A stretch of 58,150 bases of DNA from Muribaculaceae bacterium (lineage in GTDB: Bacteria > Bacteroidota > Bacteroidia > Bacteroidales > Muribaculaceae): positions 1 through 58,150 of the forward strand of contig JAGCUP010000194.1 in assembly GCA_017962765.1 (NCBI GenBank), given 5' to 3'. Positions 1 to 58,150 of the stretch are shown here, piece after piece. The stretch's first letter is position 1. Each line of letters starts with the position of its first letter. Position numbers and translations under genes: made by a program. A model generated the notes under the pieces. It did not search any database. It was not told where the DNA came from and worked only from the letters and a program-made list of their open reading frames with translations.

Positions 1-379
1 GCTTCGAGAGGAGGCCCTTGGTAGCGAAAGGCTCACCCTTGTTGGTCTTGGGGTAGCACACGAGATAAGGGATGGCGTCGATACCCAGCTGTCCGGTGAG
101 CTGGGGGTTAGCGTCAACGTCGATGCAGTAGAAGTTCACTTTCCCCTTAAAATCTTTCGAGGCGAGTTCCTCTAGGATGGGGGCGAGTTTTTGGCACGTT
201 TCGCTGTCGGCCTTGTAGAAGTGAATGACGGCCGGTTTCTTGATTTTCTTGCCGCTCTCGAAGAGCTTGGTATATTCCTTGTGGTCGATTTCCTTCACGC
301 GCGGCTTGCCGGCGAGCACAGGCACGGTTCCCGCCACCAGTACAATGGCGAGCAACAGGGTCTTATAGAACATTTTCAT
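1..379 (-). CDS. Thioredoxin-fold exported protein (3' end outside window)
   Basis: The gene runs off the left edge, so only about 126 N-terminal residues are visible. It starts at ATG 379, with a hydrophobic signal peptide (residues 1-23, ending VLAG). A thioredoxin-like fold follows: a strand (AVIHFYKADSETC, residues 50-62), a helix, then VNFYCIDVDANPQL and the cis-Pro loop GIDAIPYLV. Where thioredoxins have CxxC, this protein has S59-E-T-C62, so only the second cysteine of the pair is present. A disulfide-exchange role is therefore doubtful; a monothiol or non-redox thioredoxin-like role is possible. It follows the DUF4301 gene by 29 bases on the same strand and is probably co-transcribed with it. 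Confidence 0.75.
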   Translation of the reverse strand, partial: MKMFYKTLLLAIVLVAGTVPVLAGKPRVKEIDHKEYTKLFESGKKIKKPAVIHFYKADSETCQKLAPILEELASKDFKGKVNFYCIDVDANPQLTGQLGIDAIPYLVCYPKTNKGEPFATKGLLSK

Positions 380-408
380 AATGTATTGGAATTATTAAAG
401 GTGAAACA

Positions 409-1929
409 TTACTGGTGCTGGCGGCGCAGCAGGTCATTAACAGTCTTGACGGGGTTAAAGGTCTCGATGGGCACCTCCACAAAGATGGTGTTCCAGTCGC
501 TCATCGAACCGTTCCACAGGCCAGGCAGCTCGAGGGCCTTGATTTCAACGCCGTCCTTTGATTTGAGCGAGATGAGGCCCGTGTCTACATCGACGAAGCG
601 CTTGAGGTCGAACTTTTTGCCCTTGTAGTCCTTGACGTAGCACACGAGGTCGACGGGGTTGAAGTGCGTACCCTCGTTCATCATCTTCACGGCCTCGGCA
701 TCGTCGGGGTTGATTTGCGCGGCCTCGAGTATCTGGGGTGAGTAGCTGCCGTCTTGATTATAAGCCAAGTATGGGCCGCCGCCAGGCTCGCCCTCATTGC
801 GTACCATGCCGCACACGCGCAGCGGCCTATCGAGCTTCGTGCGCAGGTAGGCGGCAAGGGCCTCATCGTCCATGTTGGCGGTGGCGGGGTTGCGTGTGCA
901 CAGTGTATCCTCGACAAACTGCAGCATCTTCTTGAGGTCGGCGGCAGTGGGCTTGTTGTCGAGCTTTGACAAGAAGCGCGCCACTTGCCGTTGCGTCTCG
1001 ACAAGCACACCGCCAATCACCTTTTTGTAGCGCGTGGTCACGTCGCGCAGACGCTGCGGCACCACGTTGTCGATGTTCTTGACGAAGAGCACATCGGCCT
1101 CGCGCTCATTAAGGTTCTCGAGCAGCGCGCCGTGGCCTGCAGGGCGGAACAGGAGGTTGCCCTCGGCGTCGCGGTAAGGCTCATTGTCCATGGTGGCTGC
1201 AATGGTGTCGGTCGACGCCTTCTGCTCGCTCATGGTGACGTGATATTTCACGCCCCACACCTTCTCAAGGTGCGGCAGCTTGCCACGCAGCAGACGGTCG
1301 AACTCCTTGCGGTGCTCGGGCGACACGGTGAAATGGATATTCACATTGCGCTTCGCATCGGCAGCATATTGCGCACCCTCCTCGAGGTGCTCCTCGAGCG
1401 GAGTGTGCACGTTGCCACCCGGCGCACGGTGGAACTTGAGCAACGCCTTAGGCAAAAAACCGTAGTTGAGACCGCCGGCATCGAGCATGGCGCGCGCCAC
1501 GTCGGCATGACGCCCGTCGGCCAGCAGGTCCTTGATATCGGTGCCATAGAGGCGCGTGCAAGCCTGGCACAGCGGCAGATAGAAGGCGAACTTGTCGAGG
1601 TTGTCGAAGAACTCTTTCTCGAAGTCGGTCTCAGGTTGCGTGCGACCCGAGTTGACGAATGCGAAAATGTTCTTGAACATGCGGCTCGCGGCGCCCGAGG
1701 CGGGCACGAATTTCTCGATTGTGCCACCGCCCTGCTGGAAGGCGCGCCACGCCTTGATGTAGCGCGTCACCTCTTTTTCGTCGAGACGCATCACGCCATC
1801 ATCTGCGGTGGCGGCTTTCTCAAGTTTGAGCCAGGGGAAACCGGTGGCAAAACGCTTCAGTTGGCCATCGATGGTTTCCTCTTTAATTCCTTTTTTCTCA
1901 ATCAGTTGTAAATCTTTTTCGTTAAGCAT
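409..1929 (-). CDS. DUF4301 family protein
   Basis: This 506-residue soluble protein has no signal peptide or membrane segment. The motif KFVPASGAASRMFK (about residues 73-86) is what I recognise of the DUF4301 family, which is nearly restricted to Bacteroidota. The family's Gly/Ser-Ala-Ala-Ser-Arg motif resembles the phosphate-binding loop of nucleotidyltransferase-like folds, but no reaction is established. The length is about full for the family. ATG 1929 is the only good start. The gene probably forms a unit with the thioredoxin-fold gene downstream. I do not assign a reaction. Confidence 0.8.
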   Translation of the reverse strand: MLNEKDLQLIEKKGIKEETIDGQLKRFATGFPWLKLEKAATADDGVMRLDEKEVTRYIKAWRAFQQGGGTIEKFVPASGAASRMFKNIFAFVNSGRTQPETDFEKEFFDNLDKFAFYLPLCQACTRLYGTDIKDLLADGRHADVARAMLDAGGLNYGFLPKALLKFHRAPGGNVHTPLEEHLEEGAQYAADAKRNVNIHFTVSPEHRKEFDRLLRGKLPHLEKVWGVKYHVTMSEQKASTDTIAATMDNEPYRDAEGNLLFRPAGHGALLENLNEREADVLFVKNIDNVVPQRLRDVTTRYKKVIGGVLVETQRQVARFLSKLDNKPTAADLKKMLQFVEDTLCTRNPATANMDDEALAAYLRTKLDRPLRVCGMVRNEGEPGGGPYLAYNQDGSYSPQILEAAQINPDDAEAVKMMNEGTHFNPVDLVCYVKDYKGKKFDLKRFVDVDTGLISLKSKDGVEIKALELPGLWNGSMSDWNTIFVEVPIETFNPVKTVNDLLRRQHQ

Positions 1930-2282
1930 AATCTGTATTTTGTTTTATGGTTTATCGGTTTGAGAAAATTTCAAACGGCTAAATTAATAAAAATCCCGTT
2001 CACACGCAACACCCCAGGCATTTTTTGCATTTTTAAAAGCAAAATTTAGGAATTTTCAACTAGAATTCGTCGCCCTGCGTCGTCCCCTTCGCCGTTGTTG
2101 CGCGTTCAATATATGAAAGGTAAATAAGAACGAAATAACACGAAACAATGGTGAAAATTCATATTTTTCACGTTTTTCATTGCGTTTTGAAGTTTTTTCA
2201 CTATCTTTGACGATTGTTTTAACCGCAAACTTAAAATTAAACCAAATAACTATTTTTTCCCATCATTCAACTTAAAACAATT
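1930..2282. other. Divergent intergenic region
   Basis: This 353-base AT-rich gap lies between the divergent DUF4301 gene and the FHA/protease operon. The part near 2283 holds the promoter listed separately. I see no open frame, hairpin or RNA gene in the rest. Confidence 0.6.
2180..2209 (+). promoter_or_regulatory. Bacteroidota-type promoter of the FHA/PP2C/kinase operon
   Basis: TTG at 2180-2182 lies 19 bases upstream of TATCTTTG at 2202-2209, matching the Bacteroidota -33/-7 consensus (TTTG or TTG, then TAnnTTTG). Transcription would start about 65 bases before the ATG at 2283. Confidence 0.6.
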
Positions 2283-3920
2283 ATGAGAACCATCAAGATT
2301 GGACGCTCGGCCAGTAACGACCTCGTGCTGAGCAACCCAAAAGTCTCGGGCAACCACGCCACGCTGGTCGTCCAGGACAATGAGATGAGCGCTACGCTCA
2401 AGGACTTGAATTCGACTAACGGCACCTACGTCAACGGACGGCGCATCACCGGCGAAACCGTGGTGAGGCCCACCGATGTGCTCCGCTTTGGCAATGAGGA
2501 GACCAGCCTGCAGCGCATCCTGGCTCAAGTGACGGCTCCCGTCGCCGTGGTTGGAGGCGACAAGACCGTCATTCCGGCCAATGCCGGCGGTGGCCAACGC
2601 TACACCATCGGCCGCGCTGCCGACAACCAGATTGTGATGCCGCAGAGCGACGTGTCGGGCCACCATGCCGTGCTGTCACGCGACGGACAGGGCAACGTCA
2701 TCCTGCAAGACCTCAACTCGACTAACGGCACATTCGTCAACGGACAGCGCATCACCGGCCAGAAGATGCTCAACGCTGGCGACCGTGTCACTCTCACCAG
2801 CAACAATTATCCCTTTGATTGGCAAAGCTATGTGGGAGCACCCATCGCAGCGGCTGGCGGCGGCACCATGGTGAGCGGTATGCCTCCCGCAGGTGGCGGA
2901 GCAATGCCTCCCGCAGGCCCCGTGGCACCCGCACCCGTTCCCGCTCCCGCACCCAAAAAGAACAATACCGCGCTGTGGGTCATCCTGGGCCTTCTGGCTC
3001 TTGCTGCCATCGGCGCCGGCCTGTTCTTCGGCCTGAAGGGCTGCAACGGCACAACCGAAAGCAGCGAATCGTCCTCGGTAGTCACAGACAGCACCATAAG
3101 TGATGAAGTAGATGGTCCCAGGGTAATGACTGCCACCGAGATTAACGACACGTATAAAGATGCCGTGTGTATGATTATCGGCCAATGGGGTGTGAACGTT
3201 TATGCAAACACCGAACAAGGCAAGGTGTTGCTCACCTCATTGCAAGGCGGACAATATTCGGGCACAGCATTCTGTATCTCGGAAGACGGCGTTAAATATG
3301 CCACCAACCTCCACTGTGTGCGAGCTTGGGTGTTCAGCCCCGACGAGATGAACAACCTCAAAGTGCAGGCCAACAGCTATGTGAGAAGCGTGAACCCGGG
3401 TTATGACGCCATCCTCGAAGGTGTGGCCAAGCTTTACATCCTCCCCAACGGCAAACCCCTCTCACTGGACAACGCTACCGAAGTGCAAGAATTCAAGGTG
3501 CCTAATTTGGATGGTGTCGAGAATCCCGTGCTCAACAAAGACGTGGCTGTGGTGCAAACCATCACCCGCGAACGTCCTTCGGGTATTAACGGCTGGATTG
3601 ATCCCATGGCAGTGACCGATGCCGCTCCCTTCTACACTCCTGGCAAAGACATCCACTCGATTGGTTATCCCGCAGGTGTGACCCTGGCCCAGAACAGCAA
3701 CCAGGAAATGGTCAACCAACTGCACTCGGGTAAGACTACGCAGGACAAGGGTGAGTTCCAGTTTGGCGTTGACTTTGCTTCGACAGGTGGCGCCAGCGGC
3801 TCGCCTGTGCTCAACGAATATGGTCAGCTTATTGGCGTGTTCAACAGTGGCTACGGTGGCGTGGGTAACCTCAACTATGCCGTCAAGCTCAAACACCTGC
3901 AAGACTTGTTAAGAGAATAA
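2283..3920 (+). CDS. Double FHA-domain transmembrane trypsin-like serine protease
   Basis: This 545-residue protein has two FHA (phosphothreonine-binding) domains at about residues 1-75 and 105-178. Both carry the GR..(D)N.(I/L)V, SG.HA and LNSTNGT(Y/F)VNG motifs. A Pro/Gly/Ala-rich linker leads to one membrane segment (about 229-250, LWVILGLLALAAIGAGLFF). The C-terminal half is a trypsin/HtrA-like domain with an apparently complete triad: H344 (TNLHCV), D420 (NKDVAVV) and S505 (GGASGSPVL). There is no cleavable signal peptide. The expected topology is FHA domains in the cytoplasm and protease in the periplasm. No PDZ domain is visible, unlike DegP/DegS. First gene of an operon with a zinc-ribbon FHA protein, PP2C phosphatase and kinase. 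A role in coupling cytoplasmic phosphorylation to periplasmic proteolysis is an inference. Confidence 0.88.
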   Translation: MRTIKIGRSASNDLVLSNPKVSGNHATLVVQDNEMSATLKDLNSTNGTYVNGRRITGETVVRPTDVLRFGNEETSLQRILAQVTAPVAVVGGDKTVIPANAGGGQRYTIGRAADNQIVMPQSDVSGHHAVLSRDGQGNVILQDLNSTNGTFVNGQRITGQKMLNAGDRVTLTSNNYPFDWQSYVGAPIAAAGGGTMVSGMPPAGGGAMPPAGPVAPAPVPAPAPKKNNTALWVILGLLALAAIGAGLFFGLKGCNGTTESSESSSVVTDSTISDEVDGPRVMTATEINDTYKDAVCMIIGQWGVNVYANTEQGKVLLTSLQGGQYSGTAFCISEDGVKYATNLHCVRAWVFSPDEMNNLKVQANSYVRSVNPGYDAILEGVAKLYILPNGKPLSLDNATEVQEFKVPNLDGVENPVLNKDVAVVQTITRERPSGINGWIDPMAVTDAAPFYTPGKDIHSIGYPAGVTLAQNSNQEMVNQLHSGKTTQDKGEFQFGVDFASTGGASGSPVLNEYGQLIGVFNSGYGGVGNLNYAVKLKHLQDLLRE

Positions 3921-3999
3921 TTTCAGACTTGCTATAATCACTCATTTCCCCTCTCCACTTTTTATTATTTCCAAAACCTTTTAACTCCAGATAAAAATT

Positions 4000-4656
4000 A
4001 TGGCAATACAACAATGTCCCAACGGACATCAATATGATTCGAGCATCTATGGCAACAACTGCCCGTTCTGCCCCAGCGAAGCCACTCACCTGAGCGTGGG
4101 TGGAGGCGCAGGCACTCCCCCACCCTTCAATCCGCAGCCGTCGTTCGACGCCGGTGGCGGCTCCACGCAAGTGATGGGCGGTGGCGGTTATGACGCTGCT
4201 CCCACCGTGCCCGTTGAAGGCTACGATGAGCCCACGCAACTCATGGACGAACCAGGCACCGAACCCATGCAGCAGACCTTCGACGAAGGCCGCACCAAGA
4301 TTCGCGCCATCGACGGCGACGAGAATGCGTCCAACGGCCGCAAGCTGGTGGGCATCCTGGTCACCTACGACCTGAACCCGTGCGGCCAGGTGTTCCCCAT
4401 CTATGAGGGCCGCAACATGGTGGGTCGCGACCAGTCGTGCGACATCGCCTTGACGAGCGACGACAAGGTGTCGAGCAAGCACCTCTTGATTGTGTGGCGC
4501 AACGGTGAAGGTATCATGTGGGGCGAAGACCAGATGTCGAGCAACGGCACTTTCGTCAACGACAAGTTCGCCAGCGAAAAGTTCCAGCTCAACAATGGCG
4601 ACGTGCTCCTCGTGGGCAAAACCAAATTCCTGTACCTCGCCATTCCCCAGTTCTAG
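4000..4656 (+). CDS. Zinc-ribbon and FHA domain protein
   Basis: This 218-residue soluble protein starts with a short zinc-ribbon-like module (C6-x3-H10 and C21-P-F-C24) and continues through a Gly/Pro-rich low-complexity linker. It ends in an FHA domain (about 128-215: GRNMVGRDQSCDIAL, VSSKHLLI, SSNGTFVND). FHA domains bind phosphothreonine, so this is likely an adaptor or substrate of the kinase encoded downstream. A Thr-containing pair of motifs in the linker (STQVMGG, PTQLMDE) could be phosphorylation targets of the same pathway, as in GarA-type proteins; that is inference. It lies 79 bases after the protease gene and is followed by a strong hairpin. Confidence 0.82.
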   Translation: MAIQQCPNGHQYDSSIYGNNCPFCPSEATHLSVGGGAGTPPPFNPQPSFDAGGGSTQVMGGGGYDAAPTVPVEGYDEPTQLMDEPGTEPMQQTFDEGRTKIRAIDGDENASNGRKLVGILVTYDLNPCGQVFPIYEGRNMVGRDQSCDIALTSDDKVSSKHLLIVWRNGEGIMWGEDQMSSNGTFVNDKFASEKFQLNNGDVLLVGKTKFLYLAIPQF

Positions 4657-4666
4657 AATCCTATTT

Positions 4667-4704
4667 CATTGGCACGAAGACTTTCTTTGTTCTTCGTGCC
4701 AATG
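4667..4704 (+). terminator. Perfect 14-bp hairpin after the zinc-ribbon FHA gene
   Basis: CATTGGCACGAAGA (4667-4680) is perfectly complementary to 4691-4704 across a 10-base loop and is followed by a short T-rich stretch (CTCTTTT). It probably terminates or attenuates transcription between the FHA gene and the phosphatase/kinase pair. Confidence 0.65.
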
Positions 4705-4755
4705 ACTCTTTTCCACAGGCATTCTGGCGTTTTTGTCATTTTTAGTCAATAATCA

Positions 4756-5009
4756 TAAGGTGGGTTCTATAAATTAACTTGAGATGTTTTTAATTTATTT
4801 TCGAGCAGATGCGCAGTTAAAGTCGAAGTGGCATAGCGGGCTATGTTGCAACTCCCGTGCAAGCGAGAGCAGAGTGGAATTCGTTCCAACTATGCCGAGC
4901 GTAGCCGGCAGAAGGCTGTGCCAACACTTTAACACAGCAGGTGCCGAAAAGAAACAAAAACAGCCAAGAACCCATCTTACTTAATTCTTAATTTACAGAA
5001 CCCACCTTA
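4756..5009. repeat. MITE-like element with terminal inverted repeats
   Basis: The 21-base sequences at 4756-4776 and 4989-5009 are inverted repeats of each other with a single mismatch (core AAGGTGGGTTCT). A second, imperfect copy of the right-end motif (AGAACCCATCTTAC) lies just inside the right end, near 4968-4981. The element is about 254 bases and contains no recognisable gene; a 66-codon open frame inside it looks incidental. The right repeat abuts the ATG of the phosphatase gene at 5010, so the element must supply or alter that gene's leader. It resembles short non-autonomous mobile repeats; I could not test for other copies. Confidence 0.6.
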
Positions 5010-6845
5010 ATGAGCAAATATAGTTACTGCAACGTGGCCCAGCGCACCGACGTGGGCTGCAAGAGGAAAGCCAACGAGGATTGGCTGGCCAATTTTGAGT
5101 GCGTAAACGGCCTCGTCGCCGTGGTGTGTGACGGAATGGGAGGGCACGTGGGCGGCGCGGTCGCCTCACACCTCGCCATCGATACCATACAGCAGTTCCT
5201 CACCGCGAACCGATTCGACGACCCACGACAGGCTATCATACAAGCCTGCGACAAGGCCAACCAGGCGCTGCTGCGGCACACCGAGCAGCACCCCGAGCTC
5301 ACAGGAATGGGCTCCACGTGCGTGATGCTCATCGTACGAGACGGCCGCGTGTGGATGGGCAGTGTGGGCGACAGCCGCATCTACCTCATCCGCCAGCGCG
5401 CCATCAAGCAGCTCACCAAAGACCAAAGCTACGTGCAGACACTTGTCGACAGCGGACAAATTACGCCAGAACAAGCCGAACACCACCCGCGCAAGAACGA
5501 AATCTACAATGCCCTCGGTCTGAAGACCATGAAGCCGGCTACCGTGCTTGCCGAGCCCATCATGCCGCTTGCCGGCGACTGCTTCATGCTGTGCAGCGAC
5601 GGCTTGAGCGGCATGGTGCCCGACGCCGAAATCCTCACCGTGGTGAGCCAGCAGGCCACCATGAGCCAGCAACAGCGCGTCGACACCCTGGTGCAAATGG
5701 CACGCAACGCTGGCGGCGTCGACAACATCACGTGCCAAATTGTCGAGTTCTCGGTCACCCCATCCCAGGCCGTAGAAACCGACCCTGACACACAGCCACC
5801 CATCACACAGCCCGGCCCCACGGCAAAAGCCTCTGCTGCCAATGCCGAAGTCCCTGCCACGCTTCCACCGGTCACCGGCAATGCCGGAACGAAGAAGGGC
5901 AAGAGGCGCGCGCTGGCATGGCTGGGCATGGCCGCCGCCCTGCTGCTCCTGTTCCTGGCGTTCATTGGCCTGATGAAGCTCATCAACAAGCATGCGCCAC
6001 ACAGCAAAGAGACGACGGCTCTCATCGGCCAGTTCGACAACTCGTTCGTGGCCATGGACACCTTATATTATAATTACACCGACAGCACGGCCGACAACGA
6101 CAGTGCCAACCTTGCCGTCACCCTCACCGAATACCCGGGGCGCGGCCTCTATATCGCTGTTAACACCGCCAAGCATACCAGCCACTACGAAGAGCTTCCA
6201 CTCAAGCTCGAAGACCTTGAGGTGCATCCATCCGATGCCATGCTGCAACTTGACGACCAAGAGGACGGAAACCGTACCATGCGCCTCTACTTCAAGAAAG
6301 AATTCAAGTGGGACGGCGACGAGCACGACCTGGCCCTCTCGTTCAAGGGCGAGAACAAGGCACTGTTCATCATCCGCGTGAAGAACGCCGACACCGAGCC
6401 ATCGGCCATCGGAGCATGGTTCCGCAGCGAAGAGGAGGACACCCTTGGCCGCCACGGCAACTCTCCCAATCTCAAGCAACCGCCCGTTTTCAACCCGAAC
6501 GACACCCTCTCATCGATACCTGACGATGTTAACGGCACCGCCAACGGGCCACTGCAATCACAAAACTTCGACGTCGAGGTGGCACGCAACGGCCAGACCG
6601 TCATTACCGTGAGCAACGCCCCTGGCAATTCCTCGGGCAACACAATTTACCTCGGCGACGAGCGATACCAGTTCAACGGCGTAGAGCCCGCCACCAGCGA
6701 ATGGTTCAAGGCCAGACACCGTCCCGGGACCGTCACCATTACCGTCACCAGGCCCGAGAAAATTCCGTTGGCCGACAACGTGATTAAAATCAAGACGAAA
6801 GAGGAAGGCGTCGTCATTTCGCTCAAGATTAAGATTAAATCGTAA
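5010..6845 (+). CDS. Membrane PP2C-family Ser/Thr protein phosphatase with extracytoplasmic domain
   Basis: This protein has 611 residues. Residues 1-250 form a PP2C/PPM phosphatase domain with the metal-binding motifs: N22-E23-D24 near the N-terminus, D41-G42 in VCDGMGGH, GDSRIYL, LCSDGL and the terminal VDNITCQIVEF. A Pro/Ala-rich linker precedes one membrane segment (about 302-325). A roughly 285-residue C-terminal region rich in beta-strand patterns follows; I do not recognise it, and it should lie outside the cytoplasm. The protein would remove phosphates added by the kinase 29 bases downstream, and its ectodomain could sense an envelope signal. Start ATG 5010 sits directly against the inverted repeat of the upstream element. 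Confidence 0.88.
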   Translation: MSKYSYCNVAQRTDVGCKRKANEDWLANFECVNGLVAVVCDGMGGHVGGAVASHLAIDTIQQFLTANRFDDPRQAIIQACDKANQALLRHTEQHPELTGMGSTCVMLIVRDGRVWMGSVGDSRIYLIRQRAIKQLTKDQSYVQTLVDSGQITPEQAEHHPRKNEIYNALGLKTMKPATVLAEPIMPLAGDCFMLCSDGLSGMVPDAEILTVVSQQATMSQQQRVDTLVQMARNAGGVDNITCQIVEFSVTPSQAVETDPDTQPPITQPGPTAKASAANAEVPATLPPVTGNAGTKKGKRRALAWLGMAAALLLLFLAFIGLMKLINKHAPHSKETTALIGQFDNSFVAMDTLYYNYTDSTADNDSANLAVTLTEYPGRGLYIAVNTAKHTSHYEELPLKLEDLEVHPSDAMLQLDDQEDGNRTMRLYFKKEFKWDGDEHDLALSFKGENKALFIIRVKNADTEPSAIGAWFRSEEEDTLGRHGNSPNLKQPPVFNPNDTLSSIPDDVNGTANGPLQSQNFDVEVARNGQTVITVSNAPGNSSGNTIYLGDERYQFNGVEPATSEWFKARHRPGTVTITVTRPEKIPLADNVIKIKTKEEGVVISLKIKIKS

Positions 6846-6874
6846 TCATTGCACGCTCAACTCAAGCGACAGTC

Positions 6875-8506
6875 ATGGCAAGCAACCAAAACTATAGCAT
6901 CATCGACATCCTGGGCAGCGGCGGCATGGGCTGTGTTTACCGGGCACGTGATGCTCACGGCCACATCGTAGCCCTAAAAATGATGAGCAACAAGGTGTCG
7001 TGTTTCCCCGAATATCGACAACTTTTCCACGACGAGGCCACCACGCTCATGGTGCTCAACCATCCCAATGTGGTCCACATTGTGGGAATGCCCTACAGCG
7101 ACGATGCAGGCAACCTATTTCTCCCCATGGAATATGTGGAGGGCATCACCCTTGATAAGTATGTGAGACAACACGGCGGGCGCCTCAACATCAAAGAAAC
7201 GGTGCGCATCCTCGACATGGTGCTCGAGGCCATGCAATATGTGCACCAACGCGACCGCATACACCGAGACATCAAGCCTTCGAACATCATGATTCGCCCC
7301 GACGGCACTGTGTGCATCATCGACTTCGGCGTAGCTAAGGACGCGCGCGTGGGCACCGACGGCGCCACCGTGGGACGCATCGTGGGCACCGACGGATACA
7401 TGAGTCCCGAGCAGGCCAATGGCCTTCACATCGACAGCCGCACCGACATCTACTCGCTGGGCTGCGTCCTTTACTACATGCTCACCGGCAAGCACGCCGT
7501 GGCACGTGGCAAGGACAACCACGAAACCATGCTCAACATCAACAGGGCCGAGATGCAGTTACCCTCTATGGCGGCCACTGGCATCTCGCCACTACTCGAC
7601 TATGTGTTCCTCAAGGCCGTGGATAAGGATATGATGCGTCGATACCAGACCGCCGAACAGTTTCGCGAGGCCATCGACACCATCACGGGACGTGTCAAGC
7701 CCATGGTCACCGTTGGCAAGGCTCCCGACAACGACATTCGCATCAGCCATGAGTTTGTCAGCCGGCACCACCTCATCATTAGGGGTATCACCGAGCCGGC
7801 CACTGCTGGACAACACCGCTATCGCATTGAGATTGAGGACAAGAGTTCGAACGGCACTGGCGTGGCCGGGCGGCTCTTGCACAACAACACCCTGCTATTT
7901 GACTATAACGGAGAGACCTCGTTACCCACTGTCATGCTTGCTGGTCGTGTCGATTGCGCGCTAAACTGGAACACCGCACTCTCCATCCTCAGGGCAAAAG
8001 GGTGGCTCAGCCAATCCACAGCAGCTCACGACAAGGACGAAATCACCATTCCCTCTGCGGTATCGGGCCCTACGGTGCCCGGCGAAGGACCTAACTCCTC
8101 GCCGGGAACAAGCAACGAAGACATACCTCTCACACCGAATACCGACCCACCTTATGCCCATGATGTGCCGCTCACGCCGCACACCGACCCGCCATACGCC
8201 CACAGCGTGCCACCACCCTATCATGGTGCTCCGGCGGTAGCAGCGCCGCAGCCCGCGCAACCGCAACCCACGCAACCGCAGCCCGCGCCATCACAACCTG
8301 CGCAGGATTCGGCCCACAGCGATGCCTCCCTGTCCTGGTGGTGGGGCATCATTATCGCATTGTGTCCCATCGCCGGATGGATACTGAGCGTGCTGTGGAG
8401 CGACACGCGCCCCGCCCAAGCCCGAAGCGCCGCCATCATCGCGTGGTGGGTTCTCGCCGTGTGGATTCTCCTCGTCGCCATCCTCACCCTTCTCCTCGCC
8501 CTGTAA
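6875..8506 (+). CDS. Ser/Thr protein kinase with FHA domain and C-terminal membrane segments
   Basis: This protein has 543 residues. The Hanks-type kinase domain (about 1-270) is complete: Gly loop GSGGMGCVY, K35 in VALKMM, catalytic D132 in HRDIKPSN and D150-F-G. An FHA domain follows (about 273-360: VTVGKAPDNDIRIS, SRHHLII, KSSNGTGV). Next comes a Pro-rich stretch with two TDPPYAH repeats and a QPAQPQPTQ-like tract, then two hydrophobic segments at the C-terminus (about 485-507 and 520-541). Kinase and FHA should both be cytoplasmic. Together with the preceding phosphatase (29-base gap) it makes a kinase/phosphatase pair acting on the FHA proteins upstream. Confidence 0.9.
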   Translation: MASNQNYSIIDILGSGGMGCVYRARDAHGHIVALKMMSNKVSCFPEYRQLFHDEATTLMVLNHPNVVHIVGMPYSDDAGNLFLPMEYVEGITLDKYVRQHGGRLNIKETVRILDMVLEAMQYVHQRDRIHRDIKPSNIMIRPDGTVCIIDFGVAKDARVGTDGATVGRIVGTDGYMSPEQANGLHIDSRTDIYSLGCVLYYMLTGKHAVARGKDNHETMLNINRAEMQLPSMAATGISPLLDYVFLKAVDKDMMRRYQTAEQFREAIDTITGRVKPMVTVGKAPDNDIRISHEFVSRHHLIIRGITEPATAGQHRYRIEIEDKSSNGTGVAGRLLHNNTLLFDYNGETSLPTVMLAGRVDCALNWNTALSILRAKGWLSQSTAAHDKDEITIPSAVSGPTVPGEGPNSSPGTSNEDIPLTPNTDPPYAHDVPLTPHTDPPYAHSVPPPYHGAPAVAAPQPAQPQPTQPQPAPSQPAQDSAHSDASLSWWWGIIIALCPIAGWILSVLWSDTRPAQARSAAIIAWWVLAVWILLVAILTLLLAL

Positions 8507-8536
8507 AGTTCCTTCAATGACGTATGAACAAACCAA

Positions 8537-8570
8537 AAAGGAGCCTTTCACACGATGGTGAGGCTCCTTT
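8537..8570 (+). terminator. Terminator of the kinase operon
   Basis: AAAGGAGCCT (8537-8546) pairs with AGGCTCCTTT (8561-8570) over a 14-base loop. It lies 30 bases after the kinase stop codon and is followed by CTTCTTC. Confidence 0.7.
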
Positions 8571-8753
8571 CTTCTTCAACTAATAACTAATTCACTTTCC
8601 TTGTGCGGCCGTCGCGGCTCGCGGGCTAAAATTCACGGTGCAAAGTTAGCACATTATGTGTGCCCATGAAATCGCCTGTTGTGGGTATTTTTCTTCACGA
8701 CAGTCCCTGCCGCTCCCCATTGAAGGTGATAGAATCAGTTTTTTGGAGTGATT

Positions 8754-8786
8754 TTTGGCCGCATTGAGGAAAATGTAGTAACTTTG
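8754..8786 (+). promoter_or_regulatory. Bacteroidota-type promoter upstream of the NrnA-type gene
   Basis: TTTG at 8754-8757 lies 21 bases from TAACTTTG at 8779-8786, an excellent fit to the Bacteroidota consensus. It is about 50 bases before the ATG at 8840. Confidence 0.65.
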
Positions 8787-8839
8787 CAGGTTATAGTGGT
8801 TGCGTCGCATGGCGTAGCCCGAGAGAAAACGAAGAAGCG

Positions 8840-9940
8840 ATGATTAGCAAGATAGTGGACTACCACAGCATAGGGCACCTCAAATATTTGGTGGAACGGG
8901 CGCGCAGCGTCGTCATCACATGCCACCTATCGCCCGACGGCGACGCCATAGGGTCGTCGCTAGCCCTGTGCCAACTGTTGCGCAACCTGGGTAAGCGCGC
9001 CGATGTCGTGCTCCCCGACCAAGTGCCTCGCCAGCTCACCTTCATTACCCAGGAAGAGGTGCTGCCCGTGACATTCAGCGTGAACCGCATCAAGGCACAG
9101 TCACTCATCAACCGCGCATCGCTCATCGTCTGTCTCGACTTCAACTCGCTCAAACGCCTTGACAAGCTGGGACCCGTCGTGGCCGACGCCCGCGCCGACA
9201 AGGTTGTCATCGACCACCACGAGGACCCCGACATGGAAGGCCTCAAAGTGATGATTTCGCACCCCGAGACTTCTTCGACATGCGAGCTCGTCTATCGTGT
9301 GGCCATGCAAGCCGGTTGGTTGCGCCATCTCGACCGCTTTGTGGCGAGCTGCCTATATTTAGGGCTAATGACTGACACGGGTAACTTCGCCTACGACAAC
9401 GCAGACAACCCCGAGGTGTTTGAAATCGTCGCCGCACTCATGCGCCACGGCATCGACCGCCACGAGCTCCATAAACGCGCCATCGACAATTATCACGTGA
9501 ACGCGCTCAGGTTGCAGGGCTATGCCATACACGAAAAGATGCGCGTTGACATGGAGCGCGGCGCCGCCCTCATCACGCTCGACAGCGCCGAGCTCGAACG
9601 CTTCGACTACCAGCGCGGCGATACCGAGGCCCTCGTGAACCGCCCGCTGTCTGATCCCGGCATCCGGTGGTCCACCTTTATGCGCGAGGACGCCGAGCAC
9701 ATCAAGGTGTCGATGCGCGCCGAAGGCGACTTCCGCGTCGACGAGATTTGCGCACGCCACTTCAACGGCGGCGGCCATGTGCACGCTGCCGGCGGCGAGT
9801 TCTACGGCACTATGGCCGAAGCGGTGGCGGCCTACGAGGCCATCCTCGCCACTATTCCCCCACTCTTCCCCGCCGCCCCATCCTCCGAGAACGAAAACAA
9901 ACCAACAAATATTGAAGATAGCAAAAACAATGAAGATTAA
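8840..9940 (+). CDS. DHH/DHHA1 phosphoesterase, NrnA-type oligoribonuclease/PAP phosphatase
   Basis: This 366-residue cytoplasmic protein has the DHH-family metal motifs: D33-G-D35 in SPDGDAIGS, D125-H126-H127 in IDHHEDPD, and the DHHA1 substrate loop GGGH (310-313) followed by AAGGEF. NrnA proteins degrade very short RNA oligomers and dephosphorylate pAp. Length and motif order fit that family. It is the first gene of a unit with the DUF4827 lipoprotein, whose start overlaps its end by 11 bases. The C-terminus is a short Asn/Lys/Glu-rich tail. Confidence 0.88.
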   Translation: MISKIVDYHSIGHLKYLVERARSVVITCHLSPDGDAIGSSLALCQLLRNLGKRADVVLPDQVPRQLTFITQEEVLPVTFSVNRIKAQSLINRASLIVCLDFNSLKRLDKLGPVVADARADKVVIDHHEDPDMEGLKVMISHPETSSTCELVYRVAMQAGWLRHLDRFVASCLYLGLMTDTGNFAYDNADNPEVFEIVAALMRHGIDRHELHKRAIDNYHVNALRLQGYAIHEKMRVDMERGAALITLDSAELERFDYQRGDTEALVNRPLSDPGIRWSTFMREDAEHIKVSMRAEGDFRVDEICARHFNGGGHVHAAGGEFYGTMAEAVAAYEAILATIPPLFPAAPSSENENKPTNIEDSKNNED

Positions 9941-10508
9941 CAAAACTGTCATCGCTGCCGGCCTCGTGCTGGCCGCCTTGCTCCCGCTCGCCTCGTGCAA
10001 AGACAACGTGAGCTACGCTGAACTGCTCAACGACGAGCGCCACGCCACCAACGCCTACTTGTCGAATTTCAAGGTAATCAACGAGATTCCCGCCGACACC
10101 GTCTTCGAGGTGGGCGAGGATGCCCCCTTCTATCGCATCGATGAGGAAGGTAACGTGTACATGCAAGTGCTGCGCGCCGGCGACCGCAAGAACGACGCCC
10201 CCAAGACGTCGCAACGCATCTATTTCCGCTACATGCGCTACAACCTCAACACCTGGTATGCATATAACGAATGGGAAGGCGACGGGAACGAGAAGGACAT
10301 GAGCCTGGGAACAGCCTATTTCCTCTATGGAAACTTCACCGACACCGAATCGTTAGCATGGGGATACGGCATACAGATGCCGCTCGCCCTACTGGGAATA
10401 GACTGCGAGGTGAACCTGCTCATCAAGTCGCAGTATGGCCTCACATCCGAAATCAGTTACGTGCAGCCTTTCCTGTACCACGTGCGTTATTTCCCCAGCC
10501 AAATTTAA
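9930..10508 (+). CDS. DUF4827 family lipoprotein
   Basis: Starting at ATG 9930 gives a 192-residue protein with a lipoprotein signal (MKINKTVIAAG... LLPLASC, lipid-attached Cys about residue 23). The open frame extends further upstream, but that sequence overlaps the phosphoesterase and lacks a signal. The mature part (NAYLSNFKVINEIPADTVFE, later RIYFRYMRYNL and YGIQMPLALLG) is what I recognise as DUF4827, a Bacteroidota family thought to be related to FKBP-type peptidyl-prolyl isomerases. An envelope folding role is possible but unproven. Confidence 0.75.
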   Translation: MKINKTVIAAGLVLAALLPLASCKDNVSYAELLNDERHATNAYLSNFKVINEIPADTVFEVGEDAPFYRIDEEGNVYMQVLRAGDRKNDAPKTSQRIYFRYMRYNLNTWYAYNEWEGDGNEKDMSLGTAYFLYGNFTDTESLAWGYGIQMPLALLGIDCEVNLLIKSQYGLTSEISYVQPFLYHVRYFPSQI

Positions 10509-10524
10509 AAAAACCATAATCATT

Positions 10525-11910
10525 ATGTCACTTATCAAATCAATCTCCGGCATCCGGGGAACCATTGGCGGGCCTGCAGGCGACGGCCTCACCCCGCTCG
10601 ACATCGTCAAATTCACCAGCGCCTACGCCACTTTCATCCGCCGCAATACCACGCGCGATAGCAACGTCATCGTCGTGGGGCGCGACGCTCGACTGAGCGG
10701 GCGCATGGTGCTCAACCTCGTTTCCGGCACCCTCACCGGCATGGGCTTCGATGTGGTCAACATCGGGCTGGCCACCACGCCCACCACCGAACTTGCCGTC
10801 GTAGGCGAGCAGGCCTGCGGTGGCATCATCATCACGGCATCCCACAACCCCAAGCAATGGAACGCCCTCAAGTTGCTTAACGAGCAGGGCGAATTCCTCA
10901 CCGACGAGCAAGGCAAGGAAGTGTTGCGCTTGGCCGAGGCACAGGATTTCGACTATGCCCCCGTCGACCAATTAGGACGCGAGCAAAAGAATTACACCTA
11001 CCTGCGCCGGCACATTGACCAGGTGCTCGCACTGCCACTCGTTGACGTTAAGGCCATACGAAAGGCGAATTTCACCGTGGCTGTTGATGCCGTCAACAGC
11101 GTGGGCGGCATCGCCATCCCCACCCTGCTCGACAAGTTGGGCGTGAAAAAGACCGTGAAACTGTTCTGTGAACCAACCGGCAACTTCGGCCACACGCCCG
11201 AGCCCATCCCCGAGAACCTCACCGCCATCAGCGACTACATGAAGCGCGGCGAGGCCGACGTGGCCTTTGTCGTCGACCCCGACGTGGACCGTCTCGCCAT
11301 CATCATGGAGAACGGCGAGTTCTTCGTAGAGGAATACACCCTTGTGGCCGTCGCCGACTATGTGTTGGCCAATACGCCCGGCGCCACAGTGAGCAACCTC
11401 TCCTCATCGCGCGCATTGCGCGACGTCACCCTCGCGCGTGGGTGCTCCTACACCGCAGCCGCCGTGGGCGAGGTCAATGTGACTACCGAGATGCGTCGCA
11501 CCTGTGCCGTGATTGGCGGCGAAGGCAATGGCGGCGTCATCTATCCCGCCCTGCACTACGGCCGCGACGCCCTTGTGGGCGTGGCCTTGTTCCTCACCCT
11601 GCTTGCCAAGAGCGGCAAAAAGGTGAGCGAGCTCAAGAAAACCTATCCACAGTACAGCATCGCCAAGACTAAACTCGAATTGCGTCCCGACATGGATGTC
11701 GATGCCATCCTCAAGGCCGTCGAAAACCATTACAAGGACGAGCGCCTCACCACCATCGACGGCGTGAAAATCGACTTCGACGACAGCTGGGTGCACCTGC
11801 GCAAGAGCAACACCGAGCCCATCATCCGCATCTATAGCGAGGCCCATACTATGGAAGAGGCCGAAAAGTTGGGCGAAGACGTAAAGACAATCATTTCATC
11901 ATTAATATAA
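10525..11910 (+). CDS. glmM: Phosphohexomutase, phosphoglucosamine mutase-like
   Basis: This 461-residue alpha-D-phosphohexomutase has the phosphoserine loop TASHNPKQWNALKLL (S106), the metal loop D251-P-D-V-D-R256, the sugar-binding EGNGGVIYPALHYGRD and the phosphate-binding SNTEPIIRIYSEA. All four domains are present. In Bacteroidota this enzyme usually serves as GlmM (GlcN-6-P to GlcN-1-P for UDP-GlcNAc), although phosphomannomutase activity cannot be excluded from sequence alone. ATG 10525 aligns with family N-termini (MSLIKSISGIRGT); the frame extends upstream over the DUF4827 gene and that start is rejected. Confidence 0.88.
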   Translation: MSLIKSISGIRGTIGGPAGDGLTPLDIVKFTSAYATFIRRNTTRDSNVIVVGRDARLSGRMVLNLVSGTLTGMGFDVVNIGLATTPTTELAVVGEQACGGIIITASHNPKQWNALKLLNEQGEFLTDEQGKEVLRLAEAQDFDYAPVDQLGREQKNYTYLRRHIDQVLALPLVDVKAIRKANFTVAVDAVNSVGGIAIPTLLDKLGVKKTVKLFCEPTGNFGHTPEPIPENLTAISDYMKRGEADVAFVVDPDVDRLAIIMENGEFFVEEYTLVAVADYVLANTPGATVSNLSSSRALRDVTLARGCSYTAAAVGEVNVTTEMRRTCAVIGGEGNGGVIYPALHYGRDALVGVALFLTLLAKSGKKVSELKKTYPQYSIAKTKLELRPDMDVDAILKAVENHYKDERLTTIDGVKIDFDDSWVHLRKSNTEPIIRIYSEAHTMEEAEKLGEDVKTIISSLI

Positions 11911-11916
11911 ACCCTT

Positions 11917-13935
11917 ATGAACGCAAAAAAACTATTTTTAATAGCTATGGCATGCACCGCAATGGCGGCTAACGCAATCACTCCCGTCAAGGGTGTCGAC
12001 CGTAACAACCTCGACCCCACCACGCCTCCGGGCGAAGACTTCTACCAGTATGCCTGCGGAGGATGGATGAAAAACCACCCGCTCGACCCGCAGTATGCAC
12101 GCTTCGGCACCTTCGACCAACTCGCCGAGAACAGCCGTGAGCAAGTGAAGGACATCATCACCAATCTGGGCAGCAATAACCCGCGCGGCTCCATCGAACA
12201 AAAAGTGGGCGACCTTTATGCGCAGGGCATGGATAGCATCGCGCTTAACGCCGGCGGCAACAAGCCGTTGCTCACCCAGCTGAGCGCCATCGCCGTGGCC
12301 CCAAAATCCGATTTCATCCAGCTCGTGGCGATGATGCACAAGGGCGTAAACGACCCCTTTTTCAACAGCAGCGTAATGGCCGACCTCAAGAGCAGCAACG
12401 AGAACATGCTCTATTTCATGCAGGGCGGCCTCGGATTGGGCGACCGTGACTACTATCTTGAGAACGATGCGAACACCGTCAAGGTGCGCAAAGCCTACGA
12501 AGAGTATATTAACCGCGTGATGCAACTGGCCGGCTACAAGAAAGGCGATGCCAAGAAAGCCGTCAAGAACGTGATGGGCATCGAGACCGAACTGGCCCGC
12601 GTGGCCATGTCGCGCGAGGAGAGCCGCGACTATAGCAAGCTCTACAACGTGTTCACCCTCGATGAACTCAAGGCGAAATATCCCGCCATTAACTTCGACG
12701 CCTACCTCAACGCGCTCGGCGTGAGCGGTGTCGAAAAAGTGTGTGTGTTCCAACCCGCCTCGCTCGCAAAAGTGAACGAAATGTTCACCACGCTCAAAGA
12801 CAAACAAATTCGCGACTACCTCGCCTTTAAGATGGTCGATGCCGCTTCCAACTACCTCAGCGACGATTTCGTACAGGCCAACTTCGACATGTACAGCCGC
12901 GCACTGAGCGGAAAGCAAGTGATGCAGCCCCGCTGGAAACGCGCCCTTAACGTGCCCAACTCGCTGCTCGGCGAAGCCGTGGGTGAGCTGTACGTGAAAA
13001 AATATTTCCCCGAGGAGAGCAAGAAAAAAATGCAACGCCTCGTCGACAACTTGCGCATGGCACTTGGTGAGCACATCTCTTCTCTTTCGTGGATGAGCCC
13101 GCAAACCAAGGTCAACGCACTCGTCAAGCTCAACAGCTTCACCGTGAAAATCGGCTATCCCAACCAGTGGCACGACTACAGCAGCGTCAATATCGACCCT
13201 GCGCTACCCTATTGGAACAATGTGCTGGCAGCACGCCGTCACGCTGCCGAATATGAGTACAGCCAGCTTGGCAAGCCCGTCGACAAGGAGCGCTGGTGGA
13301 TGACACCACAGACCGTCAATGCTTACTACGAGCCTTCGAGCAACGAAATCTGCTTCCCCGCAGGCATCCTCCAGAAACCCTACTTCGACCCCGATGCCGA
13401 CGACGCCAGCAACTATGGCGCAATCGGCGTGGTCATCGGCCACGAGATGACCCACGGTTTTGACGACCAGGGCCGCAACTTCGACCACGAAGGCAACATG
13501 ATCGACTGGTGGACCGAGGAAGATGCAGCCAAATTCAAGCAACTGGCCGACAAACTCGGCGCACAGTACAGCGAAGTAATTGTTGCCGATGACGTGCACG
13601 CCAACGGCAACTACACCATGGGCGAGAACATTGCTGACCACGGCGGACTGCGTATCTCCTATAGCGCATTCCAGAAAACCCCGCAAGGCAAGGGCAACGA
13701 GCTTATCGACGGATTCACACCGGCACAACGCTTCTACCTGAGCTACGCCAACGTGTGGGCCAACAACATCACCAAGGAAGAAATCCTGCGCCGCACCAAG
13801 GTCGACCCGCACTCGCTGGGCAAGAACCGCGTCAATGTCGCCATCCGCAACCTCGAAGAGTTCTTCCGCGCCTTTGACGTGAAGGAAGGTGACAAGATGT
13901 ATCGCCCCGAGCAAGACCGCGTCATCATCTGGTAA
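11917..13935 (+). CDS. M13 family (neprilysin/PepO-like) zinc metallopeptidase
   Basis: This 672-residue exported endopeptidase has a signal peptide (residues 1-20, ending AANA). The mature protein starts with the M13_N-type region (GEDFYQYACGGWM) and ends with the catalytic domain: H509-E-M-T-H513 in VIGHEMTHGFDD, the third zinc ligand E570 in GENIADHGGL, and the substrate-binding NAYYEPSSNEI. Size and motif order match PepO/neprilysin. It probably degrades peptides in the periplasm. The start lies 6 bases after the mutase stop, so it is the last gene of that unit. Confidence 0.92.
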   Translation: MNAKKLFLIAMACTAMAANAITPVKGVDRNNLDPTTPPGEDFYQYACGGWMKNHPLDPQYARFGTFDQLAENSREQVKDIITNLGSNNPRGSIEQKVGDLYAQGMDSIALNAGGNKPLLTQLSAIAVAPKSDFIQLVAMMHKGVNDPFFNSSVMADLKSSNENMLYFMQGGLGLGDRDYYLENDANTVKVRKAYEEYINRVMQLAGYKKGDAKKAVKNVMGIETELARVAMSREESRDYSKLYNVFTLDELKAKYPAINFDAYLNALGVSGVEKVCVFQPASLAKVNEMFTTLKDKQIRDYLAFKMVDAASNYLSDDFVQANFDMYSRALSGKQVMQPRWKRALNVPNSLLGEAVGELYVKKYFPEESKKKMQRLVDNLRMALGEHISSLSWMSPQTKVNALVKLNSFTVKIGYPNQWHDYSSVNIDPALPYWNNVLAARRHAAEYEYSQLGKPVDKERWWMTPQTVNAYYEPSSNEICFPAGILQKPYFDPDADDASNYGAIGVVIGHEMTHGFDDQGRNFDHEGNMIDWWTEEDAAKFKQLADKLGAQYSEVIVADDVHANGNYTMGENIADHGGLRISYSAFQKTPQGKGNELIDGFTPAQRFYLSYANVWANNITKEEILRRTKVDPHSLGKNRVNVAIRNLEEFFRAFDVKEGDKMYRPEQDRVIIW

Positions 13936-13959
13936 TCCATTCCACCACCCTATCACATC

Positions 13960-14000
13960 ACGAATGGCAATTTCTCTTTCAGTGAGAAATTGCCATTCGT
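13960..14000 (+). terminator. Terminator after the M13 peptidase gene
   Basis: A perfect 17-bp stem (13960-13976 with 13984-14000) has a 7-base loop and is followed by CTTTCT. It lies 24 bases after the stop codon and may also serve the opposite strand. Confidence 0.75.
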
Positions 14001-14019
14001 CTTTCTATGGTGAACGGGT

Positions 14020-14142
14020 TTAGGCCAAAACTGAATTTACCGGAATGAGGCCGTCAAGGGGCGGAAAGTTGTTGAAGAGGAAATGGCCACCCAGCAGGCC
14101 CACTGCTACGATTGTCATGCTGAAAAGGAAAGTGGATAACAT
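14020..14142 (-). CDS. Putative 40-residue single-pass membrane peptide
   Basis: ATG 14142 opens a 40-codon frame. The first 23 residues are strongly hydrophobic (MLSTFLFSMTIVAVGLLGGH), followed by a short tail (FNNFPPLDGLIPVNSVLA). It lies alone between two terminators (13960-14000 and 14254-14290) in an otherwise empty gap. I know no family. It could be a small membrane protein or an accidental frame; no clear ribosome binding site or promoter decides this. Confidence 0.35.
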   Translation of the reverse strand: MLSTFLFSMTIVAVGLLGGHFLFNNFPPLDGLIPVNSVLA

Positions 14143-14253
14143 AGCTCTAAATTTTTAGTGGTTATTGTATCAAGTTTCACCTTTATATATCAACACGCGC
14201 ATTTGGTTACACCTCTCCACCACTTTTTTCAATCTTTTTCCCCTCATTTCACA

Positions 14254-14290
14254 AAAACAAGCCCCACGACAATGTCGCAGGGCTTGTTTT
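14254..14290 (-). terminator. Hairpin terminator downstream of the 14315-14821 gene
   Basis: AAAACAAGCCC (14254-14264) pairs with GGGCTTGTTTT (14280-14290). On the minus strand it lies 24 bases after the stop of the secreted hypothetical protein, and the stem itself ends in T residues. Confidence 0.65.
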
Positions 14291-14314
14291 GTGTCTACTT
14301 GACCGAGTGGTGAT

Positions 14315-14821
14315 TTACTCGAAGGTGTCCCAGTACATCTTGTAGGCGGCAGCCTGGTCAATGTCGGTAGGCTGCTCGGCGGCAAACTCGCCCCAGGTTT
14401 CACTATTGAGCAAGGTAGTGCGCACGAGGTTGTTGTTCATTTCGTCCCAGAACACGATGTGCTCAAGGCCGGGTGCCGACATGCTGGCGAAGCGCAACAT
14501 GAGTACCTCGCGTCCATTCACTTGGTGTGCGGTCACGTCGCCCGAAAGTTTCTCCACATTAGGCTTGAATGCCTCGTAACCGCAACGCTCCACGAATTCG
14601 GAGCTGTTCATAAGGTTGCGCATTAGCTGCGTGTTGTATTTCTTGCCCACGTTCTCGCGCAACACACTGCGGAAGTCAAGATTGATTACCGCCACGGGTT
14701 TGGTCACGTTGGTTTTGTTCCTGTTCGTGGTGGTGCGAGCACGTCCGCGACGCGGAGTGGCGGCCTGAACCACTGTCGTGAGTACGCAAAGGCCCATTAA
14801 GAGTACAATAAATTTCTTCAT
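14315..14821 (-). CDS. Secreted hypothetical protein
   Basis: Start ATG 14821 gives 168 residues with a clear signal peptide (MKKFIVLLMGLCVLTTVVQA), a basic Arg/Thr/Asn-rich stretch (TPRRGRARTTTNRNKTN) and a mixed alpha/beta domain of about 130 residues (INLDFRSVLRENVGKKYNTQ ... MYWDTFE). Upstream in-frame starts would only lengthen the N-terminus before the signal. I do not recognise the domain. It is monocistronic, with a terminator on its 3' side and a divergent neighbour on its 5' side. Confidence 0.65.
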   Translation of the reverse strand: MKKFIVLLMGLCVLTTVVQAATPRRGRARTTTNRNKTNVTKPVAVINLDFRSVLRENVGKKYNTQLMRNLMNSSEFVERCGYEAFKPNVEKLSGDVTAHQVNGREVLMLRFASMSAPGLEHIVFWDEMNNNLVRTTLLNSETWGEFAAEQPTDIDQAAAYKMYWDTFE

Positions 14822-14919
14822 GACGTTCATAATTTTGAGGTTAAACATTTATTTTGCGCAAATTTACAACTTTCCGCAAAAACTGCCACTTTTGGAGGCA
14901 TTTTTTTTGACTTTTTCAC

Positions 14920-14927
14920 TATCTTTG
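14920..14927 (+). promoter_or_regulatory. -7 box upstream of the DUF695-like gene
   Basis: TATCTTTG at 14920-14927 matches the Bacteroidota -7 consensus. A TTTTG at 14890-14894 lies 25 bases upstream, which is longer than usual. The box overlaps the in-frame ATG at 14927, which argues for the start at 14951. Confidence 0.45.
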
Positions 14928-14950
14928 TGGACACTAACCAACATTTGTTC

Positions 14951-15403
14951 ATGGCACGACTGAAAATAAGCAAAGAATGGTGGTCGGCACCCACCGAGGC
15001 CGAGAACGGCCGACTCATCATTGTCACCGGACGCAGCGACCTCGATAATGTGCGCCTCACCGGCAAATACATCTACCGCGTGGAAGTTACCTGGCGATAC
15101 GAGCCCGATGAAAAGGGAATGCCCAACTTCGACACCTACCGCCTCATGGGCACGGTGAACGACCTGCTACAGGACACCTTCGACCGAGACCCCACGGCGG
15201 TGTGCACCGGCATCTACACCGGCGACGGACAACGCGACTGGGTATTCTATTGCCGCAGTCTGCACATTTTCCAGCGCAAGTTCAACGAGGCCCTCGCCAA
15301 CGTGAGCGAGTATCTGCCACTCACCTTCCGTGCCGAAGAGGACCCCGAGTGGGCCGAATACGACGAAATGTCGCAAAACCAAATCCTCGATGACGAAAGT
15401 TGA
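14951..15403 (+). CDS. DUF695-like cytoplasmic protein
   Basis: This 150-residue acidic soluble protein (KISKEWWSAPTEAENGRLII ... RDWVFYCRSLHIFQRKFNEAL) resembles DUF695 proteins, a family of unknown function often found with RNase-inhibitor-like or immunity contexts. The RVEVTWRYEPDEKGMP strand and the aromatic YCRS region are what I recognise. ATG 14951 is preferred because the earlier ATG at 14927 falls within the -7 box. It is followed by a strong hairpin and appears monocistronic. Confidence 0.6.
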   Translation: MARLKISKEWWSAPTEAENGRLIIVTGRSDLDNVRLTGKYIYRVEVTWRYEPDEKGMPNFDTYRLMGTVNDLLQDTFDRDPTAVCTGIYTGDGQRDWVFYCRSLHIFQRKFNEALANVSEYLPLTFRAEEDPEWAEYDEMSQNQILDDES

Positions 15404-15436
15404 CAAGCAAACGGCAATGCCATTTGCTTGTCAACT
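15398..15436 (+). terminator. Terminator of the DUF695-like gene
   Basis: AGTTGACAAGCAAA (15398-15411) pairs perfectly with 15423-15436, an 11-base loop between them, then CTTATTCT. The stem overlaps the stop codon of the gene. Confidence 0.75.
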
Positions 15437-15468
15437 CTTATTCTAGTTAACTTGATTCGTTAACTCGT

Positions 15469-17163
15469 TTACTCTAAAAGGAGGTTGTAGAGCGCGGTCA
15501 CGTCGGAGCCGTTCACGATGCCGTCGCCGTTCACATCGGCATCACCGGCCACCTGGGCGCCATCGAGCAGCACATTATAGAGCGAGGTCACATCGGCACC
15601 GCTCACAATACCGTCACCGTTCACGTCACCTGGAGTGGGCGGCGTAACTTCACTGCCCTGCTTCACAGTGATAACGTGGCTTGCGCCATCGTAGTGGAAG
15701 TTGATTTTCGCTTCACGGTAGTTTTCACCTTCGGGCAGTGCTTCTGCGTGAATCACCACGTTGGTAACGCCCGTGTAGCTGCTGCCATCCATCACGTCAT
15801 CGACGTCGAGCCACAGCCAATCGGCAATTTCTTCATCCTCTTCGTCGGTGATATACCAAGCATCCGAGTTATAGTAGCTGCGGAACGCGAATTCCTTCTC
15901 GCCACCTTCGCCGGAAACCACAAACTCATCCTCGTCGCATACCAAATAATAGTAAGCCAAATCGTACATAAAATCCCATGCCGTAGCATAGCCGGTGGTA
16001 TAGTGGAAGTTGGCGCCACCCATACGCGCCTTTTCCTCGGCTATGAAGTAAAGGTAGGCGTGGGCCTCGCTCGGAATGAGATTCTCATGCTTGGCGAACA
16101 GCGAGCAATATTGTGCGTCATCACTCTTGAGGAGTATCATTACCGGTTCGTTAATCACCAGTGCATTGGCAGCACCCGTTTCTGGATCCACCTGTTCCAA
16201 CTCATCAAAGTGAATCATTTGCGTAGAGCTTTCTTTAGCTTCCACTTCGACCGTTTTGGTGGCGAGCACCCTAGAAGACCATGTGTTCATGGTTCCGTTC
16301 TCTTTTTGTGTACAACGAAGCACCTCAAGAGTGATAGTGCCGCCCTTCATGATGCGCAGACGTGGATACACGCCTTTAAGTACAAAGGGGTGTCCCGGCT
16401 CCACATTGAGAAATTCTGCAATACCTTTTACCTCCACCGTATCATATTTCCACCGCGTGGCGCCGTTCTGGTTCGTAACCTCGCTGTTCACCATCGTTTG
16501 CGTGGGGTTGTAGCTTAGCGAGCCCCACGAGCGGTCGGTATTTGAGGCGAGATAAGTGCGGCCGGTGCTTGAGTTAGTGTATTGGGCGGGACCACCAGCC
16601 TTGAAGTAACCCCACGAGAAAGTGGAGTCGCCCATGGCATTGAAGGCCGTCAATTCGGGAGCCTTGCGGTAGAAGGGCTGGATGTTCTCAATTGTGTAGG
16701 TCGAGACATCATCCACTGGATCCAACTCAGGATATGCGCCGTTTTCAAAGGGGCCATAACCTTGCCAAGTGAGCCAAGTAGGATACTGCGTGGTGCAATC
16801 AGTCACTGTCACGTCGATAAAAGGCGGCGTGAACAGGAAGTAGTTCCAATTGGAAAAGCCATAGCCGTCGAGTGACAGGCCTGTGAAGAAAGTGCCAAGA
16901 GGGCGCGAATAGTAGGCACCCGGGCGCTTGGTGGGTGTCTCTTCGTCGCGCATAATCACCGGCATTCGTTCACCGGCAACCACGGCAGGCGTCCAATCGT
17001 TTGCGGCAGCATCAGGCGTCATGTCACTGAAGAGGTTGCTCACTTTCATCTCCAAGCCATTAACAGGAGCCGGAGTGTTCATCTTTGCCGTTAGCGGTTT
17101 TGACTTGGCAGCAGCCCCCAAAACGAAGAGGGCGGTAGCCAATAGAAGTAATACTTTTTTCAT
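15469..17163 (-). CDS. Secreted multidomain protein with C-terminal dockerin-like repeats
   Basis: ATG 17163 gives 564 residues with a signal peptide (MKKVLLLLATALFVLGAAA). The body is a large beta-rich region of unknown function (YYSRPLGTFFTGLSLDGYGF, later Trp/Tyr-rich strands) followed by a BACON-like beta-sandwich near 430-505 (ending HVITVKQGSE). The last about 55 residues are two dockerin type I-like repeats (GDVNGDGIVSGADVTSLYNV, then DVNGDGIVNGSDVTALYN), each with a Ca-binding Asp/Asn loop. Its N-terminal half is a paralogue of the protein at 18180-19877. The function is unknown; the tail may anchor it at the surface. Confidence 0.75.
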   Translation of the reverse strand: MKKVLLLLATALFVLGAAAKSKPLTAKMNTPAPVNGLEMKVSNLFSDMTPDAAANDWTPAVVAGERMPVIMRDEETPTKRPGAYYSRPLGTFFTGLSLDGYGFSNWNYFLFTPPFIDVTVTDCTTQYPTWLTWQGYGPFENGAYPELDPVDDVSTYTIENIQPFYRKAPELTAFNAMGDSTFSWGYFKAGGPAQYTNSSTGRTYLASNTDRSWGSLSYNPTQTMVNSEVTNQNGATRWKYDTVEVKGIAEFLNVEPGHPFVLKGVYPRLRIMKGGTITLEVLRCTQKENGTMNTWSSRVLATKTVEVEAKESSTQMIHFDELEQVDPETGAANALVINEPVMILLKSDDAQYCSLFAKHENLIPSEAHAYLYFIAEEKARMGGANFHYTTGYATAWDFMYDLAYYYLVCDEDEFVVSGEGGEKEFAFRSYYNSDAWYITDEEDEEIADWLWLDVDDVMDGSSYTGVTNVVIHAEALPEGENYREAKINFHYDGASHVITVKQGSEVTPPTPGDVNGDGIVSGADVTSLYNVLLDGAQVAGDADVNGDGIVNGSDVTALYNLLLE

Positions 17164-17205
17164 AAGCAAAAATTAAGAATTTTATAAAAATGGTAATAAT
17201 ATTTG

Positions 17206-17236
17206 CAAATTTAAGCACAATCGACGAATTTTCAAA
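17206..17236 (-). promoter_or_regulatory. Promoter of the dockerin-tailed gene at 15469-17163
   Basis: On the minus strand, TTTG (17236-17233) lies 19 bases from TAAATTTG (17213-17206), an excellent Bacteroidota promoter, about 43 bases before ATG 17163. Confidence 0.65.
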
Positions 17237-17240
17237 AAAA

Positions 17241-17285
17241 ATTAAAAAAAAAACGAGGGGAGGCCCCGTCTCGGGATTCCCCTCG
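17241..17285 (-). terminator. Terminator downstream of the 17349-19877 reading frame
   Basis: CGAGGGGA (17254-17261) pairs with TCCCCTCG (17278-17285). On the minus strand the stem is followed by a run of about ten T residues, a classic intrinsic terminator. Confidence 0.8.
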
Positions 17286-17348
17286 CCACAACATTTTGGT
17301 AATATATTGTGCTTATATTGAGATGTTGTGTAGAATCAATTTACATGA

Positions 17349-18179
17349 TTATTGGAGCAGGATGTTGTAGAGAGCGGTCACGTCAGAACCGTTCACGATA
17401 TTGTCACCGTTCACATCGGGATTGCCTGCCACAGTAGCGCCGTCAAGGAGCACGTTGTAAAGGGCAGTCACATCGGCGCCACTCACGACACCGTCGCCAT
17501 TGACGTCACCCTGTGCGAAGCCACCAACTGCAGCAATAGTGAAGGTCATGTTCGCGCGATCCACAGTGAGAATGTACTTGCCAGCGATGGGCAGCTCGAA
17601 GTTCATACCAGGAATGGTAAGCGTGAGCGGAGTCTTGTTGTCGATTTGCTCTTGAGTGATAACGAAGTTGTTACCATCGGTAGCACCACCGTACCACTTG
17701 CCAAACTCATCGACGAACTTGAACTCGGCGTTACCCTCAGTGGGCATTGCAATTTCAATCTCGATAGTGTAGAGGCCGTCTTCGCCCTTCTCCATAGCAA
17801 CCATGTCTTCGCTCCAATTGGTGAACGAACCGGCCACATACATAGCCTCCTCGGGCCAATCGCCCTCGATGACGAGCGTGCCGTCCTCGAGGCTGGCGGT
17901 CAGCGTCCATTCGCCGGCGGGGATGCGGAATGCCTGGCCCTTAGCGATGAGGCTAAGGTCGGCACCCATCTGATCCTTCATGACCACGAAGTCGCCATCG
18001 CTGTCGGCACCCCACAGGTACTCGTCGATGGTCCACTCTTCGGTCTCGGCCAGTTGGGTCGTGAACTTGAAGCAGCCTTCCTCTTCGGGAGTAATGGTTG
18101 CGGTATAGACTTGCTGGCTGGGATCGTAGGTCATCTTCAGGCCCTCGTTGGGCTTCCAGCCTTGGAAGTCGCCATGCAC
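17349..18179 (-). CDS. C-terminal fragment of a secreted protein, with dockerin-like tail (split by in-frame TAA)
   Basis: These 276 codons continue in the same frame directly after the TAA at 18182-18180 that ends the upstream gene. There is no ATG or signal peptide; the first codon is GTG. The sequence begins inside a beta-strand motif (VHGDFQGW) and contains SusE/F-like beta-sandwich modules (MYVAGSFTNWSEDM). It ends in two dockerin-like repeats (GDVNGDGVVSGADVTALYNV, DVNGDNIVNGSDVTALYN). Changing the TAA to Tyr would restore LYVHGDFQGW, matching the second module's MYVAGSFTNW. It is therefore best read as the separated C-terminus of one about 842-codon gene, made only by readthrough or internal initiation. 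Confidence 0.75.
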   Translation of the reverse strand: MHGDFQGWKPNEGLKMTYDPSQQVYTATITPEEEGCFKFTTQLAETEEWTIDEYLWGADSDGDFVVMKDQMGADLSLIAKGQAFRIPAGEWTLTASLEDGTLVIEGDWPEEAMYVAGSFTNWSEDMVAMEKGEDGLYTIEIEIAMPTEGNAEFKFVDEFGKWYGGATDGNNFVITQEQIDNKTPLTLTIPGMNFELPIAGKYILTVDRANMTFTIAAVGGFAQGDVNGDGVVSGADVTALYNVLLDGATVAGNPDVNGDNIVNGSDVTALYNILLQ

Positions 18180-19877
18180 TTAGAGGTAGGGAGTCTCGGC
18201 GGGATCGCCTTGAACGACATCGATGTAATAAATGGCACCAGGATAGTTAATTTTCACCTTGCATGCACGGCCATCAATACCTTCGGCAGGTTCCACGGTG
18301 ATGGTGGCTGTCGAAACGCCAGTGAACTCATCATCCTCATACTCGTCGGCGATTTCAACGCTCAGCCAGTCGGGAAGGTCGTTGCCAAACTCGTCGGTAA
18401 CGATAGCGTCCTCCACGGGTTCAGAGCTGTAGAGGCTCACGCTGTTTCCAAATTGCTTAGCCTGTGCCTCCGAGAAGCCCATTGCCACAAGCGAGTCGGT
18501 GTTAGCAGTACCGTCGAGGTAGAAATAGCGAGCGGTACCTTCGGTCTCCACAGTGTAGTTACCCACCAGGTAGGGGTTAATCACATCAAGGAATATACTA
18601 GGTGCCACATAACCGACAGGACTAGTAAAGAAGTCGTTCAAGCCATAGTTGCGAACAGGAACACCACCGGCCTCGTTCACATGGCTCATATAACCGTGCT
18701 GGCCCCATCCTTCATCCCATGTGTCAATGGAAACATACATGGTGAAGTCGGCAATATTAGGATTGTCATAACCCGAAATGACGATAGCCACTTCGTCATC
18801 AATAGTCGGAGTCACATCAAGATCTTGGCCTGCGCCCGGATCATATTCAGAGAAAGTGAACTGAAGGTAGCCGCTGGCATCAGTATTCTCATCAACGGTG
18901 ACCTTTGCCGAAGCAATCTCTTCACCGTATTGAAGAATTTCCTCACCATCTTCTTCCATGTTGGTACGTCCAGCCACCTTATAAACCTTCACATACAGGT
19001 CAACCTTGGCGCCAGGAAGCACCGAAAGACGACCATAATCGACAAATACCGAACGAAGTCCAAAGGGGTTCTCGGGTTTCTCGAGATAGAGCGTCATAGC
19101 GTTCCAGCCACTGAGGTTGTGGCCAAACCACATACCAGCACTTTGTCCGTTGATAGTATCTGCCTGTGCGCCACTATAGCTTGTCATTGCATAAGTCTCC
19201 GATGGGTCATCACGGTCACCCACGAACGATTTGGGAGAAACCACGAAATAGCCATAGGTATCCTCCTCACCCTCAGCGAACCAATAGACGGGGTCAGGAA
19301 CACAGACAATCGACGAGTGGAAGGTAGAGCCATTGTAAGTGGTGTGATTGAAATAATCCACGCCATCACCCACACTGAGGATAGGCACTGAGTCACTTTC
19401 CTCTTGATACTGCATGGTGATAGCCTGCACGCCCTCGGCGCTTAGCCACTGGCGAGCCCAGGTCTCTGTTTTCTCATTATAGACATACATCTGAGCCAGC
19501 CAGTCATAATTGCTGGCATTGTTGGCGATGTAGGTAACTGGGCTATAGGCCTTTCCGAAAAGGAATCCCTTGCCACTATACCAATATCCAGCGGTTGAAC
19601 GGCAACCATAGAATGTGCCGGCGGGACGCTTGTAGTAAGCTTCGCCCTCGAGGGGAGCGGCCTTCCTGGGGCGATTCAAGCGATTGGCGGCACGCTGCTC
19701 GTCAGTTGCCATCTGAATAGCACCACCGTCAATCTTTTTAAAGTCGCCCTTCTCCTTGTTCAAAGTCACTGAAGCCTGCTTCTTGTCGAAGGAAGACTTC
19801 GCCACATTTTTCGGTGCGGCGGCAGAAGCGCCGAATGCGACCAATGCGGCCAACGCGATAAGGTAGAATTTCTTCAT
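18180..19877 (-). CDS. Secreted BACON-like multidomain protein, N-terminal part of a gene split by TAA
   Basis: This part has 565 residues with signal peptide MKKFYLIALAALVAFGASA. Its architecture parallels the 15469-17163 protein: YYKRPAGTFYGCRSTAGYWY aligns with YYSRPLGTFFTGLSLDGYGF, and both have a BACON-like sandwich near the end (here ending YYIDVVQGDPAETPYL). It lacks the dockerin tail because the frame stops at TAA 18182-18180; the tail is encoded in frame immediately afterwards. If secreted as is, it would lose the putative anchor. The substrate or role is unknown. A weak -7-like TAATTTTG lies at 19932-19925. Confidence 0.75.
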   Translation of the reverse strand: MKKFYLIALAALVAFGASAAAPKNVAKSSFDKKQASVTLNKEKGDFKKIDGGAIQMATDEQRAANRLNRPRKAAPLEGEAYYKRPAGTFYGCRSTAGYWYSGKGFLFGKAYSPVTYIANNASNYDWLAQMYVYNEKTETWARQWLSAEGVQAITMQYQEESDSVPILSVGDGVDYFNHTTYNGSTFHSSIVCVPDPVYWFAEGEEDTYGYFVVSPKSFVGDRDDPSETYAMTSYSGAQADTINGQSAGMWFGHNLSGWNAMTLYLEKPENPFGLRSVFVDYGRLSVLPGAKVDLYVKVYKVAGRTNMEEDGEEILQYGEEIASAKVTVDENTDASGYLQFTFSEYDPGAGQDLDVTPTIDDEVAIVISGYDNPNIADFTMYVSIDTWDEGWGQHGYMSHVNEAGGVPVRNYGLNDFFTSPVGYVAPSIFLDVINPYLVGNYTVETEGTARYFYLDGTANTDSLVAMGFSEAQAKQFGNSVSLYSSEPVEDAIVTDEFGNDLPDWLSVEIADEYEDDEFTGVSTATITVEPAEGIDGRACKVKINYPGAIYYIDVVQGDPAETPYL

Positions 19878-19949
19878 ACTTTAAAAAATTAAAAAAGTTA
19901 ATAAAAACAGAAAATATAATCTCTCAAAATTAAGATATTCATTTTAATC

Positions 19950-19993
19950 GTTGCGGGCCGTGTCACTGCAAAACAAGGGGCACGCCCCGCAAC
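19950..19993 (-). terminator. Hairpin downstream of the DUF4302 frame
   Basis: 19950-19962 (GTTGCGGGCCGTG) pairs with 19981-19993 with one mismatch. It lies 14 bases after the DUF4302 stop on the minus strand. The following T-tract is weak (ATTAAAAT on the plus strand before the stem). Confidence 0.5.
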
Positions 19994-20006
19994 AATATCT
20001 TCCACT

Positions 20007-20933
20007 TTACCTCAGCGTCACGTACACGAAACTGTTGGGGGCACTCTTTTCGGCAAGCTTAATCTTCGAGGGCATCAACACGTTATCCACACTCATTACA
20101 AGATTTTGTGAGCCTATATAGTTGACAAATTCGCCAAAGGCGGGCACGTTGACGCAATAGTTCATGGCACCGGTCTCACCGTCGGTCGAGCTCATGTTAA
20201 TCTTAATCTCATTCTCGCCCACTTTTTCGATATTGGTGAAGAGGTGCGAATTAAGGTTACCCGACTTGAGCTTGAGACGGAGCAACATACCCGGACGCTG
20301 CAACGAAGTTATCCACAAGAAGTCGAGATAGGTGAGCGAAGTGTTTTTGTTGAATGCGGGGAAGCCGGCTTGGGCGGCTGCCAGCAGGTCACCAAGTTTA
20401 CCTCCGCGGTCACTCTCGTTCAAACTTATACGCCACGTGCGGGCTTTGTCGGTAAAGAAGTCGAACAGCGCCGGGCCAGTGATTTTTGTGACGCCATCAT
20501 CGGCCAACAACGTGCCATCCTCCTGGAAATAGAAGTCCTGGACAGCGTTGGCGCTGGCATCATACTCTGAAAGAAATTCCAACGGCTCGTAGAAATGGAT
20601 GCCGGTGGGCGTCAACATGAGCGTGGCGTGTTCGCGCTCGCTCACGGCATCACCGCCCTCAGGCACAAAGAGCCAGAGGAAACGACGCAGGTCGGGAGTC
20701 ATCGACTGGTTGCCGGGAAGCGAAGCCTCATAGTCGCTCAAAATAAAGCGCTTGCCCGATGGGCAGGTCATGTAGAGCGTGTTCACCTTTAGCGCAAAGT
20801 AGTTGCTCTCGTTGGCAACACCCTGCTCCACCCAAGCCTCGTCGTCGGTGTCGGCCGGCAGACGATTCATGGTCATCAACAATCCGTGCTTCTTTCCGCG
20901 CAACACGCAAGAGTTCTCTTCACGCGAGAGCAC
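20007..20933 (-). CDS. DUF4302 lipoprotein, C-terminal fragment after in-frame TAG
   Basis: This 308-codon frame begins at GTG 20933, but it is in the same frame as the lipoprotein gene upstream and separated from it only by TAG at 20954-20952 and six sense codons (GDFEFN). It has no signal peptide. The sequence LSREENSCVLRGKKHG, followed by TMNRLP, is the typical middle of DUF4302 proteins (Bacteroidota lipoproteins encoded with SusC/SusD pairs). It should be the mature bulk of that protein. Unless TAG is read through, the product is not exported and is probably not made. Confidence 0.72.
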   Translation of the reverse strand: MLSREENSCVLRGKKHGLLMTMNRLPADTDDEAWVEQGVANESNYFALKVNTLYMTCPSGKRFILSDYEASLPGNQSMTPDLRRFLWLFVPEGGDAVSEREHATLMLTPTGIHFYEPLEFLSEYDASANAVQDFYFQEDGTLLADDGVTKITGPALFDFFTDKARTWRISLNESDRGGKLGDLLAAAQAGFPAFNKNTSLTYLDFLWITSLQRPGMLLRLKLKSGNLNSHLFTNIEKVGENEIKINMSSTDGETGAMNYCVNVPAFGEFVNYIGSQNLVMSVDNVLMPSKIKLAEKSAPNSFVYVTLR

Positions 20934-20951
20934 GTTGAACTCGAAATCTCC

Positions 20952-21419
20952 CTAGTGACCAGCACCATTGGCACGAGAGGCGCCTGGCGGGATAATGCCT
21001 GGATCACAGAAGAAGTGGAAAGCTTCATTAAGCGAGCAGAACGAGATACTGGGGCCATCGTCGCCTTGCACTTCCCAGAGTGAAGTGTCCTTGATATAGC
21101 CCTTGCTCATGTCAACATCTTCACCGCTGCTCGACCCAGTCATAAACTTATTGTCGCCGGCGATATCGACCGAGCCATCGTTATGGAAAGTGACCACAAA
21201 GTAGAAGCCATGCTCTTCGGTGTTGGCAAAATAGAGAAGCTCCCACTTGCCGCCATTGGCAGTGAAATAGTCCTTATATTCGGTGATGGCCTTGTCGAGA
21301 CGCGTTGCCGCGCTCTCGTCGAAAATGTCGTCAATCTCGGTGGGTGCACAAGCTCCCAGCGCGAGCGTAAGCGCCGCAAAGGTCACCGCAATGTTAAATA
21401 TCTTTTTCATCATAATCAT
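20952..21419 (-). CDS. DUF4302 lipoprotein, N-terminal fragment ending at an in-frame TAG
   Basis: This part has 155 residues with a lipoprotein signal (MKKIFNIAVTFAALTLALGA, Cys about residue 23). It continues with DESAATRLDKAITEYKDYF, GKWELLYFANTEEHGFYF and the FHNDGSVDI strand, which fit the DUF4302 N-terminus. It stops at TAG in the glycine-rich stretch NGAGH-stop-GDFEF, although the family continues for about 300 more residues, which are present in frame downstream. The start could be 21419, 21413 or 21410. It is the fourth gene of the SusC/SusD unit. Confidence 0.75.
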   Translation of the reverse strand: MIMMKKIFNIAVTFAALTLALGACAPTEIDDIFDESAATRLDKAITEYKDYFTANGGKWELLYFANTEEHGFYFVVTFHNDGSVDIAGDNKFMTGSSSGEDVDMSKGYIKDTSLWEVQGDDGPSISFCSLNEAFHFFCDPGIIPPGASRANGAGH

Positions 21420-21452
21420 ATTCTTTTTAGATGGTTAAGAACTGCTTTGCCA

Positions 21453-22691
21453 TTATTTAATGTTATAAACTTGCTGGCGCAAAGCTTCGATATCATAGTT
21501 TAGCTGACGATATTGCACCACGGCACGCAACTGGTCAAGGTCGATGTTCCACTCTTCCTTGAACCATGTGCGGGCAATTTGCAGCTTCTGGTTGATGACT
21601 GCCACCCCATCGACACCGTCTTCATCGGGTACGGCGTACACCTTGATGGGAATGCGCTCACCGTTGGAGTCAAGCACATAGTTGCTATTGTCGCAGCGCT
21701 GGCCATTGGCGTCGATGCGGTTGCCCTCGCTGTCCTTGGTGATGGGGGCCACACCTTTCTGATAAGCGTTGCGGTAAATGTAAGTGCCATCTTCGAGTTC
21801 CGTCACAGAACCCTCGAACAAATATTTGAGGTTGTCGGGGTCGGAGGCATCGTTATTGTCATAATAGTAGAAGCAATAGTAGATGGCATCGTCATCGTTA
21901 GCATCCTCGGCATCAGTAGCCCAGCCGCGGCTGGCTTTGAGCAGAATGCGGTCCCACTCCTCTTGGGTGCGAGTGATGTAATTGGCGATAATCTCGGCAA
22001 AGTCCTCACGCATCTGGCTCGATGCGTAGGGAGTGACAAATCCCAATGAGTTCACCACGCCGTCGTTACGGTTCTGCCAGTTGGAGTTGTCGTAGTGGGC
22101 GTTGGAGATAGTTTGGAATTCCTTGGGAATGCTCTTGTGCTGGTGCAAGATGTGCGAGAACTCGTGGTGCATCGTGCGGAAGAGGTACTCGTTGAGGTCG
22201 GCGAAGTTGTCGATACGGGCCTCGTTCACACGGAACAGCGTCACCTTGATACCACCCTCGGCAAGACCGAGCAAGATGGTGCCCGAACTGGGGTTATAGG
22301 CCGGTGAGCCCACGAGCATGAGAATGCGGGGGCCGTAGGTCTTAAGGAACTCTTGGTCGCCGGTCACCTCGGAGTAAGCATCGTACCAGAGGTACTTGGT
22401 GAGCACTGCAATGTCAAGCGATTTCTCGTAACTCGCCGGCAACAGGTTGTAGTTCATATTGGTACCCACGTCCTCATATTTGTACAAGAACTCGACGTTA
22501 TACACGTCGCGGAAGTTTTCCTTGAGCCACGTATCGAGCTGATAAGTGGCACTATTGGGGTCAATTTCGTCCGGCACATCGGGGAAGATGGTGGGGCCTA
22601 AATCGTCCTCGCTACACGAAGTGAACGAAAATGTGACCAGCACCGCCAGGGCTATCCCCGAAAGGTAGTTGAATATCTTTGTTTTCATCAT
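21453..22691 (-). CDS. Substrate import-associated zinc metallohydrolase lipoprotein
   Basis: This 412-residue lipoprotein (signal ending VTFSFTSC) carries the gluzincin motif H-E-F-S-H in TMHHEFSHILHQHKSIPKEF (about residues 172-191). A later downstream Glu in REDFAEIIANYI is a plausible third ligand. It matches the family named substrate import-associated zinc metallohydrolase lipoprotein, found beside SusC/SusD pairs. It is probably a surface or periplasmic peptidase that processes a protein substrate before or after import. Its start lies 9 bases from the SusD stop, and the DUF4302 gene follows. Confidence 0.85.
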   Translation of the reverse strand: MMKTKIFNYLSGIALAVLVTFSFTSCSEDDLGPTIFPDVPDEIDPNSATYQLDTWLKENFRDVYNVEFLYKYEDVGTNMNYNLLPASYEKSLDIAVLTKYLWYDAYSEVTGDQEFLKTYGPRILMLVGSPAYNPSSGTILLGLAEGGIKVTLFRVNEARIDNFADLNEYLFRTMHHEFSHILHQHKSIPKEFQTISNAHYDNSNWQNRNDGVVNSLGFVTPYASSQMREDFAEIIANYITRTQEEWDRILLKASRGWATDAEDANDDDAIYYCFYYYDNNDASDPDNLKYLFEGSVTELEDGTYIYRNAYQKGVAPITKDSEGNRIDANGQRCDNSNYVLDSNGERIPIKVYAVPDEDGVDGVAVINQKLQIARTWFKEEWNIDLDQLRAVVQYRQLNYDIEALRQQVYNIK

Positions 22692-22700
22692 CGTAGCTTC

Positions 22701-24470
22701 TTATTGTTCGTTAATAGTGGTGGCTTCGAATTTCTTCAGGCTGCCCTCGTCGAGTTTCACGTCGACCGAACGCTCATTGCGCTCAAGTCCGGCGGCGATG
22801 ACCTCGTTGGGGATTTGCAGTGCGTAGCGCGGGTCGTTGGTTTGGAGCACGACCTCGTCGGCATTACGTCCAATGTAATGGACCAGCGACAAGCCGTAAC
22901 GCTTGATGTCGAACCAGCGGGTGCCATTGTGGAGATTCTCGATGCGGCGGAAGTGGAGCACGCATTGCAAGTAAGGACGGATTTCGTCGGTCACATGATA
23001 GCTGCAGGGGCAAATCTCGTCAATGTGGAGGGGCTTGGCAATACCGTAGCCAATGTTCTTGGAATACTTCTCGCCTAACTCGGAGCGCTTGCCAAGGTTC
23101 TCGACATACTGGGCCTCCTTTTCGTTGTAGAACGAGATCACGTTGGCCTTGGTGAAGTCGCGCATACCACTTTCACCACGCGAATGCTTGCGGTGGGCAT
23201 CTTCCCACACCTTGAGGTCGGCAAAACCACCGTCGATGTCACCAAGGAAGAACTTGGCCTCGGCGCGGTTGAGCAGAGCCTCCTCGCCGGTGAACTCGGT
23301 GCGCACGATGTGTGCATAGCCAATGCCGGCAATCTTGTCGGTGTATTCAAATTGCTCGCCGAGCGGGGCTCCGAACCAAATGCCATACTCACGCTCGCTG
23401 TTCACAAAGAGGAAGCCGTTGAAGCACGGGTTCATGGCGAATGACTCGCCACCGCCGGTAGAACGCCAAATCTCGCTCACCCACGACGGGCCGGGGCCCT
23501 GGACGGTGGCGCGGAGGGCGATGCCGTTACAAGCATAACGGCGACCGCCGCTGAAGTGGCGTGCCATGGTGGAGTAAGTGGAAATCACCATAAAGTTGCG
23601 GGGATGGATGGCATTGCTGTAGTAGCGGCCAAAGTCGCTCAGATAATAGAGGTTCTCCTGGCTCCACAACTCACTCATGTAGGGCATAGGATCCACGTCG
23701 GCTCCGCCAAAGGCAGCGTTGGAATATTCCACAACCTTATCATACTCGCGCTTTTGCAGATAGAAACGCGAAGCGAAAGTATTAGCAGCCTGACGATTGA
23801 AGTGGTACTTGGGAATCTCATAGAGACCGTCGTTAATCAGGGGCAGGCCCTCGACGAGGTCGGCCTCAATCTTGTCGTAAGTCTCTTTGAGCGTACCGCG
23901 CTCATAGTGGACGAGCACCTTGGTCTCGGGCTTAGTAATATAAGGTATACCGGGCTTGCTCAAGTTGGGCTGTCCGTAAGGCATGCAGAAGAGCTGGGCA
24001 AGGATAAAGTGGTTGTAAGCACGGCACAACAAGGCTTCGCCCTTGACGGCCTTAAGCATATCGCTGTTGTCGCCTTCGGCCTCGAACTGCTCCACTTTTT
24101 CAAGCACAGCGTTGCACACCGCGATGGCGTGGTACTGCGATTCCCACACCGAGCTGGGCGAGTCGCTGCCACTTTCGCTGCGGCAATCCTCCCAAGCAAA
24201 AAGCTCATCGTCGTTACGGTTGTAAGACGAGAGGTTATAACGCACACCAGCGTCGGTGGGCGCATTGTTGTCAACCAAGTTGTCGCTCGAGAACTCTCCC
24301 AGCAGGCCATAGTTCGACGAGGGATATGCGTCGACCATGAGCATGCGCAGCTGCTCCACATTATTGAGCGTGACGCGCGTGTCGGTTTCCTTGTCGAGGA
24401 AATCCTTGCACGAGGCCATAGCTAAGAGTGCCGCCACAACAGGTAATAAAATGATATATCTGAATTTCAT
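22701..24470 (-). CDS. SusD/RagB family nutrient-binding outer membrane lipoprotein
   Basis: This 589-residue lipoprotein (signal ending LLAMASC, followed by KDFLDKETDTRVT) has the SusD pattern: an N-terminal helix region with TPR-like pairs (LCRAYNHFILAQLFCMPYG, NRQAANTFASRFYL) and the conserved C-terminal stretch (HNGTRWFDIKRYGL). SusD proteins form the lid of the SusC channel and bind the substrate. It is paired with SusC 48 bases upstream. With no glycoside hydrolase nearby and a metallohydrolase downstream, the cargo is more likely a peptide or protein. Confidence 0.92.
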   Translation of the reverse strand: MKFRYIILLPVVAALLAMASCKDFLDKETDTRVTLNNVEQLRMLMVDAYPSSNYGLLGEFSSDNLVDNNAPTDAGVRYNLSSYNRNDDELFAWEDCRSESGSDSPSSVWESQYHAIAVCNAVLEKVEQFEAEGDNSDMLKAVKGEALLCRAYNHFILAQLFCMPYGQPNLSKPGIPYITKPETKVLVHYERGTLKETYDKIEADLVEGLPLINDGLYEIPKYHFNRQAANTFASRFYLQKREYDKVVEYSNAAFGGADVDPMPYMSELWSQENLYYLSDFGRYYSNAIHPRNFMVISTYSTMARHFSGGRRYACNGIALRATVQGPGPSWVSEIWRSTGGGESFAMNPCFNGFLFVNSEREYGIWFGAPLGEQFEYTDKIAGIGYAHIVRTEFTGEEALLNRAEAKFFLGDIDGGFADLKVWEDAHRKHSRGESGMRDFTKANVISFYNEKEAQYVENLGKRSELGEKYSKNIGYGIAKPLHIDEICPCSYHVTDEIRPYLQCVLHFRRIENLHNGTRWFDIKRYGLSLVHYIGRNADEVVLQTNDPRYALQIPNEVIAAGLERNERSVDVKLDEGSLKKFEATTINEQ

Positions 24471-24518
24471 AATGTTATATGTCTTTTATCGATAATCTGA
24501 TTTCTTTCTGTCAACTCT

Positions 24519-27500
24519 TTAGAGCCCGAAACGGACCGTGAGCGTGAATTGCTTGGGCGACGGGCTGGCCACACCACCGCTGTTGAAGAACTCGGGGTCT
24601 TGGCCGTTGAGTTTCTTGTCGGCATAGAGCAGGCACAGGTTGGTAGTGCTCAGCTTGAGGCTGGCAGTGCGCAGGCGCAGGGCCTTAAGCACGCGATCGG
24701 GCAGGTCATAGGTGAGCGAAACCTCCTTGAGGCGAATGAAGTCGCCCTTGGCGATGCGCTCGGTTGAATAGTTATAGGAGTTGTAGATGATGTTCATCGA
24801 CGTGCCGCCATAGTTGGCATACTGACGGCGCGAAGCGATGGTGGGCACCGTGGTAAGGTTCTCGTCGCCAGGCATGACCCAACGATTCTTGAACTCCTTG
24901 GGAAGAGCGCTCATGTCGCTGTAAGCATAAGCGAAGTCGGGGCTCAAACGCAGCTTGTTGCCAAACGAGTAGGTAAGGAACACGTTCAGGTGGAAGCCCT
25001 TCCAACTGAAATTGTTGCCCAAACCGCCGGTAATAAGCGGGTCAACAGGACCTTCATATTTCAAGAAGCCGATTTTCTCGAACTCTTGGAAGTAGATACC
25101 ATCGGTGGTCACATTACCCTCGTCGTCGAGGAAGGTGGGAAGACCTTCACTGTTGAGGCCTACGAAAGGAATCGAGAAGACGGCACGCACGGGATAGTCC
25201 TGAAGTGCGAAACCAGTACCCTGAACCAGGTCGATGATGCGCGAACGAGACACGAGGTTCGTAATCTTGTTCTTGGCATAGGAGAAGGTCCAGTCGGTGG
25301 TCCACTCGAAGTCACCGGGCTTGATGGCCTCGAAATTCTTGGTAGAAATGGTGAACTCGACACCATGGCTGGCCATCTCGGCGACGTTAGCATACTTGCT
25401 GGTGACACCACCCACACCTTCGGTGTAAACGCGTCCAATCAGGTCATAGTTGTTACGCTTATACCAGTCGAAAGTGAAGTTGATGCGGTTGTTGAGGAAA
25501 CCGAGGTCGACACCAATGTCGAACTCGTGCTTCTTCTCGTAAGTGAGCTCTTCGTTAGCAATGTCGTCGAGCGACAGGCCAAGTTCCTTGTCTTCGGTCG
25601 TTGGACGCCACGGTTTATATGGGTTATAGATAGGGAGCGCGTTCGACACGAAAGCGGGGCCGGCATCGGCGGTCAGCGAGTAGCTGATACGTGCCTTGGC
25701 ATAGCTCCAAGCGCCGCTTAGATAGAAGCGCGAATCGGTGAAGAAGTGCTCGTTGCTCAAGTTCCAAGCACCCGATATGTTCCATGTGGGGAGCCAGCGG
25801 CTCTTGCGGGCTTTACCCAGACGGTTCGAACCCTCGTAGCGGTAAGTACCATTAATAATGTATCGCGTGTCGTAGGAGTACATCGCCTGGCCAATGTAGG
25901 CCATGTTGCGACGATAGGTCCACTGGTCGCTGAAGTAGTCGTGGTTCTCCTCACTGGCCTGCTTGAACAGGTCGGGATCCATGAAGGGGAGGTTACCATT
26001 GTCATAGACAATACCCCAGCCCTCGAAGTACTCGCTGTGACGGTCAATCTTGCCAACCTCGTAGCCAGCGAAGAGGCTCATGGTGTGGACGCGGTTGAAC
26101 GTCTTGTTGTATTGAGCGGTTCCACGCAAGTCATACTGGCTCATCGTGTTCACGTTCTGGAACTTGATACCACCCTTGGGAAGCACCGTCTTGGGAAGTG
26201 CTGCCTCGTCGTTGGGGTCGGTATAGAGGTAGGGGTTGGAGGCTCGAATCGTAGCATTCTCAGGAATGATACCGGCACGATAGGCGTTTGCCTGGTTACT
26301 GTTGTCCTTGATGTAGTGGTTGCGTGTACTCGTCGTCGAGCGGTAGCTACCAATCACGTTGAACTCCAGACCAGCGATGGGACGCCAGTTGATTTCGCCC
26401 TGGAACTTGAGGTCGGTCACGTTCAGGTCGATATAGTTGTTATCAAGCTCGTTAAAGATATTGAAATCTGCATAGTTGCGCGTGTAGGTCGCATTGGGGT
26501 CCATGGTGCGCGATGTGTTCAACGCGTAGCTATAGGGGTTGATATCGAAGCCACGGCTCACGGTACCGTTCACCACGTCGATGTCCTGGCTCAGGGTACC
26601 CGGCGCGCGCTGCTTGCGGTAGCTGTCGCTGGTGAGCAACTTCACGCGCAGGGTCTTCGACAGGTCGTAGCTGGCATTGGCGTTGAAGGTGTAACGGGTC
26701 ACCTCGCTCTGCTTGGTCCATCCCGGGTCGTACATCACCGAAGCCGAGGTGTAGAAGCGACCGCGATCGGTACCGCCGCTCACCGAGATGGCGTGGTTCT
26801 GGCTGATGTTCTGATTGAAGAGCAGGTCAAACCAGTCGGTGTTGCGGAACTCGGCCTCGCGCAGATAGGCGTTGCGTGCCGATAGCGTGTTAGGCAGGCC
26901 GTACTGTCCGTTCTCATACTGGTTGATGAGCTTGTACATCGTACCATAGACACCCGAGCTCGACGAGTTGGCCAGGCTGGCGAAGTTGAGCCATCCCTTT
27001 TGCTCCATCTCCTTGTAGATACCCATCTGCTCCTGTGAGTTACAGATGTTGAACTCTCTGTAACGCGGCTTGAGGCGCAAGGTGAACTCACCCGTATAAT
27101 TAATAGAGGTGTGGTCTTTCTTACCTTGCTTTGTCGTCACCACAATCACACCGGCCATAGCGCGGGCACCATAGATAGAGGTTGCCGAACCGTCCTTAAG
27201 GATTTGGAAGCTCTCGATGTCGTCGGCGTTGATACCGGCGATGGCGCTTGCAATCAGCGTCTCGGCGTCACCGCTCGAGAGAGCGTCGGCATCAAGCTCC
27301 ACGTTGTCCTCGAGGATCACGCCATCGACCACCCACAACGGCTTGCTGCTACCATAGATGGAGGTAGCACCACGCACACGAATCTTGGGAGCCGTACCGA
27401 AGGTACCACTCACGTTCTGCACACTCACACCGGCCACGCGGCCCTCAAGGGCGCGCGACGGGTCGGCGACACCATCGAGGCGGGCCTTCTCGGCGCTAAT

Positions 27501-27872
27501 GTTAGTCGTGGCACCGGTAAAGAGGCGCTTGTCCACATTTTGATAACCTGTCACCACCACTTCTTGAAGCATCTCGCTGTCCGAGAGAAGCTTCACCGTG
27601 ATCGGGCTCGACGAGGCTTGCACCTCTTGGTCCTTGAATCCGACCGAGCGAATAATGATGTGTGACTTAAGCGATGGCACGGTGAGAGTGAACTTACCGT
27701 CCATGTCGGTTGCCGTGCCGTTGCCTTGCTTGCCTTTCTCGAAGACAGTGGCTCCGAGCACCGGCTCGTTGTCGCCCGCGTCAAGCACGACACCCGTCAC
27801 CTTTACTTGCGCGAATGCCGAGATTGAGTAGGCGAGTACTGCAAAGAGCAGTAACAATTTCTTAAATCTCAT
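24519..27872 (-). CDS. SusC/RagA family TonB-dependent outer membrane transporter
   Basis: This protein has 1117 residues from ATG 27872 (the frame opens 6 bases earlier at a GTG). Order: signal peptide; carboxypeptidase-regulatory-like beta domain (VTGVVLDAGDNEPVLGATVF, about 25-100); plug domain with the SusC hallmark region (EVVVTGYQNVDKRLFTGATT ... VRGATSIYGSSKPLWVVDGV); and a 22-strand-type barrel ending in FTLTVRFGL. It imports large substrates across the outer membrane with SusD. It is the first gene of the four-gene unit running down to 20007. No adjacent FecI/FecR pair is obvious; the sigma gene upstream is divergent. Confidence 0.93.
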   Translation of the reverse strand: MRFKKLLLLFAVLAYSISAFAQVKVTGVVLDAGDNEPVLGATVFEKGKQGNGTATDMDGKFTLTVPSLKSHIIIRSVGFKDQEVQASSSPITVKLLSDSEMLQEVVVTGYQNVDKRLFTGATTNISAEKARLDGVADPSRALEGRVAGVSVQNVSGTFGTAPKIRVRGATSIYGSSKPLWVVDGVILEDNVELDADALSSGDAETLIASAIAGINADDIESFQILKDGSATSIYGARAMAGVIVVTTKQGKKDHTSINYTGEFTLRLKPRYREFNICNSQEQMGIYKEMEQKGWLNFASLANSSSSGVYGTMYKLINQYENGQYGLPNTLSARNAYLREAEFRNTDWFDLLFNQNISQNHAISVSGGTDRGRFYTSASVMYDPGWTKQSEVTRYTFNANASYDLSKTLRVKLLTSDSYRKQRAPGTLSQDIDVVNGTVSRGFDINPYSYALNTSRTMDPNATYTRNYADFNIFNELDNNYIDLNVTDLKFQGEINWRPIAGLEFNVIGSYRSTTSTRNHYIKDNSNQANAYRAGIIPENATIRASNPYLYTDPNDEAALPKTVLPKGGIKFQNVNTMSQYDLRGTAQYNKTFNRVHTMSLFAGYEVGKIDRHSEYFEGWGIVYDNGNLPFMDPDLFKQASEENHDYFSDQWTYRRNMAYIGQAMYSYDTRYIINGTYRYEGSNRLGKARKSRWLPTWNISGAWNLSNEHFFTDSRFYLSGAWSYAKARISYSLTADAGPAFVSNALPIYNPYKPWRPTTEDKELGLSLDDIANEELTYEKKHEFDIGVDLGFLNNRINFTFDWYKRNNYDLIGRVYTEGVGGVTSKYANVAEMASHGVEFTISTKNFEAIKPGDFEWTTDWTFSYAKNKITNLVSRSRIIDLVQGTGFALQDYPVRAVFSIPFVGLNSEGLPTFLDDEGNVTTDGIYFQEFEKIGFLKYEGPVDPLITGGLGNNFSWKGFHLNVFLTYSFGNKLRLSPDFAYAYSDMSALPKEFKNRWVMPGDENLTTVPTIASRRQYANYGGTSMNIIYNSYNYSTERIAKGDFIRLKEVSLTYDLPDRVLKALRLRTASLKLSTTNLCLLYADKKLNGQDPEFFNSGGVASPSPKQFTLTVRFGL

Positions 27873-28315
27873 AAGCACTAATTAATTTATTAATTTAAAA
27901 AATATCGTTTCGACTAAATATCTGTAACGCAACTCATTAACGACGTGAACCGCACCATTTGGCCAAGGGCCAATGATACTTAAAACACACGTTATCAGCT
28001 GCCAACCTTGTTTTAGGCGTCAACTTCATTCCAATCAAACGTTGTGCAAATTAAATACTTTTTTTTGGATTATTCTAATTTTCATAGCAAAATTTCACAT
28101 TTTTGTTAATAAAATCTGCCTTTTTGTGGTTTTTCACGCCATGCCACCCCCTGACAGGCCGGAACGGCGGCACAAAAACTCGGAGTCGCCCTGCATTTTT
28201 TGACGAAGAAAAAGTGTAACCTCAACCGCGCAACGCTATATTATCATGTGGAATTCTTGCAAAAGCGGGCGATTTTTGTTACTTTTGCCGCAAGATATTC
28301 AAAAAACCATCCACT
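27873..28315. other. Divergent intergenic region between susC and the sigma-factor gene
   Basis: These 443 AT-rich bases must contain the susC promoter and leader (not identified) and the sigma-gene promoter at 28257-28287. A 76-codon frame within it is hydrophobic but looks incidental. I see no RNA gene. Confidence 0.5.
28257..28287 (+). promoter_or_regulatory. Promoter of the sigma/anti-sigma/caspase/CHAT operon
   Basis: TTG at 28257-28259 lies 20 bases upstream of TACTTTTG at 28280-28287, matching the housekeeping Bacteroidota promoter. The start would be about 20 bases before ATG 28316. This implies basal expression by the main sigma factor rather than strict autoregulation. Confidence 0.6.
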
Positions 28316-28900
28316 ATGCAAGATTTTCACAGTATGGCAAGCGAGCTGTACGAATCACTTAAGGGACGCTTCATCAACTTCATCAAGTCGCGCTTTGCGC
28401 AACTTGACGACGACGACATTAACGACATCTACAACGATGCGTTCATGGCGGCCTACGACAACATCCAGGCCGGGCGTGTGGCCGACGACACCCATTGGGA
28501 CGCCTACATCATGCGCATCGGTTACAACCAGGCCACTACGGTCGTCAAGAAGAAGTCTATTTTCGTAAACCCGCAACGGCCCGATGACGATGACGACGAA
28601 GAACAGGCCGAACGACGGTGGGACAACACCATCTCGTTGGCTGACGCCCTCGGGAGCGAGGACGATGAACAGGAGAAGCAACAAAAAATCGACACTTTGT
28701 TGCAAGAGCTCGAGAAGCTCAAACCACCCTGCGCCACTATTTTGATTGACTACTACTTTGGGGAAATGTCATTGACCGAAATCATGGAAGCCCTGGGCTT
28801 CACATCGATGGCCAACCTAAAAGTAAAAAAGATGCGCTGCATGGACAGCGCGCGCAAACTCCTCAGCGTGGCATTCAAGCAACTCGCTATCGACTTTTGA
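28316..28900 (+). CDS. RNA polymerase sigma factor, ECF-like
   Basis: This 194-residue protein has a region 2-like N-terminus (FINFIKSRFAQLDDDDIND then AFMAAYDNI ... WDAYIMRIGYNQATT), an acidic linker (RPDDDDDEEQAERRW) and a region 4 helix-turn-helix (PPCATILIDYYFGEMSLTEI, LGFTSMANLKVKKMRCM). That two-region layout is typical of extracytoplasmic-function sigma factors, although the sequence is divergent. Start ATG 28316; an internal ATG at 28334 is also possible. The next gene encodes a membrane protein of anti-sigma type, followed by two exported cysteine proteases. Confidence 0.82.
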   Translation: MQDFHSMASELYESLKGRFINFIKSRFAQLDDDDINDIYNDAFMAAYDNIQAGRVADDTHWDAYIMRIGYNQATTVVKKKSIFVNPQRPDDDDDEEQAERRWDNTISLADALGSEDDEQEKQQKIDTLLQELEKLKPPCATILIDYYFGEMSLTEIMEALGFTSMANLKVKKMRCMDSARKLLSVAFKQLAIDF

Positions 28901-28939
28901 AATTAAACTTTTTATCAACTGAAAATTCTACATTTAATA

Positions 28940-29686
28940 ATGAAACAATATAGCGACCAACAGGCGATGATTGAGGACTACCTCGGTAACCAGATGACAC
29001 CCGACGAAAAGCTGGAACTCGAACGCATGGCCAACGATGACCCCGAGCTTGCTAAGCAAATCGCCGAGCAACGATTACTTATCGCCGCAATACAAGAACA
29101 AGGACGCAGGCAAAACGAGGCCTTCGCACAGCGAATGAAATCCATCCCGCGCGACGAAATGGAGAAATTCATCGCATCGAAACGAAGAAACAATCAAGCA
29201 CATCAGCCACAAGAAACCGAAAAGAAGGAAGAAAAGAAACAGAACGGTTTCTTCAACGGATGGGCCAAACGCACCATGCTCGCCGCAGCAGCCTTCCTTG
29301 GTGTCATCCTCTGCGTCAACCTATATACCCACATCCAGCATCAAAACTCCATCAACAGCCTCAGCGGAGACATATATGCCTACTCCCCCACCCCAAGTCC
29401 CGACGGTACGGCCATGCGTGGCGGCAGCGACCAAATGACGGAACTCAACGAAGCTGTCGATCTCGTGCAAGACGATAATAAAGATAAGCACGAGCAAGGC
29501 CTTAAGACCCTACAAACAATCTACCATAATCCCGACACCGAAGAAATCCGTCTCCACGCAGGCGAGTGCCTCGCCATCGCCCTCATCGTTGACGGCGAGA
29601 TTGATGACGCCGAGAAAATCGTGCAACAAATCGAGGGGGCAAAATACTACGACGACCTCAAGAAACTTATCAATGATTTAAAATGA
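28940..29686 (+). CDS. Single-pass membrane protein, probable anti-sigma factor
   Basis: This protein has 248 residues. The cytoplasmic N-terminus (about 1-110) is helical and charged and opens with IEDYLGNQMTPDEKLELERM, a pattern shared with anti-sigma N-terminal domains, then ELAKQIAEQRLLIAA. One membrane segment follows (about 113-132, MLAAAAFLGVILCVNLYTHI). The outer part has a linker and helical hairpins like TPR units (HEQGLKTLQTIYHNPDTEEI, RLHAGECLAIALIVDGEIDD). It follows the sigma gene by 39 bases. The anti-sigma role is inferred from order and topology. Confidence 0.65.
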   Translation: MKQYSDQQAMIEDYLGNQMTPDEKLELERMANDDPELAKQIAEQRLLIAAIQEQGRRQNEAFAQRMKSIPRDEMEKFIASKRRNNQAHQPQETEKKEEKKQNGFFNGWAKRTMLAAAAFLGVILCVNLYTHIQHQNSINSLSGDIYAYSPTPSPDGTAMRGGSDQMTELNEAVDLVQDDNKDKHEQGLKTLQTIYHNPDTEEIRLHAGECLAIALIVDGEIDDAEKIVQQIEGAKYYDDLKKLINDLK

Positions 29687-29693
29687 CCGCATC

Positions 29694-30587
29694 ATGAAAC
29701 GTATTCTCACTCTTATCGCATTTGCCATCATGCTGGGCATCGCCACACAAGCCACCAACCGTGCCCTGCTCGTGGCCATCGACAGCTATGCACCAGATAC
29801 TAAATGGAACGAAATCCACGCTACCAACGACGTGAAGCTCATCAAGCCCGAACTCGTCAAGCATGGATTTAAAGAGAACAATATCAAGGTGCTCGAAAAC
29901 AGAAATGCCAAGTTCGCTGCAATCGTGAATGCCATCAACACTCTCACAGATAGCTGCCAAAAGGGCGACATCGTTTATCTACACTTCTCGTGCCACGGGC
30001 AGCTTATGGATGACATCACCGGACGAGAAAGCGATGGCTTCGCCGAAGCGCTCGTCCCCTACGACGCATGCAAGGAACCATCCGACACCTACAAGGGGCA
30101 GAACCACCTCCTCGACAGCAAGCTCGCCAGCCTGCTCGAAGCGCTTCGCGTAAAGCTAGGCAAAAAGGGGCGTCTGCTGGTCGTTCTTGACGCATGTCAT
30201 AGCGATGGAGCCTATGTCGTGCGCGGCGGCAACTCGCCCTCGTTGCGCGGCACCGACAAGGTGTTCACACGCGGCAACGCCACCAACAAGTCGGCAAAGA
30301 AAGTGAAAACACGCCCATTCCCCACCGGCAAAGCCAAGGGACAAGCCCAACAAATCGTTATTTTCGCCTGCCAGAGCGGCCAGCAATGCGGCGAAATGTA
30401 TCGGCAGAAACCCGAGAGGATGAGTAATATCAACGGTATACTCTCCTTCTCGGTTTTCAAGGCCATCGAAAGCCAAAAAGCCGGAACTTTCGATATCAAA
30501 AAAATCGCAGACAAAACTGTGAGCGAATCTATAATACTGCAAAAGAAACAAAGGAAACAAACCATAGGATACAACCAACTCAACTAA
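29694..30587 (+). CDS. Exported caspase-like (C14/metacaspase) cysteine protease
   Basis: This 297-residue protein has a signal peptide (MKRILTLIAFAIMLGIATQA) followed immediately by the caspase core. The first strand is NRALLVAIDSY. The catalytic H101 lies in YLHFSCHGQ and the nucleophile C168 in LLVVLDACHSDGA, in the canonical order and spacing. The acidic DSDG-type pocket residues (RESDGFAEALVPYDA) are also present. It lies 7 bases after the anti-sigma-like gene. Candidate targets are the anti-sigma ectodomain or the CHAT protein downstream; this is inference. Peptidase C14 families include both death proteases and processing enzymes. Confidence 0.88.
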   Translation: MKRILTLIAFAIMLGIATQATNRALLVAIDSYAPDTKWNEIHATNDVKLIKPELVKHGFKENNIKVLENRNAKFAAIVNAINTLTDSCQKGDIVYLHFSCHGQLMDDITGRESDGFAEALVPYDACKEPSDTYKGQNHLLDSKLASLLEALRVKLGKKGRLLVVLDACHSDGAYVVRGGNSPSLRGTDKVFTRGNATNKSAKKVKTRPFPTGKAKGQAQQIVIFACQSGQQCGEMYRQKPERMSNINGILSFSVFKAIESQKAGTFDIKKIADKTVSESIILQKKQRKQTIGYNQLN

Positions 30588-30695
30588 CACACAGCTCCAC
30601 GACGGCTTAAAGTCCTAAGTAAGCTTAAGCATGCATCACCATGCTATAGGCAACTCATTCCCTACCCTTTATTCATCTTAAACTCTACCCACAAA

Positions 30696-33530
30696 ATGAA
30701 AAAACTAATTTATTTAATTCTCGCTGTTTCATGTTTAATGTCCACCGCCAGAGGAGAGGAACTTGCCACAAGTTATCCGGCGCTGGCCGACGACGCCTAC
30801 CAACGGATCGAAAGCCTTACCCAACTCGGGTGTTCTCAAATTACAGAATCGCCCTCAACCACCAAGGAATGCTATGACCAAGCCATAGAAATCTTCAAGT
30901 GGGTCCAACAGAATTGTCTTAACACCAGTAATGACAAACTCAAATATCACAAAAAACACTCTGAGACAAGGATTCTTTTTGGGATAGCTTACTGCAGTGT
31001 CAACGATTACCCGGAAGCATTCAATTGCTTTTATGATGATGATGTGATTCTCTATATTTGTCATAACGACCAATCTCTCTTGTATTATGTTTCCTGGGTT
31101 TTGGGGAAATGCTTAGCCATGGGGAGTGGAAAGCCGGCACCAGGACACACAAGAGAAACAGGTCTCATCTATTTAAGAGAGGCAAGAGATGATGCCCTCT
31201 CGCGTGTTTGGCAGGATCCTGGCGTTTGGCTTCATGCAGCTAACATAGCAGGTGACCTTGTCACTGCCGACTATATTTTGAAAGTCAACGAAAAGGACAA
31301 AAATATATTTGAAGATGATGTGAAGACATTTAATTCCATATTAGAAGAAATTGATTATTCTGAACTCACCCCAGAAGAAATACCAACCATGGCCAATGTT
31401 GACATCCAACGTATCAGGACCCAAATAGATTATAATCCCACACATGCCCAATCACATCTTGACGAATTTATTCAAGACTGCGAACGATTAGAATCATTTT
31501 CGTTTTCTCAAACAAACCCTTTTATGAATGCTCACAAAACAACATATCTAGACACGAAACTTGCTTGTCTACAAGCCGACTTGCATAGCTTACGGTATGT
31601 TCAAAAACTCAATGCTCATGATTACGCACAGGCCATGAGCGACATCAAAAGCGCCATAACATATTATCATAAGGCCATTCTATCATCAAAGGCAGGCAAA
31701 AAGCACAACATTGAAAGAGCCACGGCCGAGACCTATGCCAATTGTATTCGCGCACTATCGCTCGTCCACCCCACTATTTATATGCGAAATGAAACTGACT
31801 TCCAAAATATATACGAAGATCTAAACAATTCATTTGAGCCCATAAAAGAATTTTTAATTCCTAACATTGTCGTATCACAAAATGCCTTCCGCGAAGAATA
31901 TTGGTTTGACGCCCAAGACATCTTTACTGAATCAATGTCGCGCCTAAGCCATCTCGTTTATTTTGGCCACGAGAACAAAGGTATCCACAAATTGACATAC
32001 GATGCGGTACTCTTTAGCAAAGGTTTGTTGTTGAAAATAGGCCAAGAGGTTAATCATGCCGTTGAACAAAGCAACGAACCGAAACTTATCGAGATGATGA
32101 AACACCGCAACGAACTGGAGAAGAAGAATAACTTATCGGCCGAAGAACTTTACGAAATCGATGAACTTAACAAGGAACTCTTGTGGAATGTGGCAAGTAA
32201 CCAAACTCTGCTCAGAAAGTTTGATGTACGATGGGAACAGGTGAGAGACGCACTGGGCGAAAACGACGTAGCTATCGAATTCCTGCACTTCCCGGCTTTC
32301 CAAGGCAACGACACCATGATGAAAATGAGCTGGGCGGCACTAAAGCTGAAGAAAAGTTTTAAGTCACCCGAATTTATCATCCTGGGCGACCTCGATAGTC
32401 AACTGAATATTGGTGACGAAGAAGAATCAAAACAGGACAAACTGTGGTACGACTCCCAGATAATTGACACCGAGATTTGGAAGCCGTTGCTCAAAGAAGA
32501 GATATCCGAGGGCGGGAAGTACCGTGTGTTCTTTGCCGCAGACGGGCCGCTACACAATATCGCCATCGAGAACTCGCCCGCCATGGCCCATAGTGAAAAT
32601 TTCGAGTTGCACCGCGTGGCCTCGACACGCGAACTCGTTGACGGACAGAGGCCACTCAAACTCACTGACGCGGTCCTCTTCGGTAACATCGCCTACGATG
32701 CTCCCGGTGACAGCGTGCTCGCCGCTAATCGTGATTTGCGCCAACCACAACCGAGCGAGTCCTCGATATTAAGCAATGAAATTTTCGCCAGCATCAATGA
32801 CATGAAAACTCGTGGAGGGCGTGGAAGCATCTATGATTATCTTAGCGGTACAAAAGCAGAAATTGCCCATGTCGAGGCCGCACTTAATAGTGTAGGCACA
32901 GCGTGCCGCACCTACGACCAGGCCCGCGCAAGTGAGGAGGCCTTCAAAAGCCTCGACGGGCACTCGCCCACCATCATCCACTTGGCCACCCACGGTTACT
33001 ATGTCCCGCCCGAAAAGGTGGAAAGCGAGCGCGAAGACATGAAACTCCCGTTCCTGGAGATAGGTCTGGGACGCAGTACCGCCGAGGACGTAGCGCTCAC
33101 CCACAGCTTCCTCACCATGGCCGGCAGCCGCGACATGGAAGAGTACAACCGACGCGAGGGAGTGGTGCATCTTGAGGACGGACACCTCACGGCGCATGAG
33201 ATTTCGAGAATGGATCTGCACGACACGCGCCTCGTCGTGCTCAGTGCCTGCGAGAGCGCCCTGGGCGAGGTCACCAACGATGGCGTACTGGGGCTTCAAC
33301 GAGGCTTCAAGCGTGCTGGAGCCGGCACCATCGTCATGACCGTGCGCAAGGTGGGCGACGCTCCCGCCAAGGACTTCATGGTCACCTTCTACGACGAACT
33401 CGCTGAGCGGCTTAAGCAAAATCCCAATGACCCGAACGCCCTGCGCAACGCCTTCACCACCGCTCGAAACCGCGTACGCCATGACTATCCCAATAGCCTT
33501 GACTGGGCCTACTTCATTATGCTCGATTGA
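30696..33530 (+). CDS. Exported TPR-like/CHAT-domain protease
   Basis: This 944-residue protein has signal peptide MKKLIYLILAVSCLMSTARG. About 560 residues of helical, TPR-like sequence follow (for example AYQRIESLTQLG, NAHDYAQAMSDIKSAITYYH). The C-terminal CHAT domain (about 650-944) has the catalytic pair H766 (IIHLATHGYY) and C852 (LVVLSACESALGEV) and ends in the conserved LDWAYFIMLD. CHAT is a caspase-related fold normally activated through its helical partner region. The 5' two thirds are strikingly AT-rich compared with the CHAT part. The stop lies 3 bases from the convergent lysA stop, with no terminator between. Confidence 0.88.
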   Translation: MKKLIYLILAVSCLMSTARGEELATSYPALADDAYQRIESLTQLGCSQITESPSTTKECYDQAIEIFKWVQQNCLNTSNDKLKYHKKHSETRILFGIAYCSVNDYPEAFNCFYDDDVILYICHNDQSLLYYVSWVLGKCLAMGSGKPAPGHTRETGLIYLREARDDALSRVWQDPGVWLHAANIAGDLVTADYILKVNEKDKNIFEDDVKTFNSILEEIDYSELTPEEIPTMANVDIQRIRTQIDYNPTHAQSHLDEFIQDCERLESFSFSQTNPFMNAHKTTYLDTKLACLQADLHSLRYVQKLNAHDYAQAMSDIKSAITYYHKAILSSKAGKKHNIERATAETYANCIRALSLVHPTIYMRNETDFQNIYEDLNNSFEPIKEFLIPNIVVSQNAFREEYWFDAQDIFTESMSRLSHLVYFGHENKGIHKLTYDAVLFSKGLLLKIGQEVNHAVEQSNEPKLIEMMKHRNELEKKNNLSAEELYEIDELNKELLWNVASNQTLLRKFDVRWEQVRDALGENDVAIEFLHFPAFQGNDTMMKMSWAALKLKKSFKSPEFIILGDLDSQLNIGDEEESKQDKLWYDSQIIDTEIWKPLLKEEISEGGKYRVFFAADGPLHNIAIENSPAMAHSENFELHRVASTRELVDGQRPLKLTDAVLFGNIAYDAPGDSVLAANRDLRQPQPSESSILSNEIFASINDMKTRGGRGSIYDYLSGTKAEIAHVEAALNSVGTACRTYDQARASEEAFKSLDGHSPTIIHLATHGYYVPPEKVESEREDMKLPFLEIGLGRSTAEDVALTHSFLTMAGSRDMEEYNRREGVVHLEDGHLTAHEISRMDLHDTRLVVLSACESALGEVTNDGVLGLQRGFKRAGAGTIVMTVRKVGDAPAKDFMVTFYDELAERLKQNPNDPNALRNAFTTARNRVRHDYPNSLDWAYFIMLD

Positions 33531-33533
33531 GGG

Positions 33534-34682
33534 TTATTCCATGAAATGGCTCGATGGCAGCGACCGCATGTTGTAGGTGCTTGACATCGATTCGCCGTAG
33601 GCCCCTGCCGAGAGCAAGGCCACGAGGTCGCCACGGCGCGTGACAGGCAGCCTCTCATCGCGGCCGAACACGTCGCTCGATTCGCATATGGGACCCACCA
33701 CATCGTATACGAGCGTTTCCATTTCGCACGAAGTGAGATTCACAATTTTGTGGTGCGAGCCATAGAGGGCCGGACGCAGCAGGTCGCTCATTCCCGCGTC
33801 GAGAATGACGAAACGCTTGGTGGGGGTCTCTTTCACAAACAGCACCTTGGAAATCAGCGCACCGCATTGCGCCACGATAGAACGCCCCAACTCGAAATGC
33901 ACCACTTGCCCGGGCCGCAACTCGAGACCGTGCTTGAACACTTCGAAGAACTCGCGGAACTTGGCGATGGGGTTTGCCTGTGGATTGTCATAGTCCACGC
34001 CCAAACCGCCGCCGACGTCAATCATCTCAAACGAGATATCCTTGTCCTCAAAATGGCGCAGCAACTCGTTGGTTTTCACACATAACAACTCGAACGGCCC
34101 CATATCGGTGATTTGGGAACCCAAATGGAAATGCAGACCCAGCAGGTGGACATTGGGCATGTGCCATGCTTTGTCCACTACCTCGTCAAGCGAAGCCAGG
34201 CCAATGCCAAACTTGTTGGCAGCAGTCCCCGTGGTGATATAGCTATGGGTGTGGGCATCGATATCAGGATTCACCCTGAGAGCCACTTGAGCCGTGCGGC
34301 CCATTCGAGCGGCGATGTCGTTGATGACTTCTAATTCCTCTTCGCTCTCCACGTTGAAGCAACCTATGCCATTCTCAAGGCCTGTCTCTATTTCCCAGTC
34401 GGCCTTACCCACTCCGGCGTAGGCCATCTGCCCAGGCTCGAAGCCGGCTGCCAGTGCCGCCTTGATTTCGTTGCCGCTCACGAGGTCCACGCCCAGTCCA
34501 GCCTTGCGCACCTCGTTCAGTATCACAGGATTTCCGTTGGCCTTCACAGCATAGTGCACTACAAAGGGGTAACCCTCTATTTCTTTGTTTATTACTTGCA
34601 GCGTGTCGCGCAATAATGGCAAGTCGTAGCAATAAAACGGAGTAGGATAACGACGCAAAAAATCGTGATCTTGAAGTTTCAT
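33534..34682 (-). CDS. lysA: Diaminopimelate decarboxylase
   Basis: This 382-residue fold-type III PLP enzyme has the Schiff-base lysine K47 in VVHYAVKANG, the phosphate-binding glycine loop GGGLGVDY, HLGSQIT, and the active-site Cys from the second subunit in GPICESSDVFG. It catalyses meso-DAP to lysine, the last step of lysine synthesis. Length and motifs are standard. It has its own promoter (34718-34747). An aspartokinase, the first enzyme of the pathway, is encoded elsewhere in the window. Confidence 0.95.
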   Translation of the reverse strand: MKLQDHDFLRRYPTPFYCYDLPLLRDTLQVINKEIEGYPFVVHYAVKANGNPVILNEVRKAGLGVDLVSGNEIKAALAAGFEPGQMAYAGVGKADWEIETGLENGIGCFNVESEEELEVINDIAARMGRTAQVALRVNPDIDAHTHSYITTGTAANKFGIGLASLDEVVDKAWHMPNVHLLGLHFHLGSQITDMGPFELLCVKTNELLRHFEDKDISFEMIDVGGGLGVDYDNPQANPIAKFREFFEVFKHGLELRPGQVVHFELGRSIVAQCGALISKVLFVKETPTKRFVILDAGMSDLLRPALYGSHHKIVNLTSCEMETLVYDVVGPICESSDVFGRDERLPVTRRGDLVALLSAGAYGESMSSTYNMRSLPSSHFME

Positions 34683-34717
34683 CGAGTGTTATTAGCTAAT
34701 AAGTGTTTAAATATTTG

Positions 34718-34747
34718 CAAATTTAAACAGAATATTTTAAAAACAAG
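34718..34747 (-). promoter_or_regulatory. Promoter of lysA
   Basis: On the minus strand, TTG (34746-34744) lies 18 bases from TAAATTTG (34725-34718), about 36 bases before the lysA ATG. Confidence 0.55.
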
Positions 34748-34803
34748 CAACAATAACGACATTTTAGCAATTAACAACATTTTTTTGATATTTAAGGACG
34801 ACA

Positions 34804-34846
34804 TGAAAAAACACGGCGGGCAAGCCCATTGATGAACCTGCCCGCC
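34804..34846 (-). terminator. Terminator of the lemA-deoC unit
   Basis: GGCGGGCA (34815-34822) pairs with TGCCCGCC (34839-34846). On the minus strand the stem is followed by GTGTTTTTT. It is 25 bases after the deoC stop. Confidence 0.8.
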
Positions 34847-34871
34847 ATTATGGCGTAATGCGTGGATAAAC

Positions 34872-35798
34872 TTAGAACATCTTCTTATCCTCGCCGGTGA
34901 ACGACTGGAAGAGCGCATTGGCAAGGCTCGAAGCGCCAATGCGGAAATACTCGTTGGTAATCCACTTCTCGCCCAGCACTTCCTTGACGATAGTGTAGTA
35001 CTTCACAGCGTCCTCGGTAGTGCGGATACCGCCACTGGCCTTGAAGCCAACCATGATGTTGTGCTTCTCGTAGAACTCTTTGATGCACTGGCACATGACG
35101 TATGCAGCTTCAAGTGATGCTCCAGGGTAAATTTTGCCCGTCGAAGTCTTGATAAAGTCGGCACCGGCATACATCGACAGGATGGAAGCAGCCTTGATTT
35201 TTGCGGCAGTCTTGAGCAGTCCCGTCTCGAGAATCACCTTGAGGTGGTGCTCCTTGCAGGCGTGCTTAATTTCGTGGATTTCGTCGCATAATTCCTCGTA
35301 TGCACCGTCGTTAAAATAGCCTATGTTGAGCACGATGTCAACCTCGTCGGCACCATCGGCGATGGCCAAGGCCGTCTCGGCAATCTTCGATTCGAGATGG
35401 GCCTGCGAAGCGGGGAAGCTGGCGCTGCACACCACCACCTTGACATCACTTTCCTCAAGGTTGGCACGCACCACCTGTGCGAAGTTGCTATATACACACA
35501 CCGAAGCCACGTTCTTGCGGTCGGGATACTGGCGCGCATACTCGTTCACCTTCTGGGTGAAGGCAGCCACGCTGCGCTCGCTGTCCTCGGTGCTGAGTGT
35601 GGTAAGGTCCACGGTGCTCATCAGGAACTCGGCCACCTCGGGCGTGTTGTTCTCGGCCTCGTGCTCGGCAAGGATTTTCTGCACCTCGGCAGCCACAAGG
35701 GCGTCATCGACAGTCACCTTACTGTGCTCAATAGCAAACTGATACTTGCTCATCTGTTCGTGGTCGTGGCCGCAGCCACAGTTGCAATGTTCACTCAT
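34872..35798 (-). CDS. deoC: Deoxyribose-phosphate aldolase
   Basis: This 308-residue class I aldolase has the Schiff-base lysine K217 in ADFIKTSTGK, a proton-relay lysine in MVGFKASGGIRT, and VVCSASFPAS near the phosphate site. It cleaves deoxyribose-5-P to glyceraldehyde-3-P and acetaldehyde. The N-terminus carries an unusual Cys/His-rich extension (MSEHCNCGCGHDHEQ) that looks able to bind a metal and is not part of the aldolase fold. Last gene of a long minus-strand unit, with a terminator right after it. Confidence 0.92.
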   Translation of the reverse strand: MSEHCNCGCGHDHEQMSKYQFAIEHSKVTVDDALVAAEVQKILAEHEAENNTPEVAEFLMSTVDLTTLSTEDSERSVAAFTQKVNEYARQYPDRKNVASVCVYSNFAQVVRANLEESDVKVVVCSASFPASQAHLESKIAETALAIADGADEVDIVLNIGYFNDGAYEELCDEIHEIKHACKEHHLKVILETGLLKTAAKIKAASILSMYAGADFIKTSTGKIYPGASLEAAYVMCQCIKEFYEKHNIMVGFKASGGIRTTEDAVKYYTIVKEVLGEKWITNEYFRIGASSLANALFQSFTGEDKKMF

Positions 35799-35830
35799 TT
35801 TTCGTTTCGATTTTTAAGTTATACAATTGT

Positions 35831-36166
35831 TTATGTTTTGGTTGTAAGTTTCTCGTTTTGAAGGTGACGCGTAGCATCGCGTTCTGTTTTTTTTGCCATG
35901 TTTCGGGCAAAAGCCTCATCGAGGTCGACACCCGTTTGGTTGGCAAGGCACACCAGCACCCACATCACGTCGGCCAACTCATCGCCAAGGTCGCGGTTAC
36001 GGTCACTCTCTTTCTCGCTTTGCTCACCGTAGCGACGCGCCATGATGCGCGCCACCTCCCCTACCTCCTCGGTGAGAATGGCCATGTTGGTGAGCGGACT
36101 GAAATACCTCACGCCATAGCGTTTTATCCACTCGCCGACGCGTTGCTGTGCCTCACTAAAAGTCAT
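35831..36166 (-). CDS. MazG-like nucleotide pyrophosphohydrolase
   Basis: This 111-residue all-alpha NTP pyrophosphohydrolase has the metal-binding pattern ILTEEVGEVARIM (ExxE) and the second helix motif DLGDELADVMWVLVCLANQT (ExxD). It resembles single-domain MazG/YpjD-type house-cleaning enzymes that hydrolyse NTPs or dNTPs to monophosphates. Small gaps (32 and 36 bases) to deoC and dtd suggest co-transcription. The exact substrate cannot be given. Confidence 0.88.
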   Translation of the reverse strand: MTFSEAQQRVGEWIKRYGVRYFSPLTNMAILTEEVGEVARIMARRYGEQSEKESDRNRDLGDELADVMWVLVCLANQTGVDLDEAFARNMAKKTERDATRHLQNEKLTTKT

Positions 36167-36202
36167 TGTCAGTGTTAAGTGTTAATTTGTGAGTAGTAAG
36201 GG

Positions 36203-36655
36203 TCATTCGCGCAGGCGGGAATCAATTACGATAGTTACGGGGCCGTCGTTGACGAGGTCCACGGCCATGTCGGCCCCAAAGACACCCGTCTTCACCTCGC
36301 GACCCAACAGAGTCGCCACCTCGTTGCAATAGCGTTCGTAGAGCGGTACAGCAAGCTCATGTCCAGCGGCAAAGATATAGCTGGGGCGGTTCCCCTTGCG
36401 CGTGCTTGCATGAAGAGTAAACTGGCTCACGGCGAGCACTTCTCCTCCAGCGTCAACCACGTTGATGTTCATCACGCCCTTGTCGTCGTCAAAGATGCGT
36501 AACGCTACAGTCTTGGCTGCAAGCCACCGCGCGTCGTCTTCGGTGTCGTCGCGGGCTACACCCACCAGCACCATCAAGCCTTGGCCTATGGCGCTGTGCA
36601 ACTCTCCGCCAATCGTGACGCTGGCTCTCTTCACTCGTTGAATGACAATTCTCAT
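36203..36655 (-). CDS. dtd: D-aminoacyl-tRNA deacylase
   Basis: This 150-residue protein carries the DTD motifs: [15 protein letters not shown] at the N-terminus, the catalytic SQFTLHAST, and the cross-subunit Gly-Pro loop [11 protein letters not shown]. It removes D-amino acids (and glycine mischarged on tRNA-Ala) from tRNA. Size and motifs are typical of a functional enzyme. It lies 12 bases after the last TPM gene. Confidence 0.93.
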
Positions 36656-36667
36656 AGCCGCATCATG

Positions 36668-37522
36668 TTACCAAGAGCCTCCGGCGCCACCGCCGCCAAA
36701 GCTACCTCCTCCATAGCTATAACCACCGCCCGAACTGCTCGAACTACTCGACCAGCTACTGCTGCTGTGACGGCTGCTGCCGTAGTCGTCGTCATAATAA
36801 CTTCTCGACCAACTCGAGCTCGAGTTCCAACGCCGTTTTGGAATAAACGTGCGACGCAGGAAATAGTACCAGAAGAAGAGCAGGAAGGGCCACAGACAGC
36901 ACATCGATGAGCCGAGCCACGCATAGAGCGCGTCGTCCTTGTGCTTTAGCTTCTCGTAGTCCTCCACCGAGTACTCGCCACGCATCATGGGAGCGATGAT
37001 TTTCACCACTTCAAGCACTGCGCCCTCGTAGTCGTTCTCCTTGAACTTGGGAATCATCACATCATTGACCAACTCGCTGCAAAAGGCGTCGGGAAGCACG
37101 CCCTCAGCACCGCGACCCGGTGCGATGAACACTTGTCCTTTACCTTCGGACGAGTCGCCCGTCTTGGGTTTGATGAGAATGACCACACCATTGTCCATGC
37201 CCTGCTGGCCTATGCCCCACTCGTCGCCAAGGGTGTAGGCATACTCAGACTTATCGAGGCCGTTGAGGGAGTTGACAGTGACCACAACCACTTGCGAGCC
37301 GTTGAAATTGCTCAGGGCCTTGAGAGAGTCAATTAGCTGGCTTTTCACAGCAGCCGAGAATAATCCCGCCTCATCAACCACCGGCGTGGGGGTTGAAGGT
37401 TTGGGCAGTACCTTGCCCTCTTGATTGTCAGCCGATTCGGCAAGAGCCGGCATGGGAGCGTATCCCAACGCCATGACAAGCATCAGGAACGCTAATATCT
37501 TTGTTATATTCAATCTTTTCAT
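36668..37522 (-). CDS. TPM-domain membrane protein with Gly/Ser-rich tail
   Basis: This protein has 284 residues: an N-terminal signal or anchor (IIe-rich, MKRLNITKILAFLMLVMALG), then a TPM domain (about 45-170: VDEAGLFSAAVKSQLIDSLK, QVVVVTVNSL, NGVVILIKPKTGD, KGQVFIAPGRGAEGVLPDAF). One membrane segment follows (about 192-212, LGSSMCCLWPFLLFFWYYFL), then a basic stretch and a low-complexity Ser then Gly tail ending GGGGAGGSW. TPM (TPM_phosphatase, YgcG-like) domains occur with LemA in many bacteria, and their role there is unclear. Fourth TPM gene in the row. Confidence 0.87.
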   Translation of the reverse strand: MKRLNITKILAFLMLVMALGYAPMPALAESADNQEGKVLPKPSTPTPVVDEAGLFSAAVKSQLIDSLKALSNFNGSQVVVVTVNSLNGLDKSEYAYTLGDEWGIGQQGMDNGVVILIKPKTGDSSEGKGQVFIAPGRGAEGVLPDAFCSELVNDVMIPKFKENDYEGAVLEVVKIIAPMMRGEYSVEDYEKLKHKDDALYAWLGSSMCCLWPFLLFFWYYFLRRTFIPKRRWNSSSSWSRSYYDDDYGSSRHSSSSWSSSSSSSGGGYSYGGGSFGGGGAGGSW

Positions 37523-37543
37523 CGGTTCATGCGTTTATTTGCA

Positions 37544-38161
37544 TCATGCGGCCCGGGTCGCGGCACCGCCCATAAGGTGAGCCTTGATAGCCCCGAGGGC
37601 CTCAATGGCCGCGCCATCGTAGTCATTAACTTTAAAGAGAGGTATCATCACCTCACTCACTATCCGCTGGCAGGCATCATTGTCGAGCCCCGTCTCTGCT
37701 CCCAAACCGGTGGCGATGAACACCTGTCCTTTTTCCTCAGGCGCATCGCCCGTCTTGGGCTTGATTAGAATGACCAGCCCATTGTTTTTTTCGCTGTCAC
37801 CCACGCCCCAACGGTTGCCCAACTCGGTGGCATAATCACCCGGTGTGCGGCCCGCCAGTGAGCTGACAGTAACCACTACAGCCACCACCCCGGCATCGTC
37901 GAGTCGCGCGACGGCGGCCTCGACAGCCTTCTTGTCGCGCAGCACTTCGGCATAGTCGGCGACGCGTGAATGGTCGGCTGGCGGCGGCACGATATCGTCA
38001 TCGGCCACCGTGAGCACATCCTCGCTCACCTTACCGCCGTCGGCCTCGGCCTCAAAAACTTCGTCGTCGCGGTCCTCGCCAGCCTGCTGCTCGTTGTCAC
38101 AAGCTGCGAGCGACAGTGCCATTAGCGAAACACACAGATATAAAAAGATTTTCTTCATCAT
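37544..38161 (-). CDS. TPM-domain lipoprotein
   Basis: The frame opens at a TTG, but ATG 38161 (or 38158) is the likely start, giving about 205 residues. It has a lipoprotein signal (LCVSLMALSLAAC), an acidic linker (EDRDDEVFEAEADGG) and a TPM domain (VADYAEVLRDKKAVEAAV, VVAVVVTVSSLAG, NGLVILIKPKTGD, KGQVFIATGLGAETGLDNDA). Unlike its two neighbours it lacks the C-terminal membrane segment and Gly-rich tail and is lipid-anchored instead. Third TPM gene in the lemA unit. Confidence 0.83.
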   Translation of the reverse strand: MMKKIFLYLCVSLMALSLAACDNEQQAGEDRDDEVFEAEADGGKVSEDVLTVADDDIVPPPADHSRVADYAEVLRDKKAVEAAVARLDDAGVVAVVVTVSSLAGRTPGDYATELGNRWGVGDSEKNNGLVILIKPKTGDAPEEKGQVFIATGLGAETGLDNDACQRIVSEVMIPLFKVNDYDGAAIEALGAIKAHLMGGAATRAA

Positions 38162-38188
38162 CAAAATTTCTGTTATTTTGTGAGTTAT

Positions 38189-39067
38189 TTACCACGAGCC
38201 ACCGGCACCGCCACCACCAAAGCTGCCGCCACCGAAACCATGGCCACCGCCCGACGAGCCGCCCGAAGAACCTCCCGAGCGGCCTGAGCCACCTGAGCTG
38301 GAAAGCAACAGCAGTAACAGGTTTATCGTAATGCTTCCCATGTCGCGGAACACGCCGTTCCAGTCAATAATACCATGGCTGCTCATAGTGCGGCTGTCGA
38401 GTGCCGACGCCTGGTTACGCGGGTGTATGTTGCCCAGCAACGCAAACACGAAGATTCCACCGAAGATAAGGCCGAGAATGATGAAACCGAGCCACAAGTC
38501 GCCGGCATCGCCGGAGCCACCTTGTGTGTCATTGTCCATTAGCGCCTCATCATACTCTCCCTTTGCCGCATTCATCAGCGTGACAGTAGCAATGTTGACA
38601 GCGCCGTCATAGTCATTTTCCTTGAGACGCGGCATCATTTGCTGCTCCACAATTCGGTGGCAATAAATGTCAGGAATTGCGCCCTCAAGACCACGACCAG
38701 TAGCGATGAAAACCTGGCCCTTTCCCTTGGCCGTGTCGCCCGTCTTGGGTTTGATGAGAATGACCACGCCATTGTCATGGCCACTGGATCCCACGCCCCA
38801 CTCGTCTCCTAAAGTATAGGCGAACTCGGCGGGTTCCAGGCCTTGCAACTCATCGACGATGACGACGGCAATTTGGTTCGAAGTCTGCTTCGAAAAGTTC
38901 ACCAACACACGGTTGATGCGGTCAGCGTCGGTGCCCATCACGCCAACATAGTCGTAAACGAATCTGTCGGGCTCAGGAGGCGGCAATAGCGTGGCGTGCA
39001 TGGCAATGGCCACAAAAGCGGTCATCACCACACACGCTATTGCCCTATACACTTTCGGCTTCTTCAT
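38189..39067 (-). CDS. TPM-domain membrane protein with Gly-rich tail
   Basis: ATG 39067 gives 292 residues; the frame extends to a TTG at 39091 inside the preceding gene. Order: signal or anchor (about 8-25), TPM domain (about 32-165: VYDYVGVMGTDADRINRVLV, IAVVIVDELQGLEPAEFAY, NGVVILIKPKTGD, KGQVFIATGRGLEGAIPDIY), a membrane segment (LWLGFIILGLIFGGIFVFAL), a second hydrophobic run, and a Ser/Gly tail ending SFGGGGAGGSW. The tail and the KPKTGD strand are shared with the 36668 protein. Second TPM gene of the cluster. Confidence 0.85.
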   Translation of the reverse strand: MKKPKVYRAIACVVMTAFVAIAMHATLLPPPEPDRFVYDYVGVMGTDADRINRVLVNFSKQTSNQIAVVIVDELQGLEPAEFAYTLGDEWGVGSSGHDNGVVILIKPKTGDTAKGKGQVFIATGRGLEGAIPDIYCHRIVEQQMMPRLKENDYDGAVNIATVTLMNAAKGEYDEALMDNDTQGGSGDAGDLWLGFIILGLIFGGIFVFALLGNIHPRNQASALDSRTMSSHGIIDWNGVFRDMGSITINLLLLLLSSSGGSGRSGGSSGGSSGGGHGFGGGSFGGGGAGGSW

Positions 39068-39087
39068 CGCGGCGACGAGCAAAAGTC

Positions 39088-39525
39088 TCAATCGGCGTAG
39101 CTGATTTCGTTGCTCAACTCATCCACATCATCCTCCTCGATGGGGAAATGGGCCTTGAGTTTCTCGCCAAAGCTGCGTATCACGCCCTCGATGCCACGTG
39201 CTGCCTCGCCGCGCTTCAGGAAGCCCATGAGGGTATCGCGCTCGCTGTTCCAGTAGTCGTCGGGAACCACGTTATCGATACCCTCGTCGCCCACGATGGC
39301 GAACTTTCGCGATTCGAAGGCGAGGAAGAGCAGTATGCCGTTGCGCTGGCGCGTCTTGTACATTTCGAGCTGCGCGAATACCTCGCGTGCTTGCTCAAGC
39401 GGGTCGCCGTCGCACGTGGGCGTCACGTGCACACGGATTTCGCCGCTCGTCATGCGCTCGGCCTCGGCGATAGCCTCCACGATGCGCTTTTGCTCGTCGA
39501 GTGAGAGAAAATCGTCAAGTTTCAT
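39088..39525 (-). CDS. Small cytoplasmic TPM-domain protein
   Basis: This 145-residue protein consists only of a TPM domain: FLSLDEQKRIVEAIAEAE, GEIRVHVTPTC, RNGILLFLAFESRKFAIVGD, then ERDTLMGFLKRGEAARGIEG. It has no signal or membrane segment, so it should be cytoplasmic, and its sequence is a different TPM subtype from the three downstream copies. It directly follows lemA (30-base gap), the arrangement usual for LemA/TPM pairs. Confidence 0.85.
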   Translation of the reverse strand: MKLDDFLSLDEQKRIVEAIAEAERMTSGEIRVHVTPTCDGDPLEQAREVFAQLEMYKTRQRNGILLFLAFESRKFAIVGDEGIDNVVPDDYWNSERDTLMGFLKRGEAARGIEGVIRSFGEKLKAHFPIEEDDVDELSNEISYAD

Positions 39526-39555
39526 TACGGCCTGAATATCTTAATTAACAGATTG

Positions 39556-40212
39556 TTAATCGAAACTGATGTCGGGAGCCTGGTCGGCACCGGCCTGAGC
39601 CTTGAACGTGGGCTTACGTTGGAAGCCGAACATTCCCGCAAGAATATTCCTTGGGAACTTCTCGATAAGCGTGTTGTATTCCGTGGCCACTCCGTTGAAG
39701 TCGGTACGGGCTTTGTTGATACGGTTCTCGGTGCCCTCAATCTGCGCCTGCAATTCCCTGAAGTTCTCGGGGAACTGGAAGTTGGGATAAGCCTCTACCG
39801 AGACCATCAGTTTGTTAAATGCCGAGGACAGCTCGTCTTGGTTGCGTTGGAATTCGGCCAGTTGCTCTTCGTTAAGTTGGCTTGCGTCAATCGTAGTCTT
39901 CGTGGCATTGGCACGTTGCTCGATGACCTGGGTATATCCCTGAATTTCGGCATCCTTGACGCCTTTCACTGTAGCCACCAACTGTTTCATAAGGTCGGCA
40001 CGACGCTGATATTGCGACTCGACATCACTCCATGCTTTTTCCACATTATTGCGAGCGGGAATCATATCGTTGTACGCGCTCATCATCCATCCACCGATTA
40101 TAAGCACAATCAGCAAGAGACCGCCACAGCCCACGAGGCCGCAGCCCATTTTTCCCAAGCCGCCCAGCAGTCCGCCGCCGGCATTTTGGTTTCCACCTAA
40201 GTTAAATCCCAT
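39556..40212 (-). CDS. lemA: LemA family membrane protein
   Basis: ATG 40212 (preferred over the TTG at 40239) gives 218 residues. A Gly-rich N-terminus precedes one membrane segment (about 24-43, GGLLLIVLIIGGWMMSAYND). The LemA helical domain follows: ARNNVEKAWSDVESQYQRRA, DLMKQLVATVKGV, AYPNFQFPENFRELQAQIEG, TENRINKARTDFNGVATEYN, FPRNILAGMFGF. Function is not settled in any bacterium; membrane remodelling and stress roles have been proposed. It heads a unit of eight genes ending with deoC. Confidence 0.92.
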   Translation of the reverse strand: MGFNLGGNQNAGGGLLGGLGKMGCGLVGCGGLLLIVLIIGGWMMSAYNDMIPARNNVEKAWSDVESQYQRRADLMKQLVATVKGVKDAEIQGYTQVIEQRANATKTTIDASQLNEEQLAEFQRNQDELSSAFNKLMVSVEAYPNFQFPENFRELQAQIEGTENRINKARTDFNGVATEYNTLIEKFPRNILAGMFGFQRKPTFKAQAGADQAPDISFD

Positions 40213-40268
40213 AGTTTTTAAGTTTAAAAAATTGAACAATTATTTTAATTAAATTTATTTTCAATCTG

Positions 40269-40300
40269 CAAATGTAAGCAAAAAAATTGAAGAAAACAAC
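40269..40300 (-). promoter_or_regulatory. Promoter of the lemA unit
   Basis: On the minus strand, TTG (40299-40297) lies 20 bases from TACATTTG (40276-40269), about 57 bases upstream of ATG 40212. Confidence 0.6.
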
Positions 40301-40347
40301 CCGTGGGCCATTTTCCTCAATTTTTAGTCGTTATTCTTGTGCCTATT

Positions 40348-42123
40348 TTACTCGCTCAAAGGACGACATTTGTCGGTGAGCCAAGCCTGCTCCTCGGCGG
40401 TGAGCGCAGGCGAGAGGCGCTCGTAAACTAAACGATGATAGGCGTTAATCTGTTCCACCTCATCGGGAGTAAGCATGCGCAGGTCTATCAATCGGCTGTC
40501 GTAGGGGAAGAGAGTGAGGTTCTCGAAACGCAGGAAGTGACCGAACTCGTTTTCCTCACCTTCGACCACCAAAAGCAAGTTCTCAATGCGGATGCCGTAT
40601 TCGCCAGCCTTATACAGGCCGGGTTCGTCGCTCGTGACCATGCCGGGGCGCAAGGCCACGGGGTTGAGGTTCGTACGTATGCTGTGAGGACCTTCGTGGC
40701 AACCCAGGAAGTGACCCACGCCGTGACCCGTGCCATGGCCGTAGCCCAGGCCCTCGAGCCAGAGCGGCATGCGGGCGAGCGCATCGAGCTGCACACCGCA
40801 AGTGCCCACGGGGAACTGCGCACGTGCCAGCGCAAGGTGTCCCTTGAGGACGAGGGTATAATCGTGGCGCTCCTGTTCGGTAGGGTTACCCAAGGTGATG
40901 GTGCGCGTGATGTCGGTAGTGCCGTCGAGATATTGTCCACCGGTATCAATGAGGAATAAGCCATCAGGCGCCAGCGTAGCGGCGCTGTCGGGTGTGGCGC
41001 TATAGTGGACAATGGCACCGTGCTCTTTGTATCCGGCAATCATCTCGAAACTATCTCCGCGATAATATTCCTCACGAGAACGCTCCTCAATGGCGTGGGC
41101 AGCCACGTCGAGTTCGGTCACATTGCCACCGGGCACGGCCTGCTCGAGCCAGCGCATAAGGCGCACGAGGGCCACTCCGTCGCGCTCGTGGGCTTTTCGG
41201 AATCCCTCGATTTGCGTTTCGTTCTTGACGGCTTTCAAGGCGTTGATGGGCGATGCGGCATAGACCTTTCCGCAAAGCAAGGCCTGCCCCATGGCGTCGC
41301 TCACGGTGTTGGGGTCGAGCAGTATCATGTTGTCGGAATTGCGGTGGGTCAAAAAGCGCTCCACGTCGTCATATTCACGAACACGTATTTTATACTTATC
41401 CAGATGGGCCTTCACCTCTGGGGTGAGTTTTTCTTCGTCAATGAAGAGGACGCGGTCGCGGTCACTCACGTAGGCAAAAGCGATGGCTACCGGTGTGCAC
41501 GCCACGTCGCTGCCGCGCAAGTTGTAAAGCCAGGCGATTTCGTCGAGAGCGGCAATGAACATACTGTCACAACCCTGCTCCTCAATTTTCTCAACGAGGC
41601 GCTCCACCTTCTCGTCGACGGTTTCGCCGGCAAGGGCCTCGTCGTGCACAAAGGCCTTGCTCATGGGACGCGCCGGGCGGTCTTGCCACAACAGGTCGGC
41701 CATGGGGAAGTCGGGGGCAAACATGAATCCGTTCTCGGCACAGAAGTTTTCGTAGCGATTGACATCGAGCAAGGAGAACAAACGGCCATCAAGAGCAAGC
41801 ATGGCGTCCTCTCCCAAGTTGGCAGCCAGCCATTCCTCAATAGTGGCCTCGCCTGGAATCGCCTCGCGGTGCAGCTCGAAACCGCTCCCAGCGAGCTCTT
41901 GCTCGGCTTGCAGGAAATAGCGGCTGTCGGTCCATAGCCCGGCATCTTGGGCGGTTACGACGGCCGTTCCATTGGTGCCCGTAAATCCGGTGAGCCAATC
42001 GCGGAATTTCCAGTGGTCACTTACATATTCACTGTGGTGGGGGTCGGTGCCTGGCACAATTACCGCATCCACATTCTTTTTCTTCATGAGTTGGCGCAGG
42101 GCCTCGAGATGTTCTGTTGTCAT
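40348..42123 (-). CDS. Xaa-Pro aminopeptidase (M24B, aminopeptidase P family)
   Basis: This 591-residue cytoplasmic enzyme has two creatinase-type N-terminal domains (VPGTDPHHSEYVSDHWKFR at the start) and a pita-bread M24 catalytic domain. The metal ligands are visible: two Asp in LIDTGGQYLDGTTDITRTI, His in GHGTGHGVGHFLG, Glu in TSDEPGLYKAGEYGIRIENL and the last Glu in LRFENLTL. It releases N-terminal residues before proline. The length matches the long eukaryote-like aminopeptidase P form common in Bacteroidota. It follows the TonB-dependent receptor by 30 bases. Confidence 0.93.
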   Translation of the reverse strand: MTTEHLEALRQLMKKKNVDAVIVPGTDPHHSEYVSDHWKFRDWLTGFTGTNGTAVVTAQDAGLWTDSRYFLQAEQELAGSGFELHREAIPGEATIEEWLAANLGEDAMLALDGRLFSLLDVNRYENFCAENGFMFAPDFPMADLLWQDRPARPMSKAFVHDEALAGETVDEKVERLVEKIEEQGCDSMFIAALDEIAWLYNLRGSDVACTPVAIAFAYVSDRDRVLFIDEEKLTPEVKAHLDKYKIRVREYDDVERFLTHRNSDNMILLDPNTVSDAMGQALLCGKVYAASPINALKAVKNETQIEGFRKAHERDGVALVRLMRWLEQAVPGGNVTELDVAAHAIEERSREEYYRGDSFEMIAGYKEHGAIVHYSATPDSAATLAPDGLFLIDTGGQYLDGTTDITRTITLGNPTEQERHDYTLVLKGHLALARAQFPVGTCGVQLDALARMPLWLEGLGYGHGTGHGVGHFLGCHEGPHSIRTNLNPVALRPGMVTSDEPGLYKAGEYGIRIENLLLVVEGEENEFGHFLRFENLTLFPYDSRLIDLRMLTPDEVEQINAYHRLVYERLSPALTAEEQAWLTDKCRPLSE

Positions 42124-42153
42124 ATAGTTAATTTTTTATTTGACGAATTCGCT

Positions 42154-44556
42154 TTAAAAAGTCATTGACAAGCGGGCATTGATTTGGCGACGCGTGAGGT
42201 AGTTGGGGACGGCATATTGCATATTGTTGACATCGGTCACCCAGTAGTAGCTGCTAACGTTGCTGATATCGAGCAGATTGAACACATCTACGCCTATCCA
42301 GATGCTCTTAAACTTGCTCAGGAAGCCACTCTTGGGCTTATGCTCACCACCCACGAGTTGGAAGCTCGCACCGATGTCGACGCGCTTGTAGGCTGGCTGG
42401 CGGAAGTAGGCCATGTCGCGCGTCATGCGCGGAGCCGTTGTGGGAAGGCCATCGCTAATAACGCCCTTGAGGCTAAACTTGATGCGGTCATAGCCCGGGA
42501 AGTAGTCGGTAAAGAACAAAGTCACGGCATATCGCTGGTCGGTGGGGAGCGGCACTTTCACGCCATTAAGTTCCTCCTGCGTCTTCATCAGCGAAAAGCT
42601 CAGCCACGAGTCGGTTCCTTCGACAAACTGCCCGAAGAGCTTCACGTCAAAGCCCGCGATGTATCCTTTCGATGTGTTATAGCCACTGTACACGAGTTTG
42701 AGGTTGTCAACCTCGTAGGGAATCATGTTGCTCAATCGCTTGTAGTAAAGCTCGCTCGTGAGCTTGAACGGGCGGTTGAGTGCCGTGAACGAGAAGTCGC
42801 CGCCCGCGATGAAATGAATACTGCGCTGCGATTTGATGTCCTTATTGAGCTCGATATAGGAATTGCCTTGCTCGTCAATTTTCTCCACACGATATTCTTT
42901 GTAGAACGGAGCTTGGTAATATACACCACTGGCCAAGCGCAGCGTGAAGTGCGTGTTGCGCGCCGGCACAAAAGCAATGCTGCCGCGCGGCGACACCAGT
43001 GTTTCTTTGTTGAAATCCCAATGCGACAGGCGCACTCCGGCGTTGAACGTCCAGTTGCCGCTTTCGCCCTCAAGTTTATAGGTGTCCTGCACGAAGGCAG
43101 CCCAGCGCGTCGATTTGGTGTTGTTGTTCGACGTGAGGCTGTAAATGACGTTCACCTCCTCGGGGATATGGGGTAGCGAATAGCCGGCCGAATCGCGCCA
43201 CTGCCACTCGCGCGAGCGGTCCATGATGCTCTCTCGGCGCATGGTCACGCCATAAGAAAGGTTGTTATGGTTGAGCGAAGTATTGCCCTTAAAGGCGAGA
43301 CTATACACGTTAATTTTCAGTCGGTTGCGTGCATGCTCGTGGTATTTTCCCACGCCCAGCTCGCCGCCCACGCCACCTTCGCCGCCGGTTCCGGCCTCGT
43401 CGAGCCAGTACTCGCCATGGATGTCGTAGGCCACGAGTTCGTCGGTGCGGTAAGCGCTACCAAGGAGCGAGAAGTCGTTGCCCTTGTTTAGCTTATAGTT
43501 AAGCGTGAGAGCACCGAAATAAGTCTGGAACTTGTCTTTCTCGCTACCGTCGAAATAGACGAGGAACGACTTGGCAGCCGTCGAGGTGCCGAAGCTCGTT
43601 TCGCGGTTCTTGGGCGTGAAGCGGTAGTCATTTATCGATACGTTGCCAAGCAGCGAGGCTGTGAATTTCTCGCTGGGATGAATCACAATATGGGTCTGGT
43701 AATCGAGATATTGTGGGTCATACTCGCCCTTCGATTCAAGCGAGCCCAGCAACGACGAGTTGCGCTTGTAGCGCACACCGTGCAACTGCGAGAACTTGCC
43801 GCTGCTTTGTCCTATGGCGAGCGAACCACCCTGGAGGCTGGCAGCGAGCGAGCCTTCAAACGACTCAGGTTCTTTGTAGGTGATGTCGAGCACACTCGAC
43901 ATTTTGTCGCTGTACTCAGCATTAAAGCCTCCCGTTGAGAACTGCACGCTCTTGACCATGTCGGGGTTAATGATACTCAAACCCTCCTGCTGACCGTTGC
44001 TGATGAGCTGTGGACGATAGACCTCTATGCCGTTAATATATACGCTGTTCTCATCGTATGTGCCACCGCGCACCATATACTGGCTGCTCATCTCGTTCTT
44101 ACTCGTCACGCCGGCCTGTGTGGCCACCACGGCCTCGATGCTGTTATTCACGCTGGGCATGGTATGCGTGAGGTCCACGTCGAGGCTCTGCATCGTGTTG
44201 GTCTGTTTGCGCCACTCGGTTACGGTGACCTCACCCAGTTCGATGGTTTCCTTGTACAACTTAGGACTTAACGTCACCGTTCCCATGGGTTTCACGAGCT
44301 GGCGACGCACCTTGTGATAACCGAGGTGGCTGAAGACCACCATGAGCGTGTCGGCCTGCGGCACACTCAGCTCGTACATACCTTTCATGTCGGTGTTCAC
44401 GCCCACCATGGTTCCTTCGATACTCACCGTGGCAAATTCCACCGGCATCCCCTCCTCGTCGGTCACGGTGCCGGTAATTTTCACGTTGTCAGCACTGGCC
44501 AACACTGTGGTCAGCCCAGCTATCATTAACAACAAAAAAGTAGCAAATCGTTTCAT
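42154..44556 (-). CDS. TonB-dependent receptor with carboxypeptidase-regulatory-like domain
   Basis: ATG 44556 gives 800 residues with signal peptide MKRFATFLLLMIAGLTTVLA; the frame extends upstream to a GTG. Order: CarboxypepD_reg-like domain (VKITGTVTDEEGMPVEFATV, about 23-110), plug (MPSVNNSIEAVVATQAGVTS, MVRGGTYDENSVYINGIEVY) and barrel ending in INARLSMTF. It is not a SusC: the partner SusD is absent and the plug is of the classical short type. The ligand is unknown. Co-transcribed with the aminopeptidase downstream, which hints at peptides, but this is weak. Confidence 0.88.
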   Translation of the reverse strand: MKRFATFLLLMIAGLTTVLASADNVKITGTVTDEEGMPVEFATVSIEGTMVGVNTDMKGMYELSVPQADTLMVVFSHLGYHKVRRQLVKPMGTVTLSPKLYKETIELGEVTVTEWRKQTNTMQSLDVDLTHTMPSVNNSIEAVVATQAGVTSKNEMSSQYMVRGGTYDENSVYINGIEVYRPQLISNGQQEGLSIINPDMVKSVQFSTGGFNAEYSDKMSSVLDITYKEPESFEGSLAASLQGGSLAIGQSSGKFSQLHGVRYKRNSSLLGSLESKGEYDPQYLDYQTHIVIHPSEKFTASLLGNVSINDYRFTPKNRETSFGTSTAAKSFLVYFDGSEKDKFQTYFGALTLNYKLNKGNDFSLLGSAYRTDELVAYDIHGEYWLDEAGTGGEGGVGGELGVGKYHEHARNRLKINVYSLAFKGNTSLNHNNLSYGVTMRRESIMDRSREWQWRDSAGYSLPHIPEEVNVIYSLTSNNNTKSTRWAAFVQDTYKLEGESGNWTFNAGVRLSHWDFNKETLVSPRGSIAFVPARNTHFTLRLASGVYYQAPFYKEYRVEKIDEQGNSYIELNKDIKSQRSIHFIAGGDFSFTALNRPFKLTSELYYKRLSNMIPYEVDNLKLVYSGYNTSKGYIAGFDVKLFGQFVEGTDSWLSFSLMKTQEELNGVKVPLPTDQRYAVTLFFTDYFPGYDRIKFSLKGVISDGLPTTAPRMTRDMAYFRQPAYKRVDIGASFQLVGGEHKPKSGFLSKFKSIWIGVDVFNLLDISNVSSYYWVTDVNNMQYAVPNYLTRRQINARLSMTF

Positions 44557-44693
44557 ATCATAGTTTTGCGGTGCGGCCGCCTCAAAAAAGGCTCCCACTA
44601 ATAATATATAACGTAACACCTTCCATAAAATTGCCCACGCGGCACCATTTGAGGAAAGGGAGCGCGATTTTTCCCCATTTGCATTTTATTTCG

Positions 44694-44701
44694 TAACTTT
44701 G
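44694..44701 (+). promoter_or_regulatory. -7 box upstream of the TetR gene
   Basis: TAACTTTG at 44694-44701 is a good Bacteroidota -7 element. A clear -33 TTTG at the usual distance is not seen. A good GGAGG ribosome site follows at 44722-44726, before ATG 44731, which decides the start. Confidence 0.45.
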
Positions 44702-44730
44702 CGCCCAGTTTGGTCGAAACCGGAGGAAGT

Positions 44731-45336
44731 ATGGTCAACAAAACACGAGAACGCTTGCTCGACGTGGCCCGACAACTCTTCGCCCGCAAGGGAGTAGAGA
44801 ACACGACGATGAACGACATTGCCGCCGCCAGCGACAATGGTCGGCGCACGGTGTACACCTACTTCAAGAACAAGACCGATATCTTCAACGCACTGGTGCG
44901 ACAAGAGGCTAACATCATCATCGACAGGCTGAAAGAGGTGGCAGCAACCGACTTGCCTCCCGAAGACAAACTGATGCGCTTCATCTTCGTGCGTTTCGAG
45001 GCCGTTAAAGAGGTGGTGGGACGCAACGGCACCCTCAAAGCCGCCTTCTTCAACGACATCAAGCGCGTGGAGCGCGTGCGTCGCGCTAACCACGTGCACG
45101 AGACCGCCATCCTCGAGCAAATCCTCGCCGAAGGCGTGGCGCAAGGCCTGTTCGCCATCAAGCACGCACATCCCACGGCGAGCGTGATGCTGCTAAGCCT
45201 GGAGGGCCTCGACATCCACTACATCCGCGACAACTTCGCCGACCTGGGCATTGAGCGCTCCATGCTTCGCACCTACATCAAGGACTTTATCCTGCACGGC
45301 ATCAGCAGTCGCCCCCACCCCACAACAACCCCATAA
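44731..45336 (+). CDS. TetR/AcrR family transcriptional regulator
   Basis: This 201-residue protein starts at ATG 44731, just after GGAGG; the frame extends upstream to a TTG. The N-terminal HTH is typical: TRERLLDVARQLFARKGVEN, TTMNDIAAASDNGRRTVYTY, FKNKTDIFNALV. The C-terminal ligand-binding domain is all-helical and of unknown specificity. It is 39 bases from fabG, so it may regulate fatty-acid synthesis as other TetR regulators next to fab genes do; that is inference from position. Confidence 0.9.
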   Translation: MVNKTRERLLDVARQLFARKGVENTTMNDIAAASDNGRRTVYTYFKNKTDIFNALVRQEANIIIDRLKEVAATDLPPEDKLMRFIFVRFEAVKEVVGRNGTLKAAFFNDIKRVERVRRANHVHETAILEQILAEGVAQGLFAIKHAHPTASVMLLSLEGLDIHYIRDNFADLGIERSMLRTYIKDFILHGISSRPHPTTTP

Positions 45337-45375
45337 TGAAACAAATTTATTCACTAATAATAACTTATCGACACA

Positions 45376-46122
45376 ATGAAACTTCTTGAAGGAAAAGTGG
45401 CACTCATCACCGGTGCCGCACGTGGAATTGGAAAGGCTATCGCCTTGAAGTATGCCCAAGAGGGCGCCGACATTGCTTTCACCGACCTCGTCATCGACGA
45501 GAACGGCAAGGCTACCGAGGACGAAATCGCCGCGCTCGGCGTCAAAGTCAAGGGCTACGCCTCCAATGCCGCCAACTTTGCCGAGACCGAGGCCGTGGTA
45601 GCTCAAATCAAAGAGGAGTTCGGCCACATCGACATCCTCGTCAACAACGCCGGCATCACTAAGGATGGCCTCATGCTGCGCATGAGCGAGCAGCAGTGGG
45701 ACGCCGTCATCGCTGTGAACCTTAAGAGCGCGTTCAACTTCATCCACGCCTTGGTGCCCATCATGATGCGCCAGCGTGGTGGTTCCATCATCAACATGGC
45801 CAGTGTGGTGGGTGTGCACGGCAACGCCGGGCAGAGCAACTACGCCGCCAGCAAGGCCGGCCTCATCGCCCTAGCCAAGAGCATAGGTCAAGAAATGGGC
45901 AGCCGCAACATCCGCGCCAACGCCATTGCACCGGGCTTCATCGATACCGACATGACCAAGGCGCTTCCCGACGACGTGCGCCAAGAGTGGATTAAGCGTA
46001 TCCCGCTGCGTCGCGGCGGCACAGTCGAAGACATCGCCAACGTGGCCACCTTCCTCGCCAGCGACCTGTCGAGCTATGTCACCGGCCAGGTCATCCAAGT
46101 GGACGGCGGCATGAATATGTAA
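45376..46122 (+). CDS. fabG: 3-oxoacyl-[acyl-carrier-protein] reductase
   Basis: This 248-residue short-chain dehydrogenase has the NADP-binding TGAARGIGKAIA, NNAGITKDGLMLRM, the catalytic S (INMASVVG), Y-x3-K (SNYAASKAG) and the FabG-typical C-terminus (VTGQVIQVDGGMNM). It reduces 3-oxoacyl-ACP in fatty-acid elongation. The NAGITKD and GMNM motifs favour FabG over other SDR enzymes. It follows the TetR gene. Confidence 0.93.
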   Translation: MKLLEGKVALITGAARGIGKAIALKYAQEGADIAFTDLVIDENGKATEDEIAALGVKVKGYASNAANFAETEAVVAQIKEEFGHIDILVNNAGITKDGLMLRMSEQQWDAVIAVNLKSAFNFIHALVPIMMRQRGGSIINMASVVGVHGNAGQSNYAASKAGLIALAKSIGQEMGSRNIRANAIAPGFIDTDMTKALPDDVRQEWIKRIPLRRGGTVEDIANVATFLASDLSSYVTGQVIQVDGGMNM

Positions 46123-46182
46123 TTTTGGCAACTTATAATTATTCAACACAATAGCAACAAAATGCTAAACTATTAGTTTAAG

Positions 46183-47172
46183 ATGGCGTTGCACGAGGAA
46201 AAGCTTAACGAATTCTTCAACGGAAGGGCCTTCCTATGGATTGTGAGCATCGCATTGGCACTCGGTTCGTGGGTGGCGATGCTCACGGGGCGCTTCTCGT
46301 CGCCCGAAGAAGGCGTGGGATTGTATTTCGCATTCCCCGACATCCTCGTGGAAGACCCGCGCGTGAGTCTTGCGGTAAACCTGGCCTGCCTGGGCGGCAT
46401 TGCCGCATTGCTGGTGCTGCTGAACAAACTGTTCAATTTCGTGCGCGCTTTCACCTTCGTTTTTTCCTCGATGTTCCTGTTGCTCGAGCTGGCAAGTCCG
46501 CTATCGAGCGCACGTCTGGGGGTAGGCACTCTCATGGCATTGCTGTTGGTAGGCGGCGTATTCCTTCTCTTCAGCCAATACATGCAACGTGGTAATTCAC
46601 AGCGCAGCATCTTCCTTGTGATGGCGGTGCTCTCGCTGTGCACGCTGTTCCACTTCGCTTTCATCTTTTTGATTCCCGTGTTTTTCGTGGGATTCCTCTA
46701 TGTGCGTGCCATGAGCTTCAAGGGTTTCGTGGCCATGCTTTTAGGGCTGGTAACACCATTATGGATAGGTGTGGGCTTCCGCTTGATTGACCCGTTGGCT
46801 TACCAGCATGCCAATGTAGCGGCCATCTGGGCAGCGCGCGACTTCAGTAGTCTGCCTATCGACATCCTCACTGCGGTGGTGACGGCGGTGGTGACCATCG
46901 TTTTCACGGTTATCAACCTGATGACGGTGCTCAACTATCGCTTGCAGACGCGCGTCTATAACGCTTTCTTCGTCGTGCTATCGGTGCTGGCGGTAGCAGC
47001 AATGGCCGTTGATTTCAACAACATCATCGACTACTTGCCCATCCTCAACTTGTGCCTGGCCATCCAGGTTGCCCACTTGTTCACCACCATCGCTTCGTCA
47101 CGCCGTTACCTGCTCATCGTGGTGCTTATGGTGGCCTCACTCACCTCCTATGCTCTGCAGACGTTCTCATGA
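46183..47172 (+). CDS. Polytopic inner membrane protein of unknown function
   Basis: This 329-residue, very hydrophobic protein has about nine membrane segments (for example FLWIVSIALALGSWVAMLTG, FVFSSMFLLLELASPL, LMALLLVGGVFLLFSQYM, TLFHFAFIFLIPVFFVGFLY, LTAVVTAVVTIVFTVINLM, YLLIVVLMVASLTSYAL). A charged loop near residue 150-155 (QRGNSQRS) separates the halves. It resembles Bacteroidota membrane proteins annotated only as hypothetical, possibly of the DUF6427 kind; I am not certain. Its end overlaps the pdxB start by 4 bases (ATGA), so the two are translationally coupled. Confidence 0.75.
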   Translation: MALHEEKLNEFFNGRAFLWIVSIALALGSWVAMLTGRFSSPEEGVGLYFAFPDILVEDPRVSLAVNLACLGGIAALLVLLNKLFNFVRAFTFVFSSMFLLLELASPLSSARLGVGTLMALLLVGGVFLLFSQYMQRGNSQRSIFLVMAVLSLCTLFHFAFIFLIPVFFVGFLYVRAMSFKGFVAMLLGLVTPLWIGVGFRLIDPLAYQHANVAAIWAARDFSSLPIDILTAVVTAVVTIVFTVINLMTVLNYRLQTRVYNAFFVVLSVLAVAAMAVDFNNIIDYLPILNLCLAIQVAHLFTTIASSRRYLLIVVLMVASLTSYALQTFS

Positions 47173-48173
47173 AAATCGTCATTGATAAGCACATACCATA
47201 CATTGCCGGAGTAGTGGAGCCGGTGGCTGACGTGGTCTATGCCGCGGCTGCCGACATCGACGTCCCCTTGGTGAAAGATGCACGGGCCCTGATAGTGCGT
47301 ACCCGCACGCGCTGCGATGCCACCTTGCTCGACGGAAGTTCTGTGGAACTCATTTGCACGGCGGCAATAGGTACCGACCATATCGACCTCGATTATTGTC
47401 GTGCCCATGGCATTGCAGTGGCCAACGCGCCTGGCTGCAACGCACCAGCAGTGGCACAGTGGACGCTGGCAACCATTGCTCGTTGGCTAGACAAGCGGCA
47501 TCTGTCGCCGACAAGCCTCACGTTGGGCGTGGTAGGCGTGGGACACGTGGGCAGTATCGTGGCGCGATGGGCCCAACGCGCTGGCATGAGCGTGCTGCGC
47601 AACGACCCTCCACGCGCCGAGCGCGAGGACGAAACAGATTTTTGCGCCCTCAACGAACTGCTTGAAAAGAGCGACATTATCACCTTCCACACACCGCTCA
47701 CACGAGAAGGGAAGCATCGCACTTTCCATTTATGCGACAGTGATTTCCTGGCGAGTGCCACACGTTGCCGGCTGCTAATAAATGCGGCACGCGGCGGTAT
47801 ACTCGACGAACGGGCACTGGACAGCTGGAACGGCGACCTCGCACTCGACTGCTGGGAAAACGAGCCGCGCATCAACAGCGACCTGCTGCAACGATGCTTC
47901 GTGGCCACCCCACACATCGCAGGGTACAGCCTTGAAGGGAAACAACGGGCCACGGCTGCAGCCGTCCGCGCCCTAGAGCACCACTTCGGCTGGAACCTCA
48001 GGCTACCATTTGTGCCACCCGGCACCGATGACGATGGCCTCACGTTGGCCGACATCGCCGCCAGCTACGACCCGTTCCTCGACACCGAGGCGCTACGGCG
48101 CGACGGAGGCGCCTCGTTCGAAGCGCTGCGCAACCGCTACACACTGCGCCACGAACCACAATTCAAACAGTAA
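47169..48173 (+). CDS. pdxB: Erythronate-4-phosphate dehydrogenase
   Basis: ATG 47169, overlapping the upstream stop, gives 334 residues; the frame extends further upstream into the membrane gene. It is a D-isomer 2-hydroxyacid dehydrogenase: MKIVIDKHIPYIAGVVEPVA and CTAAIGTDHIDLDYC are PdxB signatures. The Rossmann motif is GVVGVGHVGSIVARW and the catalytic His lies in FVATPHIAGYS, with INAARGGILDERAL before it. It oxidises 4-phosphoerythronate in pyridoxal-phosphate synthesis. The C-terminal dimerisation region is shorter than in E. coli PdxB. Confidence 0.9.
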   Translation: MKIVIDKHIPYIAGVVEPVADVVYAAAADIDVPLVKDARALIVRTRTRCDATLLDGSSVELICTAAIGTDHIDLDYCRAHGIAVANAPGCNAPAVAQWTLATIARWLDKRHLSPTSLTLGVVGVGHVGSIVARWAQRAGMSVLRNDPPRAEREDETDFCALNELLEKSDIITFHTPLTREGKHRTFHLCDSDFLASATRCRLLINAARGGILDERALDSWNGDLALDCWENEPRINSDLLQRCFVATPHIAGYSLEGKQRATAAAVRALEHHFGWNLRLPFVPPGTDDDGLTLADIAASYDPFLDTEALRRDGGASFEALRNRYTLRHEPQFKQ

Positions 48174-48201
48174 AACAACCTCTTACCCCCACTCCATCAC
48201 A

Positions 48202-49431
48202 ATGAAAACTCTTGCCCATTATGCCCTGTTGCTGGCACTCGGCATGAACGCCCTCGGTGCCGCCGGATGCGACACGGCGAAAACACAACAATCTATCACT
48301 TCTGCGACAAGCGATGAGAAAATCATCGTGGGCGCCGACCAACCCGACGTGTATGTACCACTACTGAAAGGCAAGCGCGTGGCGCTGCTGAGCAACCACT
48401 CGGGCCTTACGTCCGACGGCTCGCATGTGCTCGACCTCATGCTCGCAAAAGGAATTAATGTAACCACCATTTTCTCGCCCGAACACGGATTCCGTGGCAA
48501 TGCCGACGCCGGACAGCACGTGGCGAGCGGCATCGATGAGAAAACGGGCATTCCAATCGCCTCACTCTACGACGGCAAATCGCCGCGTCCCAGCGAAGAG
48601 ACGATGCAGCGCTTCGACGTCATCGTAGTCGATATTCAGGATGTGGGGCTCCGTTTCTATACCTATTATGTGACTATGCTCCACCTCATGGAGGCGGCGG
48701 TGCAGTACAACAAGGAGTTCGTAGTGCTCGACCGGCCCAATCCCAACGGCATGACTGTCGATGGCCCCATCCTCGACATGAAGCTCAAGAGCGGAGTGGG
48801 CGCCTTACCCATCCCCACCGTGCATGGCCTCACACTGGGTGAGCTGGCCCGCATGATTGTGGGGGAAGGATGGCTGCTCGATGGCAAAAAGCTCGACGTG
48901 AAAGTGGTAACGTGCAAGAACTACACCCACGAGAGCCGCTATGTGCTCCCCGTGCCACCCTCCCCCAACCTGCCCAATATGACGGCCATTTACCTCTATC
49001 CGTCGCTGTGCTACTTCGAGGGCACATCGGTGAGCCTGGGGCGCGGCACCGATTGGCCGTTCCAAGTGTATGGCCATCCCGAAATGACCGACCAGCCTTT
49101 CACGTTCACACCCGAGAGCCGTCCGGGCGCGAAAAATCCGCCACAATTGGGCAAAGAGTGCCACGGCAAGGACCTCACGGGCCTCAACCATGAGGAAATC
49201 ATTGCGGCAGGCATCAATCTGGAATATGTCATTGATGCTTACCAGAATCTGCACATGGGCGAAAAGTTTTTCACCCCTTTCTTCGACAAGCTCATGGGAC
49301 GCAGCGACATCAAACAAATGATAATGGACGGCAAAACCGCCGCCCAAATCAAAGCCACATGGAGCGACGACGTCGCCCGCTTCAAGGAGCAACGCCGTCG
49401 CTATCTTCTCTATCCCGAATCAGGGAATTAA
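48202..49431 (+). CDS. DUF1343/NamZ-like exo-beta-N-acetylmuramidase lipoprotein
   Basis: ATG 48202 gives 409 residues with a lipoprotein-type signal (MKTLAHYALLLALGMNALGA, then AGC). The DUF1343 core is complete: GKRVALLSNHSGLT, IFSPEHGFRGNADAGQ (with the proposed catalytic Glu), IDEKTGIPIASLYDG, VVDIQDVGLRFYTYYVT and DRPNPNGMTVDGP. Members of this family remove terminal MurNAc from peptidoglycan fragments, so a role in cell-wall recycling in the periplasm is likely. Last gene of the tetR-fabG-pdxB run, 28 bases after pdxB. Confidence 0.88.
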   Translation: MKTLAHYALLLALGMNALGAAGCDTAKTQQSITSATSDEKIIVGADQPDVYVPLLKGKRVALLSNHSGLTSDGSHVLDLMLAKGINVTTIFSPEHGFRGNADAGQHVASGIDEKTGIPIASLYDGKSPRPSEETMQRFDVIVVDIQDVGLRFYTYYVTMLHLMEAAVQYNKEFVVLDRPNPNGMTVDGPILDMKLKSGVGALPIPTVHGLTLGELARMIVGEGWLLDGKKLDVKVVTCKNYTHESRYVLPVPPSPNLPNMTAIYLYPSLCYFEGTSVSLGRGTDWPFQVYGHPEMTDQPFTFTPESRPGAKNPPQLGKECHGKDLTGLNHEEIIAAGINLEYVIDAYQNLHMGEKFFTPFFDKLMGRSDIKQMIMDGKTAAQIKATWSDDVARFKEQRRRYLLYPESGN

Positions 49432-49493
49432 TTCCTAATTGACTAAATTCCTAATTAAATCAGTTCCTAATTCCTCATTCCTAATTCCTAATT
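49431..49493. repeat. Degenerate 7-base tandem repeat (TTCCTAA)
   Basis: ATTCCTAATT recurs at 49431-49440, 49447-49456, 49477-49486 and 49484-49493, with variants at 49463-49472 and 49470-49479. From 49464 the array is phased every 7 bases. It separates convergent genes, begins at the last base of the namZ stop and covers the stop codon (49488-49490) of the dockerin gene. Confidence 0.7.
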
Positions 49494-51872
49494 AAGAAGT
49501 AGGTTGTAGAGGGCGGTCACGTCGGCGCCGCTTACCACGCCGTCGCCGTTGACGTCGGCATCGCCGCCGGCCTCGGTCCCGTCGAGCAGCACGTTGTAAA
49601 GTGAGGTCACGTCGGCACCGCTCACCACACCATCACCGTTCACATCACCCTTCAATTGGGTTTCGTGCTCCTCGTAGCTCAACGGCATGAACTGCAATGT
49701 GCTACCATAGATGCCAGTCACGCCATAAATGTCGTAAGCCTTGGTGAGATCATCGGGTGCGGTCCACTGAAAGCGGTCGTAAATCTTTACGCTTTCCTCA
49801 CCCACCACGATGTTACCATCACTAATCGTAGCGCCGCTAATCACGGCATAGCGGAAGACATTATCAGCCGTAACTTGAGCCGGAGTCAACACGAGGGGAA
49901 CTAGCTCAACGACAGAAGTGCTGGCCACGAAACCGTCGCCGTTGACAAGCTCGGGCTGGCTATTATAGAGAGAATAGGAACCCGAGAAGCCGGCGGGTAT
50001 CACATCGCCCGAGTCGTATGCCTGGCCGATACCTCCACTCCGATAAATCAACAAACCGCAATCACTGCTTTCGTCCTGGACAAAGGTGTATTCCTTGCTT
50101 GTGGTTTGGGCAATCACGGTCACTGGATTAGCGAACACCACGGCGGTTGATGGTTTAGTTTCAAGAAACTCAGCGATATTCGCCACAGTGGGCATGGCCA
50201 CAAAATTCATGGTCGCCACGCCGCTCTGCACGGTGTCAAGGATAGCGATTGCCTTGACGGTAGTGGTCTCGGTGAGTGTGAAGGGCGCTTCGTAGGGTGT
50301 ACTTCCGGCAGTGGGGTCGCTACCGTCAAGCGTGTAATAAATGGCAGCACCCTCAGTGGCAACGGTGATTGTCACCTCGGTAGAACCCGCAAACGGCGTG
50401 ACGCCACTGATGACGGGTGTTGCGACGCCTTGCTGGGGACGGCGCACGGTGACATCAATCTTGGTGAAACGCGCCTGGTTGCTTGCGGTGAAGGTCACAT
50501 CGGCGGTTTTACCCACCCATTCGCCCACCTTCGACTGGGCGGTCGTGGTATATGTTCCCTCACTTGGAGAAATATTGTCGGGACCGTAATTTGCACCTTT
50601 ATTTGCAGTACTGGTAAAGGTAATCTGCACGATTTCGCCCAGCTCGGTGCTAAACTCGATGGATTTGCCTTTATATACACGATAATTGTCGGTGTTGCCA
50701 AGCGGTGTGCTGTGGCCAGTGAAGGTGATGCCGTCCTTTGTGATCACGTCTTCGTAAGTGCCTTGGCTTTTTTGCGAGCCAACCTCGACGCCCGCGGTGA
50801 AGGTTACCGTGGTCAGTTCGCCCTCGGTCGATGATTTGGCCTTAAAGGTGACCTCCACCTCGGCCCGATAGGCGGGCATGACGAATGTGTAAGTGCCGTC
50901 GCCATTGTCGGTCACATCGGTAGTGTTCAATAAGATATCTTTATAAACGACGACCGAGCCCACTTCATACCCCTCAGCCGGTGTGACCGTGAAAGTCACC
51001 TCATCGCCTTCTTTCGCTTGCTGTGGTCCTTCCACTGTGCCAAGCTCATCATCGTAATTGTAGTACACATCGTAGAGCTTGTTAGCGTCATGGATATATA
51101 CGCAGACATTTTTCTCGGTATTTGCATTGTCATATCCGGCCCCATAGTTGGCATAGGAGTCAAAAAATATCAAGTCTTGACTCTCATAGTCATCGGTCGA
51201 AATGGTAATCACGTCACCGGCGTTGGCGGTAGTATGGGGCGTACCGATAACGTTCTTACCATATCTATATCCACATTCTTTCGCACCGGTGGGGAATGTG
51301 ATCACCACGGAGGTACCACGTTCCACGGTGTCATAGTTGCTAAGTTCCACCCCGTCGGCGGTGATGGTGGGGCCAGGTATTACGTTGGGGTCGGCCTCTT
51401 CGTCATAGACCACAGTGATACTATTGATGTAGAAATACATCTGACAATTAAAACGTATAACCACCTCTCCTGTCTTATAGCCATTCAAAACGATGTCTTG
51501 CGGGTCGTAGTAACTTAAGTATTGCGTTGTCGATGGGTCGATATAGGATGTGCCGCCCACGCTCACCTGCAAGGTGGTGTTGGGGTACCCGCTATCAACT
51601 CTCCCATTGACAATGACACGCTTCACCACCCCGGGGAATGCCGTGGTGGAGAAAGTGTACTCACTAATGTTCATACCAATGCGCAAGCCTTTTCCTTCCA
51701 CCCATTTGAGGTCTGTGGCGGCCGTGGTGTTCCACGCAACGCCACTCAGCGTCACCTCACCCCCGGCAAGAGTGAGGTCGCCATCGGCAAAGCTATGGGT
51801 ATAAGTGGTTTCGGCAGCCCATGCATTGACAGCCATGAGGATGATTAACAGAAATGCGTAAACTTTTTTCAT
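49488..51872 (-). CDS. Secreted multidomain protein with chitobiase-like, OB-like and dockerin-like modules
   Basis: This 794-residue protein has signal peptide MKKVYAFLLIILMAVNAWA. Order: an N-terminal beta domain (about 20-155), a Bacterial_repeat-like unit (DELGTVEGPQQAKEGDEVTF, about 280-345) and a further sandwich (about 355-470). A chitobiase C-terminal-like module follows (about 475-555; AAIYYTLDGSDPTAGSTPYE), then a DUF5689/OB-like region (about 560-720; VANIAEFLETKPSTAVVFAN, YTFVQDESSDCGLLIY). Two dockerin-like repeats end it (GDVNGDGVVSGADVTSLYNV, DVNGDGVVSGADVTALYN). It shares the tail with the proteins at 15469 and 17349. No catalytic domain is recognised. Confidence 0.8.
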   Translation of the reverse strand: MKKVYAFLLIILMAVNAWAAETTYTHSFADGDLTLAGGEVTLSGVAWNTTAATDLKWVEGKGLRIGMNISEYTFSTTAFPGVVKRVIVNGRVDSGYPNTTLQVSVGGTSYIDPSTTQYLSYYDPQDIVLNGYKTGEVVIRFNCQMYFYINSITVVYDEEADPNVIPGPTITADGVELSNYDTVERGTSVVITFPTGAKECGYRYGKNVIGTPHTTANAGDVITISTDDYESQDLIFFDSYANYGAGYDNANTEKNVCVYIHDANKLYDVYYNYDDELGTVEGPQQAKEGDEVTFTVTPAEGYEVGSVVVYKDILLNTTDVTDNGDGTYTFVMPAYRAEVEVTFKAKSSTEGELTTVTFTAGVEVGSQKSQGTYEDVITKDGITFTGHSTPLGNTDNYRVYKGKSIEFSTELGEIVQITFTSTANKGANYGPDNISPSEGTYTTTAQSKVGEWVGKTADVTFTASNQARFTKIDVTVRRPQQGVATPVISGVTPFAGSTEVTITVATEGAAIYYTLDGSDPTAGSTPYEAPFTLTETTTVKAIAILDTVQSGVATMNFVAMPTVANIAEFLETKPSTAVVFANPVTVIAQTTSKEYTFVQDESSDCGLLIYRSGGIGQAYDSGDVIPAGFSGSYSLYNSQPELVNGDGFVASTSVVELVPLVLTPAQVTADNVFRYAVISGATISDGNIVVGEESVKIYDRFQWTAPDDLTKAYDIYGVTGIYGSTLQFMPLSYEEHETQLKGDVNGDGVVSGADVTSLYNVLLDGTEAGGDADVNGDGVVSGADVTALYNLLLN

Positions 51873-51967
51873 TTTCTATATTTACTTTTTTTGTTATATT
51901 TATGATTTTCTATCACATATTTATCTGAAGACAAAGCATCATGTCACTTCACTTCGGCCAGCCACCC

Positions 51968-52801
51968 TCATGCTTCACGCATTGAATCAAAGGCCAGGGC
52001 GGCACCGAGGGCGGTGCAGAAGGTGGCGTGGGCCGGGATGTGGAAGCGCACGCCATAGATTTCCTCAATCTTGGGGAAGACGTCCTTGCACTCGGGCAGG
52101 CGCGTCATGTTGCCGATGAGCACGAAGTCGTCGGCCTTGCGGTTGAGGTTACTGAGCACGGCGCCGCTGCCGATGGTTTCGAGCACCATGCAGATGAGGC
52201 CCTTGGCGATGTCGGCCTGCGAAGGATTGGAGTGGCGCACCTTTCCGAATAGTGAAGCGGTGGCGTGCAAAGGCAGCCCCTCAAGGTCGTTCTTACAAAT
52301 GTCTTTGATTTGCAGGTTGATATGTTCTATGTCGCCTTTCGAAGCCAGTTCGACAATCTCGTGGAAATTGGTGGTGTTAAGTAGCAGGTGGGCGAGGCCC
52401 TGCAGCGTGCCGCCACCAATGCCGAGTCCGCCAATGTGACGAATTTCGTCGCCATCGACGCGCACCAGCGTCGTGCCGGTACCCATCGACACCACCGTGA
52501 GGTGCGTCAGGCCGCTGTCGAAGCGCGCGCCCAGTCCGTCGGCCTGGAACTCGTCGGCCGTGGTGGTGGGCAAGCCGTAGATGGGTTGCGTCACGCCCGA
52601 GCTGCCTACACCGGTGAGCATCACATGTTCGATATCGCTGAGCTGGAACCCGTTGTCATATACATACTTTCCGAAGGCCCCGAACAGTGAGGTGATGGGG
52701 TCGGCAGCCGTGATGAACATTGGAGAGAGGATGGTGCCGTCGTTCAGGCCCACAATCTTGGTGGTGCTGCCACCAAGGTCAATACCTATTATTAGTCCCA
52801 T
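51968..52801 (-). CDS. coaW: Type II pantothenate kinase
   Basis: This 277-residue protein of the ASKHA fold has the phosphate-binding GIDLGGSTTKIVG at the N-terminus, LTGVGSSGV, and the second phosphate loop VVSMGTGTTLVRV followed by HIGGLGIGGGTLQGLAHLLL. These fit type II (eukaryote/staphylococcal-like) PanK rather than CoaA or CoaX. It phosphorylates pantothenate in CoA synthesis. Its start overlaps the end of the aspartokinase gene by 10 bases, so the two are coupled, although no pathway link is obvious. Confidence 0.9.
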   Translation of the reverse strand: MGLIIGIDLGGSTTKIVGLNDGTILSPMFITAADPITSLFGAFGKYVYDNGFQLSDIEHVMLTGVGSSGVTQPIYGLPTTTADEFQADGLGARFDSGLTHLTVVSMGTGTTLVRVDGDEIRHIGGLGIGGGTLQGLAHLLLNTTNFHEIVELASKGDIEHINLQIKDICKNDLEGLPLHATASLFGKVRHSNPSQADIAKGLICMVLETIGSGAVLSNLNRKADDFVLIGNMTRLPECKDVFPKIEEIYGVRFHIPAHATFCTALGAALAFDSMREA

Positions 52802-53766
52802 TGTATCTTATACTGTTTTTCGTTTTTGATTTGTTCGTCAAGGGTGAGCGACACGTCGTCGAGCTTGGAGTCACGCTTGTCGGCGATGCGCGTGCCGCGC
52901 GCCATCGGGTTGAAGGTGTTCTTCACCCACACGGGAATGTTCTTGAGGGCCACGGGGCGAATTGTGGGCGGATAGATGACCTTGGCTCCCGCGTCGCACA
53001 TCTCCTGCGCCTCCCCATAGGTCATGTTGGGAATTACCTTAGCGTGGCGGCTCTTGCGCGGGTCGGCGGTCATGAAGCCGTCCACGTCGGTCCATATCTC
53101 GAGGCTCTTGGCGTCAAGGGCCGCGGCAATGAGGGCCGCCGTATAGTCGCTGCCGCCGCGTCCCAGCGTGGTGGTGGCGAGTGTGTCGGCGTCCTGTGCC
53201 ACAAAACCCTGGACGATGATTACGGGCTCCTGACGGTTGCGCAGCCGCTGCACGATGAGCGCCGCGGTGAGCTCCTCGCTCACCCTGTCACCCTCGGGGG
53301 TGGGATGCGTCTTGATGAAGAACGTGGAGACTTCGAGGCGGGCGTGCAGCATCACCGACACCATAATGCTCGACATCATTTCACCACTGGTGATGATGAG
53401 GTTGCGCACGTTCTCGGCCTCTTTCGCATCGAGTCCGCCATCGATAAGGCGCCGGCAGGCGGCACGCAATTTGTCGTGCACGATGTGCCTTATCTCGCGT
53501 CGCACGGCACGCGCCGTGCGCTTGTCGTCGAGTACGCACCCTATCATCTTGTAATGGCGTTGATATACCGACTCGAGCAACTTGTCGCAGCACGCTTCGT
53601 CGCCCTCGGTGGCGGCCTGGGCCAACTCAACCAACTTATTGGTAATCTTGCTCATTGCCGACACCACGATGACCACTGGCTCGCGCTGCTGCTCCACGAT
53701 GGTCTTCACGTTGCTGAGGCCCTCGACCGAGCCTAGCGATGTGCCCCCAAATTTCAATACTTTCAT
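52792..53766 (-). CDS. Aspartokinase lacking ACT domains
   Basis: ATG 53766 gives 324 residues; the frame extends upstream without family similarity. The catalytic domain is complete: MKVLKFGGTSLGS, VVSAMSKITNKL, NLIITSGEMMSS, TLGRGGSDYTAAL and IWTDVDGFMTADPR. It ends shortly after NTFNPMARGTRI, where other aspartokinases continue into two ACT domains (usual length about 400-460 for monofunctional enzymes). No ACT sequence follows, because coaW begins there. It phosphorylates aspartate for Lys/Thr/Met synthesis. Without ACT domains, allosteric inhibition by lysine or threonine is not expected. Confidence 0.87.
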   Translation of the reverse strand: MKVLKFGGTSLGSVEGLSNVKTIVEQQREPVVIVVSAMSKITNKLVELAQAATEGDEACCDKLLESVYQRHYKMIGCVLDDKRTARAVRREIRHIVHDKLRAACRRLIDGGLDAKEAENVRNLIITSGEMMSSIMVSVMLHARLEVSTFFIKTHPTPEGDRVSEELTAALIVQRLRNRQEPVIIVQGFVAQDADTLATTTLGRGGSDYTAALIAAALDAKSLEIWTDVDGFMTADPRKSRHAKVIPNMTYGEAQEMCDAGAKVIYPPTIRPVALKNIPVWVKNTFNPMARGTRIADKRDSKLDDVSLTLDEQIKNEKQYKIQWD

Positions 53767-54082
53767 CTCTCGTCCTTTAAGGTGAAACACAAGCGAGACC
53801 GCCGAAACCGCTTCATCACGGGCCACAGTCGGCCTCACAACTCGCAAAATTAAGCATTTATCCCACCTTTAACACAAAATCACCCAAAAATTAAATATTT
53901 TTAACCAAAAACGTCGCCTGCGTCTTCAAGTCAGCAGAACACAAGTCCTCACAAGAACATAATTGTCCTTTATTGTTCGTTATTGTATGAGATTATTTTC
54001 GAGAGAGGGAAAGTCAGACAACAAAAACAATGAAAAGGTTAAGGGCAATGCATAATTCATAATTCCACGCCTAGCTCACATC
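53767..54082. other. Intergenic region upstream of the aspartokinase gene
   Basis: These 316 bases hold the promoter candidate at 53845-53878. Two tandem CATAATT units lie near 54049-54062. I see no gene, RNA or convincing terminator for the kinase gene that ends at 54083. Confidence 0.5.
53845..53878 (-). promoter_or_regulatory. Promoter candidate of the aspartokinase-coaW unit
   Basis: On the minus strand, TAATTTTG (53852-53845) has a TTTG (53878-53875) 22 bases upstream, slightly longer than the usual spacing. It lies about 79 bases before ATG 53766. Confidence 0.45.
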
Positions 54083-55423
54083 TCAATGCTCTTTGTATTG
54101 CTTGATGTGTTTAAAGCGGCACCACGAGGTGTCAGCACGCATGGCCTCCACATCAGGAACATAGAGGGTGACTTGCTCGTAATGATAAGGCTCGAAAACC
54201 GAGTCAATCACCGTTTGCCATCCACCATTCCCTATTCCCGGCGGCATACCAATATGTGGCATTGATATCTCTTTGAGATTTGTGCAGCCCTTAAAAGCGT
54301 GTTTTTGAATACCGAACATAGGGGCTTCAATCGTCAAGCTCTCCAGTTTTGAGAGATTGCGAAAACAGCCGAAGCCCAATTCTTCCACGTTCCACGTAAT
54401 GCGGTCACGAATCACAGAACTCTTCACAACAAGGTGCCGCATTTCCTCTCCGTCATATTGCACCGAGACGGAGTTGGTGCTTGCCCCATTCCAATTGGTG
54501 TAGACAAAGTTGTCACCCCATTTAAACTGAAAAATCCCCGACGGATTCTCGAGCTTCTGCCGGCCATAGTACCCCAGGCCCAACAGAATGCCTGCGACTA
54601 CCAGCGAAAGGCCTATTGCAAACGAAGCCGTTTGAATGAGGCGCCGACGTTTTTTGCCGGCTTCGATGGCCGTCACAAGTTCGCCCACCGTTTGGTAACG
54701 GTCGCTGATGGGTTTCATGCAGCTTTTAACCACGTTTTTATATTCCCTTCCCAAACCCATGTCCTGAAGGATAATGCCCAGGCTATATATGTCATTACGA
54801 GAGTCGGCCATTGTGGAGTTCAGTTGCTCGGGCGCCACATAGCGCTTTGTGCCGGCTGGATTCTTGAAAATCGCGAACTCGTCGTTGTCGGCGAGGCCAA
54901 AATCGATAATTTTCACGTTGTCGCCGCTGCGGGTAACCATAATATTTTCAGGCTTCAAGTCACGGTGCACCACGCCCTGGCGATGCACATAGCTCACCGC
55001 TTCGAGCAGTTCCATCGCCACCTTCTTGCGCAGGCTCAGGCTCGGCCCTGTGGCCAGCCATTCATTGAGCGGAACGCCATCGACCCACTCTGTCACGATA
55101 AACACGTCCATGCCCACCTCGTCGTCGGCCTTGCCGCGCTCAATGCCGTAGGTCTGAACGATTCCCGGGTGCGACAGGCGCATCATTATCTCAAACTCCT
55201 TACGTAGGCGTTGCGCGTAAGCCACGTCGCCTGCATGCTCAGCCTTCAGTCCTTTCAACACGTGCCACCGGGCGTGGCGCATCGCTTTCACCAGCCGGCA
55301 GTAGCCGAGCGAAGGCAGTTCGCTGACATGGGTGAACTGCGCCTCAATACCCTGATAGTCGTCGGGGACGATTCCCGACGCTCCACGCTGGTTCTCCACC
55401 ATCATTTCGTTGTCGTCGCTCAT
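54083..55423 (-). CDS. Membrane Ser/Thr protein kinase with LRR_5-like ectodomain
   Basis: This protein has 446 residues. The kinase domain (about 25-255) has the invariant Lys in WHVLKGLK, catalytic D155 in VVHRDLKPENIMV, IIDFGLADN and the activation/APE region AGTKRYVAPEQL. The Gly-rich loop is degenerate (ELPSLGYCRLVKAM). One membrane segment follows (about 262-282, ASFAIGLSLVVAGILLGLGY). The roughly 155-residue outer domain contains BspA-type LRR_5-like units (LGFGCFRNLSKLESLTIEAP, IQKHAFKGCTNLKEISMPH). It looks like a receptor kinase with an external recognition domain. Its start overlaps the preceding gene by 4 bases. Confidence 0.85.
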   Translation of the reverse strand: MSDDNEMMVENQRGASGIVPDDYQGIEAQFTHVSELPSLGYCRLVKAMRHARWHVLKGLKAEHAGDVAYAQRLRKEFEIMMRLSHPGIVQTYGIERGKADDEVGMDVFIVTEWVDGVPLNEWLATGPSLSLRKKVAMELLEAVSYVHRQGVVHRDLKPENIMVTRSGDNVKIIDFGLADNDEFAIFKNPAGTKRYVAPEQLNSTMADSRNDIYSLGIILQDMGLGREYKNVVKSCMKPISDRYQTVGELVTAIEAGKKRRRLIQTASFAIGLSLVVAGILLGLGYYGRQKLENPSGIFQFKWGDNFVYTNWNGASTNSVSVQYDGEEMRHLVVKSSVIRDRITWNVEELGFGCFRNLSKLESLTIEAPMFGIQKHAFKGCTNLKEISMPHIGMPPGIGNGGWQTVIDSVFEPYHYEQVTLYVPDVEAMRADTSWCRFKHIKQYKEH

Positions 55424-56019
55424 AGTCCTTCTGTTTTTTGTGCCGACTCGATAATGCGGCTATAACTCACGCCGCCCAGCTTGCCACACACATAAGCCAC
55501 CGCAGGTTTCCCCGGATGACGCAAATTATTGAGCCACAATGGCTCGCCGGCCACAATGAGGGCGCAATTAAACCAATCGCCAACCTTGATGCCGGTGTTT
55601 TGCGATGCAACCACCTCAAACTCATTGTTGCCGTGGTAAATCACCTCACACACCCGTTGGGGCGACCATGTAATCTTCAGCCGGTCGCCGGCCGTCAAGT
55701 CGTGCCCCACATCTATTTTATCGCTCAAGACTGTCGCACTCGGAACGTTCTCAGGATCTATTCGGTTACTTTGGTAGTAATTCCAGTCACGGTAGCCCAC
55801 CAGCCGACAAAGTATCGACAACACGCTTGCGCTAGGGCTTGACGTATATTTCGTGTAACCCCATATACGCTTCAGCGTGGACATGCTGATTTGTTCCTTG
55901 AGTTGCGACTCAATCGCATCGTGTAGATATTCAAAATCTTTATGCGTAATTAATCCGCGACCAATTCGGTCCTCGACATCGGTGATGAGTAAACTCAAAT
56001 AATTCTTGTTTTCGGTCAT
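55420..56019 (-). CDS. Putative DNA-binding (HTH-like) protein coupled to the kinase gene
   Basis: This 199-residue soluble protein has an N-terminal helical region (DVEDRIGRGLITHKDFEYLH, ISMSTLKRIWGYTKYTSSPS, VLSILCRLVGYRDWNYYQSN) with the pattern of Bacteroidota HTH proteins in which STLKRIWGY precedes a recognition-type helix. The C-terminal half is beta-rich (LTAGDRLKITWSPQRVCEVI, FEVVASQNTGIKVGDWF) and unknown. The last codons overlap the kinase ATG (ATGA), so the two are translationally coupled. It may be the transcription factor or adaptor controlled by the kinase; that is inference. Confidence 0.65.
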   Translation of the reverse strand: MTENKNYLSLLITDVEDRIGRGLITHKDFEYLHDAIESQLKEQISMSTLKRIWGYTKYTSSPSASVLSILCRLVGYRDWNYYQSNRIDPENVPSATVLSDKIDVGHDLTAGDRLKITWSPQRVCEVIYHGNNEFEVVASQNTGIKVGDWFNCALIVAGEPLWLNNLRHPGKPAVAYVCGKLGGVSYSRIIESAQKTEGL

Positions 56020-56321
56020 ACCACAGTGTTTGTGTACAATTGCGTTTGTGCAAAGTTAAGCATTTTGACTAAAACTGCCGCCACAAAATTCAAGAAAACA
56101 CCAAAACCACGCAAATTGAACAAATTTGAACAAACACGCATCCAAAAATACCTTGTAAATTTGCAGATAATTAAGAACGAATGCAAAAAACAAGCCCCAT
56201 TGACTAAAACATAATATGTGTAATCCAGGACTTCATGACGTAATGAATAATAGGATGAACCACATTGTTTTAATGGCCATTAGCCCGAATTTTTAAATTA
56301 ACTCAATAAACTTCAATAACT
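56020..56321. other. Divergent intergenic region, HTH/kinase unit and subtilase gene
   Basis: The 302 bases contain a minus-strand -7 box TAACTTTG (56058-56051) 32 bases before ATG 56019, and a plus-strand TAAATTTG (56156-56163) about 160 bases before ATG 56322. Neither has a -33 element at ideal spacing. The region is otherwise AT-rich without a recognisable gene, and could carry shared control of both directions. Confidence 0.45.
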
Positions 56322-58150
56322 ATGCGACATTTATTATCAAAAATCTGTCTGCTCGCTATAGTAGCGATAGGGGGATACTTACCCCTCACTGCGCAGCCGA
56401 TGGTGAGCAACGACAATGAGGACGAAGTGTATAAAGTGGACGAGCATGCCGCCCGCGCTTACCGCGACGGGCAGGTTATCGTCAAGTTCAAAGACGCTTC
56501 GCCAGTAAACATCAAGAAAGTTAATGGCATGTTCAAGACCACAAGTGTGAATGCCATTGACCAAGTGATGACGGAACTCGGCATCTCTGATGCCGAACCC
56601 TTGATGCCCTTGACCGGCAAAGTGGCAGGCACGCCGCGCCGCGCTAAGGCACTCAACGGAAAAACCGTTGTCGAACCTAACCTTGACAATCTCTTTTGCC
56701 TATCATTCGAATCCGACACCCTTTCGGTAGAAGATGTCGTGGAAACTCTTGGTCAACTCGAAGAAGTGGAATATGCCGAACCCAACTACCTCGCTTTTAT
56801 CCAATCGACGGGAGAAGCGCAGACCTATCGTTCCGAGCCCTTATATTCCCAGCAGTGGGGATTGCGCGCTATCAACCTGCCTCAACTGTGGGCACAAGAA
56901 AAGACCGACGAGACACGACCTGTTATAGCCATTCTCGACACAGGTGTGGACATCAATCACCCCGACCTTGCCGCCAATATTTGGACCAACGAGCGCGAGG
57001 CTGATGGTGCCGACTATGAAGACGACGACAACAACGGTTTTGTCGATGACCTGCACGGCTGGGACTTTATTGCAGGAACAGCCATCATCGGTAATGGCAT
57101 GGACCGCAACGGCCACGGTACCCACTGCGCCGGTATCGCTGCCGCCGTAGGTGACAACAATATCGGCATTACCGGTGCCAACCCCGATGCGCTGATTTTG
57201 CCCATCAAGGTTATGAACGACGATGGAACTGGCGATATCGCAACTATTTGTCGTGGTATTGACTATGCCATCGCTTGCGGAGCCAATGTGCTGAGTATGA
57301 GTTTTGGCGGCTCTGCTTCAGCCGCAGAATACCAAGCATTGTCAAAAGCGTTGACACATTACACTGTTATGGTGGGTGCGGCAGGTAACAGCGGATGTAA
57401 TATTAACTATTATAACCCACTGATACCATCTCCCATATTCCCAGGCGCTTACGACATCGTTTTAGGTGTGATGGCATCCAATTCTTTGAACACTTTGGCT
57501 AGTTTCAGCAACTATGATCCAGACGGCCCATTTTTCTCAAAGTACAATATGGATAAGGCTTTTTCTAGTGATATCACTTGGAATGACGAAGCCATGTGGA
57601 ACTATGATGTCATGGCCCCTGGCGTGGGTATCTTGAGCACATACCTAAACGGCTCCTATCGCCTTCTTAGTGGCACTTCGATGGCAACCCCGATGGTGGC
57701 TGGCGCCGTGTCACGTATCCTTCAAGTCAAAGGTTATGACTATGCCCGCGATTACGGATTGATGGGAGACTTAGCCATGGCAGTAGTGCCTGGCACACTC
57801 GTGTTCGATGCCAACCAAGCAGCCAGCTACGACGAGAACAACCGACAGGTGGCACTGGTCCTGACAGCCCTTGAAATTGACGACAGCGAGGGCGACGGTG
57901 ACGGTCGTTGCGATGCAGGCGAGACAATAAGCATTTATCCGACAGTTCGCAGTCTTTGGGGACAAGCCCAAAACATCAAGATAAGGATTGAGCCCTACGA
58001 CGAGAATGTGCCAACCGACGCGCTTGAAATCCTTGACAATAACGTGGATTTTGGTTGGACTCTCAATAGTCGCGGTTCAATGAAGAGCAAATATCCAATT
58101 CGATTCAAAGTCAACGAAAATGCAAAAGACGGACTGCACTTACCCTATAA
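56322..58150 (+). CDS. Subtilisin-like (S8) secreted serine protease, 3' end outside window
   Basis: ATG 56322 opens a frame that runs to the window edge (609 complete codons). Signal peptide MRHLLSKICLLAIVAIGGYL..TAQ; propeptide of inhibitor type (about 45-165: DGQVIVKFKDASPVNIKKVN, LGQLEEVEYAEPNYLAFI). The S8 catalytic domain has Asp in VIAILDTGVDINHPDLAANI, His in DRNGHGTHCAGIAAAVGD, the oxyanion Asn in VGAAGNSGC and Ser in LSGTSMATPMVAGAVS. A beta-rich C-terminal domain then begins (LTALEIDDSEGDGDGRCDAG). The usual C-terminal sorting or anchor domain lies beyond the window. It is divergent from the HTH/kinase pair. Confidence 0.92.
   Translation, partial: MRHLLSKICLLAIVAIGGYLPLTAQPMVSNDNEDEVYKVDEHAARAYRDGQVIVKFKDASPVNIKKVNGMFKTTSVNAIDQVMTELGISDAEPLMPLTGKVAGTPRRAKALNGKTVVEPNLDNLFCLSFESDTLSVEDVVETLGQLEEVEYAEPNYLAFIQSTGEAQTYRSEPLYSQQWGLRAINLPQLWAQEKTDETRPVIAILDTGVDINHPDLAANIWTNEREADGADYEDDDNNGFVDDLHGWDFIAGTAIIGNGMDRNGHGTHCAGIAAAVGDNNIGITGANPDALILPIKVMNDDGTGDIATICRGIDYAIACGANVLSMSFGGSASAAEYQALSKALTHYTVMVGAAGNSGCNINYYNPLIPSPIFPGAYDIVLGVMASNSLNTLASFSNYDPDGPFFSKYNMDKAFSSDITWNDEAMWNYDVMAPGVGILSTYLNGSYRLLSGTSMATPMVAGAVSRILQVKGYDYARDYGLMGDLAMAVVPGTLVFDANQAASYDENNRQVALVLTALEIDDSEGDGDGRCDAGETISIYPTVRSLWGQAQNIKIRIEPYDENVPTDALEILDNNVDFGWTLNSRGSMKSKYPIRFKVNENAKDGLHLPY

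Follow-up and report, generated by a model that had tools for sequence, protein, structure and literature searches.

Linked caspase-like and TPR-CHAT proteases as candidate site-1 proteases of a predicted membrane anti-sigma factor in a Muribaculaceae bacterium

The nearest precedents for the operon described here are the Myxococcus xanthus anti-sigma factor DdvA and the type III-E CRISPR system (Craspase). In the DdvA/DdvS system, reportedly described by Bernal-Bernal et al. in 2024, the anti-sigma polypeptide itself contains a TPR-CHAT with an incomplete active site. Craspase consists of Csx29 (TPR-CHAT), the sigma inhibitor Csx30 and CASP-sigma, and the binding of target RNA to Cas7-11 activates Csx29 (PMC10028731, in excerpt). 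The site-1 proteases identified in one review are the serine enzymes DegS, DegP, SipS, SipT and Prc (PMC7593790, in excerpt). The neighbourhoods of EACC2 caspases carry an ECF sigma factor and a TPR protein (PMC8195603, in excerpt); the words "anti-sigma" and "periplasm" do not occur in the text of that paper. Performing a literature search over titles and abstract openings, we found no exported caspase or CHAT protein described as cutting a membrane anti-sigma factor.

Four linked genes and their predicted products

We analysed a 58,150-nucleotide stretch of contig JAGCUP010000194.1 from a Muribaculaceae bacterium (the window). A previous reading of this DNA from the sequence alone had described four same-strand genes with short gaps. 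We confirm these four + strand ORFs, which are separated by 39, 7 and 108 bp:

28316..28900, + strand: ECF-type sigma factor, ORF1, 194 aa (TIGR02937 E 9e-14; relatives adjoin caspases)
28940..29686, + strand: predicted anti-sigma factor, ORF2, 248 aa (alignment A2, weak NF052375 match)
29694..30587, + strand: single-domain metacaspase-like protease with an export-like N-terminus, ORF3, 297 aa (Peptidase_C14 1.9e-13)
30696..33530, + strand: TPR-CHAT protease with an export-like N-terminus, ORF4, 944 aa (Pfam CHAT 9.4e-37)

ORF1 scores above the cut-off of the NCBIfam superfamily model TIGR02937, which bears out the earlier ECF-like call. Its matches to Pfam Sigma70_r2 (0.0061, below cut-off) and to the type III-E sigma model (4.4e-6, far below that model's cut-off) are weak. 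In ORF2, alignment A2 of 29 relatives delineates an N domain, predicted to bind the sigma factor, a single membrane helix and a TPR-like helical ectodomain. The one anti-sigma match of ORF2, to NF052375, is weak (0.0015, below cut-off), and its hydropathy profile shows one strong hydrophobic segment at residues 114-132. The ECF-type sigma factor thus adjoins a single-pass protein that has an N domain, a layout also seen in relatives. This agrees with the anti-sigma layout described earlier.

The housekeeping-type promoter consensus of Bacteroidota has the -7 element TAnnTTTG, and such an element lies 36 bp upstream of the sigma ATG:

28280..28287, + strand: TACTTTTG, housekeeping-type Bacteroidota -7 element

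In a promoter scan, both boxes were found with at most one mismatch before 9/12 sigma-first operons, a raw count without a chance rate, and the consensus was found before 0/7 CHAT genes. The same scan found no sigma-specific promoter, so autoregulation is without support. Given the housekeeping-type promoter at the 9/12 operons, protease expression need not depend on the sigma factor.

The following residues mark the two proteases:

29829..29831, + strand: D46 of the caspase, predicted S1-pocket acid, in the place of TbMCA2 Asp95 (invariant, 69/69)
29994..29996, + strand: catalytic H101 of the caspase (invariant, 69/69)
30189..30197, + strand: D166-A-C168 of the caspase, predicted S1 acid and catalytic cysteine (invariant, 69/69)
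30246..30251, + strand: R185-G186 of the caspase, 17 residues past C168, candidate self-processing site or structural (invariant, 69/69)
32811..32825, + strand: R706-G-G-R709-G linker of the CHAT protein, candidate processing site before the catalytic half, at the end of the low-confidence stretch 687-709
32991..32993, + strand: catalytic H766 of the CHAT protein (invariant, 48/48)
33249..33251, + strand: catalytic C852 of the CHAT protein (invariant, 48/48)

The dyads that the sequence-only reading had assigned, H101/C168 and H766/C852, are therefore kept in every aligned caspase and CHAT protein. ORF3 has the His-Cys dyad, acidic S1 pocket and metacaspase fold of C14B metacaspases/orthocaspases. 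Its model (pLDDT 88.2) has GSU0716, metacaspases 9 and 4 and MALT1 as best PDB matches. D46 aligns with the Asn-Asp of metacaspases, and both acids that mark the Arg/Lys-specific metacaspases are kept in 69/69 aligned caspases. The S1-pocket residues and Arg/Lys specificity of C14B metacaspases are described in PMC4357240 (in excerpt), and the caspase would accordingly be predicted to cleave after Arg or Lys. R185-G186 may be structural, as model confidence there is fair.

ORF4 combines a TPR-like helical array, caspase-type halves and a His-Cys dyad, as TPR-CHAT proteins do. The structures nearest to its model are Csx29, separase and DdvA (PDB 8rot, 8rw5); the match to Csx29 spans model residues 80-944, and confidence is low in the N-terminal helical region. 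In the pre-catalytic linker, RG occurs in 30/48 CHAT proteins against a shuffle mean of 8.1. A profile comparison of the caspase with the CHAT protein gave a probability of 38% (E 3e-4). Signal peptides had been claimed for both proteases. By a hydropathy rule only, export-like N-termini are present in 113/120 listed caspase relatives and 69/92 CHAT relatives, which agrees with that claim.

The linkage goes far beyond what chance would give. Of the single-domain caspases with an export-like N-terminus, 33/37 have a sigma or CHAT gene within 6 kb, compared with 5/24 of those without one (Fisher 8e-8); 12/36 longer caspases are linked. This split replaces a first count of 38/44, because none of 17 single-domain caspases without an export-like N-terminus, drawn from 20 further phylum matches fetched, was linked. 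Linkage as a general property of all such single-domain caspases was thus rejected. The sequence-only reading had proposed searching relatives for conserved linkage of the four families, and conserved linkage is supported here. Across the order, CHAT is encoded by 157/295 genomes overall and by 87/90 of those with strong anti-sigma relatives. Within the genus, CHAT is found in 17/17 genomes with anti-sigma relatives at E<=1e-30, compared with 22/86 overall.

An Arg-Gly/Ser motif in the anti-sigma linker

Two features of ORF2 bear on its possible cleavage:

29279..29335, + strand: anti-sigma membrane helix, residues 114-132 (hydropathy)
29417..29422, + strand: R160-G161, at which the predicted periplasmic linker may be cut (linkers conserve R[GS])

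The anti-sigmas are otherwise divergent, and alignment A2 shows a variable linker without any other majority motif. Between membrane helix and ectodomain, R[GS] is present in 21/29 caspase-linked anti-sigmas (shuffle mean 6.3), a set that includes P0002 and P0003, database relatives without a neighbourhood view. It is present in 25/25 anti-sigmas from loci without a caspase seen (shuffle mean 5.1), several genomes of which encode C14 proteins elsewhere. The seeds of alignments A1 and A2 came from linked loci, and the statistics ignore phylogeny. A motif specific to caspase-linked anti-sigmas was rejected, since all 25 relatives from loci without a caspase seen carry Arg-Ser or Arg-Gly. The residue after Arg differs between the sets: by hand tally, Gly:Ser is 21:2 in caspase-linked anti-sigmas versus 8:17 in the others (Fisher 2.7e-5). 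The loci without a caspase seen mostly have Arg-Ser in place of Arg-Gly, which suggests that the order has a broader sigma/anti-sigma/CHAT system to which the caspase is an addition. In 6/29 caspase-linked anti-sigmas [RK][GS] is absent from the scanned linker; in four of these, Arg stands before Ala, Asn or Asp.

The motif and the CHAT gene are not always found side by side. No CHAT is among the displayed neighbours at 13/20 anti-sigma loci, yet all 13 linkers have R[GS]; cleavage at these loci would call for a trans-acting protease or a different enzyme. Genome G223 (81% complete) has the motif, and CHAT was not detected there at E<=1e-10. Within the genus, the motif is missing from the anti-sigma relatives of 10 CHAT-negative genomes, and also in three CHAT-positive genomes, namely G866 and G025 with a Lys/Pro-rich linker, and G010, a fusion. 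We found one motif-free anti-sigma paralogue group. Two orphan anti-sigma remnants have lost both the N domain and the Arg linker; no sigma, caspase or CHAT gene adjoins them, and both sit in genomes without detected CHAT. Of the intended control loci, 16/20 had no anti-sigma-like neighbour and are poor controls. R[GS] occurs in 1/3 NF052375 controls outside the family and in 2/7 other single-TM ORFs, which are too few to use.

A proposed sigma-release switch and its alternatives

Taken together, the linkage, export-like N-termini, intact dyads and conserved Arg-Gly/Ser make cleavage of the anti-sigma factor in the periplasm the best reading. We predict, with a probability of about 0.6, that both proteases work as Arg-specific site-1 enzymes: they would cleave the anti-sigma factor within its periplasmic linker and thereby release the sigma factor. 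As the layout suggests, the anti-sigma N domain would tether the sigma factor to the inner membrane. An envelope signal would activate CHAT and/or the caspase, perhaps with the TPR array of CHAT as the sensor. The cut would fall after the conserved juxtamembrane Arg, here R160-G161, as its conservation and the caspase S1 pocket suggest. By analogy to RseA-type systems, a site-2 protease would then cut in the membrane and free the sigma factor. The earlier proposal that the proteases are periplasmic and possibly cut the anti-sigma ectodomain is thus upheld as a prediction. Its companion, that they activate one another, is weaker, the Arg-Gly sites in the caspase and the CHAT linker being its one basis.

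The proteases might instead be outputs of the system: another protease would release the sigma factor, which would drive the exported caspase and CHAT against envelope or foreign targets. In keeping with such a role, sigma heads the 12 sigma-first operons that were examined, and the Arg motif persists at the 13/20 loci without CHAT in view. We consider it unlikely, given the housekeeping-type promoter before 9/12 operons (again without a chance rate), the genome-wide co-occurrence of CHAT with the anti-sigma factor, the way in which Gly or Ser follows caspase linkage, and the loss of motif and proteases together in two cases. The last two observations also speak against Arg-Gly/Ser being a structural or trafficking signal, or the target of an unrelated protease, with linkage reflecting shared regulation only. 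Its persistence at the 13/20 loci without a protease in view and in G223 would suit that explanation, but the motif stands in a variable linker without other majority motifs and its Arg precedes a small residue, and we regard the explanation as doubtful.

A defence or death module, in which infection triggers killing by the caspase and CHAT, is suggested by the DdvS-controlled defence island and by Craspase. The fold relatives DdvA and Csx29 come from defence-linked systems, ORF1 weakly resembles the type III-E sigma factor, and PADLOC reports a caspase. However, what PADLOC matched in 14 window proteins was its generic caspase model, a kinase at a distance of 20 kb and, weakly, one TPR (0.0041), and the named flanking genes, in the window and also at a pta-ackA site, are SusC/SusD-type or metabolic. 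The caspase has no match in 50,697 phage records. Its 53 matched plasmid records, all below 60% identity, are only from Pseudomonadota and Nostoc and none from Bacteroidota. The proteases also carry export-like signals. We consider such a module improbable, and the death circuit suggested earlier finds no support. An Rfam scan of the window returned nothing at gathering scores.

For the preferred reading, cleavage of the anti-sigma linker by the two proteases, a broader form has roughly even odds: exported TPR-CHAT proteins of Bacteroidota, often with a metacaspase, would be Arg-specific site-1 proteases opening membrane anti-sigmas at Arg-Gly/Arg-Ser, and the residue after Arg would co-evolve with the protease present.

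Comparison with known systems

The operon resembles EACC2-caspase neighbourhoods (PMC8195603, in excerpt) in having caspase genes close to ECF sigma genes. Like RseA/DegS/RseP (PMC7593790, in excerpt), it would have a membrane anti-sigma factor with a periplasmic stretch open to a site-1 protease, but the candidates here are clan CD cysteine proteases. If this is true, the range of site-1 enzymes acting on anti-sigma factors would extend to cysteine proteases, and caspase and CHAT proteases of bacteria would gain a role in ordinary envelope signalling. The idea points to one residue, R160 of the anti-sigma factor.

Unlike in Craspase, a membrane location is predicted for the inhibitor here, and both proteases begin with export-like signals. 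The locus is not of the type III-E Craspase kind with Cas7-11 and CRISPR: no cas gene is among the named neighbours of the operon, and no such model is among the PADLOC-scanned window proteins. It also differs from the single DdvA-type polypeptide that joins TPR-CHAT to an anti-sigma factor, as separate ORFs are found in the window and in the neighbourhoods of relatives. CHAT is here a separate, apparently active protein with a full dyad, accompanied by a metacaspase, and the ectodomain of the anti-sigma factor is short and helical and follows an Arg-Gly/Ser linker. If the proposed switch is correct, the operon could be seen as a divided form of DdvA with active proteases and as the envelope equivalent of Craspase, one that a large share of the order would carry. 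A single logic would then connect DdvA and Craspase with separase-like cleavage after Arg.

The four genes of the window and their linkage in relatives

The four ORFs of the window all lie on the + strand, with intergenic gaps of 39, 7 and 108 bp. The sigma ORF is ECF-type by its above-cut-off match to TIGR02937 (E 9e-14); it matched Pfam region 2 at 0.0061 only. Against NF041236, the model for the sigma factor of type III-E CRISPR, its E-value was 4.4e-6, well short of that model's cut-off. The predicted anti-sigma has one membrane helix and a weak anti-sigma match (NF052375, 0.0015). The third and fourth ORFs matched C14 (1.9e-13) and CHAT (9.4e-37), and the dyad positions that the sequence-only reading had assigned to them, H101/C168 and H766/C852, proved correct in the caspase and CHAT alignments. 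SusC/SusD-type genes are among the neighbours.

28316-33530 (+): sigma (194 aa), predicted anti-sigma (248 aa), metacaspase-like caspase (297 aa), TPR-CHAT (944 aa)
49488-51872 (-): 794 aa protein, Dockerin_1 match at the C-terminus (2.1e-9)
54083-55423 (-): 446 aa protein, likely a Ser/Thr kinase, which strongly matched several PADLOC kinase models, PD-T4-6 among them
L083 2593-5493 and L084 8542-12732 (stretches of the window's own genome): two more CHAT proteins; the stretches seen around them gave no match to sigma or caspase

Performing single-protein queries over 61 genomes, including the window's own, we found CHAT in 22, the caspase in 13, sigma-like proteins in 48 and the anti-sigma in 5. 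The order sigma, anti-sigma, caspase, CHAT occurs in the window and at L070, L072, L074, L075, L133, L137, L138 and other loci. The order caspase, sigma, anti-sigma, CHAT occurs at L073 (two genes intervening), L077, L089, L094 and L132, and the CHAT gene is convergent at L071. In a first sample, 38 of 44 caspases of up to 420 aa (E<1e-20) had a sigma or CHAT gene within 6 kb (sigma 27, CHAT 34, both 23), as did 10 of 33 longer caspases.

Because this sample omitted most phylum matches, 20 more stretches were fetched. Seventeen single-domain caspases in them begin directly at the domain, without an export-like segment, and none was linked. The plain count then stood at 38/61 for single-domain versus 12/36 for longer caspases. 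Sorted by N-terminus under a hydropathy rule, 33 of 37 caspases with an export-like segment were linked (20 to both sigma and CHAT) versus 5 of 24 without (Fisher 8e-8). The L074 and L133 caspases, among these five, are more than 93% identical to the segment-bearing L072 caspase, so the rule missed their segments. Four caspases with the segment were unlinked, L080 and L135 among them lying at contig ends. At L120 and L121, unlinked by count, anti-sigmas of the type in A2 (our alignment of 29 relatives) adjoin the caspase, preceded by ORFs of sigma length that gave no sigma match at all. The sample comprised all 24 places of one search, 29 of 48 further phylum places and, from a third search, all but two of 46 places at E<=1e-23, 27 weaker ones being left out; it was not blind because the caspase search alignment held seven linked caspases, the window's included. 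The sequence-only reading had treated the four genes as one circuit, and conserved linkage was indeed found in relatives; the added control narrows it to caspases with an export-like N-terminus.

Several variants were seen. The caspases of L284-L300, about 275 aa long, form a group that begins at the domain and is not linked to sigma/CHAT. Some linked caspases start lipoprotein-like rather than with a plain signal peptide (L075 6646-7752, L076 426-1505). A 1056 aa caspase-containing protein (L119 5255-9867) is encoded convergently to a sigma/anti-sigma pair, and the linker of that pair has Arg-Gly-Gly. A lipoprotein-like 241 aa gene adjoins caspase and CHAT (L099 5197-5922); it gave no Pfam match, and its product, which contains an Arg-Gly-Ser stretch, is a possible further protease substrate.

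Palindrome arms flank a -7 element upstream of the sigma ATG at L075, L138, L140 and L071, possibly marking an operator. The arms are 13 bp at L140 and L071 (0/200 and 1/200 shuffles as good), and shuffles were as good in 3/200 for L075 and 9/200 for L138. At L137, L070, L130 and the window (28246-28318) the palindrome is not distinct (18 to 103/200).

The arginine linker of the anti-sigma family

Across A2, whose members are 13-67% identical to the window's anti-sigma, Arg-Gly-Gly is the sole run of majority residues between helix and ectodomain; the alignment includes the database relatives P0002 and P0003, whose gene neighbours lie outside the data seen. Counting Arg followed by Gly or Ser (R[GS]) in residues 9-55 past the helix, with relatives more than 70% identical removed, we find it in 21 of 29 anti-sigmas of the caspase-linked set, where shuffling gave a mean of 6.3, and in all 25 taken from 3-15 kb stretches without a caspase seen, where the shuffle mean was 5.1. 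Most of the motifs lie 19-35 residues past the helix. Reversed dipeptides showed no enrichment. After Arg/Lys, Gly:Ser was 21:2 in the caspase-linked set versus 8:17 in the other (hand tally; Fisher 2.7e-5), which is defined by the local stretch and whose genomes may have C14 proteins elsewhere. One such locus, L176, has Gly after Arg, and its genome has two strong C14 proteins. At 20 no-caspase-seen loci, CHAT was among the displayed neighbours in 7 and not in 13, and all 13 of the latter have the motif.

A search of 295 genomes of the order with A2 gave relatives at E<=0.01 in 250. At E<=1e-12 they occur in 90, of which 87 have CHAT (E<=1e-10) versus 157/295 overall (Fisher 8e-27, genomes counted without regard to phylogeny). 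At least 31 of 121 anti-sigmas at E<=1e-12 lie within 10 kb of a CHAT among the matches listed. Within the genus, CHAT is present in 17/17 genomes with A2 relatives at E<=1e-30 versus 22/86 overall. L281 5778-6764 and L282 6348-7328 are single ORFs that fuse a sigma-like region with a membrane helix and the ectodomain of the anti-sigma. An orphan relative of the ectodomain, whose N-terminus resembles that of a lipoprotein (L283 5567-6250), carries two Arg-Gly sites; its genome has CHAT.

The motif is also lost. In genome G008 (83% complete), an anti-sigma remnant adjoins the phosphate acetyltransferase and acetate kinase genes, the site at which L072, L074 and L133 hold the full gene set. The remnant keeps helix and ectodomain; the N domain and the Arg-bearing stretch are gone, and no sigma, caspase or CHAT adjoins it. 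On a 4 kb contig of genome G874, an orphan protein related to the L078 anti-sigma has neither N domain nor Lys/Arg-Gly stretch. The genus CHAT search found none in G008 or G874. R[GS] is absent from residues 9-55 in relatives from 10 CHAT-negative and 3 CHAT-positive genomes (G866, G025, G010). A group with Lys/Pro-rich linkers lacks the motif in genomes with CHAT (G866, G025) and without, and G010 has CHAT, yet carries a sigma-helix-ectodomain fusion without the motif; these cases fit no simple motif-with-CHAT rule.

Proposed mechanism and known systems

We propose that the caspase and CHAT release the sigma factor by cutting the anti-sigma, and put this whole mechanism at about 60%, a value unchanged by the added linkage control. 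The gene set, linkage, co-occurrence, motif, dyads and acidic residues are observed. The 248 aa protein would bind the sigma factor, and both proteases, judging from their export-like signals, would reach the periplasm. An envelope signal would start the circuit; the proteases would cut the anti-sigma at R160, and a site-2 protease would act after this cut.

The active site of DdvA, a known TPR-CHAT protein, is incomplete. PDB titles describe DdvA as anti-sigma and TPR-CHAT in a single chain. According to a passage of PMC12288465, an antiphage island is under the control of DdvS, the partner of DdvA; according to one of PMC4374960, DdvS is activated once an unknown signal inactivates DdvA. In Craspase, as an excerpt of PMC10028731 relates, Csx29 cuts Csx30 and sigma factor inhibition is relieved. 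The identified site-1 proteases are serine enzymes in the relevant part of PMC7593790, and metacaspase operon neighbours include sigma factors in that of PMC3501461. Unlike in DdvA, the proteases of the window are separate chains, not fused to the anti-sigma. New in the window set would be two separate, apparently active proteases with predicted export signals beside a predicted membrane anti-sigma.
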